A stretch of 64,000 nucleotides of DNA from Lysobacteraceae bacterium CU05-9. GTDB lineage: Bacteria > Pseudomonadota > Gammaproteobacteria > Xanthomonadales > Xanthomonadaceae. The stretch spans positions 62,001 to 126,000 of the forward strand of contig SWJS01000001.1 in the NCBI GenBank assembly GCA_007556525.1, in the 5' to 3' direction. The position numbers and the translations under genes were made by a program. The stretch's first letter is position 1. Each line of letters opens with the position of its first letter. A model generated the notes under the pieces. The model was not told where the DNA came from. It saw only the letters and a program-made list of their open reading frames with translations, and did not search any database. This document shows positions 1 to 64,000 of this stretch, piece by piece.

Positions 1-234
1 GGTGGCAAGATGTGGATCCGTGTTTTCCCGGACAAGCCAATCACCAAGAAGCCAATCGAAGTCCGCATGGGCTCCGGTAAGGGTAACGTTGAGTATTGGG
101 TCGCCCAAATCCAACCCGGCCGCATGATCTATGAGATCGAAGGCGTCAGCGAAGAAGTGGCACGCGAAGCGTTCCGCCTGGCTGCAGCCAAGCTGTCGGT
201 GACCACCACCTTTATCACCCGTACGGTGCGCTAA
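1..234 (+). CDS. rplP: 50S ribosomal protein L16, C-terminal part
   Basis: This is the last 77 codons of L16; the start lies before the window. The C-terminal half has the usual L16 features, including the KGNVEYWVA and [10 protein letters not shown] segments. L16 is a 50S protein near the A-site and the peptidyl transferase centre. Its stop codon overlaps the rpmC start by one base, as expected for the tightly coupled S10 operon order rplP-rpmC-rpsQ. Confidence 0.98.
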
Positions 235-431
235 TGAACACGAAAGATCTTCGTTCCAAGTCCGCCGACGAGTTGAATGCTTATTTGACCGACCTGCATA
301 AGGAAGCGTTTGCTCTCCGCATGCAGAAGGCCACCGGCCAACTCGCCGCAACCCATAACGCCAAGCGCGTTCGCCGCGACATCGCTCGCGTGAACACATT
401 GCTCACTGAGCAAGCTGGCAAGAAAGCTTAA
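234..431 (+). CDS. rpmC: 50S ribosomal protein L29
   Basis: A 65-residue basic helical protein of normal L29 length. It begins with the characteristic [15 protein letters not shown] helix and carries the family-type RRDIARVNT segment near the C terminus. L29 sits by the peptide exit tunnel. It is translationally coupled to rplP (1-base overlap) and is followed after 9 bases by rpsQ. Confidence 0.98.
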
Positions 432-440
432 GGACTCCCA

Positions 441-710
441 ATGACCGACAACAATACAGAGAAAGCCATTCGCACGGTAGAAGGCCGAGTCATCTCCAAC
501 AAGATGGACAAGACCGTCACTGTTCTGGTGGAACGTCAAGTCAAGCACGCACTGTACGGCAAGTACGTGCGTCGCTCGACCAAGCTGCACGCTCACGATG
601 CTGAGAATGCATGCCAAGAAGGCGACGTCGTTCGCGTGAAGGAAATCGCGCCGATGTCAAAGACCAAAACCTGGAGCGTGGTTGAAATCGTCAACCGCGC
701 CGCTGAGTAA
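441..710 (+). CDS. rpsQ: 30S ribosomal protein S17
   Basis: An 89-residue protein with the S17 OB-fold pattern: [18 protein letters not shown] in the N-terminal half, then HPLYGK-like [11 protein letters not shown], and the conserved [16 protein letters not shown] near the C terminus. It binds 16S rRNA early in 30S assembly. It is the last gene of the S10 operon in the standard order, and the spc operon (rplN) starts 18 bases later. Confidence 0.98.
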
Positions 711-727
711 GTTAGAGGAGCTGACTC

Positions 728-1096
728 ATGATTCAAATGCAAAGCTACCTCGACGTTGCTGATAACTCGGGCGCAAAGGAAGTCATGTGCATCAAGGTGC
801 TCGGTGGTTCGAAGCGTCGTTACGCTGCGATCGGCGACATCATCAAGGTGACCGTGAAAGACGCAATCCCACGTGGCAAGGTCAAGAAGGGCGACGTTTA
901 CGACGCCGTTGTTGTCCGCACGCGTAAGGGCGTCCGCCGCCCGGATGGTTCGTTGATTCGTTTCGACGGCAACGCCGCTGTTCTTTTGAACAACAAGCAA
1001 GAGCCAATTGGTACTCGTATCTTTGGACCTGTCACCCGCGAATTGCGTACCGAGAAGTTCATGAAGATCGTCTCGCTCGCACCTGAAGTGCTGTAA
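728..1096 (+). CDS. rplN: 50S ribosomal protein L14
   Basis: A 122-residue protein of exactly the usual L14 length, beginning [20 protein letters not shown] as in most bacteria. The [20 protein letters not shown] block and the C-terminal [19 protein letters not shown] are family hallmarks. A GAGGAG-type ribosome site lies just upstream of the ATG. L14 is a 50S subunit-interface protein and the first gene of the spc operon. Confidence 0.98.
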
Positions 1097-1110
1097 TTGG
1101 AGGCCTCAGA

Positions 1111-1425
1111 ATGAACCGTATCAAGAAGGGCGACCAAGTCGTCGTCATCGCCGGTAAGAACAAGGGTTCGCAAGGTGAAGTCCTGCAAGTTGCAGGCGAC
1201 AAGGTCACTGTAGCGAATGTCAACATGATCAAGCGTCACACGAAGCCGAATCCACAACTGGGCAACCAGGGTGGAATCGTTGAACGTGAAGCACCGATCC
1301 ACATCTCGAACGTCATGCTGTTCAACCCTGCCACGGGCAAGGGTGAGCGCGTTTCGATCAAGGTCGAAAAGGTCGACGGCAAGAACGTGCGTACACGTCA
1401 CTTCCGTTCGGGCGCTGCAGTTTAA
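1111..1425 (+). CDS. rplX: 50S ribosomal protein L24
   Basis: A 104-residue protein opening with the KOW motif ([21 protein letters not shown]) and followed by the typical [10 protein letters not shown] segment. L24 starts 50S assembly by binding the 5' end of 23S rRNA and lines the tunnel exit. It lies between rplN and rplE with short gaps, in the conserved order. Confidence 0.98.
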
Positions 1426-1437
1426 GGAATTACAGAA

Positions 1438-1977
1438 ATGACTACACGTCTCGAAAAGTTTTACAAAGAAGAAGTCGTTCCTCAGTTGACTGAGAAGTTC
1501 GGCTACAAGAACCCAATGGAAGTGCCTAAGATCGTCAAGATCACGCTGAACATGGGTGTGGGCGAAGCGGCAACGAACAAGAAAGTTCTTGAGAATGCCG
1601 TTGCCGACATGGCGAAGATCACCGGCCAACAGCCGATCGTCACCAAGTCGCGCGTTTCGGTTGCATCGTTCAAGATCCGTGACGGTTGGCCAATCGGCTG
1701 CAAGGTCACCTTGCGCTCGGCCCGCATGTTCGAATTCCTGGACCGCCTGATCAACGTCTCGCTGCCACGTACCCGCGACTTCCGCGGTGTGTCGGGCAAG
1801 TCGTTTGACGGTCGTGGTAACTACAACATGGGCGTCAAGGAACAAATCATTTTCCCTGAAATTGATTTCGACCAAGTTGATGCCGTCCGTGGTATGGACA
1901 TTGCGATCACCACCACTGCCAAGACCGACGCGGAAGCCAAGGCCTTGCTGGAAGCGTTCCGCTTCCCATTCCGTTAA
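1438..1977 (+). CDS. rplE: 50S ribosomal protein L5
   Basis: A 179-residue protein of normal length with the L5 signature (LNMGVGEA about residues 37-44, and [21 protein letters not shown]). L5 binds 5S rRNA in the central protuberance. In E. coli the S8 translational repressor acts at the start of this gene. In this genome rpsH is 6 kb downstream in a separate transcription unit, which would alter that feedback loop if it is kept. Confidence 0.98.
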
Positions 1978-1995
1978 TTAAGGATAGGACTAGTA

Positions 1996-2301
1996 ATGGC
2001 TAAGACCTCCATGATCAACCGCGATCTCAAGCGTTCCAAGCTGGCCGCCAAGTACGCGGGCAAGCGCGAAGAGCTGAAGAAGATCATCTCGTCGCAAACG
2101 GCATCGTTTGAAGAAAAGATGGACGCTGCAACCAAGTTGCAGAAGTTGCCACGTGACTCGTCGCCTTCGCGTCAACAAACGCGGTGCGTCATCACCGGCC
2201 GTCCACGTGGCGTGTACAACAAGTTCGGTCTCGGCCGTAACAAGTTGCGCGAGCACACGATGAAGGGTGACGTTCCAGGCCTGCGTAAAGCTTCCTGGTA
2301 A
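1996..2301 (+). CDS. rpsN: 30S ribosomal protein S14 (zinc-independent form)
   Basis: A 101-residue S14 of the long, zinc-free (C-) type: no CxxC pairs, with the conserved [22 protein letters not shown] and the C-terminal [19 protein letters not shown]14 sits in the 30S head and binds 16S rRNA. In other proteobacteria rpsH follows directly; here the ribosomal run stops, an intrinsic terminator follows, and unrelated genes occupy the next 5.7 kb. Confidence 0.98.
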
Positions 2302-2325
2302 TCGTTCTCCGGAATTGATTGAAAG

Positions 2326-2358
2326 AATCCCTGCACTGAGAGGTGTGGGGATTTTTTT
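2326..2358 (+). terminator. Intrinsic terminator after rpsN
   Basis: An 11-bp stem (2326-2336 with 2343-2353, two G-T pairs) and a 6-base loop are followed by a run of T to 2358. It lies 25 bases after the rpsN stop, so transcription of the first half of the spc operon should end here. Confidence 0.75.
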
Positions 2359-2447
2359 ATGGATGCTGAATTGTTCGGCGGCGTCTTGATACGGCGTTCA
2401 TGGCCTGCTTGCGAAAATACTCCCATCCATTCACAACGGAAGAATCC

Positions 2448-2885
2448 ATGAAACGTCTGATGATCGCTGTTGCACTTGCCGGTGCCGTGTCGCTGGGTGC
2501 ATGTGCAACGCAACCACCTGTTGATACGCCCGCGCCAAGCAATAGTGCGTTGACGGCATACACGTGGAAGCTGGCATCGGGTCCAGCATCGTTGACCAAC
2601 GCGGACAACGTCGTCATGACGTTTGGTAAAGACGGTCGCGTTTCGCTGGCGGGTCTGTGCAACCGCATGAGCGGCGGATTCACGGAATCCGGTGCCACTG
2701 TGACGATCACGCAAATGGCATCGACGATGATGGCGTGTGCCGATAATCGTCTAAGCAACCTCGAGCGCGAAGTCGGTGGTGGTATCCAGGGCACGCACTC
2801 GATGATGATGACGCGCAGTGAGCCGCCACAACTCAACATGAAGATGCAAAGCGGTCAGACCTGGATTTTCCGCGGTCAGCGTTAA
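2448..2885 (+). CDS. META-domain lipoprotein (HslJ-like)
   Basis: A 145-residue predicted lipoprotein. The start at 2448 puts a short signal peptide (MKRLMIAVALAGAVSLGAC) with lipobox L16-G17-A18-C19 directly at the N terminus and has GGAAG upstream; an ATG at 2400 would bury it. The mature part has META-domain features: a YTWKL opening, MTFGKDGRVSLAGLCNRMSG, two cysteines in the expected area (LCN and MMAC) and a C-terminal WIFRGQ. META proteins such as E. coli HslJ are envelope stress or resistance proteins of unclear mechanism. It overlaps the convergent zinc-ribbon gene by 4 bases. Confidence 0.85.
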   Translation: MKRLMIAVALAGAVSLGACATQPPVDTPAPSNSALTAYTWKLASGPASLTNADNVVMTFGKDGRVSLAGLCNRMSGGFTESGATVTITQMASTMMACADNRLSNLEREVGGGIQGTHSMMMTRSEPPQLNMKMQSGQTWIFRGQR

Positions 2886-3880
2886 CCGCATTGGTCAAGC
2901 GTGACGGGAACGGTGGCGTAGTGCTCCTTCCCGTCGCGGTTGCGAAACTCCAGCAGGATCATCGCGCCATCTTTCAGCAGTTTCAGTTGCGATGGCTGCG
3001 AACAATAATTTGACCGTACGTACGCCGGCATGTTGGATTCAATCATTGCCAAAACCTGATCGCGCGGATACGGGTGATCGATATTCATGATCATGCGCAA
3101 GGTCTTGCTGGTTGCTGCGGCGCCGGTGACGACGGTTTTGGAATCGATGCGCATTGGTGCACGTTGATTGATTTGGTTTGCCATATCTGTCAGCGCGGCT
3201 TCGAGTCCCGTGGCATTGCTTGCAACATTTGCGCCTGAGGTTGTTGCTGCAGTCGGTGCTGATGTTGATGCAGAGCAATCACTGCCACGCGTGACGAAAC
3301 TTCCGTACTCATGGCTACCGTCTGCGTTGAGGTAGCGGTATTCAAACTCCCCGCCTTGGTCAAGCACGCGACGGCGGTCAGCAGTGGAGCAGTCCTGCGC
3401 AATCGTTTGCTGATGCATCACGCCACGGATTTGGTTCGTGGTTTCCATCGGGGTGTTTGGCGAGTCGATGCGGAAATCGAAGCGTAGTCGTTTGTCGCCG
3501 ATGAGTTCAGCGCCATGCAGTGTCGTGTATTCATCGACTTTGCGAGGTATCGACGCTCGCGCTGTCTCTGCACTGCGGCGGAGAACATCGCTGACGCTTT
3601 CCGTCGATGGTGCAGGGTCTTTTTGGCCAAGGACGATTTTCGCGGCTTCATCCATTTGCGACTGGTTTGGATGTTTGGGTGTGCACATTTTGGCAATCAA
3701 AAGCAACGCAACGAACCCGATGACCAGCGGCAGCCATTTGGGGAAACGCGACTTCGGCTTCACGGGCGCGCTCGCAGTGGGTTTGTTTTCAGCATCCGTT
3801 ACCGCGGCGGTGGGTGTGCCACATGCCGGACAAAATTTAGGTTCGCCCTGAATTGCTTGACCACAGTTTGCGCAGAACAT
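2882..3880 (-). CDS. Zinc-ribbon membrane protein of unknown function
   Basis: A 332-residue protein with an N-terminal zinc ribbon (C3, C6, C17, C20 in two CxxC knuckles). A Ser/Pro/Lys-rich linker and one membrane segment (about residues 49-66, WLPLVIGFVALLLIAKM) follow. The large C-terminal part has a linker rich in Ala, Ser and Thr near its middle, which separates two similar halves: each has a stretch like LRFDFRIDSP or LRMIMNIDHP, then a cysteine-containing segment and FEYRYLNADG or LLEFRNRDG. This looks like an internal duplication of one extracytoplasmic domain. The function is not recognised. It is divergent from the TonB receptor gene. Confidence 0.8.
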   Translation of the reverse strand: MFCANCGQAIQGEPKFCPACGTPTAAVTDAENKPTASAPVKPKSRFPKWLPLVIGFVALLLIAKMCTPKHPNQSQMDEAAKIVLGQKDPAPSTESVSDVLRRSAETARASIPRKVDEYTTLHGAELIGDKRLRFDFRIDSPNTPMETTNQIRGVMHQQTIAQDCSTADRRRVLDQGGEFEYRYLNADGSHEYGSFVTRGSDCSASTSAPTAATTSGANVASNATGLEAALTDMANQINQRAPMRIDSKTVVTGAAATSKTLRMIMNIDHPYPRDQVLAMIESNMPAYVRSNYCSQPSQLKLLKDGAMILLEFRNRDGKEHYATVPVTLDQCG

Positions 3881-3932
3881 GGATGTTCCTAATTTATCGT
3901 TGCGATGTTTATATCATCGCATGCCGGCAACA

Positions 3933-3961
3933 TTGAGATAAGTATTTGAAAAATATACAAT
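3933..3961 (+). promoter_or_regulatory. Sigma70-like promoter of the TonB receptor gene
   Basis: TTGAGA (3933-3938), a 17-base spacer and TACAAT (3956-3961) give a strong sigma70-type promoter reading toward the receptor. The predicted transcription start is about 3968, next to an ATG at 3969. That ATG could give a leaderless reading frame passing through the G10 tract. Confidence 0.6.
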
Positions 3962-4041
3962 CTCACTGATGGCTCCAGGGTCCCACTTCGCTGGATTTAG
4001 AGTGAAGGTAAGCGATTTGTTTAGCAGTACAAGTTTCACGA

Positions 4042-4061
4042 GTGTGTGTGTGGGGGGGGGG
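4042..4061 (+). repeat. (GT)5 plus G10 simple-sequence tract
   Basis: Five GT repeats (4042-4051) run straight into ten G (4052-4061). Homopolymeric G tracts of this length are typical contingency loci that change length by slipped-strand mispairing. The tract lies in the first codons of the TonB-dependent receptor frame, between its promoter and its signal peptide. A sequencing length error in the homopolymer is possible. Confidence 0.85.
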
Positions 4062-6427
4062 CAGCGTCTGCGACAACGGTGTCGACGTTGTCACTTGAAT
4101 CATTGAAGCGCAACAGACTCTTTGTCGTAATCGTTGCAGTTTTCGGTGCAGCAGCCAGTGCAACGGCCCAAGAATCCAAGTCGTTACCAATATGTCCGGA
4201 GTCGACCGCGAAATCGACGACGACGGTCGAGAGCAATGAGGAGTTCCTTCGACGTGCTCTGCGGGAGAGACTGGGTCGCGATGTTCAAGTGCAGATGGTC
4301 GGCCCGCAAACGGCTCCGAAGGCTAATCCAAACGCAGAAGTCCTGAAGCCTCCACACTGCATTCCTGCTAATGAGGCATCGTCCGACGGTAAACCGCCAT
4401 TGCAGGTCGGGCGCGTCCAAGTGACTGGAACGGGTGCGAATGCCGATGATACGAAGCGCGTCATATCGCAGAAGGATCTGGCAGATCCGGACAAGCCACT
4501 CGCGATTCAGCAGTTGGCAATGCAGCCAGGCCTTGTGGTGACGAACCGCGGCATCTCGATGCTTGGTATGGCAGAGAGTGAAACGCGCGTGCTTGTGGAT
4601 GGTCGACGTCCGCCACTTGGATTCAGCATCACGAGATTGCGTGCATCTGATCTGGAAAGGATCGAATATGTTCTTGGTGCCGATGCTGCATTTCCCGGGA
4701 GTGGCATCGGTGGAACGATCAACTTCATCACGAAACGAAATGCAGTGAAGCCGCGGTCGTCGATTTCCGTTGCACGGAGCGGTGGCAATGATACTGGCTT
4801 GACATTGCACGCGAGTGGCGCGCATCCGATCGGAATGTACTCATCGCACAGCTGTAACCTGGAATGGCTGGACATTCAATCAGATAATTCCGGCAGCTCG
4901 AATGACTACCGTTGGAGTGGTCTGTCCCGTCCGAACGGAACTAGCTCAAATGACCGTGACTCAATTTCGCGGAACCGTGTTGGATTTGCCGGATATACGA
5001 TCACGCATTTGCTTCCCGGCGGCTCCTCACTCCGCTGGAGTCTCCGCAGAAATCAATCTGATTTCGAGAACAACGATTATTTTTCAAATTGGCGCGGTGA
5101 CATTCTTGGGCTACCGCTGATCGAAAGAATCGCAGACCGCTCGACGGCAACGAACAGCGCTGGCATGGATTGGCAAAAGAAATTCGCGAACGGCTCGGCT
5201 GTCAATGCAACACTGACGCGCATTGGGCGGACGGAAGACAGTGATTCGATGATCATTGAAGAAGCGGCGCTGAACTCAACACGCGCCAGTCGCAATTCGT
5301 CAATGTCGGATGGAAGCAATTTGCTTTTCGATTTGGGATACCAACTGCCGAAGCTGGCACGCGTGAACTGGTCGGTTGGACTGAATTACTCGAAGGATAA
5401 GCAAAATACTTCGTACACGTGGTTTGGTGACGGTGGCGATTACGAAAGTCACTCGGTCGATCAACGTGAATTATCAGCCGCGTACGTCAAGGCGGTTGCC
5501 CCAATCGGGAAGCGCGTATCCATGAACGCGGGTCTGCGTTATGCAGGCGCAAAGCTCGATGGTACAAGATCCATTTTGACCTCCCCACGTTATTCCTATA
5601 ACGAAAATTGGATAGAACCTAGTGTGACGTTCTCTGTCAATCAGGCGCACAACCGTCGCACGACAATTGCGCTGAGCCGCAACGTCAACGTGCCAGGAGT
5701 TCACCGCCTGCAAGTCAATCCGTTGCCGGTTCTGGGTTACGAGAATATGCCCTTGTTCGCGACACGTGTTTTTGGTGAGCGAGGTGCGCGACTCAATAAG
5801 GTCGATTCGATTGTCGTGACCTCCGACTTGCCGGATTTTCTAAATTTCAAAATGTTTGCGAGCGGCGCGCTGCATCATTATCGCGATACATTCGGCGACC
5901 GGATTTTTGATGTCGATGGTACTTGGCTCATTCAACCGTGGACTTTGGAGAACGCAACGGTACGTGGTTTGAGCTTTACTGCGAAACGTGGCCGCGATGT
6001 TGGTTGGCCTGTCGCCGGAAAAATTGACGTGCAATTTTCTGCGAGCCGTAACTGGGCAAACTTGGCTGGGAACAACAAGGCAAATACCGTGTCCGGCGTG
6101 CCCATTTCAAACATCGATTTGCGCGTGGAATATCGAGCGGGCAGTGCAGTTTTCACGGCGTCCCTCGGTAAGCGAGACAATGGGCGCGTTTACAGTGGGC
6201 CCGCTTACTGGTTGGAAATGAACAATCCAGTATCCGCAAGGGTCGCGACGACATGGCGATTCAACCCACGGTGGACTGCATCATTAGGGATGTCCAACTT
6301 GATTGCGGGCGATTCGGTGACGGCATTTGCATTTAACGACGGCAAACACTCGATGACTTCAGTACGAACGGGCAAAACCCGTCCGCAATTCCAAGTGACC
6401 GTCGCAAGGTCCGTTAATCCGCGGTAG
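4046..6427 (+). CDS. TonB-dependent outer-membrane receptor, possibly phase-variable
   Basis: A receptor of about 790 residues. After a signal peptide (LFVVIVAVFGAAASATAQ, about residues 24-41) and a variable segment come a plug domain (about 125-235, VQVTGTG to GGTINFITKRN, with TRVLVDGRRPP) and a beta-barrel. The C terminus (VTVARSVNPR) lacks the usual terminal aromatic. The start is uncertain. The GTG at 4046 reads through the G10 tract; GTG 4079 and TTG 4103 lie after it. An ATG at 3969 would join this frame only with 11 or 8 G. No ribosome site is clear for any of them. The substrate is unknown, and no transport genes are adjacent except an NhaC-type antiporter on the other strand. Confidence 0.85.
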   Translation: MCGGGAASATTVSTLSLESLKRNRLFVVIVAVFGAAASATAQESKSLPICPESTAKSTTTVESNEEFLRRALRERLGRDVQVQMVGPQTAPKANPNAEVLKPPHCIPANEASSDGKPPLQVGRVQVTGTGANADDTKRVISQKDLADPDKPLAIQQLAMQPGLVVTNRGISMLGMAESETRVLVDGRRPPLGFSITRLRASDLERIEYVLGADAAFPGSGIGGTINFITKRNAVKPRSSISVARSGGNDTGLTLHASGAHPIGMYSSHSCNLEWLDIQSDNSGSSNDYRWSGLSRPNGTSSNDRDSISRNRVGFAGYTITHLLPGGSSLRWSLRRNQSDFENNDYFSNWRGDILGLPLIERIADRSTATNSAGMDWQKKFANGSAVNATLTRIGRTEDSDSMIIEEAALNSTRASRNSSMSDGSNLLFDLGYQLPKLARVNWSVGLNYSKDKQNTSYTWFGDGGDYESHSVDQRELSAAYVKAVAPIGKRVSMNAGLRYAGAKLDGTRSILTSPRYSYNENWIEPSVTFSVNQAHNRRTTIALSRNVNVPGVHRLQVNPLPVLGYENMPLFATRVFGERGARLNKVDSIVVTSDLPDFLNFKMFASGALHHYRDTFGDRIFDVDGTWLIQPWTLENATVRGLSFTAKRGRDVGWPVAGKIDVQFSASRNWANLAGNNKANTVSGVPISNIDLRVEYRAGSAVFTASLGKRDNGRVYSGPAYWLEMNNPVSARVATTWRFNPRWTASLGMSNLIAGDSVTAFAFNDGKHSMTSVRTGKTRPQFQVTVARSVNPR

Positions 6428-6441
6428 TTCCAGTTGAATTG

Positions 6442-7758
6442 TCACTCGACGGTTGATTTCGGCTTTTGGAAAATCATGAAACCAATCGTGATCACTGCGA
6501 GGATCCAGCAGTAGTAGACGTTGCCGGCCAAAGCGAGGGGCGAAACCTTTGCAAGCGACGATGCCAGAAGGATTTGCGCGCCGTAGGGAATCACGCCCTG
6601 CACAATGCACGAGAAAATATCCAGCAAACTCGCGCTGCGCTTCATTGAAACACCGTGACGTGTGGCGATGTCTTTCGCGAGTGGGCCACTGATCAGAATC
6701 GCAACGGTGTTGTTCGCGGTCAACGCATCGGTGGACGAGGCGAGAGCGGCGATGCTGAATTCACCGGAGCGACGGGATGCGTGGGAGCCGGCGAAGGAGT
6801 GGATTTTGGCGGCGAGCCATGCAAGGCCGCCAGTCTCACGAATCAACTCCGCGAGACCGCCGATGAGAATCGAAAGCAACGTGATTTCCACCATGCCTTC
6901 GAAGCCTTTGTAGATGTCACCAACGAATGACACTGCGCCGTAGTCAATCGAAGGATTGAGAAAACCGAACACACCCGCCAGCACGATGCCGATGCTCAAC
7001 ACCAACAGCACGTCCATCCCAATCAAGGCGAGCACGAGCACAACGAGATAGGGCAGTGCCAACCACCAACCTTGATGCGATGGTGCTATGGTTTGCGCTT
7101 CAGGGCCGATCACGAACAAAACAATCGCCGTGAGCAACGCGGCGGGGAGGGCGATTTTGAAATTTTCGCGGAATTTGTCTTTCATGCGCACGCCCTGCGA
7201 ACGCGTTGCGGCGATCGTCGTGTCCGAGATCATCGACAAGTTATCGCCGAACATCGCGCCACCAATAACGGCTCCGATCGTCAATGCCAAGTCAAATCCG
7301 GCACCTTGCGCGATGCCCAACGCAATCGGCGTGACGGCGGCGATCGTACCCATCGATGTGCCGATCGCCAGCGCGACTAACGCAGAGACGATGAACAGCC
7401 CCGGCAAAATCAAAGACGGATGCAAATTCCCCAAACCCAATGCGACAACGGCATCGACAGCGCCGATGGCTTTGGAGACAGTCGCGAAAGCGCCCGCCAG
7501 CAGGAATACCAGCACCATCAACATCACATTCGGCTGACCCATGCCGTGCAACAACGACTCAGCAGGCTGAACACCGCGACGCCAGGCGATAAACGCCGCC
7601 AGCGCAATTGCCGGTAAAATCGCCACCGGCGCCCGCAGTTGGTAGAACCCCATGTCGGTTCCGGACGCCGTGAAATACATTCCCGCCCCGAAAAATACGG
7701 CGAGAAACAGCAACAACGGGAGCAGGGCAAGCCCGCTGGGGCGCGGATGGTCGGTCAT
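6442..7758 (-). CDS. NhaC-family Na+/H+ antiporter or related amino-acid exchanger
   Basis: A 438-residue polytopic membrane protein with about ten or more hydrophobic segments. It shows NhaC-family blocks: GTSMGTIAAVTPIALGIA, a GGAMFGDNLSMISDTTIAA motif and a C-terminal NNTVAILISGPLAKDIA. The family exchanges Na+ for H+, or malate/lactate or amino acids in some members; the substrate cannot be read from sequence. The ATG at 7758 places the first membrane helix near the N terminus; an ATG at 7788 is also possible, and neither has a clear ribosome site. It points away from rpsH and is the last gene of the block that splits the spc operon. Confidence 0.88.
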   Translation of the reverse strand: MTDHPRPSGLALLPLLLFLAVFFGAGMYFTASGTDMGFYQLRAPVAILPAIALAAFIAWRRGVQPAESLLHGMGQPNVMLMVLVFLLAGAFATVSKAIGAVDAVVALGLGNLHPSLILPGLFIVSALVALAIGTSMGTIAAVTPIALGIAQGAGFDLALTIGAVIGGAMFGDNLSMISDTTIAATRSQGVRMKDKFRENFKIALPAALLTAIVLFVIGPEAQTIAPSHQGWWLALPYLVVLVLALIGMDVLLVLSIGIVLAGVFGFLNPSIDYGAVSFVGDIYKGFEGMVEITLLSILIGGLAELIRETGGLAWLAAKIHSFAGSHASRRSGEFSIAALASSTDALTANNTVAILISGPLAKDIATRHGVSMKRSASLLDIFSCIVQGVIPYGAQILLASSLAKVSPLALAGNVYYCWILAVITIGFMIFQKPKSTVE

Positions 7759-7840
7759 TGGGGTGGTTTTGTCATGAAAGACGACCATTTAACCATGTTG
7801 CAATGCGTCACGGGGCTGGATTCGAATGCATCCAGGGCTA

Positions 7841-7869
7841 TTGCTCTAGCCCGAAAAACCCATTACAAT
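7841..7869 (+). promoter_or_regulatory. Sigma70-like promoter for the rpsH half of the spc operon
   Basis: TTGCTC (7841-7846), a 17-base spacer and TACAAT (7864-7869) lie about 100 bases before rpsH. The -35 hexamer is the loop of an inverted repeat, GGGCTA (7835-7840) and TAGCCC (7847-7852), which could be an operator. This promoter would let rpsH to rplQ be transcribed independently of the upstream ribosomal genes. Confidence 0.65.
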
Positions 7870-7968
7870 GTTCGACTTCGTGCGAATTGCGCGCGGAGTT
7901 TACTACAACACAATCGAATTATTCGCATGCGCGGATATCGGTGCACTCATTAGAAGGAACGCTTTTCC

Positions 7969-8367
7969 ATGAGCATGACTGATCCAATCGCAGACATGCT
8001 GGTGCGTATCAAGAACGCAGCAGCTGTTCGCAAGACGACGGTAAAGATGCCGTCCTCGAAGACCAAGGTCGCAATCGCCAAAGTCCTTGAAGACGAAGGT
8101 TACATTTCGGGTTCGCAAGTATCTGAAATCGGCCCTGGCAAGAAAGAACTTGAAATCGTACTGAAGTATTACGACGGCCGTCCGGTCATTGAACGCCTGG
8201 AGCGCTTCTCGCGTTCGGGTCTGCGTCAATACCGCGGTAAGGATGCTTTGCCTAAGGTCCTCGGTGGCCTCGGCGTTGCAATCATTTCCACCTCCAAGGG
8301 CATCATGACGGATGCGCAAGCACGCCAACAAGGCGTCGGCGGCGAAGTCCTGTGCTTTGTGGCTTAA
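7969..8367 (+). CDS. rpsH: 30S ribosomal protein S8
   Basis: A 132-residue S8 of standard length, beginning [17 protein letters not shown] and ending with the conserved [16 protein letters not shown]8 binds the central domain of 16S rRNA and in E. coli represses the spc operon mRNA. The start has an AGAAGGAA ribosome site. It is the first gene of the second half of the split spc operon and is preceded by its own promoter. Confidence 0.98.
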
Positions 8368-8385
8368 GGATAAGGAGATAACAAC

Positions 8386-8913
8386 ATGTCTCGCGTAGCT
8401 AAGAAGCCAATCGCACTGCCTAAGGGCGTTGAAGTCAAGATCGAAGACGAGCTCATCACCGTTAAGGGCCCTAAGGGCACGATGACGCAAGCTAAGCCTG
8501 CTTCGATGCAAATCAAGAACGAGAACAACGAACTCGTTTTCGAAACCGAAAATAACGATCAAATCGCCTTGACCGGCACACTGCGCGCAGTGACGGCCAA
8601 CATGGTGAAGGGCGTTTCGGAAGGTTTCGAACGCAAGCTCGAACTGGTCGGCGTCGGTTACCGTGCAGCAATGCAAGGTAAGGACCTGAACCTGACTCTC
8701 GGTTACTCGCACCCAATTTTGTTCGCGACGCCGGAAGGCATCACGATTGCAACGCCATCGGCAACGGAAATCGTTGTGACTGGCGCTGACAAGCAAATGG
8801 TCGGTGAAGTCGCTGCCAAGATCCGTGCGTACCGCAAGCCAGAGCCTTACAAGGGCAAGGGCGTCAAGTACTCCGACGAAACCATCATCCGCAAGGAAGC
8901 CAAGAAGGCCTAA
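8386..8913 (+). CDS. rplF: 50S ribosomal protein L6
   Basis: A 175-residue L6 of normal length with two alpha-beta repeats. It starts [18 protein letters not shown] and has the C-terminal signature [15 protein letters not shown]6 lies at the base of the L7/L12 stalk. It is preceded by AAGGAG and followed by an unusually long 68-base spacer with a hairpin. Confidence 0.98.
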
Positions 8914-8921
8914 TGATCGTT

Positions 8922-8945
8922 GGGTCCATTTGAGAAGGTGGATCC
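8922..8945 (+). other. Hairpin in the rplF-rplR spacer
   Basis: A 7-bp stem with one G-T pair (8922-8928 with 8939-8945) and a 10-base loop lie in the 68-base rplF-rplR spacer. There is no T run directly after it, so it is more likely an RNA processing or stability element than a terminator. Confidence 0.45.
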
Positions 8946-8981
8946 TGCGTACATTCCTTCAGCTTTTTGGAGTTTATAGAA

Positions 8982-9338
8982 ATGTCTATCAAAAATAATG
9001 CACGTCTGCGTCGCGCCAAGTCGACCCGTTCGCACATCCGCAATTTGGGCGTCGAGCGTTTGACCGTTCTGCGCACCGGCCAACACCTGTATGCACAAGT
9101 TTTCTCGGCTGACGGTTCGAAGTGTCTTGCTTCGGCGTCGACGACGCAAGCCGCTGTCAAGGGTGACTTGAAGTCGGGCAAGAACATGGAAGCCGCAGCA
9201 GCTGTCGGTAAGGCAATTGCTCAAGCCGCTAAGGCAGCCGGTGTCGAGAAGGTCGCATTTGACCGCTCGGGTTACCGCTACCACGGCCGCATCAAGGCTT
9301 TGGCAGATGCTGCCCGCGAAGGCGGCCTGCAGTTCTAA
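8982..9338 (+). CDS. rplR: 50S ribosomal protein L18
   Basis: A 118-residue L18. The start at 8982 ([11 protein letters not shown]) is chosen over the in-frame ATG at 8967 because GGAG lies at the right distance and the protein then has standard length. It has the [16 protein letters not shown] strand and the C-terminal [27 protein letters not shown]18 binds 5S rRNA together with L5. Confidence 0.97.
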
Positions 9339-9348
9339 TTTCACTCGC

Positions 9349-9395
9349 GGATCAGGAGTGCTGATCCGGCGCGGACATCGGTTGCGGTGTCCGCG
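9349..9395 (+). other. Two hairpins in the rplR-rpsE spacer
   Basis: The 130-base gap between rplR and rpsE holds two perfect inverted repeats. GGATCAG (9349-9355) pairs with CTGATCC (9361-9367), and CGCGGACA (9370-9377) pairs with TGTCCGCG (9388-9395). No T run follows. In most relatives these genes are nearly contiguous. The pair may be a processing site or a binding site for an autoregulatory ribosomal protein. Confidence 0.6.
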
Positions 9396-9468
9396 AATCA
9401 CCCGCAACACATCACAACTACAAGCGACTTGAGTCGTAAATAACCCTTTAATTACTGAGATTTTTAAC

Positions 9469-10008
9469 ATGGCAAACGAACAACGTGAAAACCGTGGTCG
9501 TAAGCGCGAAGAGCGCGAAGAAATCGACGACGGCATGATCGAAAAGCTGGTAGCGGTCAACCGCGTCAGCAAGACCGTCAAGGGCGGTCGCCAATTTACC
9601 TTTACTGCACTGACGGTTGTCGGTGACGGCAATGGTAAGGTTGGTTTTGGTTACGGCAAGGCGAAGGAAGTTCCTGCTGCAATCCAGAAGTCGATGGAAC
9701 AAGCTCGCAAGGGCATGCACACGATTGACTTGAACAACCGCACGCTGTGGCACTCCGTCAAGTCGCACCACGGTGCAGCAAGTGTCTACATGCAGCCTGC
9801 TTCGGAAGGTACTGGCGTCATCGCCGGTGGTGCAATGCGCGCCGTCCTGGAAGCAGTTGGCGTTCATGACGTTTTGGCGAAGGCTGTTGGTTCGCGCAAC
9901 CCAATCAACTTGGTTCGCGCAACGATCAAGGGTCTGACCGAAATGCATTCGCCTTCGCAAATCGCTGCGAAGCGCGGCAAGAAGGTAGAGGATTTGATCA
10001 ATGGCTAA
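9469..10008 (+). CDS. rpsE: 30S ribosomal protein S5
   Basis: A 179-residue S5 with the double-stranded RNA-binding N-terminal domain ([19 protein letters not shown], then [19 protein letters not shown]) and the C-terminal fold ([19 protein letters not shown]). S5 contributes to decoding accuracy. Its last codons overlap the rpmD start by 8 bases, consistent with coupled translation. Confidence 0.98.
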
Positions 10009-10198
10009 GAACGAAACGTCGACCGGCACCGTCAAGGTGCGTCTGGTTAAGGGTCTGCGTGGAGCCCAAGCTAAGCACCGCCTGTCGGTGAAGGCCCTGG
10101 GTCTTGGCAAGCTCAACAGCGTCCGTGAACTGAAGGACAGCCCACAAGTGCGTGGACTGATCAACAAAGTTCACTACCTCGTCAAGGTTGAGGAGTAA
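10001..10198 (+). CDS. rpmD: 50S ribosomal protein L30
   Basis: A 65-residue L30 with the family core [29 protein letters not shown] and the ending [18 protein letters not shown]. It begins inside the rpsE 3' end (8-base overlap) and is followed 5 bases later by rplO. Confidence 0.97.
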
Positions 10199-10203
10199 TC
10201 ATC

Positions 10204-10641
10204 ATGCGTTTGAATGAATTGAGCCCTGCAAAGGGCGCACGTACGGCGCGTACCCGCGTTGGCCGCGGTATCGGTTCGGGTCTGGGTAAGACCGCGGGTC
10301 GTGGTCACAAGGGTTCGTTTGCACGTTCGGGTAAGGGCAAGATCAAGGCAGGTTTCGAAGGCGGTCAAATGCCAATGTACATGCGCCTGCCGAAGATCGG
10401 TTTCCGTTCGAAGCTGAAGGACAACGTCGCACAGGTGATGTTGTATCAGTTGGACAAGCTGGAAGCCGGTGAAGTTGATTTTGCAAAGTTGAAAGAAGCG
10501 AAGTTGGTCCCAACTAAAGCTAAGCAAGCCAAGATCGTGAAGCAAGGTGAAGTCACCAAGGCATTCACGCTGAAGGGTTTGCTCGCAACGGCCGGTGCTA
10601 AGGCAGCGATCATTGCTGCCGGCGGCAAGCTGGCTGAGTAA
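10204..10641 (+). CDS. rplO: 50S ribosomal protein L15
   Basis: A 145-residue L15 with the Gly/Lys-rich N terminus ([22 protein letters not shown]) and the [17 protein letters not shown] signature. L15 is a late 50S assembly protein. The gene order rpsE-rpmD-rplO-secY is the conserved spc order. Confidence 0.98.
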
Positions 10642-10677
10642 GTTTTTTAGTTAGGATTTTCAGGAGTCGACTCCCGC

Positions 10678-12051
10678 ATGTCGCGTAATGCCAAGGCAAT
10701 GGCCCAATCATCGGGCAACAACAGTGGACTGAGCTCGGAACTCGTTCAACGCATCCTCTTCGTGGTGGGTGCGTTGTTGGTTTACCGAATCGGCTGCTAT
10801 ATTCCAGTTCCCGGTGTGAATCCGGATGCCATGCTGCAATTGATGGAGTCCCAGAAGGGCACCATTGTTGACATGTTCAACCTCTTCTCGGGTGGCGCGT
10901 TGAGCCGTTTCAGTCTCTTCGCGCTGAACCTGATGCCGTATATTTCGGCATCGATTGTCACGCAGCTGCTGGTGCAAATTGTGCCAAGCCTGAAGGCAAT
11001 CCAGAAGGAAGGTGAGTCGGGCCGCAAGCGTATCAACCAGTGGTCGCGTCTCGGCGCGATCCCGTTGGCAATCTTCCAGTCCTGGGGTATTGCGACGGCA
11101 TTGCAGGCCGGTGGTAGCTCGCAAGGCTTGAACGTGGTTTACTCGCCAGGTGCCGGCTTCATGCTGACGGCAGTGATCTCGTTGACGGCAGGTACGATGT
11201 TCCTGATGTGGTTGGGTGAGCAAATCACCGAACGCGGCATCGGTAACGGCGTGTCGTTGCTGATTTTCGCGGGTATCGTTGCAGGAGTTCCTGGTGCGGT
11301 CATCCAGATGTTCCAGCAAGTGCTGAACGGCGATATGACGTTCATCGTTGCTTTGATGATCTTCCTGATCGTTGCGTTCTTTACGTATGCGGTTGTGTTC
11401 ATCGAAAGCGGACAGCGTCGCATCACTGTGAATTATGCGCGTCGCCAGCAGCAAGGTGGCGGTCGCATGATGCAGCAATCAAACTTCCTGCCGCTGAAGC
11501 TGAACATGACGGGTGTGATCCCGCCAATCTTCGCATCGAGCATCGTGATGTTCCCGGCGACTGCGGCGCAGTGGCTCGGAACGGCGACTGGCAACCAAAG
11601 CAGCCCATGGCTGGTGAAGTTGAGCCAGATGTTAACCCCCGGCGAACCGCTACATATGGTAATATATGCGGCGCTGATTATTGGCTTCGACTTTTTCTAT
11701 ACCGCCCTGACGTTCAACTCGCAGGAAACGGCTGAGAATCTGAAGAAATCGGGTGCATTGATTCCGGGTATTCGCCCAGGTAAGTCCACTGCCGATTATA
11801 TCGATGGTGTTTTGACTCGCTTGACCGCTGCCGGCGCAATTTACTTGACGGTGGTGTGTTTGCTGCCTGAAGTGATGCGTTCGCAGTTGAATACCCAAAT
11901 GTATTTCGGCGGTACGTCCTTGCTGATTGTCGTGGTTGTGGTCATGGACTTCATCCAGCAGTTGCAAGCGCATCGTCAAAGTAACTTGTACGAAAGCCTT
12001 CTCAAGAAGGCGAACCTCAAGGGACGTCAACCTAACGCAGGTCGACGCTAA
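10678..12051 (+). CDS. secY: Preprotein translocase subunit SecY
   Basis: A 457-residue protein with ten predicted membrane helices and SecY signature regions: the [11 protein letters not shown] loop, the [26 protein letters not shown] plug/TM2b block, and the [11 protein letters not shown] stretch in the cytoplasmic loop. It forms the protein-conducting channel with SecE and SecG. It closes the spc operon; the alpha operon starts after a 312-base structured gap. No rpmJ reading frame was found in that gap. Confidence 0.98.
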
Positions 12052-12363
12052 GTCCCAAAGTTTTTTCGCGTCACTGCTGATCTCCAGTGGATCGACGCAA
12101 AGGGCGACCCAGACACTGATCCCGTGTCTGGGTGGTTTCAAACCGGAGCTCTTGCCAGAGTAGTAAGTGCCGCGGTGGTCAGGGCCAAGACAACCTGATC
12201 ATTTGCAGTTTGTTGCCATCGCCGGAGCATGGGCACACTCCCCATGCCGGACTGAAGTGATTTGTTTCAGTTCTGTACGTCTCGGGATTTTTACACCGCA
12301 ATTGTCGATTAACTACCTTCCGGGGATGACTCGGATGGGAATTTTTTATTTGGAGATCGCTCT
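12052..12363 (+). promoter_or_regulatory. Structured leader between secY and rpsM (alpha operon leader candidate)
   Basis: This 312-base gap has no credible gene. It has a perfect 9-bp hairpin (12108-12116 with 12124-12132, 7-base loop), the short palindrome GGTTTCAAACC (12132-12142), and a second stem with a 2-base bulge (12222-12233 with 12241-12250). A TTTGGAG ribosome site precedes rpsM. In E. coli S4 represses the alpha operon through a pseudoknot at this place; a similar role here is inferred from position, not shown. Confidence 0.5.
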
Positions 12364-12720
12364 ATGGCGCGTATTGCAGGCGTCAATTTGCCAGCCCAGA
12401 AACATGTTTGGGTCGGCTTGCAAAGCATTTACGGCATCGGCCGTACCCGTTCGAAGCAAGTCTGCGAATCCGCAGGCGTTGCATCGACGACTAAGATCCG
12501 TGACCTTTCCGAAGCTGAAGTCGAGCGCCTGCGCGCCGAAATCGGTAAGTTCGTCGTCGAAGGTGACCTGCGCCGTGAAATCGGTATGGCCATCAAGCGT
12601 TTGATGGACTTGGGTTGCTACCGTGGCCTCCGTCACCGTCGTGGTCTGCCTCTGCGCGGCCAACGTACGAAGACGAATGCACGTACCCGTAAGGGTCCGC
12701 GCAAGGCCATCAAGAAGTAA
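12364..12720 (+). CDS. rpsM: 30S ribosomal protein S13
   Basis: A 118-residue S13 beginning [19 protein letters not shown], with the helix-two-turn-helix [17 protein letters not shown] and the C-terminal [20 protein letters not shown]. It contacts the 50S subunit and the P-site tRNA. It is the first gene of the alpha operon. Confidence 0.98.
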
Positions 12721-12730
12721 GGAATAGATC

Positions 12731-13120
12731 ATGGCCAAGCCAACACAGAAAGTTAAGAAGAAGATCAAGCGCGTCGTCACCGACGGCATTGCACACGTGC
12801 ACGCTTCGTTCAACAACACGATCATCACGATCACTGACCGTCAGGGCAACGCTCTTTCGTGGGCAACTTCGGGTGGCGCGGGTTTCCGCGGCTCGCGTAA
12901 GTCGACCCCGTTCGCAGCGCAGGTCGCAGCAGAGAAGGCCGGTAAGGCAGCTCTGGACTACGGCTTGAAGTCGCTCGAAGTTCGCATCAAGGGCCCAGGC
13001 CCAGGCCGTGAGTCGGCCGTGCGTTCGTTGAACAGCGTCGGCTACAAGATCGTCAACATCATTGACGTTACGCCGATCCCTCACAACGGCTGCCGCCCGC
13101 CTAAGAAGCGTCGCGTCTAA
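12731..13120 (+). CDS. rpsK: 30S ribosomal protein S11
   Basis: A 129-residue S11 with [28 protein letters not shown] and the C-terminal [20 protein letters not shown]-type ending that defines the family. It forms part of the 30S platform. It lies 10 bases after rpsM and 14 before rpsD. Confidence 0.98.
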
Positions 13121-13134
13121 GGAGGACATGAGAA

Positions 13135-13764
13135 ATGGCACGTTATATTGGTCCTAAATGTAAACTCTCCCGTCGCGAAGGCGCCGACTTGCTGTTGAAG
13201 TCGCCTGCGCGTGCGCTCGATTCCAAGTGCAAACTCGATCAGAAGCCTGGTCAGCACGGTCCAACTGCCCGTAAGGGTAAGATGTCGGACTACGCGACCC
13301 AGCTGCGCGAGAAGCAGAAGGTTAAGCGTATCTACGGTCTTCTGGAACGTCAGTTCCGTAACTACTACAAGAAAGCTTCGACGAAGAAGGGCAACACGGG
13401 TGAAAACTTGTTGCAACTTCTCGAAACGCGTCTTGACAACGTCATCTACCGCATGGGCTTCGCTGTAACGCGTCCTGCGGCACGTCAGTTGGTCTCGCAC
13501 CGCGGCGTAACGGTGAACGGTCAGTCGGTCAACCTGCCTTCGTACCAAGTCAAGGCCGGTGACGTGATCGCTCTGTCGGAACGTGCACAGAAGCAACTGC
13601 GTGTGCAGGAATCGTTGAATGTCGCATCGTCGATGGACCTGAACCCGGATTGGGTTTCGGTTGACAGTGCGAAGTTCACGGGTGAATTCAAGCGCGTTCC
13701 GGCTCGTGGTGATCTGCCAGCAGACATCAACGAAGCACTGATCGTCGAACTGTACTCGAAGTAA
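13135..13764 (+). CDS. rpsD: 30S ribosomal protein S4
   Basis: A 209-residue S4 beginning [19 protein letters not shown], with the S4 RNA-binding domain at about residues 98-160 ([25 protein letters not shown]). S4 starts 30S assembly and is the classical repressor of the alpha operon. AAGGAGG lies upstream of the start. Confidence 0.98.
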
Positions 13765-13778
13765 TTTTTTTAAGTTTG

Positions 13779-13801
13779 CCCTCGCTCGTCTGTGGCGAGG
13801 G
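13779..13801 (+). other. Hairpin between rpsD and rpoA
   Basis: CCCTCGC (13779-13785) pairs with GCGAGGG (13795-13801) around a 9-base loop, ending 5 bases before the AGGAG ribosome site of rpoA. There is no T run after it, so it is probably not a terminator; it may affect rpoA translation or mRNA processing. Confidence 0.5.
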
Positions 13802-13821
13802 TTTATAGGAGACCACAAAAC

Positions 13822-14817
13822 ATGACGGTTACCGCAAACCAAGTATTGCGCCCGAAAGCACCTCAAATTGAAGTGCTCAGTGGAAACCGCGCCAAGGTCG
13901 TGATCGAACCCTTGGAGCGCGGCTATGGACATACGCTGGGTAACGCCCTGCGTCGCGTCCTGCTCTCCTCGATCCCTGGCTCGGCCATCACGGAAGTGAA
14001 GATCGACAACGTCGAACACGAATACACCACGCTGGAAGGCATGGAAGAAGACGTGCTCGAAGTTCTGTTGAACCTCAAGGACGTTGCGTTGAAGATGCAT
14101 ACCGGTGACTCGGCGACTTTGTCGTTGACGCACAGCGGTACCGGCGTCGTCCGCGCAGGTGACATCAAGGTAGACCACGATGTTGAAGTCCTGAATCCGG
14201 AACACGTCATCTGCACGTTGACGAAGGACCGTCCACTCCACATGGAACTGCGCATCGAACGCGGTCTGGGTTACCAGCCTGCAACGACGCGTCGCCGTGC
14301 GGACGAAGACACCCGTGAAGTTGGTCGCCTGGTTCTTGATGCGAGCTTCTCGCCTGTCCGTCGCGTTGCATATGCTGTGGAAGCAGCACGTGTTGAACAA
14401 CGTACCGACCTGGACAAGCTGATCCTCGAAATCGAAACCAATGGCACGATCGGTGCACAGGATGCGATTACGGCTGCGGCGCGTATTCTGACGGAACAAC
14501 TCTCGGTTCTGGGTGATTTCGAATTGCCTACGAAGAGTGCTACGCCAGACCGGCCTGAAGTTGATCCAACCCTGTTGCGTCCAATCGACGACCTGGAATT
14601 GACGGTCCGTTCGGCCAACTGCCTCAAGGCAGAAAGCATTTACTACATCGGTGATCTGGTTCAGAAGACCGAAGTTGAATTGCTCAAGACGCCGAACCTC
14701 GGCAAGAAGTCGCTCACCGAAATCAAGGAAGTGTTGCAACAACGCGGCCTTTCGTTGGGTATGAAAATCGAAAACTGGCCACCTGCCGGCGCGATGTCGC
14801 ACGGCATGATGGGCTGA
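13822..14817 (+). CDS. rpoA: DNA-directed RNA polymerase subunit alpha
   Basis: A 331-residue alpha subunit. The start at 13822 follows AGGAG; an in-frame GTG at 13792 lies inside the hairpin and was not used. The N-terminal domain ([23 protein letters not shown], about residues 31-55) mediates dimerisation and assembly. The C-terminal domain (about 248-325, with [17 protein letters not shown] and [14 protein letters not shown]) binds UP elements and activators. Standard alpha-operon position between rpsD and rplQ. Confidence 0.98.
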
Positions 14818-14839
14818 TTTTAGCTAAGGAACTTTCACA

Positions 14840-15223
14840 ATGCGCCACCAAAAATCCGGACGCAAATTCAGCCGCACGAGTGCACACCGCGATGCGATGT
14901 TCACGAATATGGCCGCGTCACTCATCAAGCACGGTTTGATCCGTACCACCTTGCCTAAGGCCAAGGAACTGCGCCGCGTCGCAGAACCTCTGATCACTTT
15001 GGCGAAGAACGACGGCGTTGCACAACGTCGCCTGGCTTTCTCGCGTCTGCGTGACAAGGAAGCTGTCGGCACGCTGTTCACCGACCTGGGTCCTCGTTAC
15101 AAGGAACGTCAAGGCGGTTATACGCGTATCCTCAAGTGCGGTTTCCGCGCTGGCGATAACGCACCAATGGCATATGTTGAACTCGTTGACCGTCCAGCTT
15201 CGGCTGAAGGCGACGCAGAATAA
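14840..15223 (+). CDS. rplQ: 50S ribosomal protein L17
   Basis: A 127-residue L17 opening [20 protein letters not shown], with the [25 protein letters not shown]-terminal signature. It is the last gene of the alpha operon and is followed by a strong terminator. Confidence 0.98.
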
Positions 15224-15253
15224 GCCATTACGCTTGTTAAATGCTGTATCGGA

Positions 15254-15281
15254 ACGGTCACCTTCGGGTGACCGTTTTTTT
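15254..15281 (+). terminator. Intrinsic terminator of the alpha operon
   Basis: A perfect 9-bp stem (15254-15262 with 15267-15275) closed by a TTCG tetraloop and followed by seven T. It ends the ribosomal gene cluster. Confidence 0.93.
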
Positions 15282-15308
15282 GTGCGTCACGGTTTGCTCG
15301 TGTATCCT
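15280..15308 (+). promoter_or_regulatory. Possible dsbB promoter
   Basis: TTGTGC (15280-15285), a 17-base spacer and TATCCT (15303-15308) fill the short space between the rplQ terminator and dsbB. The predicted start of transcription falls on the ATG at 15315, which would make the dsbB mRNA leaderless. The hexamers match the consensus only moderately. Confidence 0.35.
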
Positions 15309-15842
15309 ATGGAGATGGATTCCTTAGCTTCCACTGCGACGTCGTCCGTCCAGTCCAAAACTTTCCGTCTACGCTTCTACCTCGGCGCATTACTGTCATT
15401 CGGCGTGATTGCGTTGGCAATCATGTTCCAGCACAAGGATGCGTTGAATCCTTGTCCGTTGTGCATATTCCAACGAATCGCTTTCGCGGCAACCGGTTTG
15501 ATGTTCTTGATCGGTGCGTTGTGGAATCCGTTGCTTGGATCGCGCCGTCGTATCGCCGGTGTTTTGGCGTTGATTCCTGCGTTGGTGGGTATTGGCATCG
15601 CGTGGCGTCACGTGTGGATGACCCACTTGCCCGCTGACGAGGTGCCGCAGTGTGGTCCGGGTCTCGAGTACATGATGAACTCGATGGGCGCTGGCAAAAT
15701 GATTCGGTCCGTTTTGACCGGTTCGGGTGAATGCGCAGTCGTGGATTGGCGTTTGCTCGGTCTGTCGATGCCGGAATGGAGCTTGCTCGTGTTTGTCGGC
15801 TTGGCGTTGTGGGCGTTACTCGCGATCGTGCATGCAAAGTGA
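15309..15842 (+). CDS. dsbB: Disulfide bond formation protein B
   Basis: A 177-residue inner-membrane protein with four hydrophobic helices and the DsbB cysteine pairs: C49-P-L-C52 in the first periplasmic loop and C115 with C142 in the second. DsbB reoxidises DsbA and passes electrons to quinone. The start is either ATG 15309 or ATG 15315; no normal ribosome site precedes either, though GGAG sits just before 15315. Only 27 bases separate it from the alpha-operon terminator. Confidence 0.92.
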   Translation: MEMDSLASTATSSVQSKTFRLRFYLGALLSFGVIALAIMFQHKDALNPCPLCIFQRIAFAATGLMFLIGALWNPLLGSRRRIAGVLALIPALVGIGIAWRHVWMTHLPADEVPQCGPGLEYMMNSMGAGKMIRSVLTGSGECAVVDWRLLGLSMPEWSLLVFVGLALWALLAIVHAK

Positions 15843-15857
15843 TTTGCCGCCGCTGAA

Positions 15858-17246
15858 ATGAGCGCCTCAGTCACACCTTTGTTTCCTTCCAGTGTCCATG
15901 CGTCGGAGTGGTCGCCATCGTCGTGGCGGGCATTTCCTGCGTCGCAACAGCCGGTCTATGCAGATGCTGCGCGCTTGCGTGATTCGTTGGCGCAGTTAGC
16001 GTTGCTGCCGCCGTTGGTGACCTCGTGGGAAATCGAGTCGTTGCGCCGTGAGATTGCGGATGCGCAGGAAGGGAAGAGGTTTTTCCTGCAAGGTGGCGAC
16101 TGTGCGGAGCGCTTCAATGAGTGCCAGTCGGATGTCATTTCGAATCGGCTGAAAGTTCTGCTGCAGATGAGCGTCGTGCTTGCGCATGGCATGCGGAAGC
16201 CGGTGATTCGCGTTGGGCGATTTGCAGGGCAGTATGCAAAGCCGCGGTCGTCGGATTTCGAAACGCGTGATGGTGTGTCGTTGCCATCGTATCGCGGTGA
16301 CCTGATTAACCAGCCGGAATTTGATGCGGCGTCGCGTGAGCCGGATCCGGTGCGGATGATCATGGGTCATGCGCGGTCGGCGATGACGATGAATTTCGTA
16401 CGTGCATTGGTCGATGGTGGATTCGCGGATCTGCACCATCCGGAGTATTGGGATTTGGCGTGGTTGAAGGAATCTTCTTCGGCGTCGGATTACTCGCGTC
16501 ACGTCAAGGCGATCGGTGATGCGGTCCGGTTTACGGAATCGATCAGCGGCACGCGCTCGGAGAATTTGAAGCGCCTGGATTTTTACACTTCGCATGAAGC
16601 GTTATTGCTGCCGTATGAGGAAGCGTTGACGCGTGAGGTGCCACGTCACCCTGGGCATTTCAATCTGAGCACGCACTTCCCGTGGATTGGGATGCGGACG
16701 GCTTCGTTAGGCGGGGCGCATGCGGAGTTTTTCCGTGGGATCCGTAATCCGATTGGCGTGAAGGTTGGTCCGTCAGTTACTGCATCGCAGTTGCTTGAGT
16801 TGATGGATGTGTTTAATCCGAATGGCGAGGCTGGGCGTTTGACATTTATCCATCGCATGGGTGCGTCGTCAATTAGCTCTTCGCTGGCTTCGTTGGTTGA
16901 CGCGGTGAAGCGCGATGGTCGCCCGGTGTTGTGGGTGTGCGATCCGATGCATGGCAACACGGAAACAACCGCAAACGGATTTAAGACGCGTAAGTTCGAA
17001 AACATTTTGTCCGAAGTCGAGCAAGCCTTCGCGATTCACGACGCTGCTGGAACGATCCTTGGTGGTGTCCATTTGGAAGTGACCGGCGAAGACGTTACAG
17101 AGTGCACGGGTGGGGCGCGTGACCTCACCGAGCAGGATCTTGAGCGTGCATATCGCTCAACGGTTGATCCACGTTTGAACTATGAGCAAGCGCTGGAACT
17201 GACGATGGCAATTATCCGTCAACGTAGTGTCACAAACGGGGAATAA
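15858..17246 (+). CDS. 3-deoxy-7-phosphoheptulonate synthase, class II
   Basis: A 462-residue class II (plant-type) DAHP synthase, the first enzyme of the shikimate pathway (PEP plus erythrose 4-phosphate). The GGDCAERFNEC motif near residue 78 carries the metal-binding cysteine; RVGRFAGQYAKPRSSDFE and WVCDPMHGNTETTANGFKTR are family hallmarks. Class II enzymes are usual in xanthomonads. It follows dsbB by 15 bases and may share its transcript. Confidence 0.95.
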   Translation: MSASVTPLFPSSVHASEWSPSSWRAFPASQQPVYADAARLRDSLAQLALLPPLVTSWEIESLRREIADAQEGKRFFLQGGDCAERFNECQSDVISNRLKVLLQMSVVLAHGMRKPVIRVGRFAGQYAKPRSSDFETRDGVSLPSYRGDLINQPEFDAASREPDPVRMIMGHARSAMTMNFVRALVDGGFADLHHPEYWDLAWLKESSSASDYSRHVKAIGDAVRFTESISGTRSENLKRLDFYTSHEALLLPYEEALTREVPRHPGHFNLSTHFPWIGMRTASLGGAHAEFFRGIRNPIGVKVGPSVTASQLLELMDVFNPNGEAGRLTFIHRMGASSISSSLASLVDAVKRDGRPVLWVCDPMHGNTETTANGFKTRKFENILSEVEQAFAIHDAAGTILGGVHLEVTGEDVTECTGGARDLTEQDLERAYRSTVDPRLNYEQALELTMAIIRQRSVTNGE

Positions 17247-17276
17247 CCTAGACGTTTCGGTCCGGAGCGTTTCCCC

Positions 17277-17750
17277 TTGAAAAAACTTCTTCTCCTCGTC
17301 GCGCTGGTCATGCCTTCGTTGGCATTCGCGCAGTCGTACGTTCCTATCGAAAACCGTTTGACGGCGGAGCAACGTGAAGCCACGGGTGTGTCGACTTTAA
17401 GTGCCGAGCAGTTGAAGTTGTTGAATCAGATTTTGTCAGGGCAGGAAGCGGTCAAGCATCAGGAAGTTGCGCGTGAGCGTGAGGTACGTGCTGAGCGTGA
17501 AGCGTCGCTGCTGGATGCGCTTGATGGGCGACCGATTAAGGCGGTATTGAAAGGGGCGTTTGCTTCGTGGGATGTTGGCACGGTCGTAGAGCTCGACAAC
17601 GGTCAACGCTGGAAAGTGCTGAAGGGTTACGGCAAACTGCGAGCGCCGCGTTCGGATTTCCCGGTGTTGATTGTTCCCGGTGTCGCCGGCCGCTGGTTCA
17701 TGGAGTTCGACGAAAACTTGCCGAAGGCGCGCGTTTACCGCATCGATTAG
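17277..17750 (+). CDS. Small exported protein of unknown function
   Basis: A 157-residue protein with a clear signal peptide (KKLLLLVALVMPSLAFAQ) starting at a TTG codon. The mature N-terminal part is charged and helical (LSAEQLKLLNQILSGQEAVKH, then an Arg/Glu-rich stretch). The C-terminal part looks like a small beta barrel (KGAFASWDVGTVVELDNGQRWKVL). I do not recognise the family. It overlaps the convergent amidase-fusion gene by 4 bases. Confidence 0.8.
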   Translation: MKKLLLLVALVMPSLAFAQSYVPIENRLTAEQREATGVSTLSAEQLKLLNQILSGQEAVKHQEVAREREVRAEREASLLDALDGRPIKAVLKGAFASWDVGTVVELDNGQRWKVLKGYGKLRAPRSDFPVLIVPGVAGRWFMEFDENLPKARVYRID

Positions 17751-20083
17751 TTGACGGTGAAGTCCGCGATCACGCCGAAGTGATCGGTTGCATAGACGCC
17801 TTTGCGGTCAGGTTTCAGGAACAAGCGTTCTGAATTGTTCGGCGCGAGTTTCCTTGCATCGTAGAACACGTGATCAATTCGTCTGAGGTCACGCTCCTCG
17901 CTGAAGAATTTCGGATTGAGTGTGGTGTGGTCGCGCTCGTTGCGGTTGGCGTCTGTGTGGATCGCGTCGTACGCACTGTGGAACGTTGCGGTGAGTTTGC
18001 CGAGTTCCCTTGCGTTTGAAACGGTGTTGAAGTCGCCGGCGATGACGGTGATTGCGTTGCCGCGGTTCTTGTCGATGAATTGAACGAGATCGCCGACTTG
18101 TTCGCTGCGGATGCGTTCGCCGTTGGCGTTGTTTTCGAAGTTCAAATGCGTGTCAAAAATCGCAAACCTCTTTCCGTCCTTTTCGATTTCCGTCATCACC
18201 GCCGTTCTTGAATCATCAAGCGGATTGAGTTTCGTTTCTGCAGTGCGTGTCGGAGTCGTGCGCGTGAGAATTGCATTGCCGTAGCGTTTGGCTTGTCCCT
18301 TCGGATCTGTGCTGACAAACGTTGCGTGGTAGCCGAGGTCATATGCGAGTACCGTTGCTTGATTGGCGGTGTTTTCCGTTTGAATCACTTCCTGCAATGC
18401 GATTGCATCCGGTTGAAGTTCGCGCAAGGTGTCGGTGATCTGCGGACGACGGGTGAGCCATTCGTTTTTGTCATGGAAAATATTCAACGTCACAACACGT
18501 AACGTTGTCTTCTGTGGCTGCAGCGAAATGCTTGGCTGATACGTTGGCGCCTTACGATGTTTCGTGGCTTGCTCGTACGCGTATGCAAGCTCGATGAGTT
18601 TGTGTTCTTGCCAGGCCTTCGCCATGAATGTGATGCCGATCGGAAGTCCGTGCACGTCGCCCATCGGTACCGTGATGCTCGGTGTGCCGGCAACTGCGGC
18701 CATGCCGTAGCCGGCGCCGGTGAAGTGATCGGCGTTGATTGGATCCGTGAGCCATGCCGGTGAAGTCGACGGTGCAATGACGGCATCAAGCTTGTTGGCG
18801 TCCATCACGGCGTACAAACCTTTCTCGCGTGCCAGTGATCGTGCCTTCGCTTTCGCGTCGAGATATTCCTTCTCCTTCAACGTGCCTTTGGCATTGGCTT
18901 TCTCGAACAGCTCTTGCGCGAAATAGGGCATGACGGTGTCGGCATTTTTGCGGTTGAACTCGATGAGTTCCTTCATCGTTTTGTAAGGGGCGTTTGATTC
19001 CCTGAGGTACGCCTCAAGTCCATCCTTGAATTCATACAGCAAAACCTGGAACTCCGCGTCGTCCCATTGTCCCTTCGTTGGAATCGTCACCGGCACCAGC
19101 GTCGCACCCAGGCGCTTCATGTCTTCCTGCGCTTTGGCGAATGCTTTCGCCAAGTCGGGATGGTAGTCGCCGCTGTTTTTGATGAAACCAATCCGCTTGC
19201 CGTTTAGTGCATCGGGCTTCAAACGCTTGGCAAAATCAAACGTCATGCTCTCCGGAATCTGCAACGTCGCTTTGTCGCGCTCGTCAGGACCTGCAATGAC
19301 TTCGAGGATCAATGAGGCATCTTCAACCGTGCGTGCCATCGGACCTGATGTATCTTGCGATGCAGAAATCGGGATGATACCCGCACGACTGACCAACCCG
19401 ACGGTGGGTTTGATTCCAACAAGGCCTGCCACCGCTGATGGACAAATGATGCTGCCATCGGTTTCCGTGCCGATGCCGGCAGCCGCGAGGCTCGCGGCAA
19501 TTGCAGTGCCCGTGCCGGAGCTCGAGCCACATGGATTGCGATCGAGTGCGTAAGGGTTTTTCGTTTGACCACCACGGCTGCTCCATCCGGATGTCGAACG
19601 ATTCCCGCGAAAATTCGCCCATTCGCTCAAGTTGCTTTTGCCAATGATGATCGCGCCAGCGTCGCGTAATTTCTCAACCACGGTCGAGTCCTTGGTTGGC
19701 CGGTGATCTTTCAGTGCCAACGATCCTGCCGAATTCACCATGCCCGTTGCATCGAGATTGTCTTTCACGAGGATCGGCATGCCATACAACTTGCCGTTGC
19801 CCTTCGAGGTGCCATTGGTTTTCTCGACTTCGATTTGTCTCGCTTCGTCGAGGGCTTGTGCATTCACTTCAATGACGGAGTTGAGCTTCGGTCCATTGTG
19901 ATCAATCTCATCAATGCGCGTGAGATAAAGCTGCGTGATTTCAGTGGGCGTGAGTTGCTTCGCGTAGATTGCATTACGCAAGTCGCTGATGGACTTCTCG
20001 GCGATGTTGTAAGGTTGCTGCGCGCTTGCGATGTTTGCTACTGCGATGACAGCGCACGCCGCCAATCCTATCCTGAATTTCAT
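17747..20083 (-). CDS. Exported amidase fused to an endonuclease/exonuclease/phosphatase domain
   Basis: A 778-residue two-domain protein with a signal peptide (residues 1-21, cleaved near ASA-QQ). Residues about 25-515 are an amidase-signature enzyme with the Ser-cisSer-Lys triad visible: K107 (LVKDN), S187 (CGSSSGTG) and S211 (TETDGSI). Residues about 529-778 are an EEP-fold domain with E565 (LQE), D644 and H646 (DTHLN), D684 and N686 (GDFNT), D737-H738 (RIDH) and D767-H768 (TDHFG). Both active sites look intact. The product should be periplasmic or secreted. The amidase half resembles Glu-tRNA amidotransferase A-like hydrolases; the EEP half resembles secreted metal-dependent nucleases or phosphodiesterases. 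No substrate can be assigned. Confidence 0.9.
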   Translation of the reverse strand: MKFRIGLAACAVIAVANIASAQQPYNIAEKSISDLRNAIYAKQLTPTEITQLYLTRIDEIDHNGPKLNSVIEVNAQALDEARQIEVEKTNGTSKGNGKLYGMPILVKDNLDATGMVNSAGSLALKDHRPTKDSTVVEKLRDAGAIIIGKSNLSEWANFRGNRSTSGWSSRGGQTKNPYALDRNPCGSSSGTGTAIAASLAAAGIGTETDGSIICPSAVAGLVGIKPTVGLVSRAGIIPISASQDTSGPMARTVEDASLILEVIAGPDERDKATLQIPESMTFDFAKRLKPDALNGKRIGFIKNSGDYHPDLAKAFAKAQEDMKRLGATLVPVTIPTKGQWDDAEFQVLLYEFKDGLEAYLRESNAPYKTMKELIEFNRKNADTVMPYFAQELFEKANAKGTLKEKEYLDAKAKARSLAREKGLYAVMDANKLDAVIAPSTSPAWLTDPINADHFTGAGYGMAAVAGTPSITVPMGDVHGLPIGITFMAKAWQEHKLIELAYAYEQATKHRKAPTYQPSISLQPQKTTLRVVTLNIFHDKNEWLTRRPQITDTLRELQPDAIALQEVIQTENTANQATVLAYDLGYHATFVSTDPKGQAKRYGNAILTRTTPTRTAETKLNPLDDSRTAVMTEIEKDGKRFAIFDTHLNFENNANGERIRSEQVGDLVQFIDKNRGNAITVIAGDFNTVSNARELGKLTATFHSAYDAIHTDANRNERDHTTLNPKFFSEERDLRRIDHVFYDARKLAPNNSERLFLKPDRKGVYATDHFGVIADFTVN

Positions 20084-20131
20084 GGAGTACTCCGTGCCAT
20101 GTATCAGGACAGATTGGCGGTTTCGATTCGA

Positions 20132-21331
20132 TTATGCAATGCACTCGGATGCAATCTGCGCCGTACGTCGGCGTTCCAACTGTAACGACCAGAGCACGAC
20201 GACGATGCCAATAACCGTCAGTGCTCCGGCCATCGCAGGCAATCCGTGAAGCCCCAGCTTTGAGCTGATTGTCCATCCGCCGAAAGCAGCACCCAACGCG
20301 TTGCCTAAGTTGAATGCGGCAATGTTGAGGCTCGATGCCAGGTTCTGACCTTCTCCGGCCGCTTGCTCAAGCACGCGCATTTGCAAGGGCGCGACAGTTG
20401 CGAAAGCACCGATTCCGAGCAGACCAACAAAGAGGACGGCGAGAATTTTTGACGACAGAACAAATCCCATCAATCCGAGGATGATCAGCAAGCCGGTGAG
20501 AGTGATGAGCAAGGAATTGCGTAGATCCCGATCGGCAAGCTTGCCACCCAAAATATTGCCGAGAATCATGCCTGCACCGAATACCAGCAAGATCGAGGAT
20601 ACGGCGTTGTCGCTAAAGCCAGTGACTTGCATGAGGATCGGTTGGATAAATGTGAAAACGGCGAATACACCGGCGAAGCCGAACACCGTTGCGAGTAACG
20701 CCAGCAGCACCTGCTTGTTTTTGAGCACTTTCAACTCGGCAGGGACATCGATGCGTTGAGCGTCTTCGGTGCTCTTGGGGACGAAGTAGAGAAGAACTGC
20801 AAACGCAATGACGCCGATCAATGCGACGGCCCAGAATGTCGCACGCCAGCCAAGTTGCAGGCCAAGCCACGCGCCTGCGGGAACGCCAAGCAATGTTGCA
20901 ACCGTGAGGCCGGTGAACATGATGGAGATCGCGCTCGCCTTGCGGTCTTCGCTCACCAGCGATGTCGCGACGACCGAACCGATGCCGAAGAACGTGCCGT
21001 GCGCAAGAGAGGTGACAATTCGTGCCGCCATCAACGTCGTGTAATTTGGCGCGACGGCACAAAGTACATTGCCGACCGTGAAAATCGCCATCAATGCGAG
21101 TAGGGCCTTCTTGCGGGGTAGCGAAGCGGTTGCGATCGTCAGCAACGGCGCACCGACGAAAACACCAAACGCATAACCGGAAATCAACAAGCCTGCGGTT
21201 GCGATCGACACGTTCAAGGATTCGGCGACTTGCGTCAACAGACCCATGATCACGAATTCCGTCGTGCCTATGCCGAAGGCGCCGACGGTCAGGGCGTAGA
21301 GTGCCCAGGGAGTTTTGGTGGTTGTGTTCAT
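20132..21331 (-). CDS. MFS transporter, DHA1 family (AraJ/YdhP-like)
   Basis: A 399-residue protein with twelve predicted membrane helices. The opening FGIGTTEFVIMGLL and the RIVTSLAHGTFFGIGSVVA block are typical of the AraJ/YdhP branch of drug:H+ antiporter 1 transporters. It is divergent from a LysR-type regulator, with 75 bases between starts, the usual arrangement for a regulator and its target efflux pump. The substrate is unknown. Confidence 0.92.
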   Translation of the reverse strand: MNTTTKTPWALYALTVGAFGIGTTEFVIMGLLTQVAESLNVSIATAGLLISGYAFGVFVGAPLLTIATASLPRKKALLALMAIFTVGNVLCAVAPNYTTLMAARIVTSLAHGTFFGIGSVVATSLVSEDRKASAISIMFTGLTVATLLGVPAGAWLGLQLGWRATFWAVALIGVIAFAVLLYFVPKSTEDAQRIDVPAELKVLKNKQVLLALLATVFGFAGVFAVFTFIQPILMQVTGFSDNAVSSILLVFGAGMILGNILGGKLADRDLRNSLLITLTGLLIILGLMGFVLSSKILAVLFVGLLGIGAFATVAPLQMRVLEQAAGEGQNLASSLNIAAFNLGNALGAAFGGWTISSKLGLHGLPAMAGALTVIGIVVVLWSLQLERRRTAQIASECIA

Positions 21332-21406
21332 GCCGTTTAGTCTATGGAGTGCGTTTCTCGTGAAAAACCCATAAAATTAATAAGGATTATCAAAAAATAC
21401 GAAACA

Positions 21407-22321
21407 ATGGACCGACTTGACGATTTGGCATTATTCCTGCGTGTTTTGGACGCTGGCAGCATCAGCGGCGCAGCCCGCGATATGGATATTTCCGTTGCAA
21501 TGGCTAGCCAGCGGTTGGCGCGTCTTGAAGCTTCGCTGAAGGTTCGCCTTCTGCATCGGACAACACGTCGCTTGTCTGCAACCGAAGAGGGCTTGCGCGT
21601 CGCGGAGCAGGCGAGGGAGCTTCTCGATCAGTTTGGCCGGCTACAGAGTAGTGTGGTGTCGGATGCCGATGGGGTCACTGGTACATTGCGTATGACAATT
21701 TCAGCGACGTTCGGCGCGATGTATCTCGCGCCATTGTTGCCGAAGTTTCTGGAGCGATATCCGGACGTGCGCGTCAGCGTGGACATGTCTGACACGATGG
21801 TGGACTTTGTGGAGTCGGGCATCGAGCTGGCTGTTCGTATCGGGGCACTCGAGGACTCGTCGTTGATCGCGACGGAGCTGGCGCCGAATCATCGGGTGGC
21901 TGTCGCATCGCCCGCGTATGTGCGCAAGCATGGCGCTCCGAAGACACCTGCCGACCTGTCAAAGCATGAGTGTCTTTTGCACAGTAATACGCGCGGTCCT
22001 TCTGATCGTTGGACATTCCAGCGACGCGGTGGACGGCCCATTGCTGTCAATGTGTCCGGTCGATTGGAAAGCACGCAGGGTGAGTTTCTGCGTGATGCAG
22101 CGTTGCGTGGACTTGGAATCGCAACGCACTCTTGGTGGCATGTGGCAGAAGACATTCGCAAAGGCAAACTCATACAGGTGTTGCCAGATTATGCGTTGCC
22201 TTCATCAGGAATCCACGCGGTGATCCCGCAACTCGAGTTTGTTCCACCCCGTGTGCGCGCGATGATGGATTACTTACGCGATTCGTTTGCGGCCAACCCG
22301 ATCTTCAATTCGCACCCATAA
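21407..22321 (+). CDS. LysR-family transcriptional regulator
   Basis: A 304-residue regulator. The start at 21407 (MDRLDDLALFLRVLDAGS) gives the standard N-terminal winged helix-turn-helix (residues 1-60, SGAARDMDISVAMASQRLARLEASL). A type 2 periplasmic-binding-like effector domain (about 90-295) follows. It is divergent from the MFS transporter and probably controls it. It ends within the terminator of typA on the other strand. Confidence 0.93.
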   Translation: MDRLDDLALFLRVLDAGSISGAARDMDISVAMASQRLARLEASLKVRLLHRTTRRLSATEEGLRVAEQARELLDQFGRLQSSVVSDADGVTGTLRMTISATFGAMYLAPLLPKFLERYPDVRVSVDMSDTMVDFVESGIELAVRIGALEDSSLIATELAPNHRVAVASPAYVRKHGAPKTPADLSKHECLLHSNTRGPSDRWTFQRRGGRPIAVNVSGRLESTQGEFLRDAALRGLGIATHSWWHVAEDIRKGKLIQVLPDYALPSSGIHAVIPQLEFVPPRVRAMMDYLRDSFAANPIFNSHP

Positions 22322-22345
22322 AAAAAGACCGGGTTTCCCCAGTCT
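22319..22345 (-). terminator. Intrinsic terminator of typA
   Basis: Read on the minus strand, AGAC-T-GGG pairs with CCC-G-GTCT (one G-T pair) around a GAAA tetraloop, followed by a run of T. It lies between the convergent lysR and typA stops. Confidence 0.75.
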
Positions 22346-22356
22346 CTCTTTGTTCC

Positions 22357-24207
22357 TTACGCGGCCGCTTGGCGTGATGCTTTCTTGCGGTCGTTTTCGG
22401 TGCGGTGCTTCTTGCGCAGACGAATTTGCTTCGGCGTCACTTCAACGAGTTCGTCGTCGTCGATGAATTCCAGCGCTTGCTCCAGCGACATCTTGATCGC
22501 AGGGATCAGGCCTTCGTCCTTATCCGTACCCGAGGCGCGGAAGTTCGTCAGCTGCTTGCCACGCAATGCGTTGACCGTCAGATCGTTGTCTTTCGCGTGG
22601 ATGCCGACGATTTGACCTTCATAGATTTCTTCGCCTGGCTCGATGAACAAGCGACCACGTTCCTGCATCGCAATCTGCGCGTATGCCGGCGATGGACCTT
22701 GACCGTTGCTGATCAAAACACCATTCGTGCGCTGACCAATCGCGCCATCTTGCTTCGGACCGTAATGGTCGAACACGTGGAACATCAAACCGGTACCCGC
22801 CGTCAGCGTTTTGAATTCCGTTTGGAAGCCAATCAAACCACGTGCAGGAATGATGAAATCGAGACGCACGCGACCCTTACCGTCCGGTTCCATGTTTTGC
22901 AAAATCGCCTTGCGCTCACCCAGGCGACCCATCACGCCACCTTGGAATTGTTCGTCAAGATCAACGACCAGCGATTCAAACGGCTCGGACACAACGCCAT
23001 CAATTTCCTTGATGATCACTTCCGGACGCGACACGGCGAGCTCGTAACCTTCACGGCGCATGTTCTCGATCAAAATCGACAAGTGCAACTCACCGCGACC
23101 GCTCACCTTGAACTTATCGGCATCTGCAGTGTCTTCAACGCGCAATGCGACGTTGTGCTGCGTTTCGCGCGTCAAACGATCACGCAACTGACGGCTCGTC
23201 AGGAACTTGCCGCCGCTGCGATCTTTCACGCCTGCAAACGGTGAGTCGTTGACTTGGAACGTCATCGAGATCGTTGGTTCGTCAACGGTCAAAACCGGCA
23301 GTTGTTCAACGGCACTTGGATCACAAAGCGTTTCGCTGATGCCCAGACCTTCGACGCCCGAGAACGCAATGATGTCACCAGCTTGTGCTTCGCCAACTTC
23401 AACGCGCTCAAGTCCCATGAAACCAAGTACTTGCAAAACCTTACCATTGCGCGTCTTGCCATCGGTGCCGATCACGGTCACTTGTTGGTTCGTCTTGACC
23501 TTGCCGCGTTGGATGCGACCAACGCCGATCACGCCAACGTAGTTGTTGTAATCCAGCGAGGTGACGCGCATTTGGAACGGACCATCCGGGTCGACCGGTG
23601 GTGCAGGAACGTGTTCGCAGATCGCTTCGAACAACGGCGTCATGTCACCGTCGCGCACGCTCTCATCGAGACCGGCGTAACCTTGCAGGCCGCTTGCGTA
23701 AACAACCGGGAAGTCGAGTTGTTCGTCAGTCGCGCCGAGGCGGTCGAACAAATCAAACGTCTGATCGAGAACCCAGCTTGGACGCGCGCCAGGACGGTCA
23801 ACCTTGTTGACGACGACGATAGGCTTGAAGCCCATGTCAAAAGCTTTCTGCGTCACGAAGCGCGTTTGCGGCATCGGACCGTCCATTGCGTCAACCAGCA
23901 CCAGCACCGAATCCACCATCGACAAAACACGTTCCACTTCACCACCGAAGTCGGCGTGTCCCGGGGTGTCGACGATGTTGATGCGCCACATGTCACCGTT
24001 CTTGTCTTTCCAGCGAATCGCCGTGTTCTTCGACAAAATCGTGATGCCACGTTCCTTTTCGATGTCACCGCTGTCCATCACGCGCTCTTGCAGAACCGTG
24101 CGATCGTCGAGTGTGTCGGACGACTTCAGAAGTTGATCGACGAGTGTGGTCTTGCCATGGTCGACGTGGGCGACGATGGCGATATTGCGGAGGCGTTCAA
24201 TTGACAT
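22357..24207 (-). CDS. typA: Ribosome-associated translational GTPase TypA/BipA
   Basis: A 616-residue GTPase. The start at 24207 gives [20 protein letters not shown], with the P-loop AHVDHGKTT, the [12 protein letters not shown] switch region and NKVDRP. Domains II to V and the BipA-specific C-terminal domain follow, with [18 protein letters not shown] near the end. BipA acts on 50S assembly and stress adaptation. A TATAAT -10 box (24278-24283 on the + strand complement) lies upstream, next to the hip control region. Confidence 0.96.
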
Positions 24208-24277
24208 ACAGGGAATCCTCGACGTGCGCACTGGATCGGCTATCACATCGAAATAGGGTGAATTTTTGAGAGCGCAT

Positions 24278-24315
24278 ATTATAGCGGTTTCTGGCTTTTC
24301 ACGAATGAATTCGTG
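24278..24315 (-). promoter_or_regulatory. typA promoter region with inverted repeat
   Basis: A perfect -10 TATAAT on the minus strand (24283-24278) lies about 70 bases before typA. CACGAA (24300-24305) and TTCGTG (24310-24315) form an inverted repeat where the -35 element should be. The -35 hexamer itself (TTCGTG, 16-base spacer) is weak, so activation or control through the repeat is possible. Confidence 0.4.
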
Positions 24316-24350
24316 TTCATTAGGTCATTCGATCACTAACTTTGCATAAA

Positions 24351-24511
24351 TCGTCATATCATGCGAAATGTAGTTCAATAACCACATAAGTCGCTAAATA
24401 TAACGAATTAAATAGAGCAGTGCTTGCGATTTCTAGGGTAGTATGACGTCGTAAATCGTCAGTACATACGATTTATTATAATAATTAGCAATAAGTCGCT
24501 ATTTCTTGCGA
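24351..24511 (+). promoter_or_regulatory. Four HipB-type operators TCGY-N8-RCGA and hip promoter
   Basis: Four sites with the same 16-base architecture precede hipB: 24351-24366 (TCGT-N8-GCGA), 24391-24406 (TCGC-N8-ACGA), 24456-24471 (TCGT-N8-ACGA) and 24496-24511 (TCGC-N8-GCGA). The starts are spaced 40, 65 and 40 bases apart, so they form two matched pairs. A TATAAT (24477-24482) lies between sites 3 and 4, and site 4 ends just before the hipB start. The 8-base spacer matches that of the E. coli HipB operator, while the half-site differs. Together with the typA promoter this accounts for the AT-rich, gene-free 24208-24519. Confidence 0.75.
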
Positions 24512-24519
24512 GATATGAA

Positions 24520-24873
24520 ATGAAAGCATTCAATGAGCAGGTTGCGCTGGATAAGCTGGGACAGGGTGTCAGTCAGCGCCGCATCAGTCTCAACCTCACG
24601 CAGCAGGAGCTGGCGGAGCAGGCGGGAGTGTCGAAGCGAACGCTGGAACGGCTTGAGAACGGACTGCCAGTGCAGACCCCGAATTTGCTGGCGATATTGG
24701 CGCGGCTCGATGTTTTGGACGCCATTTTCCGCCAGATCCCCGGAGAGGGCGTATCGCCGATTCAGCAGGTGCGTGCACTGACCAAAGGCGCGCCACGCCA
24801 GCGTGTCCGCAAGGCGAGGGAAGCAGACGTCAAAGTCCCCGACAATGATTGGATTTGGGGCGACGAAAAATGA
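24520..24873 (+). CDS. hipB: HipB-type antitoxin, XRE-family regulator
   Basis: A 117-residue protein with an N-terminal helix-turn-helix of XRE type (about residues 20-70, LTQQELAEQAGVSKRTLERLENG) and a basic C-terminal tail. It is expected to bind the HipA kinase, neutralise it, and repress the operon through the repeated sites upstream. Its stop overlaps the hipA start as ATGA. The C-terminal tail ([10 protein letters not shown]) is longer than in E. coli HipB. Confidence 0.9.
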   Translation: MKAFNEQVALDKLGQGVSQRRISLNLTQQELAEQAGVSKRTLERLENGLPVQTPNLLAILARLDVLDAIFRQIPGEGVSPIQQVRALTKGAPRQRVRKAREADVKVPDNDWIWGDEK

Positions 24874-26189
24874 CGCCGGAGCTCGAACCTGGCTGGGGCG
24901 CCGAAGTGTGGCTGTGGGGCACGAAGGTTGCGGCGGTGACGCAGAGCACGCCCGATAGCGTCGCGTACTTCGAGTACGACCCGAAATTTCTCGAGAGCGG
25001 AATCCAACTGAGTCCGCTGATGATGCCGCTGAGAGCGGGAGTGTTTTCGTTTCCCGAATTGTCGCGCGCGAGCTTCCATGGATTGCCCGGACTGCTCGCG
25101 GATTCCTTGCCCGATAAATTCGGCAACGCGTTGATTGATGTTTGGCTCGCGCAACAAGGCAGAACACCGCAGCAATTCAGTTCGATTGATCGGCTTTGTT
25201 ATGTCGGTACACGAGGCATGGGTGCGCTGGAATTCAAGCCGCACCTGCTAGCTCACGCGAACAGGAATGACAAAGTTCAAGTGGAAAGCATCGTGGAGTT
25301 GGCGTCGCAGATTTTGGCAGAGAAGGAAACAGTGCTGACGCATCTGCATGATCCCGAAGAGACCAAAGCGCTGCAGCAGATTTTGCGTATCGGAACATCG
25401 GCGGGTGGAGCACGTGCAAAAGCATTGATCGCATGGAATCCGATGACCAACGAAATCCGTACGGGGCAGGGCAATATCCCGGATGGATTCGAAGCATGGT
25501 TGCTCAAGCTCGATGGCGTGAGTGCGAATCGCGATAAGGAACTCGCGGATCCGATGGGCTTCGGAAGGATTGAATACGCGTATTCGAACATGGCGAAGGA
25601 TGCCGGAATCGAAATGACCGCATGTCATTTGCTGGAGGAAGGACCGCGCGCGCACTTCATGACCAAGCGCTTTGACCGAACGGATGATGGTGATCGCTTG
25701 CATCTGCAATCGTTGGCGGGGATGGCGCATTTTGACTTCAACATGGCCGGTGCGAACAGCTACGAACAAGCGCTGCAAATCACGGCGACGTTGAGCAACG
25801 ATCAACGGCAAAGCGAGCAACTCGTGCGACGCATGTTGTTCAACGTAATCGCGCGCAACCAGGATGATCATGTCAAAAACATCGCCTTCCTCATGAACCG
25901 CCGCGGTCAATGGCGACTTAGTCCGGCATACGACCTGACGTACAGCTATAACCCGAATGGTGCATGGACGAGCCGGCATCAGATGAGCATCAATGGCAAG
26001 CGCGATCACTTTGCAATCGAAGATTTTTATAGGTGTGCGCAAACGGTTGGCGTGAACAAAGCGAAAGTGCGGAGTTTGATGAAGGACGTTTTGGACGCCG
26101 TCACGAAATGGCCTGAATTCGCGCAGGATGTCGGCGTGAGCGAGGCATTGATTTACCAAATTTCAACCCAACATCGTTTACATTGGTGA
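24870..26189 (+). CDS. hipA: HipA-type serine/threonine kinase toxin
   Basis: A 439-residue HipA-family kinase. The start at 24870 overlaps the hipB stop by 4 bases, as in other hipBA modules. An N-terminal HipA_N-type domain (about 10-115) is followed by the kinase core: a glycine-rich loop [11 protein letters not shown] (175-185), the catalytic [10 protein letters not shown] (328-337, D332 or D333) and the metal-binding SPAYD (D355). Known HipA proteins phosphorylate aminoacyl-tRNA synthetases such as GltX and cause growth arrest; the target here is unknown. The kinase residues look intact. Confidence 0.93.
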
Positions 26190-26242
26190 CCTTGCAGGGA
26201 TCGCCGACATTTTTCCGAAACAACAAACACAGAGACAAACTG

Positions 26243-26749
26243 ATGAGCTTGATTGCTAATTTCGATACTTCCCGCGGTCCAATCAAAGTGGAGCTGGCGG
26301 CGAACGAAGCACCATTGACCGTTGCGAATTTCGTGAACCTCGCGAAGCGTGGTTACTACGATGGACTGAATTTTCACCGTGTCATCAACGACTTCATGAT
26401 TCAAGGTGGTTGCCCGAACGGTATCGGCAACGGTGGTCCTGGCTATCAGTTCGAAGACGAAACCGATAACGGCTTGAGCCATGATCGCGGCGTCTTGTCG
26501 ATGGCGAATGCGGGTCCGAAGACCAACGGTTCGCAGTTCTTCATCACGCATGTGCAGTGCCCATGGTTGGACGGCAAGCACACCGTGTTCGGCAAAGTTC
26601 TGGAAGGTCAGGACATTGTCGACACCGTGAAGCAAGGTGACATCATCAACAAGATTACGATCGAAGGCGACGCACAGGCTGCATTGGATGCGAAGGCTGA
26701 TCGCGTTGCGAAGTGGAACGAAACGCTGGACCAACGTGCCCGCGCTTAA
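26243..26749 (+). CDS. ppiB: Peptidyl-prolyl cis-trans isomerase B (cyclophilin)
   Basis: A 168-residue cyclophilin without a signal peptide, so cytoplasmic. It has the active-site residues [13 protein letters not shown] (H and R of the catalytic pocket) and [21 protein letters not shown]. The start at 26243 ([12 protein letters not shown]) gives standard length. It is 53 bases after hipA and is followed by a bidirectional terminator. Confidence 0.96.
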
Positions 26750-26768
26750 GTAACAACGCAAGAAGAAG

Positions 26769-26796
26769 AATCCCGCCGAATGGCGGGATTTTTTTA
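26769..26796. terminator. Bidirectional terminator between ppiB and the hydrolase gene
   Basis: A perfect 9-bp stem (26769-26777 with 26782-26790) with a GAAT loop is flanked by an A-rich left side and a T run on the right. It serves the two convergent genes. Confidence 0.88.
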
Positions 26797-27495
26797 GCCG
26801 ACTTTCGCAAAAAACTCCGACAACGCCGCCGTCACCGCAATCGGTTGTTCGATCGGCGTGAGATGCGCGGCATCCTGCAAAACTTCGAGTTCCGCATTTT
26901 CGCCAATACCATCCACGATTTCTTCGGCAAGATCTTCCGGCGTCAGTTTGTCCATCTCGCCAACCAACACCAACGTCGGCACATCAATGGCAGACAGGTA
27001 AGGTCGCGAATCGATCCGCGTGCGGCACGCTTCGAGTTGGTTGATGTAACCTTCAACGCCGCAATGTTCCGCCATCGTTACGATGTATTCGCGGAAGTAA
27101 GGATCCAATGCGCGCGCTTCGGTCACGAGATTGGGAATGGATTCTTTCATCAACCGCAAAAATTGACCTTTGCGGGCGAGGGCGATGGAGTCGAGTCGTT
27201 TTTGGGCAGATTCTGCAGTATCCGGACGCGCTGAGGTGTCCATCAACACCAGCGCCGATACGCGCTCAGGCGCTTGACGCATGATTTCCAGCGCGATGTA
27301 GCCACCCATGGAGAGACCGCACAGCCGGAAATACGATGGGGCAGTCTTCAAAATGCTCTCGGCAAGTCCCGCCATGGTGTCTGCCTGGCGGTGGTCCGCG
27401 ACGTGCACAGGTCCAAAACTGCTCAAAGGCCCGATTTGTTCCTTGTACAGGGCGCCGGAAGCGGCTAATCCGGGTATCAAAAGTGTGGGCGTCAT
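26794..27495 (-). CDS. Alpha/beta-fold hydrolase
   Basis: A 233-residue hydrolase. The nucleophile elbow is GLSMGG (serine near residue 63), the acidic residue is likely in VGEMDKLTP, and the histidine is in QDAAHLTP near the C terminus, so the triad appears complete. The oxyanion segment LIPGLAASG is near the N terminus. Substrate and pathway cannot be inferred from the neighbours. Confidence 0.9.
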   Translation of the reverse strand: MTPTLLIPGLAASGALYKEQIGPLSSFGPVHVADHRQADTMAGLAESILKTAPSYFRLCGLSMGGYIALEIMRQAPERVSALVLMDTSARPDTAESAQKRLDSIALARKGQFLRLMKESIPNLVTEARALDPYFREYIVTMAEHCGVEGYINQLEACRTRIDSRPYLSAIDVPTLVLVGEMDKLTPEDLAEEIVDGIGENAELEVLQDAAHLTPIEQPIAVTAALSEFFAKVG

Positions 27496-27581
27496 CAGGG
27501 TCTCCGCGGGTTAAGAGGGGCAAGTCGAACCGAGCGTCCATGTTAGAATAGAGAACTACCATTCTGCTGAGGAATCGATTC

Positions 27582-28787
27582 ATGTTGAAGCTCGCTGCAC
27601 GGGTTGGCCGCGCTAAGCCTAGTGCCATTATGGCAGTTGCCATGAAAGCCAAGGATTTGAAGGCTCAAGGCAAGGACATCATTAGTTTTTCGATTGGTGT
27701 TCCAAACTTCCTCCCGGGTCAACATGTCTACGATGCCGTGCAGGATGCGCTGAAGCACGATAGCGGTCAGTACGGCAGCAACCGTGGCGCCGATGCATTG
27801 CTCGATGCATTCATCAAGCACATGGAAGAAATCGGCTTGACCGGTTACACCCGCAAGAATTGCGCGACGGGTATCGGTGCAAAGCAAGTTCTGTACAACT
27901 TGTTCGAAGCGCTGCTTGACGAAGGTGATGCGATTACGTTCCCAGTGCCTTACTGGACGAGCTACATGGACATCGCGGAAATTCTGGGCGCGAAAATTGA
28001 TTTGATTCCTGCGCCGCCATCACAGAATTACAAAATTACTCCGGAGCAACTGGACGAAGCGTTGGCGAAGAAGCCGCGTGTGTTTTTGTTCAACAACCCA
28101 TCGAACCCAACCGGCATGGTTTACGACTCGAATGAAGTCGCCGCGTTGGCGGAAGTGCTCGTGAAGTATCCGGACACTTGGGTGATTACGGATGACATCT
28201 ATAACCGCATGATTTTTGACGGTTTGAAGTACACCAACTTCGTGATGTGCAAGCCAGAGTTGCGCGATCGCGTCGTGTTTGTGGATTCGTTGTCGAAAAC
28301 GTACGGCATGCCAGGTTGGCGCCTCGGCTTCGCAGCGGGTCCGGAGAAGGTCATCGATGCGTTGGTCACGATGAACTCGAACAACATCACCAACGTCAGT
28401 GAAATTGTCACTGCTGCGGGTGTTGCCGCAATGGACGGTCCGCAAGATGTTCCGACCGAGAAGTGCAAGGAATTTGAAGCCAAGCGCAACCTCGTGATGG
28501 ACGTGATGAACTCCATTGACGGCGTCATCTGTCCGCGTCCGCAAGGTGCGTTCTATGTGTTCCCGGATGTCTCTTGCTCGTATGGCAAGACGCATGGTCC
28601 AACCGGTCTGAAGATCGAGAATGACATCGATTTTTGCAATGCATTGCTGGAAGCGAAGGGCGTCGCCGTCGTGCCGGGTTCGGCATTCGGTGAGCCACGT
28701 TCGATGCGCATCAGCTATACGTGTCCAACTCCGCAACTGGAGCCGGGCATGCAACGGATCAAAGAATTTTTTGCAGAACTTGCTTAA
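27582..28787 (+). CDS. PLP-dependent aminotransferase, class I (aspartate aminotransferase-like)
   Basis: A 401-residue fold-type I aminotransferase. The PLP lysine is in SLSKTYGMPGWRLGF; NNPSNPTGMVYDSNEV and the C-terminal GSAFGEPRSMRISYTCP (phosphate and carboxylate binding arginine) are family motifs. It probably interconverts aspartate/glutamate and the matching keto acids. It lies 9 bases before mdh, and aspartate transamination yields oxaloacetate, the product of Mdh. A TAGAAT (27544-27549) may be its -10 box. Confidence 0.9.
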   Translation: MLKLAARVGRAKPSAIMAVAMKAKDLKAQGKDIISFSIGVPNFLPGQHVYDAVQDALKHDSGQYGSNRGADALLDAFIKHMEEIGLTGYTRKNCATGIGAKQVLYNLFEALLDEGDAITFPVPYWTSYMDIAEILGAKIDLIPAPPSQNYKITPEQLDEALAKKPRVFLFNNPSNPTGMVYDSNEVAALAEVLVKYPDTWVITDDIYNRMIFDGLKYTNFVMCKPELRDRVVFVDSLSKTYGMPGWRLGFAAGPEKVIDALVTMNSNNITNVSEIVTAAGVAAMDGPQDVPTEKCKEFEAKRNLVMDVMNSIDGVICPRPQGAFYVFPDVSCSYGKTHGPTGLKIENDIDFCNALLEAKGVAVVPGSAFGEPRSMRISYTCPTPQLEPGMQRIKEFFAELA

Positions 28788-28796
28788 GGAAAATAT

Positions 28797-29786
28797 ATGA
28801 AACAACCTGTACGCGTTGCCGTCACCGGTGCAGCCGGCCAAATCGGCTATTCCATCCTCTTCCGCATTGCTTCGGGTGAAATGCTCGGCACCGATCAGCC
28901 GGTGATTTTGCAACTGCTGGATCTCCCGATCGACAAGGCACAAGCTGCGTTGAAGGGCGTGATGATGGAACTCGAAGACTGCGCATTCCCATTGCTCGCT
29001 GGAATGATCGGTACAGGTGATCCGGACGTTGCGTTCAAGGATGCGGACATCGCAATCCTCATCGGCGCAATGCCACGCGGTCCAGGCATGGAACGTAAGG
29101 ATCTATTGTTGAAGAACGCAGAAATTTTCACGGCGCAAGGTGCTTCGTTGAATCGTGTTGCCAGCCGTGACGTCAAGGTGTTGGTCGTCGGTAACCCAGC
29201 GAACACGAACGCCTACATTGCGATGAAGTCGGCGCCGGATCTGCCAGCGAAGAACTTTACGGCGATGCTGCGTTTGGATCACAACCGTGCGTTGTCGCAG
29301 TTGGCTGAGAAGGCCGGTGTCGCGGTTGGTGATATCGAAAAGTTGACGGTCTGGGGCAACCACTCGCCAACGATGTATCCGGATTACCGTTTCGCAACGG
29401 TCAATGGCGAATCGCTGAAGGACAAGATCAATGACGCAGAGTGGAACGCCAACACGTTCATTCCACAAGTCGGTAAGCGCGGTGCGGCGATCATCGAAGC
29501 ACGTGGCTTGTCGTCGGCAGCGTCGGCAGCGAATGCCGCAATCGATCACATCCACGACTGGGTTCTCGGCAGCAATGGCAAGTGGGTCACGATGGGTATT
29601 CCATCGGACGGCTCGTACGGCATTCCCGAAGGTGTCATGTACGGCGTGCCAGTGACGACCGATAATGGTGAATACACTCGCGTTGAAGGTTTGCCGATTG
29701 ATGATTTCTCCCGCGCGGCCATGGATAAGACCCTGGCAGAGCTGGAAGAAGAACGTGCTGGTGTCGCTCACTTGTTGGCGAACTAA
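28797..29786 (+). CDS. mdh: Malate dehydrogenase
   Basis: A 329-residue NAD-dependent malate dehydrogenase of the cytosolic type found in xanthomonads. It has the NAD-binding [19 protein letters not shown], substrate-binding [26 protein letters not shown] and the catalytic histidine in [12 protein letters not shown]. It acts in the TCA cycle. A terminator-like hairpin separates it from the prp operon, which supplies succinate and pyruvate to the same cycle. Confidence 0.96.
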
Positions 29787-29799
29787 GCAAAGCAACATC

Positions 29800-29832
29800 A
29801 AACAGGGCGGCTTCAGGGCTGCCTTGTTTTTT
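29800..29832 (+). terminator. Terminator or attenuator between mdh and prpB
   Basis: A 12-bp stem with two G-T pairs (29800-29811 with 29818-29829), a 6-base loop and a T run to 29832. The prpB start is only 18 bases further, leaving no space for a promoter between the hairpin and prpB. Confidence 0.8.
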
Positions 29833-29849
29833 ACGGAGAAAGTTCAATC

Positions 29850-30722
29850 GTGTCAGTTTCAATGGGTCAGCAATTTCGCGATGCGGTCGCGAATGAACAT
29901 CCACTTCAAGTTGTCGGTGCGATCACGGCGTATGCCGGTTTGATGGCGAAGCGTGTTGGCTATAAGTCACTGTATCTTTCGGGTGGCGGCGTCGCTGCGA
30001 ACTCGTTGGGCATGCCGGATCTTGGCATCAGCACGATGGAAGATGTCTTGACGGATGCGCGCCGCATCGTTGAAGCCACGCAACTACCATTGCTCTGCGA
30101 CATCGATACGGGTTGGGGCGGGGCGTTCAATATCTCGCGCACGATCCGCCAGTTCGAGCGCGTCGGCGTTGCCGCTGTGCATATGGAAGATCAAGTTGGC
30201 CAGAAGCGTTGCGGTCACCGCCCAAATAAGGAAGTCGTGTCGACGCAGGAAATGGTTGATCGCGTAAAGGCTGCCGTTGATGGTCGTACGGACAGTGGCT
30301 TCGTCATCATGGCGCGCACCGATGCGGCTGCGGTTGAAGGCATTGACTCGGCGATTGAACGTGCGGTGGCTTATGTGGAAGCTGGCGCGGACATGATTTT
30401 CCCGGAGGCGATGCGCACGCTGGAAGACTATCGCAAGTTCAAGGATGCGGTGAAGGTGCCGATTCTTGCGAACTTGACGGAGTTCGGTTCGACGCCGTTC
30501 TTTACGACCTCCGAGTTGAATGATGCGGGTGTCGACATTGCGTTGTACTGCTGTGGTGCATACCGCGCAATGAATAAGGCTGCGTTAAATTTCTACGAAA
30601 CTGTGCGCCGCGATGGCACGCAGAAGAACATCATCGATACCATGCAAACTCGCGAAGAGCTGTATGACTATCTTGGGTATCACGCATACGAAACGAAGCT
30701 CGATGAGCTTTTTGGCAAATAA
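29850..30722 (+). CDS. prpB: 2-methylisocitrate lyase
   Basis: A 290-residue isocitrate-lyase-superfamily enzyme that splits 2-methylisocitrate to pyruvate and succinate. The catalytic motif [12 protein letters not shown] and the metal-binding [11 protein letters not shown] are present. The GTG at 29850 follows GGAG by about ten bases; ATG 29862 is the alternative. First gene of the propionate catabolic cluster. Confidence 0.96.
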
Positions 30723-30740
30723 TTTCAGGAGATCATCGTT

Positions 30741-31931
30741 ATGGCTACGAAAAAGAAAATCGAAGTGACCACTGAAGCTGCTGCGCCGGAAGCGCCTGCT
30801 GCACCAAAGGTAAAGAAGTCCGTTGCATTGAGCGGCACGCCTGCGGGTAACACGGCGCTGTGCACGGTCGGACGTTCGGGTAACGACTTGCATTACCGCG
30901 GTTATGACATCCACGATCTCGCGACCAAGTCTTCGTACGAAGAAGTCGCGCACTTGCTGATTCACGGCACGTTGCCGAATGCTTCGCAATTGAAGGCATA
31001 TCGTCGCAAGCTTAAGGGCTTGCGTGGCTTGCCGGTGATTGTCCAGGAAGCGTTGGAATTGATTCCGGCGAATGCGCATCCGATGGATGTCATGCGTACG
31101 GGTTGCTCGGTGTTGGGTACGGTTTTGCCAGAGCGCGAAACGCATCCGGCTGCAGAAGCACGCGACATTGCTGATCGCTTGATCGCATCGTTCGGTTCGA
31201 TGTTGCTTTACTGGTGGCACTTCACGCGTAAGGGCCGTCGTATCGACGTCGAAACGTCAGACGATACGATTGCCGGTCACTTCCTGCACATGTTGCATGG
31301 TCATAAGCCAAGCTCGTCGCACGAAGAAGCGTTGGATAAGTCGCTGATTTTGTACGCGGAACATGAGTTCAACGCATCGACGTTTACGGCGCGTGTGATT
31401 GCAGGTACCGGTTCGGATATGTATTCGTGCATCACGGGTGCGATCGGTGCACTGCGTGGTCCGAAGCATGGTGGTGCGAACGAAGTGGCAATGGACATCA
31501 TTGCTCGCTACGCGAATGCTGACGACGCCGAGAAGGATATCCGTGAGCGCATGGAACGTAAGGAGATCGTGATTGGTTTTGGCCATCCGGTTTACACGAT
31601 CGGCGATCCTCGCAACCCAATCATCAAGTCGATCTCGAAGAAGCTCTGCAAGGACGGCGGCAACGAAACGCTGTTCGACGTGTCGGAGCGCATCGAGAAC
31701 CTGATGATGGACACGAAGAAAATGTTCCCGAACCTCGATTGGTACTCCGCTTCGGCATACCACATGATGGGCGTTCCGACGGCGATGTTCACACCGCTGT
31801 TCGTGATTGCGCGTACGGCAGGTTGGGCGGCGCACGTCATCGAACAACGCGAAGATGGCAAGATCATCCGTCCATCCGCAAACTACACCGGACCGGAAGA
31901 CCGCAAGTACGTGCCGATCAACAAGCGTTGA
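30741..31931 (+). CDS. prpC: 2-methylcitrate synthase
   Basis: A 396-residue citrate-synthase-fold enzyme condensing propionyl-CoA with oxaloacetate. The catalytic histidine motifs GPKHGGANE and GFGHPVYT, and the PrpC-like [21 protein letters not shown], are present. The N-terminal 35 residues are a Lys/Ala/Pro-rich extension ([19 protein letters not shown]) not usual for the family. It lies 18 bases after prpB. Confidence 0.95.
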
Positions 31932-31947
31932 GATTGCATGGGCTGAC

Positions 31948-32424
31948 GTGGACTGGTTAATTCCTAACGGACATTTTGGCGAGTATGCACTGGTCGCGGT
32001 GATTGCATTCGCCGTGACTGCCTTGGCCGTGATCATCCATTACGAGGGATTGCGGTGGATTGTCCGTCGCAATGAAGCCAGTCGCGCACTCAAACATCGT
32101 CGGACAATGCTTAAGACGGTTTACTGCCTGCTTTTGTTGCATTTCCTCGAGATTTGGGTGTTTGGAATCGCTTACTGGGTCATCCTGAAAGTTGAGAATA
32201 CAAGCGTCGTTATCGGCCAGCACGCGGTTGAGAACATGTTTGACATGATTTACCTGTCGGCTACGACGTACAGCACATTGGGTTTCGGCGATCTCGCACC
32301 GATGGGACCGATCCGTTTGATGTCAGGGTTGGAGTCTGTGACCGGCATGTTGTTGGTCACGTGGTCGGCCAGTTTCACTTATCTGGAAATGTCGCGGCTC
32401 TGGACGCCGGATAACAAGGAGTAA
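31948..32424 (+). CDS. Small potassium-channel-like membrane protein
   Basis: A 158-residue protein beginning at GTG 31948, 16 bases after prpC. It has an N-terminal membrane helix, a second helix (LLLLHFLEIWVFGIAYWVIL), a pore loop with the selectivity-filter pattern TTYSTLGFGDLAP, and a last helix (VTGMLLVTWSASFTYLEM). This is the ion-channel (Ion_trans_2) architecture without a cytosolic RCK or cyclic-nucleotide domain. It lies 4 bases before acnD, inside the methylcitrate operon, so it should be co-expressed with it. Its role there is unknown. Confidence 0.82.
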   Translation: MDWLIPNGHFGEYALVAVIAFAVTALAVIIHYEGLRWIVRRNEASRALKHRRTMLKTVYCLLLLHFLEIWVFGIAYWVILKVENTSVVIGQHAVENMFDMIYLSATTYSTLGFGDLAPMGPIRLMSGLESVTGMLLVTWSASFTYLEMSRLWTPDNKE

Positions 32425-32428
32425 AAAA

Positions 32429-35032
32429 TTGAACACTCAATTCCGTAAGCCGCTTGAAGGCACATCGCTGCAGTGGTTCGATGCACGCGAAGCTGTCGAT
32501 GCGTTGAAGCCCGGTGCGTATGACAAGTTGTCATACACCGCGCGAATCCATGCAGAGAATCTGGTGCGCCGTGCTGAGCCCGAAAAGCTCAACGATTACC
32601 TTTGGCAATTGATCGATCGCAAGCGCGATCTCGATTTCCCCTGGTATCCCGTGCGCGTCGTCTGTCACGACATTCTTGGCTTGACTGCATTGGTCGATCT
32701 TGCTGGTCTGCGTGATGCGATTGCGGAGAAGGGCGGTGATCCGTCGCAAGTGAATCCCGTCGTTCCGACGCAGTTGATCGTGGATCACTCGTTGGCGGTG
32801 GAATGTGGTGGCTTTGACCCGGATGCCTTTGACAAAAACCGTGCCATCGAAGACCGTCGCAACGCCGATCGTTTCGAGTTCATCAATTGGACCAAGAAAG
32901 CGTTCCGTAACGTCGACGTGATTCCGCCGGGCAACGGCATCATGCACCAGATTAACCTCGAGAAAATGAGTCCGGTTGTCTATGTCGCCGACAACGTCGC
33001 TTTCCCGGACACGTGCGTAGGTACTGACTCGCATACCCCGCACGTTGATGCGCTGGGTGTGATCGCGGTGGGTGTCGGTGGCTTGGAAGCGGAGAGCGTG
33101 ATGCTCGGCCGCGCGTCGTGGATGCGTTTGCCGGACATCGTCGGTGTGGAGCTGACGGGGAAACCTGCGGAAGGCATTACGGCAACGGATATCGTGTTGG
33201 CGTTGACGGAGTTTTTGCGTAATGAACGCGTCGTTGGTGCATACCTTGAGTTCTATGGTGAAGGTGCATCGCATTTGACGTTGGGCGATCGTGCGACGAT
33301 TTCGAACATGACGCCGGAATATGGCGCGACTGCTGCGTTGTTCTCCATCGATCAACAAACGATTGATTACCTGCGCTTGACGGGTCGCGATGATCAGCAA
33401 GTGGCATTGGTTGAGACCTATGCGAAGAAGGCAGGATTATGGTCGGATGCATTGAAGACTGCGGAATATGAGCGTGTTTTGAAGTTCGACTTGAGCTCGG
33501 TTGTCCGTAACATGGCCGGCCCTTCGAATCCGCATCGTCGCTTGCCAACGAGCGCGTTGGAAGAGCGTGGCATTGCAGTCAATCTCGATGAAGCACAGAA
33601 GCAAGAAGCGGAAGGCTTGTTGCCGGATGGTGCCGTGATCATCGCGGCGATTACTTCCTGTACCAACACATCGAATCCACGTAACGTGATTGCAGCAGGT
33701 TTGCTCGCACGTAACGCGAACAAGCGTGGACTGACACGCAAGCCTTGGGTGAAATCATCGTTGGCACCAGGTTCGCTTGCGGTGCGTTTGTATCTCGAAG
33801 ATGCGGAGTTGCTACCGGAACTCGAAGAGCTTGGGTTTGGGATTGTGGGTTTTGCCTGTACCACTTGTAACGGCATGAGCGGTGCGTTGGACCCTGCGAT
33901 CCAGAAAGAAGTCATCGAACGCGATTTGTATGCGACGGCAGTGTTGTCGGGTAACCGTAACTTCGATGGACGCATTCACCCGTATGCGAAGCAAGCGTTT
34001 CTCGCATCGCCTCCATTGGTGATTGCTTATGCGATTGCGGGCACGGTCAGGTTTGATATCGAAAAAGACGTGCTCGGCATTGACCAAGATGGCAACGAAG
34101 TCCGTTTGAAGGATATCTGGCCGACGGATGCAGAAATTGATGCGGTGTTGAAGCAGTCGGTGAAGCCGGAATTTTTCCGTCAGGTCTATGAGCCGATGTT
34201 CAAGATCAGCGAACTGCACGGCGAAAAGGTCGATCCGCTTTACAACTGGAATCCGAAGTCGACGTATATTCAACGACCGCCATATTGGGAAGGTGCGTTG
34301 GCTGGCGAACGCACGATGAAGGGCATGCGCCCACTCGCAGTGCTCGGCGACAACATCACGACCGATCACCTGTCGCCGTCGAATGCGATTTTGGCATCGT
34401 CAGCCGCGGGCGAGTACCTCACCAAGATGGGTGTCCCTGAAGAAGACTTCAACTCGTATGCAACGCACCGCGGTGATCACTTGACGGCGCAACGTGCCAC
34501 GTTTGCGAATCCGAAATTGATCAACGAGATGGCTGTCGTCGATGGTGAAGTCAAGCAAGGTTCGCTAGCGCGCATTGAACCTGATGGCGAAGTCACGCGT
34601 ATGTGGGAAGCGATTGAAACCTACATGGACCGCAAGCAGCCGCTCATCATCATTGCAGGTGCCGACTATGGTCAAGGCAGTTCTCGCGACTGGGCGGCGA
34701 AGGGTGTGAGATTGGCCGGCGTGGAAGCGATCGTCGCAGAAGGCTTCGAACGTATCCATCGCACGAACTTGATTGGCATGGGTGTGTTGCCGCTGGAATT
34801 TTTGCCAGGTACCAATCGCAAGACGTTGAACATCGACGGGACGGAAACGTTTGACGTTGAAGGTGAGACGACTCCTGGTGCCATCATGACGCTCGTGATT
34901 CATCGCAAGGACGGGTCGAGCGAACGGGTTGATGTGAAGTGCCGCTTGGATACTGCGGAAGAAGTCAGCATCTATGATGCAGGCGGTATCTTGCAGCGCT
35001 TCGCGAACGACTTCATTGAAGGACGCGTTTGA
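32429..35032 (+). CDS. acnD: Fe/S-dependent 2-methylcitrate dehydratase
   Basis: An 867-residue aconitase-family enzyme of AcnD type. The Fe-S cysteines are in SCTNTSNP and ACTTCNGMSG; the swivel domain carries YGQGSSRDWAAKG. The start is TTG at 32429, preceded by AAGGAG. AcnD dehydrates 2-methylcitrate to a methylaconitate isomer that needs PrpF, and the two genes are adjacent here, replacing prpD. Confidence 0.95.
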   Translation: MNTQFRKPLEGTSLQWFDAREAVDALKPGAYDKLSYTARIHAENLVRRAEPEKLNDYLWQLIDRKRDLDFPWYPVRVVCHDILGLTALVDLAGLRDAIAEKGGDPSQVNPVVPTQLIVDHSLAVECGGFDPDAFDKNRAIEDRRNADRFEFINWTKKAFRNVDVIPPGNGIMHQINLEKMSPVVYVADNVAFPDTCVGTDSHTPHVDALGVIAVGVGGLEAESVMLGRASWMRLPDIVGVELTGKPAEGITATDIVLALTEFLRNERVVGAYLEFYGEGASHLTLGDRATISNMTPEYGATAALFSIDQQTIDYLRLTGRDDQQVALVETYAKKAGLWSDALKTAEYERVLKFDLSSVVRNMAGPSNPHRRLPTSALEERGIAVNLDEAQKQEAEGLLPDGAVIIAAITSCTNTSNPRNVIAAGLLARNANKRGLTRKPWVKSSLAPGSLAVRLYLEDAELLPELEELGFGIVGFACTTCNGMSGALDPAIQKEVIERDLYATAVLSGNRNFDGRIHPYAKQAFLASPPLVIAYAIAGTVRFDIEKDVLGIDQDGNEVRLKDIWPTDAEIDAVLKQSVKPEFFRQVYEPMFKISELHGEKVDPLYNWNPKSTYIQRPPYWEGALAGERTMKGMRPLAVLGDNITTDHLSPSNAILASSAAGEYLTKMGVPEEDFNSYATHRGDHLTAQRATFANPKLINEMAVVDGEVKQGSLARIEPDGEVTRMWEAIETYMDRKQPLIIIAGADYGQGSSRDWAAKGVRLAGVEAIVAEGFERIHRTNLIGMGVLPLEFLPGTNRKTLNIDGTETFDVEGETTPGAIMTLVIHRKDGSSERVDVKCRLDTAEEVSIYDAGGILQRFANDFIEGRV

Positions 35033-35033
35033 T

Positions 35034-36215
35034 ATGAAACCGCAAATCAAAATCCCCGCGACCTACATGCGGGGTGGTACGAGCAAGGGAGTTTTCTTCA
35101 AGCTCAGTGATTTGCCGGAGTTTGCACAACAACCCGGCAAGCAACGCGACAAGTTGCTTCAGCGCGTCATCGGTTCGCCGGATCCTTACGGTAAGCACAC
35201 GGACGGCATGGGCGGAGCGACATCCAGTACGAGCAAGTGCGTCATCATCGGGCCGAGCACGAAGGAAGGTCACGACGTTGATTATCTGTATGGCCAAGTT
35301 GCCATCGAGAAAGACTTCGTTGATTGGACAGGCAACTGCGGCAACTTGAGCACTGCGGTGGGTCCGTTCGCGATCAGCAATGGATTGATTCCGAAGGATC
35401 GCATTCCACACAACGGCACAGTTGTTGTCAAAATCTGGCAAAAGAACATTAACAAGACCATCCTCGCCCATGTTCCCATCACGAACGGGGAAGTGCAGGA
35501 GACCGGTGATTTCGAATTGGATGGTGTGACGTTTCCAGCCGCTGAAATCGTTCTCGAATTCGTGGACCCGTCTGATGATGACGAAGATGGCGGTGACATG
35601 TTTCCGACTGGCAACTTGATCGATGAGTTGGAAGTACCAGGTGTAGGTACCTTGCAAGCGACCATGATCACTGCAGGCATCCCGACGATTTTCATCAATG
35701 CAAACGACATCGGCTATACCGGCAACGAATTGCAGGATGCCGTCAACAACGACGAACAAGCGCTAGCGAAATTCGAAGCGATCCGCACAGCCGGTGCCTT
35801 GAAAATGGGCATCATCAAGGACGCATCCGAAATGGCGACACGCCAGCACTCACCGAAAGTCGCGTTCGTTGCGCCCGCAGCAGATTTCACGTCAAGTGCA
35901 GGGAAGCATATCCGCAAGGAAGACATCGACCTGCAAGTGCGCGCGCTTTCCATGGGCAAAATGCATCACGCCATGATGGGCACCGCATCCGTTGCCATCG
36001 CAACCGCAGCGGGTGTTCCGGGAACTCTCGTCAACAAGGCGGCAGGTGGTGGCACGAAGGAGAGCATCCGCTTCGGTCATCCATCCGGAACGCTGCAAGT
36101 TGGCGCGAAGGTGGAGCAGGACAGCAACGGCAAGTGGATCGTGACGAATGCGATCATGAGCCGCAGTGCGCGGGTCCTGATGGAAGGAAGTGTCAGGGTT
36201 CCCGACGAATTTTAG
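35034..36215 (+). CDS. prpF: 2-methylaconitate cis-trans isomerase
   Basis: A 393-residue PrpF with the N-terminal ATYMRGGTSKGVFF and GGATSSTSKC motifs and the C-terminal repeat of the diaminopimelate-epimerase-like fold (HPSGTLQVGAKVE). PrpF isomerises the methylaconitate made by AcnD so that an aconitase can hydrate it. The start at 35034 lies one base after the acnD stop. Confidence 0.95.
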   Translation: MKPQIKIPATYMRGGTSKGVFFKLSDLPEFAQQPGKQRDKLLQRVIGSPDPYGKHTDGMGGATSSTSKCVIIGPSTKEGHDVDYLYGQVAIEKDFVDWTGNCGNLSTAVGPFAISNGLIPKDRIPHNGTVVVKIWQKNINKTILAHVPITNGEVQETGDFELDGVTFPAAEIVLEFVDPSDDDEDGGDMFPTGNLIDELEVPGVGTLQATMITAGIPTIFINANDIGYTGNELQDAVNNDEQALAKFEAIRTAGALKMGIIKDASEMATRQHSPKVAFVAPAADFTSSAGKHIRKEDIDLQVRALSMGKMHHAMMGTASVAIATAAGVPGTLVNKAAGGGTKESIRFGHPSGTLQVGAKVEQDSNGKWIVTNAIMSRSARVLMEGSVRVPDEF

Positions 36216-36224
36216 CCACAAAAA

Positions 36225-36248
36225 AAGCCGCGATTTCTCGCGGCTTTC
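36225..36248. terminator. Bidirectional terminator after prpF
   Basis: A perfect 9-bp stem (36225-36233 with 36238-36246) and a TTTC loop, flanked by an A run on the left and TTTC on the right, between convergent prpF and the glutathione transferase gene. Confidence 0.85.
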
Positions 36249-36261
36249 TTCATCCAAGCGA

Positions 36262-36867
36262 TTAAACCTTCAAGCCTTCCGCTTCCATGGCCTTCTGCAC
36301 GCCGGCATCGGCTTGCATGCGTGCGTAGTATGCTTCAAGCGCATCCAAACCTGTCAGATCTACGCCGACTGCCTTCGCCCAGCGAGTGACGATGAACAGA
36401 TATGGGTCCGCGTACGAACGAAAACCTGCGATGTAATCGTGATCCTTGAGTTGCGCATCGGCCTTCTCAAAATAACCACGCAATGACTTCAGGGCGTTGT
36501 CCTTCGCCAGCTTCTGCGATTCTTCCGGCAGATAACCGGCCGAACCAAACAACGGCTTAAACGCAGGGTGCACGTCCGCATTGACGAACGCCAACCAACG
36601 ATTCGCCTCAGCGTGCTGCTTCGGTGAACCATCACCTGCCAAACCGGCATCCGGTGCGAGATCAGAAATGTACTGCATGATTGCCGCATTCTGCGTGAGG
36701 ATCCAATCGCCATCTTGAATGGCTGGAACAGCACCTGCCGGATTGATCGCGAGATACTCCGGCGACTTCAAATCCTTGATGACCTCAAATTCATATGGCA
36801 ATCCGGACCACGCCAACGCAATGTGGTCAGCCGTCGAACATGCACCTGGTTTGGTAAACAATTTCAT
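36262..36867 (-). CDS. Glutathione S-transferase (beta class-like)
   Basis: A 201-residue GST with the N-terminal thioredoxin fold (MKLFTKPGACSTADHIALAWSG, cysteine in the beta-class position) and NPAGAVPAIQDGDWILTQNAAIM. An all-helical C-terminal domain (about 85-200, ADPYLFIVTRWAKAVGVDL) follows. It conjugates glutathione to electrophiles in the cytoplasm. It is followed downstream by the prp terminator. Confidence 0.93.
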   Translation of the reverse strand: MKLFTKPGACSTADHIALAWSGLPYEFEVIKDLKSPEYLAINPAGAVPAIQDGDWILTQNAAIMQYISDLAPDAGLAGDGSPKQHAEANRWLAFVNADVHPAFKPLFGSAGYLPEESQKLAKDNALKSLRGYFEKADAQLKDHDYIAGFRSYADPYLFIVTRWAKAVGVDLTGLDALEAYYARMQADAGVQKAMEAEGLKV

Positions 36868-36929
36868 TCAAAAATCTCCTTATTTAACCCATCCATTTTC
36901 GCAAACGACACGCTAAAGCCGCGTTAAGT

Positions 36930-39029
<2,100 letters not shown>

Positions 39030-39090
39030 TCAAAGAGGTGTGAACGTATAACTGAACCCATGCTGTGCAAAAAGTTCCGTGTTATCAGCC

Positions 39091-39102
39091 CGTTAACTTA
39101 GA
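39091..39102 (+). repeat. Upstream element shared by the two ompA genes, copy 1
   Basis: CGTTAACTTAGA occurs here, 112 bases before the first ompA, and again at 40572-40583 before the second. It may be a regulatory site or simply a relic of the duplication. Confidence 0.4.
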
Positions 39103-39202
39103 CTTCATTTAGCAATTCTTATTCTGGCATTCATCGGGAACGAAGCAGCTCGATTAGTTTTTTTTAACTACATGCATAGATCATAAAACGGAGAGCAACA
39201 TT

Positions 39203-40315
39203 ATGAATAAGAAGATTCTTGCAGCGGCGCTGCTGGGCGGTCTGACAATTGCGGGCGTCGCCGGCGCACAGGATTTCGACAACCGTTGGTACATCACCGG
39301 TGGCGTCGGAATGAACTTCCAGGACAACGACCGCAATACTGAAGACGCACCTTTCGGTTACCTGGGTTTCGGTAAGCAAGTCACTCCTTCGGTCGCAGTC
39401 GACCTGGAACTGAATTACCAAAATCCACACCCAACCCGTAGCGATGACCTGAACTGGTCGCAATACGGTATTTCTTTGGACGTCCGTAAGTTCTTCATGA
39501 ACGACCGCACGTGGCGTCCATACGTGGTCGGTGGTCTTGGTTACCAGCGTCACGAAGAAGAGTACACGCAATTGCTGCCAGGCGGCATGAACCCAGGCAT
39601 TCAGGAACGTAAGGGCGGCAACATTTCCGCTAAGGCCGGTATCGGTCTTGAAGGCCGCATGAGCGACCGCGTCCGCGTCCGTACTGAACTGGCTTACCGT
39701 TATGACGGTGACGACGAAGCGATTTCGCCAAACTTTGACGGTTCGATCGACGACAAGGACAGCTTCGCTGACCTGTTGGCTTCGGTTGGTGTCGTGATCC
39801 CATTGGGCGCACTGCCAGCAGCTCCGGTTCCAGTGGCTCCAACGCCAGTTACGCCTAACTGTGCTGATTTGGACGACGACGGTGACGGCGTGAACAACTG
39901 TAATGACCGCTGCCCAGGCTCGCAAGCCGGTCAAACGATTGGTCCGGACGGTTGCCCAGTTCCAGTGACGATCGATCTGAAGGGTGTTAACTTCGACTTC
40001 GACAAGTCGACGCTGCGTCCTGACGCGATTGCGATCTTGAACGAAGCAGTTGACGTGATGAAGCGTTACCCAGAACTGCGTGCAGAAGTCGCAGGTCACA
40101 CTGACTTGTGCGGCAGCGATTCGTACAACCAAGGTCTGTCGGAGCGTCGTGCACGTGTTGTATATGACTACCTGACCTCGAACGGTATCGATTCGTCGCG
40201 TCTGGCAGGTCCAAACGGTTACGGTGAAAGCCGTCCGCTGGTCCCAACCGCACAAACGATCCCAGCATGTAAGAGCGAAACCAACCGTCGTACGGAACTG
40301 AACGTCCAAAACTAA
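39203..40315 (+). CDS. OmpA-family outer-membrane protein, copy 1
   Basis: A 370-residue protein with a signal peptide (about 1-23, ending GVAGAQ) and an eight-strand barrel domain (about 25-195). A Pro-rich hinge and a TSP3-like calcium motif (DLDDDGDGVNNCNDRCPGSQ) follow, then a C-terminal peptidoglycan-binding OmpA domain (VNFDFDKSTLRPDA, GHTDLCGSDSYNQGLSERRA). It anchors the outer membrane to the cell wall. Tandem with a close paralogue. Confidence 0.94.
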   Translation: MNKKILAAALLGGLTIAGVAGAQDFDNRWYITGGVGMNFQDNDRNTEDAPFGYLGFGKQVTPSVAVDLELNYQNPHPTRSDDLNWSQYGISLDVRKFFMNDRTWRPYVVGGLGYQRHEEEYTQLLPGGMNPGIQERKGGNISAKAGIGLEGRMSDRVRVRTELAYRYDGDDEAISPNFDGSIDDKDSFADLLASVGVVIPLGALPAAPVPVAPTPVTPNCADLDDDGDGVNNCNDRCPGSQAGQTIGPDGCPVPVTIDLKGVNFDFDKSTLRPDAIAILNEAVDVMKRYPELRAEVAGHTDLCGSDSYNQGLSERRARVVYDYLTSNGIDSSRLAGPNGYGESRPLVPTAQTIPACKSETNRRTELNVQN

Positions 40316-40634
40316 TTGTTAAGGCGTTTAGCCTCCCCGGAGGTTGATTTCAAGGAAGCCCAGTCGAGAGATTGGGCTTCTTTTTGGGCGGGATTTGGGT
40401 GCAGAGCCTGATACAGGGCAGGTTACGGGCCTTCACGCTGTCGTCACCGGGCTATCCGCAAAATGAACGCAACTGAAATTATTTGTTCAGTTGATTGTTA
40501 AAACAACGCTAAAAGTGTATATTGATTCAGCGAATGTCACATCGGAACCAGATACGGGGACGAGTGTCGGTCGTTAACTTAGAAGAAAATCTCGACAGTT
40601 CACATATAAATAAATTGTCATTAGGAGTTTAAAG
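40316..40634 (+). promoter_or_regulatory. Gap between the two ompA genes with terminator and promoter
   Basis: This 319-base gap has no gene. The first ompA ends in a terminator (stem 40355-40362 with 40373-40380, then T5). A sigma70-like promoter for the second copy lies at 40495-40523 (TTGTTA, 17-base spacer, TATATT). The CGTTAACTTAGA element recurs at 40572-40583. The transcript would have a leader of about 100 bases ahead of a TAGGAG ribosome site. Confidence 0.65.
40355..40385 (+). terminator. Intrinsic terminator of ompA copy 1
   Basis: GAAGCCCA (40355-40362) pairs with TGGGCTTC (40373-40380) and is followed by TTTTT. Confidence 0.85.
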
Positions 40635-41744
40635 ATGAAGATTCGCCTCTTGGCTGCCGCGCTCATTGCTGGCGTTGCAGTTGTTAACGTTGCAGGTGCC
40701 CAAGATTTCGACAACCGCTGGTACATCACCGGTTCGGTTGGTATGAATTTCCAGGACAACGACCGCAACACTGAAGACGCTCCATTCGGCACGCTCGGTT
40801 TCGGCAAGCAAATCTCGCCGTCGATCGCTGTTGACCTGGAACTGAACTATCAGAACCCACACCCAACCCGTAGCGACGACCTGAACTGGTCGCAGTACGG
40901 TATTTCGGTTGACCTGCGTAAGTTCTTCATGAACGACCGCACGTGGCGTCCATACGTGGTCGGTGGTCTTGGTTACCAGCGTCACGAAGAAGAGTACACC
41001 CAGTTGATGCCAGGTGGCATGAACCCAGGTATCAACCAACGTGAAGGCGGCAACTTGGCTGCTAAGTTGGGTCTGGGTCTGCAATCCGGCGGCGACCGCG
41101 TGAAGGTCCGCACCGAATTGGCTTACCGCATTGACCTCGACGACGAAGCAATTTCGCCGAACTTCGACGGTTCGATCGACGACAAGGACAGCTTCGCTGA
41201 CCTGTTGGCTTCGGTTGGTGTCGTGATCCCATTGGGCGCACTGCCAGCAGCTCCAGTTCCAGTTGCTCCAGCTCCAGTTACCCCTAACTGTGCTGACCTG
41301 GACGACGACGGCGACGGCGTCAACAACTGTAACGATCGTTGCCCAGGCTCGCAAGCTGGTCAAGCTGTCGGTCCAGACGGTTGCCCAGTTCCATTGTCGC
41401 TCGACCTGAAGGGCGTCAACTTTGACTTCGATAAGTCGACCCTGCGTCCAGACGCAATCGGCATCTTGAACGAAGCTGTTGCAATCCTGAGCCGTTACCC
41501 AGAACTGCGCGTCGAAATCGCTGGTCACACCGACTTGTGCGGTAGCGATTCGTACAACCAAGGTCTGTCGGAGCGTCGTGCACGCGTTGTATATGACTAC
41601 CTGACCTCGAACGGTATCGATTCGTCGCGTCTGGCAGGTCCAAACGGTTACGGTGAAAGCCGTCCGCTGGTCCCAACGGCACAAACGATCCCAGCATGTA
41701 AGAGCGAAACCAACCGTCGTACGGAACTGAACGTTCAAAACTAA
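40635..41744 (+). CDS. OmpA-family outer-membrane protein, copy 2
   Basis: A 369-residue paralogue of the preceding gene with the same layout: signal peptide, barrel, Pro-rich hinge, calcium-type motif and OmpA C-terminal domain. The barrel region around residues 125-165 differs most (INQREGGNLAAKLGLGLQSGG against IQERKGGNISAKAGIGL). The last 190 bases are almost identical to copy 1, including synonymous positions. It has its own promoter and terminator. Confidence 0.94.
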   Translation: MKIRLLAAALIAGVAVVNVAGAQDFDNRWYITGSVGMNFQDNDRNTEDAPFGTLGFGKQISPSIAVDLELNYQNPHPTRSDDLNWSQYGISVDLRKFFMNDRTWRPYVVGGLGYQRHEEEYTQLMPGGMNPGINQREGGNLAAKLGLGLQSGGDRVKVRTELAYRIDLDDEAISPNFDGSIDDKDSFADLLASVGVVIPLGALPAAPVPVAPAPVTPNCADLDDDGDGVNNCNDRCPGSQAGQAVGPDGCPVPLSLDLKGVNFDFDKSTLRPDAIGILNEAVAILSRYPELRVEIAGHTDLCGSDSYNQGLSERRARVVYDYLTSNGIDSSRLAGPNGYGESRPLVPTAQTIPACKSETNRRTELNVQN

Positions 41745-41793
41745 TTGAACGCTCGGAACTGTCGACCTAACGGTTAAGTTCAAGCAGCATAAG

Positions 41794-41822
41794 GAGCCCA
41801 ACTTCGGTTGGGCTCTTTTTTT
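41794..41822 (+). terminator. Intrinsic terminator of ompA copy 2
   Basis: A perfect 9-bp stem (41794-41802 with 41807-41815), a TTCG tetraloop and a long T run. Confidence 0.92.
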
Positions 41823-41902
41823 GTGCGTCAAAAAATCATTCCATTGTCACAGCACATCTTGTACAGTTGGGGAAGTCAATAATTTGTGCCGCGGAGTTTG
41901 GA

Positions 41903-42415
41903 ATGCGTCGAGTCGGGTTGGGTGTGATTACGTTGGTTGCAGGATTGGGTTTGGCCGGTGCGGCATTCGCGCAGGACAACACCTGTGGCGCCATCGCAAA
42001 GGTACAGACGCAGGATCTTTCGATTGCACCGGATCTTGATTCGCCGTCGAGCTATCTGCTGGGTGGAGCGAATGGTGTTTTGGCACAGTCCTACAATCAG
42101 ACGTTGTCGGTCAATAGCTTGATTACGCGTTTGAAGATTTCGAACTGCCGCGCTTTGGCCAGCGCCACGCCGACCCGATTGCCGGGTGACATGGTTGATG
42201 CCGCGACATACAAGCCACAAACTGAATTCGACAACACGCCATGGCGCTTCAACATGACGCAGAACGGTAAGCGCATGACGGCGGATGAGTTCGACGAGTG
42301 GATGAAGGCGAAGGGTGTCCGCGTTGCCAAGGGTGCGCCGCAGCCACAACCTGCTGCCGTGGCTCCCGGTACGACGCCGAGCCAGGGCGCAACCGTGCCT
42401 GCGAAACCAGAGTAA
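41903..42415 (+). CDS. Exported protein of unknown function
   Basis: A 170-residue protein starting at ATG 41903 with GGAG upstream and a signal peptide (RRVGLGVITLVAGLGLAGAAFAQ). The mature protein has a CGAIAKVQTQD start, one more cysteine (SNCRAL), and a Pro/Ala-rich C-terminal tail. I do not recognise a family. It precedes the pseudouridine synthase gene by 12 bases. Confidence 0.8.
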   Translation: MRRVGLGVITLVAGLGLAGAAFAQDNTCGAIAKVQTQDLSIAPDLDSPSSYLLGGANGVLAQSYNQTLSVNSLITRLKISNCRALASATPTRLPGDMVDAATYKPQTEFDNTPWRFNMTQNGKRMTADEFDEWMKAKGVRVAKGAPQPQPAAVAPGTTPSQGATVPAKPE

Positions 42416-42427
42416 GCCAATCCCCAT

Positions 42428-43165
42428 ATGACCCCGCACAATGCCGTTCGACCTCGACACGGCATTGCGCGAGTGATCTCGAAGAATGGGCTTTGTTCGC
42501 GTTCTGAAGCGGAGCGGCGGGTGATCGCAGGCCGTGTGTCTTTCCGTGGTCGAATCGTCAGCAACCCCGACTTCCCAGTGTTGTCGTCGGAAGTAGCGCA
42601 TGTTTGCGTAGATGGCATTTCCCTGACACGCCCGGAACGGATTTACGTCGCGTTGAACAAGCCACGTGGACTTGTGACGACCGCGAGTGATGAGAAAGGC
42701 CGCCACACGGTATACGAATGTTTTGAGTCGTCGAATCTCCCATGGATTGCGCCAGTCGGGCGGCTTGACCAAGCCAGTGAAGGGTTATTGCTGTTTAGCA
42801 ATGATCCGGAGTGGTCCGCGCGCATCACGGGTCCCGAATCACATCTCGACAAGACCTACCATGTGCAAGTACGCGGTCATCTACGAGTCGAAGATCTTGC
42901 ATCGATGCAATCCGGCGTCGACGTTTTGAATGACGTTTGGCGCGTGAAACGAGCGGAGATCTTGCGGTGCGGAGAACGCACGAGCTGGCTAATCATTGTG
43001 CTGGATGAAGGTAGGAACCGACAGATCCGCCGGATTCTAGGAACGTTGGGATTCGACGTGTTGCGCTTGGTTCGTGTGGCAATCGGTTCCGTAGTTATCG
43101 GTGAGCTGCATAAGGGCGAGTGGAGATTTCTTACACCCGCCCAAGTGCATGATCTCGATCATTAG
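42428..43165 (+). CDS. Pseudouridine synthase, RsuA/RluB/RluF family
   Basis: A 245-residue enzyme with an N-terminal S4 RNA-binding domain (about 12-65, ARVISKNGLCSRSEAERRV) and a catalytic domain with the aspartate in PVGRLDQASEGLLLFSND and the LDEGRNRQIRRI motif. Which rRNA or tRNA uridine it modifies cannot be told from the sequence. The 3' end overlaps the convergent pseudopilin gene by 4 bases. Confidence 0.92.
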   Translation: MTPHNAVRPRHGIARVISKNGLCSRSEAERRVIAGRVSFRGRIVSNPDFPVLSSEVAHVCVDGISLTRPERIYVALNKPRGLVTTASDEKGRHTVYECFESSNLPWIAPVGRLDQASEGLLLFSNDPEWSARITGPESHLDKTYHVQVRGHLRVEDLASMQSGVDVLNDVWRVKRAEILRCGERTSWLIIVLDEGRNRQIRRILGTLGFDVLRLVRVAIGSVVIGELHKGEWRFLTPAQVHDLDH

Positions 43166-43668
43166 CATTGTCGATGTTCACTATATGTCTGGCTGCGAAT
43201 GCGTCCGGCATTGCTGATGATGATGTCCTTACGCCAGGCATTTTCCGGATCGCAAACCTTGATGGTCATGTTCGCGCCCGACGACCATCCGTTCGGCTGA
43301 AACCGAACCCGGGGCCTGGTTGCGGCGCCCTGAAGCGCATAGCCATCAGCGACGCGAAACGACCGCAAAACAGAATCATCGCGCTCATCAACGATCAGCC
43401 AGAAGCGACTTGAAGCATCAAACGTGCCGCAGGTTTGATTGTCCGCCGATGCACATACTGCGATGACTTTGTTGGATTTCATTGCGTGGATACGTGCAGC
43501 ATTGAGTGTCGTCAGGCTGGTCTGCGTTACGCCCTGTAACGTCCACTGCGATTGCAACCTGGCGAGCTGTGGAATTGCGATGAATCCGGCAATGATCAGT
43601 ACCGCCATCGCAACGCAGAGTTCGATCAGCGTAAATCCTTGCTCATGTTTGCGACTTGAATCTTTCAT
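43162..43668 (-). CDS. Type IV pilus-type pseudopilin, FimT/GspH-like
   Basis: A 168-residue protein with a class III prepilin leader: short basic leader, then EQG followed by FTLIELCVAMAVLIIAGFIAIP. The glycine and the glutamate at +5 needed by prepilin peptidase are present. The C-terminal domain is of GspH/FimT type with two cysteines (CASADNQTCG). The start at 43668 gives an 11-residue leader; an in-frame ATG at 43704 is the alternative. No other pilus genes are next to it. Confidence 0.88.
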   Translation of the reverse strand: MKDSSRKHEQGFTLIELCVAMAVLIIAGFIAIPQLARLQSQWTLQGVTQTSLTTLNAARIHAMKSNKVIAVCASADNQTCGTFDASSRFWLIVDERDDSVLRSFRVADGYALQGAATRPRVRFQPNGWSSGANMTIKVCDPENAWRKDIIISNAGRIRSQTYSEHRQC

Positions 43669-43891
43669 CAGTCGATGATGTTCCGAAGTGACGTCGCACG
43701 CCATCGGAATTGTGCCCGTTGATATGTCAGTGAATTACGCAACTTGCGCTGATTGATGGTCAGATGTTTTTGACGATGCCGTTGATCAATTCACACGAAC
43801 CGTCCGTCGCCCAAAAGGCCTAGTAGAAATTCCAGGCGTTCCACTTCTGCAAAAAATGGACTTCCAACATAACAACACAGGAAGTTCGACC

Positions 43892-44227
43892 ATGAGCAAA
43901 TTCAAGCTTGTTTCCGTTCAATTGCGTGCATGGTTTGTCGCGCTGTCATCCGTTGTCGTGCCAGGCGTGGCGTCGGCGCAGGCGAATGCAGGGCTCGGGG
44001 AGACGCGCAGCAAGTTGTGCGGACTTCTTGAGAACCTGACGACCCTGCTGAACCTGGCATCGATTTCAATTGTGACGATTGCGATTATTTTTGCGGGCTA
44101 TCAGATTGCGTTTGCCCATAAGCGGATCAATGACGTTGCACCGATCCTCATTGGCGGGCTTCTGATCGGTGCGGCGGCACAGATCGCACGTATGTTGATC
44201 GGCGATCAATCGTATTGCGGCGTGTGA
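43892..44227 (+). CDS. virB2: Type IV secretion major pilin, VirB2
   Basis: A 111-residue protein with a signal peptide (about 1-35, ending VASAQA) and two hydrophobic segments (LASISIVTIAIIFAGYQIAF and APILIGGLLIGAAAQIA) of VirB2/TrbC type. The start at 43892 has AGGAAG upstream. It is the first gene of the type IV secretion cluster. Two cysteines (KLCGL and SYCGV) could form a disulfide. Confidence 0.88.
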   Translation: MSKFKLVSVQLRAWFVALSSVVVPGVASAQANAGLGETRSKLCGLLENLTTLLNLASISIVTIAIIFAGYQIAFAHKRINDVAPILIGGLLIGAAAQIARMLIGDQSYCGV

Positions 44228-44237
44228 GGGATTTCGA

Positions 44238-44579
44238 ATGAACAGTTCGCCGCAGCTCGTCAAAGACACAGTGTTCAAAGGGTGCACGCGACAAGCCACT
44301 TTCCTCGGGATTCCATTGTTGCCATTCCTGGTGACGGCGGGAGGATGTGTGGTCCTGGCAATGTACTTCAGTCTTTGGTTTTTGGCGCTGGCACCAATTC
44401 TGGTGCTCGTTTGCCGGCAGCTGTGTGCGAATGACGATGCATTTTTTCATCTCATTTACCTGCGCATCGGTCTGAGGATGTTGACCCGCAATGTCCGTGA
44501 GAACAACGGTGTGTGGCGATTCGATTCACTGGACGTGCGGGAGTCGGCGTTGCGCAAGTTCGGGGGTAGTGACCAATGA
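44238..44579 (+). CDS. virB3: Type IV secretion protein VirB3
   Basis: A 113-residue inner-membrane protein with the N-terminal VFKGCTRQATFLGIPLLPF start and a pair of closely spaced membrane segments, matching VirB3. Its stop overlaps the virB4 start as ATGA, which fits the frequent pairing or fusion of VirB3 and VirB4. Confidence 0.9.
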   Translation: MNSSPQLVKDTVFKGCTRQATFLGIPLLPFLVTAGGCVVLAMYFSLWFLALAPILVLVCRQLCANDDAFFHLIYLRIGLRMLTRNVRENNGVWRFDSLDVRESALRKFGGSDQ

Positions 44580-46960
44580 AACCGAATACGACATTCGAGT
44601 CCTTCATCCCATACTCGTCGCATATCGCTCCGGATGTCGTTCGGACAGTCGGCGGAGAGTACTTGATGACTTGGCGCCTCGATGGGGTTGCGCACATCGG
44701 CATTGACAGCAACGTACTGAATCACCGCCATGACGTATTGAATCGTTGGGTACAGTCGTTACGGGCGCCTGATTCCAGCAACATCTCGCTGTGGACGCAC
44801 GAGTTCCGTACTTTGGAAAACAACCAGGATTCGCGACATGACACCGGCAGCGAGTTTGTCGATCATTTGTCTGCGCAGTATGAGCGCAAGCTTTCCGGAA
44901 GGCCACTGTTCCGCACGGAACATTTCCTGACACTCGTCCTGCGACCGCTTCAACGCAAGAAACAATCGCATAGCTTCAACGCGGATATCACGATCCAGGT
45001 GTCGAAGTTGCATGAACTTGCCTCGATGCTCGAGCAAGTTTTGCATGATTATGGGCCGACCCGTCTTGGCATTGAGCGTAGAGCGGAAGCGCCTGATGTT
45101 TCGATGCTGGCAGGATTTTTGGCACGATTCTTGAATGGAGTGAATCAAGCTCCGCCTGTGGTCCGTGCGCCTTTGCACACGACATTGGCAACGGCATCCA
45201 TACAGTTTGCTGCAGATGCCTCCGAGTGGAGCATCCGGATGCCGACTGGCAAGCGAAAGTTTGGCGCGATGATCGGCATCAAGGAATTCACGGATCGCAC
45301 GTCGCCAGGCGCGTTAAATGTCCTGCAGTCATTGCCGTTTGAATATGTCTTGACTCAATCATTTTCGCCGTTGGGCCGACACCAAGCGTTGCGATCGCTG
45401 GAGCGTACGAAGGGCCGTCTGATTTCCGTGGGTGACAAGTCTGTCAGTCAGATCCGCGAGCTTGATGAGGCCATGGATCAACTGAGCAGCGGCGCTTTTC
45501 TGTTTGGTGAGCATCATTGTTCGCTTGCAGTGCTTGCGTCCAGTCGAAAGGAGCTGACGCAGCATGCCGCGGAAGCATGCGCGGCGTTAACGGACCTAGG
45601 TTTCATTGCTACACGCGAAACGCTCGGTACAGTACCCGCATTTTGGGCGCAGCTACCCGCGAACTGGAAATACCGACCAAGAATTCGACTGCTGAGCTCA
45701 AGGAATTTTGTCGGGCTGTCATCATTTCAGCGTGGTGCACGCGGTAAAGCCAATGGGAACCCGTGGGGAAGTTCCATCGCATCTCTGCGCTCGGCATCGG
45801 GAGAGCGTTTTCATTTCAACTTTCATGCAACAACGAGTACGCGTGACGACACGGGCGAGATGGCCCTTGGCAATACATTAGTCATCGGGAAGTCCGGCAC
45901 AGGTAAGACTGCGTTGGTGAATTTCCTGTTGGCAATGTCACAAAATTTGAAGCCCGCGCCGCGACTGTTTCTTTTTGACAAGGATCATGGGGCGGCGCTG
46001 TTCGTGACAGCGATGGGTGGTCGTCATTTCGGATTGCGAAAGGGGGTGCCGAGTGGATTGAATCCGTTACAGATGCCACCGGTGCCAGGGCGCGTTGCGT
46101 TTCTTGCGGACTGGATTCGTATTCTTGCTGATCGCGAATCTCTATCGCCAGTTGAAGAAAGGGAGCTTCACCAGGCAATTGAGGCAATTCTGGATGCGGA
46201 GCCTCACTTGAGGACCATCAGCAATCTTCGGCGCAGCTTGCCGAATCGGGGCGATGAGTGTCTTTTCGCACGTTTACGCAAATGGACTGCGGGACAACCT
46301 CTTGGTTGGGTGTTCGACAATCCACATGACTTGCTCAACGTCGAATCACATTCGATCTTCGCGTTCGATTACACGGAGGTCCTTGATGATCCGTTGCTGC
46401 GGATTCCGGTCATTCAATATCTTCTGTTCCGGCTTGAATCGATCATCGACGGGTGTCGCTTGATCTATGTCATGGATGAGTTTTGGAAAATCCTCGAAGG
46501 CGAATCCGGTCTACGCGATTTTGCACGGAATAAGCAAAAAACAATTCGCAAACAGAATGGTCTGGGAATTTTCGCGACACAGAGCCCGGAGGATGCACTT
46601 CGCAGTCCTGTTGCCACCGCAATCATCGAACAGACTGCCACGATGCTTCTCTTACCCAATCCAAATGCGACACGTACTGATTATGTGGACGGACTGAAGC
46701 TGACCGAGGAGGAATTCGAATTGGTGAAGTCACTGGGTGAGCACTCGAGAAGGTTCCTGGTCAAACAGGGTACGCAATGTGCGCTTTGCGAACTCGACTT
46801 GTCCGGTCTTACCGACATCCTCGCCGTTCTTTCATCGACCACTGCCTCCGTCACTGCGTTACAAAATTTGCCCGAATCCCAATCAGGATTCCGCGAATGG
46901 CTTCCTGTCGTTCTCGAACAAGTTTCCCATCAACTACCAACCACCTTGGAGGTCGTATGA
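44576..46960 (+). CDS. virB4: Type IV secretion ATPase VirB4
   Basis: A 794-residue ATPase of normal VirB4 length. The Walker A motif VIGKSGTGKTA lies near residue 438, and the Walker B region is RLIYVMDEFWKIL. It energises pilus assembly and substrate transfer at the inner membrane. It overlaps virB3 and virB5 by 4 bases each (ATGA), so the run is translationally coupled. Confidence 0.96.
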   Translation: MKPNTTFESFIPYSSHIAPDVVRTVGGEYLMTWRLDGVAHIGIDSNVLNHRHDVLNRWVQSLRAPDSSNISLWTHEFRTLENNQDSRHDTGSEFVDHLSAQYERKLSGRPLFRTEHFLTLVLRPLQRKKQSHSFNADITIQVSKLHELASMLEQVLHDYGPTRLGIERRAEAPDVSMLAGFLARFLNGVNQAPPVVRAPLHTTLATASIQFAADASEWSIRMPTGKRKFGAMIGIKEFTDRTSPGALNVLQSLPFEYVLTQSFSPLGRHQALRSLERTKGRLISVGDKSVSQIRELDEAMDQLSSGAFLFGEHHCSLAVLASSRKELTQHAAEACAALTDLGFIATRETLGTVPAFWAQLPANWKYRPRIRLLSSRNFVGLSSFQRGARGKANGNPWGSSIASLRSASGERFHFNFHATTSTRDDTGEMALGNTLVIGKSGTGKTALVNFLLAMSQNLKPAPRLFLFDKDHGAALFVTAMGGRHFGLRKGVPSGLNPLQMPPVPGRVAFLADWIRILADRESLSPVEERELHQAIEAILDAEPHLRTISNLRRSLPNRGDECLFARLRKWTAGQPLGWVFDNPHDLLNVESHSIFAFDYTEVLDDPLLRIPVIQYLLFRLESIIDGCRLIYVMDEFWKILEGESGLRDFARNKQKTIRKQNGLGIFATQSPEDALRSPVATAIIEQTATMLLLPNPNATRTDYVDGLKLTEEEFELVKSLGEHSRRFLVKQGTQCALCELDLSGLTDILAVLSSTTASVTALQNLPESQSGFREWLPVVLEQVSHQLPTTLEVV

Positions 46961-47727
46961 AAATCAAGATTCTTTCCGTGGCGGTCATGGCTGTTGCACT
47001 CGCAGTGTCCCTACGTCCTGCGACTGCCGCCGGCATGCCCGTTTATGACAGCGTGCACACGATCCAGAACGTCTACACGCAGCTGTATAACGGCAGTCTA
47101 TCGACCGCCGAGTTTGGCAAGCAGGCGATGCGTTGGGCACAGCAAAATCAACACAACCTCGCACAGATCGAACATATGGCGAGGCAACTCGTTTCAGCGC
47201 AGCGTTTCGTCAATTTCCGTGGCAATGAACTGCCGACTCTTGCGGAGCGCGATCCCAATGAGGGTGTGGCAGAGCAGTGCCCTGGAAGTGGGCAGGGTGT
47301 CGCAGGCTACCTGGCCTCGGTGGTCAAAGTTCGCGCAGACGTTGATCTCGCCGAACAACAGAAAATGATCTGCCGCCAAATCGCCATCGCACGCAATCTG
47401 CAATTCAACAATTCGGTACGACTTTTGCAACGTCTGCGCTCGCGTGGCCAGCAGATGGAAGAGATCGAGCGTGCACGTAATGCGGTTGGCAACCGGATGG
47501 GTGATCTGAGTACGAACAGTAATGATGTGGAACGATTTTTGGCGGCGACGGGAAATGACATGAACGAGTGGCAGTCGACCAATGATTCCTATGAACGCTA
47601 CGTGCAGCTGTTGCGTGGCTACTCCACCGGAATTACCCGTCAGGCACTGCAAGGCAAAAATCGCGTCATCGGTTCTGCGGTACAGGCGCTGGCTTTGAAG
47701 ATGGCGTTAGAGAACGCGAGGAGGTAG
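46957..47727 (+). CDS. virB5: VirB5-like type IV secretion protein
   Basis: A 256-residue exported protein starting at ATG 46957 (GGAGG upstream, 4-base overlap with virB4). The signal peptide ends near RPATAAG; the rest is helical and rich in Gln and Arg, as in VirB5/TrbJ-type minor pilins. Two cysteines (EQCPGS and MICRQ) are present. The assignment rests on position between virB4 and virB6 plus general features. Confidence 0.72.
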   Translation: MKIKILSVAVMAVALAVSLRPATAAGMPVYDSVHTIQNVYTQLYNGSLSTAEFGKQAMRWAQQNQHNLAQIEHMARQLVSAQRFVNFRGNELPTLAERDPNEGVAEQCPGSGQGVAGYLASVVKVRADVDLAEQQKMICRQIAIARNLQFNNSVRLLQRLRSRGQQMEEIERARNAVGNRMGDLSTNSNDVERFLAATGNDMNEWQSTNDSYERYVQLLRGYSTGITRQALQGKNRVIGSAVQALALKMALENARR

Positions 47728-47729
47728 TT

Positions 47730-48683
47730 GTGTATTCCGTGCTCGCCCAGAACTTGCCACAGGCAGGTGACTTCCTGTTCTATCACTTGATCCATGAGTT
47801 CCTCGCGGACGAAATCCGCACGTTCGGCATCGAGCTGATGGGGCGGACGATGGCTTGGATTGGCTCCATCGCACTCGTTTTGTTGACGCTGTGGGTCATG
47901 TTGCAGGGTTATCTCATTGCCATTGGTCAATCGCGTGAATCGCTGACGATGCTTGTCAATCAGATGCTGAAAGCAACGCTGATCGTATCCATCGCGACGG
48001 CAATGAGTGTTGGCGGCACGAATCTGTATGACTTCTTGACCCGTGATTTGAATGCGGAGATTCATCAGGTCGTAACCGGTCGAAACGGTACGCCTGAACA
48101 GGCGATCGACAAGAATCTCGCTTACATGCAAATGGCGATGAGCGGCATCGATGCATTGTCAACGGAGGATGACCAAGCGTTGGCAGACCAGAAAAATCGT
48201 GCGCAGTTTTTTGCAGGGCTTGGCACAGCAGGTCCGGCGATGTCAGCTGCAGCGATGTTGTTGCTCTTCGAAGTTGCCCTGGCGTTGTTCATCGGCTTCG
48301 GGCCCATCTTCATCATCTGCTTGCTGTTCCGGTCGACGCAGCCATTATTCCAAAAATGGTTGTTCTACGGCGTTGGAACGTTGTTCTCGATGGCGATGCT
48401 CAGTTTCGTGACGCATCTGTCCATGCGCATGGTGTCGGCGGTTGCGCAGGCTTTTTGGGGCGCGCGCTTCACCGCTGTTCTGACGGGAATGAATTTCGAT
48501 GAAGGCATCACCAGTCAAGCATTGCAGCAGGGTGGGCTCGGATTGCTGCTGACGGTTCTGATCATTTCGACGCCACCGATGGCCGCGGCATTTTTTCAAG
48601 GGTCGGTCGGGCACTTCATGACCCATAACGGATTCCAGGGACAAGCGCCGTTCCGCAATCCGTCCATTCAACGTATGACCTAA
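47730..48683 (+). CDS. virB6: Type IV secretion polytopic protein VirB6
   Basis: A 317-residue membrane protein with about five to six helices and the central periplasmic loop region typical of VirB6. Recognisable segments are ALALFIGFGPIFIICLLF and WLFYGVGTLFSMAMLSFV, the latter matching the conserved tryptophan-containing block. Start is GTG 47730 with AGGAGG upstream. It forms part of the inner-membrane channel. Confidence 0.92.
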   Translation: MYSVLAQNLPQAGDFLFYHLIHEFLADEIRTFGIELMGRTMAWIGSIALVLLTLWVMLQGYLIAIGQSRESLTMLVNQMLKATLIVSIATAMSVGGTNLYDFLTRDLNAEIHQVVTGRNGTPEQAIDKNLAYMQMAMSGIDALSTEDDQALADQKNRAQFFAGLGTAGPAMSAAAMLLLFEVALALFIGFGPIFIICLLFRSTQPLFQKWLFYGVGTLFSMAMLSFVTHLSMRMVSAVAQAFWGARFTAVLTGMNFDEGITSQALQQGGLGLLLTVLIISTPPMAAAFFQGSVGHFMTHNGFQGQAPFRNPSIQRMT

Positions 48684-48695
48684 GGAGAACTCATC

Positions 48696-49880
48696 ATGTC
48701 GGCAAAGACACAATCCCAATTCGGTATTTCCAAGAAAGACTGCGTCAACCTCATTGTCCAGGAATGCTTGAACAACAACGTCACGGATCCAAAGCAAATC
48801 GCCTACATCCTCGGCACTGCGCAACATGAGTCAGGCAATTTCAAATACGCGCGTGAGATTGGTGGAGCGGCGCAAGCGAAGCGTCTTGGTTACGAAGGTG
48901 GCGCGGACTACGCCGGTCGTGGCTTTGTGCAGCTTACGCACAAGGCCAATTACGAAAAAATGGACAAGGCACTCGGCCTCAACGGCGCCTTGATCAAGAA
49001 TCCTGAGCTTGCAGCGGATCCGAAGATCGCAGCCAAGATTCTCGTTGTGGGCATGCGTGATGGCATGTTTACCGGTAAGCCGATTGGTAAATTCATCGGC
49101 GGCGATAACGAAGACTTCATGGGCGCACGTCGCGTTGTCAACGGCGTTCTGAAATCTCGTCCGGAAACCATTACCGCGGCAAACCTTTGTGGCAGCTACG
49201 CAAAGAAATGGGAAGGTAAGCTCGACCAGATCGTCTTGCAATGCCGCGACCCATCGTTGGCATCGCAGAAACCTTCGCCGCTCCCGATCCCTAAACTGGC
49301 AGCAGACGTCGTTTCCATCAAGGAAATACAAAAGGCTCTGAATGCTGTCGGATTCCGTGATGCTGAAGGCAAACCGTTAGCTGTTGATGGCATTGTAGGA
49401 AAGCACACGAAAGCCGCAGTAGAGAAATTCCAAACTGCGAATGGGCTCAAGCCGGACGGCATCGCCGGCGAGAGCACGAAGTCATTGCTTGTCGAAAAGT
49501 TCAATGACATTCGGCACAAGGATTTCAATCTCGTCAACAACATCCGCGACAAGTTGCACACTGCAGAAACAAAGATTGGAAAGGTGTGGAACTCCGCCAG
49601 TGAGAACATCAGTGCCGCACTGGGCTTTGCGGCGAAATCTGCGGGAATCGATAAAGCGGATGCGGTTGAATTTTCGAAGGATCTGGCGAAGGTTGCTGTG
49701 TTGCGCAGTGGTCCTGGATTGACTGGCGTGTTGGCCTATGTGGTCGTCAAGGAAGCCATCGAGATGCCTGCCAACAGCAGCATGACGAACATGCATGACG
49801 TCAGCAAGTTTGCGATGAACGTGGCGAAGGAATTCGGAAGCATGGTCATTCCAGGTCAGTCCCAAGGCAGGACACATTGA
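48696..49880 (+). CDS. GH19-type peptidoglycan hydrolase with peptidoglycan-binding domain (candidate T4SS effector)
   Basis: A 394-residue protein without a signal peptide or membrane segment. Residues about 15-185 resemble GH19 chitinase-like lysozymes (TAQHESGNF with candidate catalytic E45, YAGRGFVQLTHKANY). Residues about 207-266 are a PG-binding domain (IQKALNAVGF, VDGIVGKHTKAAVEKFQ). The C-terminal 125 residues are unassigned; I do not see the clear motifs of the Xanthomonas T4SS effector C-terminal domain. It sits 12 bases after virB6 and directly abuts virD4. It may be a bacteria-killing effector or a stand-in for the missing VirB1 transglycosylase; no immunity gene is evident. Confidence 0.8.
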   Translation: MSAKTQSQFGISKKDCVNLIVQECLNNNVTDPKQIAYILGTAQHESGNFKYAREIGGAAQAKRLGYEGGADYAGRGFVQLTHKANYEKMDKALGLNGALIKNPELAADPKIAAKILVVGMRDGMFTGKPIGKFIGGDNEDFMGARRVVNGVLKSRPETITAANLCGSYAKKWEGKLDQIVLQCRDPSLASQKPSPLPIPKLAADVVSIKEIQKALNAVGFRDAEGKPLAVDGIVGKHTKAAVEKFQTANGLKPDGIAGESTKSLLVEKFNDIRHKDFNLVNNIRDKLHTAETKIGKVWNSASENISAALGFAAKSAGIDKADAVEFSKDLAKVAVLRSGPGLTGVLAYVVVKEAIEMPANSSMTNMHDVSKFAMNVAKEFGSMVIPGQSQGRTH

Positions 49881-51584
49881 GTGTCAGTCACCGACGGAAA
49901 TGCAATTGCCAAAATCACGGTCGTCAGTCTGACGATCGTGATTGCTTTCGTCATGGCTTGTTACCTCGCGTCTTATGGCGTGCGCTTGGTTCTCAAGGTT
50001 GGGACGTCCGACCTTGGCATGCTTGATGCTTGGCGCTACTGGCAGATGAGATCCGATCCGCGTCTTGTGCCGTACGTTGCATCGATGCGGAATGTTTTGG
50101 TCGGAGTTCTTGGTTCTATCGCTGCATTGATTGCGATTGGATTGTTTGCTGTCCTGCGCGGCACCCGCCAAAAAATGTACGGCGATTCCCGCTTCGCTCC
50201 TTCTTCCGAAATCGCGCGCAAAGGGCTTTTCAACGAAGACGGGCAGGGCATCATCGTCGGACGCCTCGGCACCAAGTTGCTCCGTTTCCAAGGTCAGCAG
50301 TTTGTCATGCTCGCTGCGCCGACGCGATCCGGCAAAGGCGTCGGCGTGGTGATTCCGAATTTGCTGACGTATTCGGACTCAGTTGTTGTGTTGGACATCA
50401 AGGGCGAAAATTTTGACCTGACGAGCGGTTGGCGTGCGTCGCAGGGTCAAAGCGTTTATCGGTTGGATCCGTTCGCGACGGATGGTCGCACTCATCGCTG
50501 GAATCCGCTGAGTTACGTGGATGATGATCCGTCGCAACGCATCTCCGATCTAATGGCGATCGCGGCGATGCTGTATCCGGATGGTGATGCGGCGCAGAAG
50601 TTTTGGGTCAGTCAAGCGCGCAACGCGTTTCTCGCGCTCACCATGTTTGCGTTTGATCGGTTCACGCACTTCAACGAATTTGGATTCAATGGTGATGCCG
50701 AAAAACCCTCGCTCGGCCAGATCTACCGGTTAAGCGTTGGCACGGAGTCGGATCTTCGTTCTGCACTTCGTTCGTTACGCGACCAGCCATTTACTGCTGA
50801 CCGAACACGGACGGCATTCGACGGCTTGTTATCTCAAGCCGATGAAACATTTGCATCGATCATGGGCAGTGTTCGTGAGCCGTTGAACGCATGGGTGAAT
50901 CCGATTCTCGATGCGGCGACTGCGGCGGACGACTTTGACTTGCGTGATGTTCGCCGCAGAAAAACGAGCATCTACGTCATCATTCCGCCAAGTAAGTTGG
51001 CGGAGGCGAAGCTGTTGGTGAATTTGTTTTTTTCGCAGTTGCTCAACGTCAATACGCGGGAGCTTCCCCAAAACGATTCGTCACTGAAGTACCAATGTCT
51101 CTTGCTTCTCGATGAGTTCACTAGCATCGGTAAGGTGGAGATCATTGCAACCGCAGTTGCCTACATGGCCGGATATAACCTGCGACTGCTGCCGATCATT
51201 CAAAGTGTTGCGCAATTGGATGCGGTGTATGGCAAGGAACTGTCGCGCACGTTGATCACGAATCATGCGTTGCAGATTTTGTATGCACCACGCGAACAGC
51301 AGGACGCGAAGGACTATTCCGAAATGCTCGGCGAAACGACGGTGATCAAACTCAGTCGAACCAAAGCGAAAGAAACGTCCGTCAGTGAATCGGAGGAGCG
51401 CCGGGCTCTGATGTTGCCGCAGGAGTTGAAAGCGATGGGGGATGATCGCGCGATTTTGATCGTGGAAGGCATGAAGTCGCCGGTGATGTGTTCGAAGATC
51501 CGGTACTACAAGGAGCGTCAATTCACCGAACGATTGTTGCCCTCCGTCGAGGTCAAACAGCTTGACTTCGATTCTTTGATGTAG
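49881..51584 (+). CDS. virD4: Type IV secretion coupling protein VirD4
   Basis: A 567-residue coupling ATPase with two N-terminal membrane helices (about 10-35 and 70-95), Walker A APTRSGKGVG near residue 146 and Walker B LLLLDEFTSIGK near residue 408. It recruits substrates to the secretion channel. The GTG start abuts the stop of the GH19 gene. VirD4 at the end of the run, after virB6, differs from the virD4-first order known for Xanthomonas. Confidence 0.95.
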   Translation: MSVTDGNAIAKITVVSLTIVIAFVMACYLASYGVRLVLKVGTSDLGMLDAWRYWQMRSDPRLVPYVASMRNVLVGVLGSIAALIAIGLFAVLRGTRQKMYGDSRFAPSSEIARKGLFNEDGQGIIVGRLGTKLLRFQGQQFVMLAAPTRSGKGVGVVIPNLLTYSDSVVVLDIKGENFDLTSGWRASQGQSVYRLDPFATDGRTHRWNPLSYVDDDPSQRISDLMAIAAMLYPDGDAAQKFWVSQARNAFLALTMFAFDRFTHFNEFGFNGDAEKPSLGQIYRLSVGTESDLRSALRSLRDQPFTADRTRTAFDGLLSQADETFASIMGSVREPLNAWVNPILDAATAADDFDLRDVRRRKTSIYVIIPPSKLAEAKLLVNLFFSQLLNVNTRELPQNDSSLKYQCLLLLDEFTSIGKVEIIATAVAYMAGYNLRLLPIIQSVAQLDAVYGKELSRTLITNHALQILYAPREQQDAKDYSEMLGETTVIKLSRTKAKETSVSESEERRALMLPQELKAMGDDRAILIVEGMKSPVMCSKIRYYKERQFTERLLPSVEVKQLDFDSLM

Positions 51585-51643
51585 AAGACACGCATGGCTG
51601 ATATCCTGACCAAACACGCCCCGAAGAAATCGTAGAACAAATC

Positions 51644-52120
51644 ATGTCCCGCATCATTCCATCCAGACTCCAGCCTGCCGATCCGATGTGGTTCGTCGGA
51701 GATCGACGGGAAGTGGCACTGAGCCGCGCGTCAGAATTGATTCCGACGATCTGGGGCGACTTCATGGCGACGACACCTTTGCCTGGGCAGATCGGGAACG
51801 AGACGTACGGTATCACCTGTGCCTATGACGGAACGAACATCGAGTACATGGCAGGCGTTAGAGTGGAGAACTTCGCAAATCTCGATGCGGCGATTCCGAA
51901 TGGGAGAGTGGCGGTGCCAGCGGCGGAGTATGCGGTTTTTACGCATGTGGGTGCGAATGAGAAGATCCCGGAGACCTGGGAAGCGATCATGGATTGGATC
52001 CACACGAATGGGCGTTACAAGGATGGCGCGAGCCCGCCGCTGGAGATTTACGGCGACAAATACGACCCAACCAGCGAAAACTCCCAATTCGAGATTTGGT
52101 TCCCGGTTGTGCTGGCATGA
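51644..52120 (+). CDS. GyrI-like small-molecule-binding domain protein
   Basis: A 158-residue protein matching the AraC effector-binding (GyrI-like) fold in its pattern: YGITCAYDGTNIEYMAGVRVEN, PAAEYAVFTHVG, WIHTNGRYKDGASPPLEIYGD and the closing FEIWFPVV. Such domains bind small cationic ligands. There is no DNA-binding domain or signal peptide. It lies 59 bases after virD4; a link with the secretion system is not evident. Confidence 0.82.
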   Translation: MSRIIPSRLQPADPMWFVGDRREVALSRASELIPTIWGDFMATTPLPGQIGNETYGITCAYDGTNIEYMAGVRVENFANLDAAIPNGRVAVPAAEYAVFTHVGANEKIPETWEAIMDWIHTNGRYKDGASPPLEIYGDKYDPTSENSQFEIWFPVVLA

Positions 52121-52182
52121 CGGACGGCATCTGGTGAAATAATCGCCAGGGTGCAAGTGCTTGTTTTTGTTATCAAACCTGC

Positions 52183-52211
52183 TTGCGGCGAGAAATAAAC
52201 CCTGTCATAAT
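52183..52211 (+). promoter_or_regulatory. Promoter of the rpmI operon
   Basis: TTGCGG (52183-52188), a 17-base spacer and CATAAT (52206-52211). The resulting leader before rpmI would be about 140 bases. Confidence 0.6.
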
Positions 52212-52361
52212 GGCGGGCTACCAGACGCGATGAGCTGACGGTATTACATGGACCCGCCGCCGGGAAGTACCCGGAAGGCTTTTAACCGACATTGGGCAAG
52301 GATTGGAAAGAGCAGGGGGACCTGCCGCCTAGGTCAGTATTTTTCACAATAAGGACATCGT
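52212..52361 (+). promoter_or_regulatory. Structured leader of rpmI-rplT (candidate L20 autoregulatory element)
   Basis: The leader has a long-range stem GGCGGG/CCCGCC (52212-52217 with 52253-52258) and a local stem CCGGG/CCCGG (52260-52264 with 52270-52274). It also has two mutually exclusive pairings near 52312-52335: GCAGG with CCTGC, or GACCT with AGGTC. In other bacteria L20 represses rpmI-rplT through mRNA structures at this position; that role here is inferred. Confidence 0.5.
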
Positions 52362-52559
52362 ATGCCTAAGATGAAATCCAGCCGTTCGGCCGGTAAGCGG
52401 TTCTTCAAGACCGCAACTGGCAAGTACAAGTGTGGCCACGCAAACCGCAGCCACATCCTCACCAAGAAAGCGACCAAGCGCAAGCGTAACCTGCGCCAGA
52501 CGAATCACGTCAATCCGAGTGATGCTGGCCGTATCGATCGCATGCTGCCGTACGCATAA
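52362..52559 (+). CDS. rpmI: 50S ribosomal protein L35
   Basis: A 65-residue, very basic L35 beginning MPKMKSSRSAGKRFFKTATG and ending with RIDRMLPYA, as typical. It is followed by rplT after 23 bases. infC, which usually precedes it in this operon, is not upstream. Confidence 0.97.
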   Translation: MPKMKSSRSAGKRFFKTATGKYKCGHANRSHILTKKATKRKRNLRQTNHVNPSDAGRIDRMLPYA

Positions 52560-52582
52560 ACACTTAGAGAGGATATAGAACA

Positions 52583-52936
52583 ATGGCACGAGTAAAACGT
52601 GGCGTCCAAGCACGCCGTCGTCACAAGAAAGTCCTTTCGCAAGCGAAGGGTTATTACAATGCACGCCGCAAGGTCTTCCGCGTAGCTAAGCAAGCTGTCA
52701 CCAAGGCACTGCAATATGCATACATTGGCCGTAAGCAGAAGAAGCGTAACTTCCGTTCGTTGTGGATCACCCGCATCAACGCAGCTGCACGCATCAATGG
52801 CTTGAGCTACAGCCGCTTCATGAACGGCCTGATGAAGGCTGGTATCACGCTGGACCGTAAGGTTTTGGCTGATATCGCAGTGCATGACGCAGAAGGTTTT
52901 GCAGTTTTGGCTGAGAAGGCAAAGGCTGCGCTGTAA
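52583..52936 (+). CDS. rplT: 50S ribosomal protein L20
   Basis: A 117-residue L20 beginning [20 protein letters not shown], with [17 protein letters not shown] and [18 protein letters not shown]20 is an early 50S assembly protein and the known repressor of its own operon. Confidence 0.98.
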
Positions 52937-52991
52937 TCGTCAAGGATTTGTAAGCGCATCGTAATTTGCGGAGCGCTGACGACCCTGATCA

Positions 52992-53024
52992 ACGGGGGAG
53001 GGCGCGAGTCCTCTCCCGTTTTTT
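52992..53024 (+). terminator. Terminator or attenuator between rplT and pheS
   Basis: A 10-bp stem with one G-T pair (52992-53001 with 53010-53019) and an 8-base loop, followed by six T. pheS begins 31 bases later with no recognisable promoter between. Confidence 0.85.
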
Positions 53025-53054
53025 ATTTCTGTCCAAAAATTTTGTGATCACCCA

Positions 53055-54053
53055 ATGACCACCTCTCTCGATCAAGTTCAACAGGACGCCCTGGCACAGA
53101 TTGCTGCCGCGGCATCGCCCGACCAACTCGAAGCGCTGCGCGTCTCGTTGTTCGGCAAGCAAGGAAGCATCAGTGGTCTTTTGAAGACGCTGGGCACATT
53201 GGCGCCGGAGGAGCGCAAGGCTGCCGGTGAGTCGATCAACCGCGTGCGTGATGCGATTGGTGACGCGATGTCATCGCGCAAGACTGAGTTGGCATCAAAG
53301 GCGTTGGATGCGCAGCTGGCTGCGGAAGCGATTGACGTGACGTTGCCGGGAACGGATGTCTCCGTTGGCTCCATCCATCCCGTGTCGCGGACGTTGGAGA
53401 GGATTGCGGATATTTTTGGACGGCTTGGTTACGATCTCGCTGACGGTCCGGAGATCGAAGACGACTGGCATAACTTTGAAGCGTTGAACTTCCCGCCGCA
53501 TCATCCGGCGCGTGCGATGCACGATACGTTTTATTTCCCGGATGGTCGTCTGTTGCGCACGCATACCTCGGGTGTGCAGATCCGTTACATGCTCGAGAAC
53601 AAACCACCACTGCGCATGATTGCTGCAGGCAAGGTCTATCGTTCGGACAGCGATCAAACGCATACGCCGATGTTCCATCAGGTTGAAGGTTTGTTGATTG
53701 ATGAGCATGCTTCATTTGCGGATTTGAAGGGCACGTTGACGGAGTTTGTGCGGGCGTTTTTTGAGCGTGATTTTGAAATGCAATTCCGTCCGTCGTATTT
53801 CCCGTTTACCGAACCGTCGGCTGAAGTCGATATCGCATGGACGCAACCGGATGGTTCGTCGAAGTGGTTGGAAGTGCTCGGCTGTGGCATGGTGCATCCG
53901 AATGTGTTGCGCGCGGTTGGCATCGATCCCGAAAAATATCGCGGTTTCGCGTTTGGTCTCGGCGTCGAGCGGTTTGCGATGTTGCGTTATGGCGTGGATG
54001 ACTTGCGGAAGTTTTTTGAAAATGACGCGCGTTTCCTGCAGGCATATCAATAA
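53055..54053 (+). CDS. pheS: Phenylalanine-tRNA ligase alpha subunit
   Basis: A 332-residue class II synthetase subunit. The N-terminal coiled coil (about 1-90) carries [15 protein letters not shown]. The catalytic motifs are in [32 protein letters not shown] and [17 protein letters not shown]. It charges tRNA-Phe together with PheT. It probably depends on read-through from rplT, since the gap holds a terminator-like hairpin but no visible promoter or phenylalanine-rich leader peptide. Confidence 0.97.
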
Positions 54054-54065
54054 GGAATTGATGGA

Positions 54066-56489
54066 ATGAAATTTTCGGAAAATTGGTTGCGCTCGCACAT
54101 TCCGTCGTCGTTGTCGCATGATGAGTTGGTCCGCACGCTGACGGCCATTGGCTTGGAAGTCGAAGAAGTGACGCCGTTGGGTGAGTCGCTCGAAGGTGTC
54201 GTCGTCGCTGAGATTGTTTCGGCTGAGCCGCATCCTGAAGCAGACCGTTTGCAAGTTTGCTCGGTGGCGTTCGGTGGTGCAGAGCCAGTACAAATTGTTT
54301 GCGGTGCCCCGAATGCACGCGTCGGTTTGAAAACGGCGTTGGCGACGGTGGGTGCTGTTTTGCCGGGTGATTTTAAGATCAAGCCAGCCAAGTTGCGTGG
54401 CGTTGAATCGTTCGGCATGCTGTGCTCCGGTAAGGAGCTTGGCATTGATGAAGGTGCTGCGGGAATCATTGAGTTTCCTTCCGATGCACCGGTGGGTGCT
54501 TCGCTGGCTTCGTATTTGTCGTTGCCGGATTCCTCGATTGAAATTAAGTTGACCCCGAATCGCGCAGATTGTTTCGGCGTGCGTGGTATCGCATATGACG
54601 TTGCTGCGGCGACGCGTGGTGCGGTGTCTGAGTTTGACTCGTCCTCGGTTGCCGCGACATCCGATGCCGTGCGTGCGATCGCGTTGAATGCCGGTGCTGC
54701 GGCTCCCCGCTATGTCGGTCGTGTGATTACCGGTTTAACTGCCGGTGCTGTGACGCCAATCTGGATGCAGGAATCATTGCGTCGCAGTGGCATCCGTCCA
54801 TTGAGCTTCCTCGTCGACGTCACGCAATACGTGATGATGGAACTGGGTCAGCCGATGCATGCTTTCGACAATGATAAGTTGCAAGGCGAAGTTGGCGTTC
54901 GCATGTCACGTCGCGGTGAGAAGTTGCAACTGCTTGACGGTCGCGAAGTCGAACTGGACGATACGTTCCTGGCGATTACTGACAATGATGCGCCGATCGC
55001 ATTGGCCGGCATCATGGGTGGCGAGTTGTCGAAGGTCACGGACGCAACGACAAACGTGTTCCTGGAAGCTGCGCACTTTGCCCCTGCGAACATCATGGGT
55101 CAAGGCCGTAAATTTGGGTTGCATACTGACGCATCGCATCGCTTTGAGCGTGGTGTCGATCCGGAGTTGCCGGTTGCTGCGATTGAACGTGCGACAGCAT
55201 TGATCCTCGAGGTTGCAGGCGGTTCGGCAGGTCCGGTCGTTGATGTTGCGTTGAATGATACGTTGCCGAAGCCTCGTGAAATCACTCTGCGTCAATCGCG
55301 CTTGAATGACGTGCTCGGTGTTGCGGTGGCGGATGATGAAGTGACGAAAATTCTTGCGTCGCTTGGATTGTCGCCGGAGCGCACCGAAAACGGATGGAAG
55401 GTGACAGCGCCGACGCGTCGTTTTGACCTTGAGATTGAAGCGGATCTGATCGAAGAAGTCGCGCGTATCTACGGTTACGACACGATTCCAACGACGTTGC
55501 CGCATGGCTCGGCGCCATTGCATGCACCTACGGAATCCATCGTGCCTTCGAGTGCGCTGCGTCGCCAGTTGGCTGCGCGTGATTACCGCGAAAACATCAA
55601 CTACGCCTTCGTTGACGCGGAGCTGTTGGCTACGTGGAAAACTGACGCAACCCATCACGTCGCCATCGCGAATCCGTTGAGCGCGGAACTTGCCGTCATG
55701 CGTCCGATGTTGTTGCCAGGCTTGGCTTCGGCAGCTTCGCGCAACTTGGCGCGTCAGCAATCGCGTGTTCGCTTCTTCGAACTTGGTAACGTGTTCACGC
55801 CATCGGGTGCTTCTGCTTCCATCACGGATGCCGTGGTTTCGTTGAAAGATAATGGGCCGGTTCATACGCAACGCATTGCCGCAGTCGCTGCAGGATCGCG
55901 TGGTTCTGAGCAATGGAATGGCAAGTCGGTGCCAGTGGACTTCTTCGCAGTGAAGGGTGATCTCGAATCGCTCGCAGCGATGTCGGGCGTGACATTGGTG
56001 TTTGAGAATCAGGCGCTGCCTTTTGCCCATCCAGGTCGCAGCGCGATCGTGAAGTTGAGTGATGGCACGGTTATCGGTTGGGTCGGTCAATTGCATCCAT
56101 CGCTCGCTGATGAAATGGAAATCGATACGCCAATCTACGGTTTCGAAGTGGATCTCGCTCCGCTAACGTTGAAGGCTGCACGTGCTGGTGATGGCTCGAT
56201 CTCGAAGTTCCCATCGGTGCGTCGTGACTTGGCGTTTGTTTTGCCACAGGAACGTCAATGGTCGGCGGTACGCTCAACGATTGCCAACGTTGCCGGGCCG
56301 TTGCTGAAGGAGCTGGTGTTGTTTGATCAATACCAAGGCAAGGGCGTTGAAGATGGACACAAGTCCCTTGCGATTGGATTGGTACTGCAGGATGCTTCCC
56401 GCACGTTGACGGACGCGGACGTTGATGAGGTCGTCTCCAAAGTCATCGATGCGATGGCGTCAGAGCAGGGCGCTTCGATCCGCAGCTAA
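54066..56489 (+). CDS. pheT: Phenylalanine-tRNA ligase beta subunit
   Basis: An 807-residue beta subunit with the N-terminal tRNA-binding domain (about 40-150, with IVCGAPNARVG), the B3/B4 editing domain, the B5 domain (about 400-480) and the C-terminal anticodon-binding FDX domain (SKFPSVRRDLAFVLP). Length is normal for the family. ihfA, commonly next, is absent and a strong terminator follows. Confidence 0.97.
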   Translation: MKFSENWLRSHIPSSLSHDELVRTLTAIGLEVEEVTPLGESLEGVVVAEIVSAEPHPEADRLQVCSVAFGGAEPVQIVCGAPNARVGLKTALATVGAVLPGDFKIKPAKLRGVESFGMLCSGKELGIDEGAAGIIEFPSDAPVGASLASYLSLPDSSIEIKLTPNRADCFGVRGIAYDVAAATRGAVSEFDSSSVAATSDAVRAIALNAGAAAPRYVGRVITGLTAGAVTPIWMQESLRRSGIRPLSFLVDVTQYVMMELGQPMHAFDNDKLQGEVGVRMSRRGEKLQLLDGREVELDDTFLAITDNDAPIALAGIMGGELSKVTDATTNVFLEAAHFAPANIMGQGRKFGLHTDASHRFERGVDPELPVAAIERATALILEVAGGSAGPVVDVALNDTLPKPREITLRQSRLNDVLGVAVADDEVTKILASLGLSPERTENGWKVTAPTRRFDLEIEADLIEEVARIYGYDTIPTTLPHGSAPLHAPTESIVPSSALRRQLAARDYRENINYAFVDAELLATWKTDATHHVAIANPLSAELAVMRPMLLPGLASAASRNLARQQSRVRFFELGNVFTPSGASASITDAVVSLKDNGPVHTQRIAAVAAGSRGSEQWNGKSVPVDFFAVKGDLESLAAMSGVTLVFENQALPFAHPGRSAIVKLSDGTVIGWVGQLHPSLADEMEIDTPIYGFEVDLAPLTLKAARAGDGSISKFPSVRRDLAFVLPQERQWSAVRSTIANVAGPLLKELVLFDQYQGKGVEDGHKSLAIGLVLQDASRTLTDADVDEVVSKVIDAMASEQGASIRS

Positions 56490-56500
56490 GTGATAACGGA

Positions 56501-56530
56501 AACCCACTCAATTGAGTGGGTTTCTTCGTT
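56501..56530 (+). terminator. Intrinsic terminator of pheT
   Basis: A perfect 10-bp stem (56501-56510 with 56515-56524), an AATT loop and a short T-rich tail, 11 bases after the pheT stop. Confidence 0.85.
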
Positions 56531-56609
56531 TGGTGTGATGAGATGTATGCTGGAAGGGGTCCTGCGGAGTGGATGCGGGATTTTTTTGCCCATCAAAAGG
56601 AGCATTGAT

Positions 56610-56849
56610 ATGACCGACATCTGGTTGGAATCATTAATCACGGACACGCCACAGGAAGGGTTTGAGCTCGCGATCATGCTGAGCCGCCGCGGTGTGAAGT
56701 ACACGCAGCCGGACGCGAGTGTTTTGAAAAGTTTGCGGCCGGAATATGCCACGTCAGCAGACGCCTTGACGGCGGCCTCCCATGTGATCGCGTTGAATTT
56801 TCAAACGATCGCCGCTGCGAACAAGTATTGGCGCAAAAAGAAGGACTGA
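56610..56849 (+). CDS. Small protein of unknown function
   Basis: A 79-residue protein starting at ATG 56610 with AAGGAG upstream. It is soluble and mostly helical (LESLITDTPQEGFELAIMLS, then ADALTAASHVIALNFQTI) with a basic end. I do not recognise the family. One base separates it from the membrane protein that follows, so the two are probably co-expressed. Confidence 0.7.
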   Translation: MTDIWLESLITDTPQEGFELAIMLSRRGVKYTQPDASVLKSLRPEYATSADALTAASHVIALNFQTIAAANKYWRKKKD

Positions 56850-56850
56850 C

Positions 56851-57249
56851 ATGTCGCGGATCTGGCCATGGATTAGGACCGTCATTTCCCTGCCGCTCGG
56901 ACTCGTGGCAATTTCACTGGTCCATGAGTTAGCGAAATTAGGGTTGCCACAGCTATATGCAAATGACCTCGCGAACGATGCTGACAGAACGCTCATGCTG
57001 CTGCTTTCTATTCTTGCCGGAATTGTTGGCAGCTTTGTTGTTGGAGCGATCGCGCGGCATCGGCTGAGGTTGCACATGGGGTTATTCCTCGTCGCGATGC
57101 TGATCATTGATTGGCTCGGAATCATTGGGTACTTAGCGGCGCAGCCTTTGTGGTTCAAGATTGCAATCATCGTGACGTTGCCGTTGCAGGTATGGGTCGG
57201 TGGAAAACTTGCCAAAATGATGTTTCCAAGTGCATATTCAACTGAATAG
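56851..57249 (+). CDS. Small four-helix membrane protein of unknown function
   Basis: A 132-residue protein with about four hydrophobic helices (VISLPLGLVAISLVHELA, LLLSILAGIVGSFVVGAI, LHMGLFLVAMLIIDWLGI and IAIIVTLPLQVWVGG). No known motif stands out. It directly follows the small protein at 56610. Confidence 0.75.
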   Translation: MSRIWPWIRTVISLPLGLVAISLVHELAKLGLPQLYANDLANDADRTLMLLLSILAGIVGSFVVGAIARHRLRLHMGLFLVAMLIIDWLGIIGYLAAQPLWFKIAIIVTLPLQVWVGGKLAKMMFPSAYSTE

Positions 57250-57313
57250 ACAGTGAGGTCCATTTGGATGGACTGATGCCGCTGGAAATTTCTCACGCGA
57301 GGCTGGTAGAGCG

Positions 57314-57799
57314 TTGATCAAGAGAATCCTGATTTTGCTGACACTCTGTGTAGCGCTGATTGCGGCGGATGCAATTGCCTGTTCGTGCAATCCGGATGAT
57401 CTGGGGCGACAAGATGAGAAGGCTCAAATCATTTTTATCGGACGGCCTACGAAAATTGAAGTCTTGCCGGACGATAGATCCATCTGGCAAAGACTGTTTG
57501 ATTTTTTCGCGGAATTGGTTGGACGATCGCCACCCCGTGAGTCCGAGATCAGAATTCGCGGACACCTGGATTCCGTTCGATTGACTTTTGCCGTATCAAA
57601 CTACGTGAAGGGCAAAGGCGGAAACGAGATCAGTGTGATGAGTGGTTACGGTGGCGCAGATTGCGGGCTAAGCGTTTCGCCGTTGGAAACGTACAAGATC
57701 TACCTGCGTCGAATCGATGGCAAACTTCGGACGTCGTATTGCTTTGGAAGCGAGCAGTACCCAAAGCCTAGAACGATGCAGATGTGCACTGGCGAATAG
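57314..57799 (+). CDS. Exported TIMP/NTR-like protein
   Basis: A 161-residue protein from a TTG start with a signal peptide (IKRILILLTLCVALIAADAIA) cleaved just before CSCNPDD. A mature N terminus beginning with Cys-x-Cys is the hallmark of the TIMP/netrin-like OB fold, and VRLTFAVSNYVKGKG followed by SGYGGADCGLSVSPLETYKIYL fits that pattern. Animal TIMPs inhibit metalloproteinases; the bacterial relatives are uncharacterised. The match is by pattern only. Confidence 0.65.
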   Translation: MIKRILILLTLCVALIAADAIACSCNPDDLGRQDEKAQIIFIGRPTKIEVLPDDRSIWQRLFDFFAELVGRSPPRESEIRIRGHLDSVRLTFAVSNYVKGKGGNEISVMSGYGGADCGLSVSPLETYKIYLRRIDGKLRTSYCFGSEQYPKPRTMQMCTGE

Positions 57800-57806
57800 C
57801 GAGCGC

Positions 57807-58322
57807 ATGTCGAATTTGATTTTTAAGAAGGCGACTGATTCGGATTCGCAGGTCATTTGGGAAATTCTGCAGGATGCGATCGCCCAACGGAAGAGCGAGG
57901 GCAGCGATCAATGGCAAAACGGATATCCAAATCCGGAATCCGTCGCCGAAGACATAGCGGCGCAATGTGGCTATCTGATCATTGAGGATGATGTGCCTGT
58001 CGCGTATGCCGCTATCGTTTTTGAAGATGAGCCTGCCTATGCCGAGATTGACGGCGCTTGGCTCACCTTTGGCAAGTACGCAGTTGTGCATCGAGTTGCA
58101 CGTTCGGCAGACGCGACAACGCGGGGGCTTGCGTTCAAAGTTTTCAAATTCGCGGAGGAGCTCTGTTCTGCCAAGGGTGTCGCGAGTATCCGGGTGGATA
58201 CGAATTTTGACAATCTGCCGATGCTCAAGGTTCTGGAGAAACTGGGATACACGTATTGCGGGGAGATATTTTTCCAGGGGGCGCCGCGGCGGGCATACGA
58301 AAAGATCGTCGGTGATAGTTGA
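57807..58322 (+). CDS. GNAT-family N-acetyltransferase
   Basis: A 171-residue acetyltransferase starting at 57807 (MSNLIFKKATDSDSQVIWEI). The acetyl-CoA-binding region is HRVARSADATTRGLAFKVFKFAEELC, and the C-terminal part is IRVDTNFDNLPMLKVLEKLGYTYCGEI, typical of GNAT enzymes. The substrate is unknown. Confidence 0.88.
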   Translation: MSNLIFKKATDSDSQVIWEILQDAIAQRKSEGSDQWQNGYPNPESVAEDIAAQCGYLIIEDDVPVAYAAIVFEDEPAYAEIDGAWLTFGKYAVVHRVARSADATTRGLAFKVFKFAEELCSAKGVASIRVDTNFDNLPMLKVLEKLGYTYCGEIFFQGAPRRAYEKIVGDS

Positions 58323-58386
58323 GAACTGTGGTAGTTTGATTTCGAAAGCCCACGATTGAACCCGCTTGATAAGGATGTTGAGTGTC

Positions 58387-58833
58387 ATGAAGTTCATTGC
58401 AGTACGCCTTGTTTTTTCGATGTTCATTGCACCGGCAATGGTGCAGGCTGCGGACAGTCCCAACGTGAAGTTGGTGAAGAAATTTTACGCATCGTTTGAT
58501 ACGCCGAGCACCCCACAGTCGGATGCGAAGTTCATGACACCGAAGTTGATCAAACTTCTCTATCGCGAGGGGGAATGTCAGCGACGGAATGAGGAAGATT
58601 GCAATCTGGATTTCGATCCGTTTTGGGCATCACAAGATCCATCCGCTGAGGCGCTGAGAATTGCGAAGTCTGCCAAACCGGAAATCGTTGTGGTGACGTA
58701 TCGCCATAATTACGGCAAACGCGAATTAGTCACCATGAAATATCGAATTGAGCAAACGAAGCAAGGCCCCCGGATTGCCGACATCAAATACGAGGATGGC
58801 TCAAGTCTCGTCAATTTGCTGGAACAACCATGA
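58387..58833 (+). CDS. Exported protein, DUF3828-like
   Basis: A 148-residue protein with a signal peptide (KFIAVRLVFSMFIAPAMVQA) starting at ATG 58387. The pattern VKLVKKFYASFD, LDFDPFWASQD and VTMKYRIEQTKQGPRIADIKY resembles DUF3828, a domain distantly like NTF2-type folds. Two cysteines (GECQRR and DCNLD) are close together. It overlaps the next gene by 4 bases (ATGA). Confidence 0.7.
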   Translation: MKFIAVRLVFSMFIAPAMVQAADSPNVKLVKKFYASFDTPSTPQSDAKFMTPKLIKLLYREGECQRRNEEDCNLDFDPFWASQDPSAEALRIAKSAKPEIVVVTYRHNYGKRELVTMKYRIEQTKQGPRIADIKYEDGSSLVNLLEQP

Positions 58834-59639
58834 GTCATTCATTGCAAGCAATCATCGCGAAGAACGGTACGCTAGCCGAGTTTGCAGTGCAGCTTGGATT
58901 CCCGCGAGCGGTTCCATTGAACCAGGACTTCGAGCTACTGCCGCTGATGCAGGAGCGGCTAGATGAGATCGGCCAGGAAACGAACATGGACATATGGGGC
59001 ACGTACAGTCTGACGCCGTTGATGGAAGGGCTGATTAAGCACGCGTCGTTGAAGGGACCGGTTGCGTTCGTCATCACGGAGTACTTGGGAGGAAGCGGCT
59101 CGCAAGGTGCGGCGGTCTACGAAAACGGCGAAGTGAAAATGCCGTATGAATTTGCGCCGCTCGGTCCAATCAATCGGGCGTTGAATGCGATCGGTGTGAC
59201 TCGCGAAAATGGCGAGGATCAATTTGACTCGATTGGTCTCGATAAATATCGCGACATGGACCGATGGCTCGAAGCAAGTCACGCAACACCGAAGAATGCG
59301 CATGAAACTCCACCGCTACGGATTGTTCCGAGAACCCGCCAAAAATACGGCGGACTGATCATGGCCGTCATCGCAATCGGATTCATTGTCTGGTCGTGGG
59401 TGACGCGGATGAATGAAGGACGGTTTGATTTGCGGGTCGCACTTATTTTTCCAGCGTTTGCGGTAATTGGGCTGGGTGCATTTCTGTTTCCCGGCTACAA
59501 CGAAGAGCGTTACGCGCGAATCCAGCGAGGCGAAACAGATAACGCAAGTTTCATGATGCTGACGCCGAGATGGCTCGTCATCACTGCGCTTGCCATTGTC
59601 GCTGCGGTGGTGAATTTCCTGCTGCTCAAATATCTCTGA
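58830..59639 (+). CDS. Protein of unknown function with three C-terminal membrane helices
   Basis: A 269-residue protein with a soluble N-terminal domain (about 1-165) and three membrane helices (about 172-190, 203-220 and 249-267). The N-terminal domain has a conserved-looking block EYLGGSGSQGAAVYENGEV followed by FAPLGPINRALNAIGV, reminiscent of proteins that sense or bind another protein, but I cannot assign a family. It is translationally coupled to the DUF3828-like gene. Confidence 0.75.
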   Translation: MSHSLQAIIAKNGTLAEFAVQLGFPRAVPLNQDFELLPLMQERLDEIGQETNMDIWGTYSLTPLMEGLIKHASLKGPVAFVITEYLGGSGSQGAAVYENGEVKMPYEFAPLGPINRALNAIGVTRENGEDQFDSIGLDKYRDMDRWLEASHATPKNAHETPPLRIVPRTRQKYGGLIMAVIAIGFIVWSWVTRMNEGRFDLRVALIFPAFAVIGLGAFLFPGYNEERYARIQRGETDNASFMMLTPRWLVITALAIVAAVVNFLLLKYL

Positions 59640-59674
59640 CTTATACTGCGGAAAACACACACGGAATTGAATCG

Positions 59675-59992
59675 ATGAAACGAGTGACGGGAATTGGCGG
59701 GATTTTTTTTAAGGCGCAAGATCCGAAGGCGTTGAGTGCTTGGTACAAGCAACACCTCGGAGTGGATGTGACGGATTGGGGTGGTGAAGGTAGTGAAAGC
59801 GGCATGACCGTGTGGAGTCCCTTCAAGGCGGACACCGATTACATGGAACCGAGCAAGTCATCTTTCATGGTCAACTATCGAGTCGAAGATGTCGAAGCGC
59901 TGCTGAAAGTTTTGCAAGAAGAAGGTTGCAACATCGTCGGTGAGATGCAGGAAAGCGAGCAGGGCAAGTTTGGTTGGGTGACTGACCCTTAA
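59675..59992 (+). CDS. VOC-family (glyoxalase-like) protein, C-terminally truncated
   Basis: A 105-residue vicinal-oxygen-chelate protein starting MKRVTGIGGIFFKAQDPKA. It has the first beta-alpha-beta module and most of the second (VEDVEALLKVLQEEGCNIV), but stops directly after GKFGWVTDP. In full-length members this is followed by a strand with a metal-binding glutamate (consensus like GNxxELW), which is missing here. It may be a natural truncation or a broken gene. Confidence 0.8.
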   Translation: MKRVTGIGGIFFKAQDPKALSAWYKQHLGVDVTDWGGEGSESGMTVWSPFKADTDYMEPSKSSFMVNYRVEDVEALLKVLQEEGCNIVGEMQESEQGKFGWVTDP

Positions 59993-60044
59993 CGCGACAT
60001 CGGTAGAATGGTTGTAACACCGACGCCATGAAGGAGTGACGACG

Positions 60045-60260
60045 ATGAGCACAACGTTCAAGGTTGGCGATCACGTGTCCTGGAATTCCGAAGCCGGACG
60101 CGTCAGCGGACATATCGTCAAAATTCGCACCGCCGATTTCGACTACAAGGGTTACACGCATCACGCGAGTGCCGATGATCCGCAGTACGAAATCAAAAGT
60201 GACAAGACTGATCACATCGCCGCACACAAGGGTGGCGCATTGAGGAAGTTGGAGAGCTGA
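60045..60260 (+). CDS. DUF2945 (hypervirulence-associated TUDOR-like) protein
   Basis: A 71-residue protein: TTFKVGDHVSWNSEAGRVSG, then DDPQYEIKSDKTDHIAAHKG and ALRKL. These are the hallmark strands of the DUF2945 TUDOR-like family. The ATG at 60045 has AAGGAG nine bases upstream; a GTG at 60036 is in frame. Its stop overlaps the start of the following lipoprotein by one base. Confidence 0.88.
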   Translation: MSTTFKVGDHVSWNSEAGRVSGHIVKIRTADFDYKGYTHHASADDPQYEIKSDKTDHIAAHKGGALRKLES

Positions 60261-60646
60261 TGATTCGAGTTGGTTTTGCGATCGTTACTACACTACTGCT
60301 TTCAGGGTGTTTCCCCGAGCGGCAAACACGCGTTCCCGACATCACAGGCACAGTGATTCGCGATGGTGCTCCGGCGGCGCAAGTACGATTGGCGTTGAGC
60401 CTATCGAAGGATGAGTGCAAGGTTCCCGTGGAAACCGTTCAATCCGATAACAACGGTGCATTCCGTTTCAAGGCGATCAAGGACTGGGGTGCTGGCAAGG
60501 TGTTTGTGAGTCCTGAGCAAACGTATTCCATTTGCCTCGATGCCGGCGATGGATTTGAGTTGGCATTTTCGCAACGGACGTGGCGTGGTCCCGCGCCGGA
60601 ATCATTTTTGTGCGATCTCAACGCGATGAAGTGCGGAAAGAAGTGA
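60260..60646 (+). CDS. Predicted lipoprotein
   Basis: A 128-residue protein with a lipoprotein signal (VGFAIVTTLLLSGC, cysteine 17). The body looks like a small Ig-like or carboxypeptidase-regulatory beta fold (ITGTVIRDGAPAAQVRLALS, then SDNNGAFRFKAIKDWG). Two further cysteines occur near the C terminus (FLCDLNAMKCGKK). Function unknown. Confidence 0.78.
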   Translation: MIRVGFAIVTTLLLSGCFPERQTRVPDITGTVIRDGAPAAQVRLALSLSKDECKVPVETVQSDNNGAFRFKAIKDWGAGKVFVSPEQTYSICLDAGDGFELAFSQRTWRGPAPESFLCDLNAMKCGKK

Positions 60647-61314
60647 CGCCTATCAAGACCGTGCTTAGCTGGAGCAGTGGTAAGGATTGCGCAACGGCAC
60701 TCAGTGTCTTGCGCGACGATCCAGGTATCGAAGTCGTTGGTTTGCTGACAACGGTCAACGAAGTTCACGATCGAGTCGCGATGCATGCAGTGCGGCGGGA
60801 TTTGCTGCAACGACAAGCTGATGCAGTTGGGTTGCCACTGCGCATCGTCAACATTCCATCGCCTTGTACGAATGAGCAGTACGAAGCCGTCATGTCAAAC
60901 GCGCTTGCAGAATTAAAGGCTCAAGGCGTAGAGCAAATGGCGTTCGGTGATTTGTTGCTGGAAGACATTCGCGACTATCGCGAGAAGCAAATGGCGGCAA
61001 CGGGCATCAAGACGTTTTTCCCATTGTGGAAACGCGACACGACGAAGCTCGCACAGGAAATCATCGCCAATGGCACGAAGGCGGTGATCACTTGCATCGA
61101 TCCGAAAGTTTTGGACGCGAGCTTTGCGGGACGGCAATTCGACGATGCATTTCTCAACGCGCTACCAAGCAACGTCGATCCATGCGGCGAGAACGGCGAG
61201 TTCCACACATTCGTGCACGACGGACCGATGTTCAAGCATCCATTGCAAATCCAGGTGGGCGACATTGTGGAGAGAGATGGGTTTGTTTTTGCAGATGTTA
61301 CCGAGCGTGATTAA
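60643..61314 (+). CDS. Dph6-like ATP-dependent amide ligase (PP-loop ATPase)
   Basis: A 223-residue adenine-nucleotide alpha-hydrolase family protein. The PP-loop LSWSSGKDCATAL is at the N terminus, and GDLLLEDIRDYREKQMAATG and DPCGENGEFHTFVHDGPMF are the diphthine-ammonia ligase-like motifs. Bacteria lack diphthamide, so the substrate is unknown. The GTG start at 60643 overlaps the lipoprotein stop by 4 bases. Confidence 0.88.
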   Translation: MTPIKTVLSWSSGKDCATALSVLRDDPGIEVVGLLTTVNEVHDRVAMHAVRRDLLQRQADAVGLPLRIVNIPSPCTNEQYEAVMSNALAELKAQGVEQMAFGDLLLEDIRDYREKQMAATGIKTFFPLWKRDTTKLAQEIIANGTKAVITCIDPKVLDASFAGRQFDDAFLNALPSNVDPCGENGEFHTFVHDGPMFKHPLQIQVGDIVERDGFVFADVTERD

Positions 61315-61350
61315 ACTGGATCTAACATTCGGAAAGCAAGGTAGAGGGAT

Positions 61351-61776
61351 ATGCCAAATTGGCTTAAGTTAATCATCGGTGTCGTCATTGGTCTCGTGGT
61401 CGGTTCCATCGTCAATGGATCAATCATTTCGATGAGTCCGCACGTGATTGCACCGCCACCGGGTGCTGACCTCCACACCGAAGCGGGATTGAAAGCGGCG
61501 ATGGCGCAGATGGGGCCGCAACATTTCCTCATGCCGTTCCTCGCACACGCACTTGGAAGCTTAGTTGGTGGTTTCCTCGCAACGAAAATCGCGCCGTCCT
61601 ATCGCGCGATCCCGGCAGTCATCGTAGGTGCGGTGTTCCTTGGCGGTGGTGCATACATGGCATCGATTCTGCCTGCACCATTGTGGTTTGAAGCACTCGA
61701 CGTGATCGTGGCTTACCTGCCAGCGGCATTGCTTGGGTATCACCTCGCGAAACCCCGAAAGCCGAAGTACGTCTAA
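61351..61776 (+). CDS. Small membrane protein of unknown function
   Basis: A 141-residue protein with four hydrophobic segments (LKLIIGVVIGLVVGSIVNG, FLAHALGSLVGGFLATKIA, AIPAVIVGAVFLGGGAYMA and EALDVIVAYLPAALLGYHL) and a Pro-rich loop. No known family is recognised. Confidence 0.78.
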   Translation: MPNWLKLIIGVVIGLVVGSIVNGSIISMSPHVIAPPPGADLHTEAGLKAAMAQMGPQHFLMPFLAHALGSLVGGFLATKIAPSYRAIPAVIVGAVFLGGGAYMASILPAPLWFEALDVIVAYLPAALLGYHLAKPRKPKYV

Positions 61777-61813
61777 GTAACGCGGCGCGTTCCGCGCTAG
61801 AGTGGTGATAGGT

Positions 61814-62266
61814 ATGTATAACGTCATCCTATTTCTGCATGTCATTGCCGCATGTATCTGGACCGGCGGTCATTTGATCGTCGCGTTCATGGTTTTGCCG
61901 CGTGCTTTGCAAGATCGCGATCCACAGCAGATTCTCGATTTCGAATCGCGTTACGAGAAGTTGGGGATGCCCGCATTGATCTTTCAGTTGCTAAGCGGTT
62001 TGTGGATGGCGTACACGATGATTCCGGATGTGGCTGCATGGTTTTCGTTTGCGACACCGCAGGCGATTTTGATTTTTTGCAAGGTTGCGTTGCTACTCGG
62101 AACCGGACTGACGGCCTTGGATGCAAAGACGCGCATCATCCCACACCTCACTGCGGATACGCTGCCGAAGATGGCATGGCGAATTCGGTTGGTGACGCTT
62201 TTCGCCGTGCTGTTTGTGCTCGTTGGTGTTTCTTTCCGTGGCGGCTTACTGATGGGGTTGCATTGA
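61814..62266 (+). CDS. CopD-like four-helix membrane protein
   Basis: A 150-residue membrane protein with a histidine in the first helix (ILFLHVIAACIWTGGHLIV) and glycine-rich helices, resembling CopD-domain or cytochrome b561-like proteins. The GTG at 61802 is an alternative start. Function is uncertain. Confidence 0.72.
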   Translation: MYNVILFLHVIAACIWTGGHLIVAFMVLPRALQDRDPQQILDFESRYEKLGMPALIFQLLSGLWMAYTMIPDVAAWFSFATPQAILIFCKVALLLGTGLTALDAKTRIIPHLTADTLPKMAWRIRLVTLFAVLFVLVGVSFRGGLLMGLH

Positions 62267-62267
62267 G

Positions 62268-62639
62268 TTGAATAGGGACGTTATCCGCAAATATCTCGAC
62301 GCCTACACGTCCTTCGACATCGATGGCATGTTGGCGTTGTTGAGTGATGATGTGCACTTCCGCAATTACCTCGACGATCAATTGACGGTCGAATCACACG
62401 GAAAAGACAAGTTCAAGGAGATTGCGGAGGGATCGAAGGATCTTTTTGCCACGCGCGAACAGAAGTTGGTCTCGGTGAGAAGCGATGACGACAACGCCGT
62501 CGCGGTCGTCGAGTTCAAGGGAACGCTCGCGAAGGATTTCGAGAATGGGCCGAAGGCGGGGACTGAAATCCATCTCGTGGGCAAGTCGGAATTTCAATTT
62601 CGCGATGGTTTGATTTGCAGCATCGTCGACCGGGCGTAA
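62268..62639 (+). CDS. SnoaL-like nuclear transport factor 2-fold protein
   Basis: A 123-residue protein from a TTG start: IRKYLDAYTSFDIDGMLALLSDDVHFRNY is the typical SnoaL/NTF2-like opening, and the C-terminal strands (AVAVVEFKGTLAKDF and KSEFQFRDGLICSIVDR) complete the cone fold. The substrate is unknown. Confidence 0.85.
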   Translation: MNRDVIRKYLDAYTSFDIDGMLALLSDDVHFRNYLDDQLTVESHGKDKFKEIAEGSKDLFATREQKLVSVRSDDDNAVAVVEFKGTLAKDFENGPKAGTEIHLVGKSEFQFRDGLICSIVDRA

Positions 62640-62644
62640 GAAGG

Positions 62645-62995
62645 ATGAGCATCGCGATCAAACGGGTCTACGAAGTGCCGGCGAAGTCGGATGGTACGAG
62701 AATCCTGGTCGATCGCGTTTGGCCGAGAGGGATCACGAAGGCGGAAGCGGATGTCCACGAATGGCTCAAGGAGGTTGCGCCGTCGACAGAGCTGCGGAAG
62801 TGGTTCAATCACGACCCAGCGAAGTGGCCGGAATTCGAAGCTAAATACGAGAAAGAGCTGAAAACGAACGCCGCCCTCAGCGAACTGATCACGCTCGCGA
62901 AGAAGGGGAAAGTGACCCTGATCTACAGCGCCCGCGACGAAGAACACAACCAAGCGGTCGTGATTGCGAAAGTGGTTCAGAAAGCCCTCAAATAG
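62645..62995 (+). CDS. DUF488 family protein
   Basis: A 116-residue protein with the DUF488 pattern: IKRVYEVPAKSDGTRILVDRVWPRGITKAE, LRKWFNHDPAKWPEF and VTLIYSARDEEHNQA. The family is widespread and uncharacterised. The start at 62645 follows AGAAGGA. Confidence 0.9.
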   Translation: MSIAIKRVYEVPAKSDGTRILVDRVWPRGITKAEADVHEWLKEVAPSTELRKWFNHDPAKWPEFEAKYEKELKTNAALSELITLAKKGKVTLIYSARDEEHNQAVVIAKVVQKALK

Positions 62996-63033
62996 TGGCG
63001 AAAACCGCGCCATTGCGCTAATCTAGACAGGAG

Positions 63034-63064
63034 GTCGCCGTGACGATGCATGGCGGCTTTTTTT
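63034..63064 (+). terminator. Terminator after the DUF488 gene
   Basis: A 6-bp stem with one G-T pair (63034-63039 with 63052-63057) and a 12-base loop, followed by seven T. The stem is short for its loop. Confidence 0.5.
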
Positions 63065-63105
63065 CTGGATCAAATTGCACCAAGACGGGGCGCGGGAGTA
63101 CGACA

Positions 63106-63516
63106 ATGGCACAACCAAACATCATCATGACCAAGCTGGATGCAGAGCGTCTGGAAGCTTTGATTGACCGTTTGCCGAACAATACTGCGCCTGGCATCGA
63201 GAAGCTTCAGGACGAACTGCTGCGTGCAACCGTTGTGGAGTCGAAGGACATCCCGGCAGACGTTGTGACGATGAATTCGAAAGTCACGTTCCGCATTGAC
63301 CAGAATGGCAAGGAATTTTCGCTGAAGCTCGTCTATCCAAAGGATGCGGACGGCAGCGCGGATAAGATTTCGATTCTTGCGCCAATCGGCAGTGCATTGA
63401 TCGGCATGCGCGAAGGCGCAACGATTGCTTGGCCGGTCGCCGGCGGTGAAGCACACGAAGTCATCATCGTCCGCGTGGATGAGCAACCGGAACGCGAAGG
63501 CAACTTCGCACTGTAA
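63106..63516 (+). CDS. rnk: Nucleoside diphosphate kinase regulator
   Basis: A 136-residue protein with a short N-terminal coiled coil (MTKLDAERLEALIDRLPNN) and a GreA/GreB-type C-terminal domain (VTMNSKVTFRI, KISILAPIGSALIGMREGATIAW). This is the architecture of Rnk, which binds RNA polymerase. The start at 63106 is preferred to an in-frame ATG at 63040, which overlaps the terminator. Confidence 0.88.
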   Translation: MAQPNIIMTKLDAERLEALIDRLPNNTAPGIEKLQDELLRATVVESKDIPADVVTMNSKVTFRIDQNGKEFSLKLVYPKDADGSADKISILAPIGSALIGMREGATIAWPVAGGEAHEVIIVRVDEQPEREGNFAL

Positions 63517-63551
63517 TTGCATTGCCGGGATAACGTGATATTTTCGGGTGT

Positions 63552-63890
63552 ATGGACCCGATCACGTTTGATGACTTTTTGAAAGTGGAACTTCGCGTTG
63601 GCCGAATTGTCAGCGCGGAGGAGTTTCCGCAAGCCCGTAAACCTGCTTACATTCTCAGCGTCGATTACGGCGAGGAGATCGGCATGCGCAAATGCAGCGC
63701 GCAAATCACGCAACACTACAAGCCTGAAGAACTTGCGGGCAAGTTGGTCGTGGGTGTGGTGAATTTTCCGAAAAAGCAAATCGGTCCGCTGATGTCGGAA
63801 TGTTTGGTGACGGGTTTTCACGACGAGAACAATCACGTCGTCCTGTGCACACCGGATATGGATGTGCCGCTGGGCACGAAGTTACTTTAG
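63552..63890 (+). CDS. csaA: CsaA-like tRNA-binding domain protein
   Basis: A 112-residue protein formed by a single tRNA-binding OB fold: FLKVELRVGRIVSAEEFPQA, MRKCSAQITQHYKPEELAGK and VVNFPKKQIGPLMSECLVTGF. It matches CsaA, a dimeric chaperone-like tRNA-binding protein. Confidence 0.9.
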   Translation: MDPITFDDFLKVELRVGRIVSAEEFPQARKPAYILSVDYGEEIGMRKCSAQITQHYKPEELAGKLVVGVVNFPKKQIGPLMSECLVTGFHDENNHVVLCTPDMDVPLGTKLL

Positions 63891-63900
63891 GGAGAACGCA

Positions 63901-64000
63901 TGAAAGGTTTGCACATCTACGAAGAACTCATGTTGCTCGCATTGAATAACAAGAAGGGTCGCCAGAAATTCGGTTTCTCGGAGTACTCAACGGCCGGTGC
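63901..64000 (+). CDS. GPP34-like protein, N-terminal part
   Basis: The first 33 codons run off the end of the window. MKGLHIYEELMLLALNNKKG resembles the opening of GPP34 (Golgi phosphoprotein 3-like) proteins, which bind phosphoinositides in eukaryotes and are uncharacterised in bacteria. Too little is present for a firm call. Confidence 0.6.

Follow-up and report, generated by a model that had tools for sequence, protein, structure and literature searches.

A (GT)5-G10 tract in the probable untranslated leader of a TonB-dependent-receptor-like gene in a member of the Lysobacteraceae

In Neisseria, the haemoglobin receptors HmbR and HpuAB carry a poly-G tract inside the reading frame, where it switches the frame (PMC3786947), and the poly-G of PorA lies within the promoter (PMC3639595). 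In the poly-G phasome of Campylobacter, tracts most often have 9 or 10 G, and the cut-off is at least 7 G (PMC6321876). The locus that we describe here, a (GT)5 repeat followed by ten G ahead of a gene for a TonB-dependent-receptor-like protein, resembles each of these systems in part. As in HmbR/HpuAB, a poly-G tract accompanies an outer-membrane uptake receptor, but the probable start codons lie past the tract here, whereas the Neisseria tract lies within the frame. As in PorA, poly-G occurs upstream of an outer-membrane protein gene, but the tract starts 90 bases past the predicted -10 box rather than within the promoter. Finally, ten G is among the commonest lengths of the Campylobacter phasome and above its cut-off, but Campylobacter has many tracts per genome, whereas this genome has five G-runs of at least 8 in 2.35 Mb and mutS is present. 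For the Lysobacter/Xanthomonas family, our literature search brought up no direct account of phase variation or of leaderless starts, nor any described phase-variable TonB-dependent receptor.

The window analysed is a stretch of 64,000 nucleotides (C1:62001-126000) of a 2.35-Mb genome available as a draft in 15 contigs, which is the sole representative of its genus among the genomes compared. Its nearest named relatives by SecY, Lysobacter and Luteimonas species, share 72-77% identity with it, which points to an isolated lineage of Lysobacteraceae (Xanthomonadaceae). Its mutS is intact and full-length, so mismatch repair is probably working.

The receptor gene is one of four carried by an insert in the spc ribosomal operon. 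In all 29 relatives checked this insert is absent and rpsN and rpsH lie side by side, about 44 to 218 bases apart; outside its own genome, the zinc-ribbon gene had no relatives in a search of 149 genomes of the family. The insert is a more unusual feature of the locus than the tract. The features of the locus are as follows (positions in the window):

2302-7968, no strand assigned: insert of about 5.7 kb between rpsN and rpsH, with four genes
2400-2885, + strand: META-domain gene of the insert
2882-3880, - strand: zinc-ribbon protein of the insert
3933-3961, + strand: candidate sigma-70 promoter TTGAGA-17-TACAAT, matching 10 of 12 consensus positions
3969-3971, + strand: ATG some 8 bases past the -10 box, where transcription is predicted to start
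4017-4019, + strand: TTG in the frame of ATG 3969, with Shine-Dalgarno-like AAGGT at 4005-4009 (anti-Shine-Dalgarno energy -5.6)
4042-4051, + strand: (GT)5 dinucleotide repeat, read from the sequence and preceded by A at 4041
4052-4061, + strand: G10 homopolymer, the longest G-run in the genome
4079-4105, + strand: candidate receptor starts past the tract, in frame (GTG 4079, TTG 4088, TTG 4103)
4103-6427, + strand: TonB-dependent-receptor-like protein, signal peptide MKRNRLFVVIVAVFGAAASATA followed by plug and beta-barrel, frame intact
6442-7788, - strand: Na+/H+ antiporter of the insert

The receptor gene is 2.3 kb long, and at G10 its reading frame runs through the tract without a stop. The protein matches PF14905, an outer-membrane barrel family, above cut-off and PF07715, the plug domain, just below it (23.5 vs 23.9); a paralogue on C9, 23% identical over 652 positions, passes for both plug and barrel. 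On this evidence the protein has both the plug domain and the beta-barrel by which a TonB-dependent receptor is recognised. Its C-terminus (6390-6427) reads ...FQVTVARSVNPR, without the aromatic last residue usual for outer-membrane barrels. Two further, distant paralogues lie in tandem on C13, and no tract like this one is present at the start of any of the three. A search of 60 genomes, its own among them, gave nothing outside its own genome beyond weak matches, mostly to the plug domain (best E 1.7e-8). No orthologue was detected at E 1e-12 in a set of 395 family genomes that included its own, nor by peptide patterns in genome_contigs; the plasmid collection gave no match, and no relatives were found by sequence in the PDB. 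The receptor gene is intact and looks like a lone, lineage-specific one.

The G10 tract is the only run of at least ten G on either strand of the genome, and the other runs of at least 8 number four (one G9 and three G8). In stretches totalling 840 kb of the genome, runs of at least six G were far fewer than expected under a dinucleotide model (9 against 87), and the two longest runs in this sample, of 10 and 9 G, stand clear of the tail. Long G-runs are therefore suppressed in this genome and the G10 tract is an outlier, which is what slippage growth would produce. A G10 run occurs somewhere in 33 of the 39 related genomes, so that length alone is unremarkable for the group and the presence of such a run is by itself no proof. 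Ten G exceeds the published slippage cut-off for SSR-mediated phase-variable genes (at least 7 G), and by such cut-offs the tract is a good slippage candidate adjoining a surface-receptor gene.

Some other sequence features of the genome were also recorded. The second-longest G-run, the G9 at C1:54407-54415, lies 43 bases ahead of the likely ATG of a gene encoding an exported Sel1-repeat protein, and no site resembling a promoter was found to span it; the longest and second-longest runs of G in the genome are both near starts of exported-protein genes. Tandem heptamers in 3-4 copies, whose units are related (AAGTTTC, AAATCTG, AAACCTG, GTTTCAG, GATTTCA and TTTCAAG), occur at C1:349488, C1:424190, C9:55966, C9:108687, C9:109159, C9:134393 and C9:287112, mostly at or outside gene ends. 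A stretch at C8:314860-317867 looks far more G+C-rich than the remaining genome and is possibly foreign DNA.

The original prediction assumed a strong promoter upstream of the receptor. In a scan of 3700-4300, TTGAGA-17-TACAAT was the sole match, with 0.4 expected, but a wider scan (2200-8100) returned 2 matches against 3.6 in shuffles, that is, fewer than in shuffled sequence. The promoter is therefore plausible but unproven. Lying well downstream of the predicted -10 box, the tract leaves promoter spacing untouched. A role as promoter spacer was rejected, no promoter-like site spanning the tract, which would fall within a reading frame only if initiation occurred at ATG 3969, TTG 4017 or a GTG of the repeat. 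No Rfam family scored above cut-off in 3700-4300, and the leader therefore holds no known riboswitch; no other copies of it were found in the genome.

At G10, the receptor frame extends upstream only as far as TAG 4022 and offers four candidate starts, GTG 4046, GTG 4079, TTG 4088 and TTG 4103. The last is the shortest in-frame start and yields a standard signal peptide, MKRNRLFVVIVAVFGAAASATA-QE, with essentially no Shine-Dalgarno (-0.2). TTG 4088 gives the same signal peptide plus five residues, and GGTG 7 bases upstream is a possible Shine-Dalgarno (-5.5 kcal/mol with the anti-Shine-Dalgarno). In the upstream frame, ATG 3969 is without a Shine-Dalgarno and would require leaderless initiation. 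An anti-Shine-Dalgarno energy of -5 is reached by 15% of random sites, so that energies of this size are not decisive for the choice of start. Codon use differs on the two sides of the tract. Over 25 codons, the ATG 3969 frame scores -0.37 bits per codon, which is non-coding-like, below 97% of gene starts (3rd percentile, first 25 codons) and also below 86% of the open stretches between genes. Just past the tract, by contrast, the receptor frame is coding-like (+0.11 bits per codon, 13 codons), and the signal peptide scores +0.28 bits per codon. Coding character thus seems to set in past the tract, as judged from short stretches of 25 and 13 codons.

The original prediction had read the locus as a candidate phase-variable gene, and its description of the sequence was borne out: (GT)5 and then ten G do lie between the predicted promoter and the receptor signal peptide, the ATG where transcription is predicted to start has a frame that runs into the tract without a stop, the arithmetic by which that frame joins the receptor frame with 11 or 8 G and not with 10 is correct, and the GT repeat has GTG codons in all three frames. 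The tract, its rarity in the genome, the open frames and the starts in frame at each length are direct observations. Over the range of 7-13 G, the ATG 3969 frame joins the receptor frame only at 8 or 11 G, and these two lengths alone bring in the upstream starts (ATG 3969 and TTG 4017). GTG 4079, TTG 4088 and TTG 4103 are in frame at every length, as are one or two GTG of the GT repeat, and a GTG in every frame argues for buffering and against switching. The most likely starts lie past the tract, in frame whatever its length, and a simple on/off switch is therefore unlikely for a tract in a probably untranslated leader with such buffering starts. What survives of the proposal is a slippage-prone tract beside a surface-receptor gene; the frame-switch mechanism, with tract length as on/off control, is not supported, given these starts and the non-coding-like upstream frame.

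On balance, we consider it somewhat probable that (GT)5-G10, a microsatellite prone to slippage, lies in the 5' untranslated leader of this intact and lineage-specific receptor gene and has little effect. Transcription would begin near 3968, a leader of about 120-135 bases would hold the tract, and translation would start past it, at TTG 4088 or TTG 4103. A change in tract length would then add or remove one leader base without switching the reading frame, and with the start downstream of the tract such changes would alter only the leader and have little effect. In this scheme we infer where transcription begins, which codon starts translation and how large any effect is. Against it, the downstream starts are all non-ATG and none has a strong Shine-Dalgarno; a leaderless ATG just where transcription is predicted to begin is suggestive, and the upstream frame also has TTG 4017 with its Shine-Dalgarno-like AAGGT. 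The same upstream codons are the basis of translational phase variation, where the receptor would be made only from ATG 3969 (leaderless) or TTG 4017, G10 being OFF and 8 or 11 G being ON. The location of ATG 3969 at the expected transcription start, its frame open into the tract with stops in the other two, the energy of the AAGGT (-5.6) and a tract that no other G-run of the genome equals in length and whose size is typical of phase-variable loci all favour this alternative. However, the upstream codon use is non-coding-like, the several starts in frame past the tract at every length mean that the OFF state would leak, and the ON product would have about 45 extra residues ahead of the signal peptide, and we regard it as improbable. 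Slightly more doubtful still is a contingency switch at a single locus in a lineage of Xanthomonadaceae, where the leaderless ATG and G10 would exert frame-based on/off control of an accessory receptor and the GT repeat would provide low-level GTG starts in every frame.

Graded expression variants, with tract length altering mRNA structure, stability or ribosome access, are a less remote prospect, if still an unlikely one. The tract has the predicted promoter on one side and the likely starts on the other, and the predicted fold pairs part of it with C-rich sequence near 3980; yet shuffled sequence folds just as well as the leader (z -0.5), on which ground a structured leader was rejected, and start-site accessibility is nearly constant, predicted pairing around the starts shifting by a few hundredths across 7-13 G. 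Least probable of all is that the tract was mis-called and its true length is other than ten. Some sequencing platforms are prone to errors in long homopolymers and the assembly is a 15-contig draft, but the sequence has no sign of error, with the receptor frame open through the tract at G10. A leader microsatellite of little effect is thus the reading that we prefer. If the tract varied and altered receptor levels, however, the gene would be a case of phase variation in a TonB-dependent receptor of the Lysobacter/Xanthomonas family.
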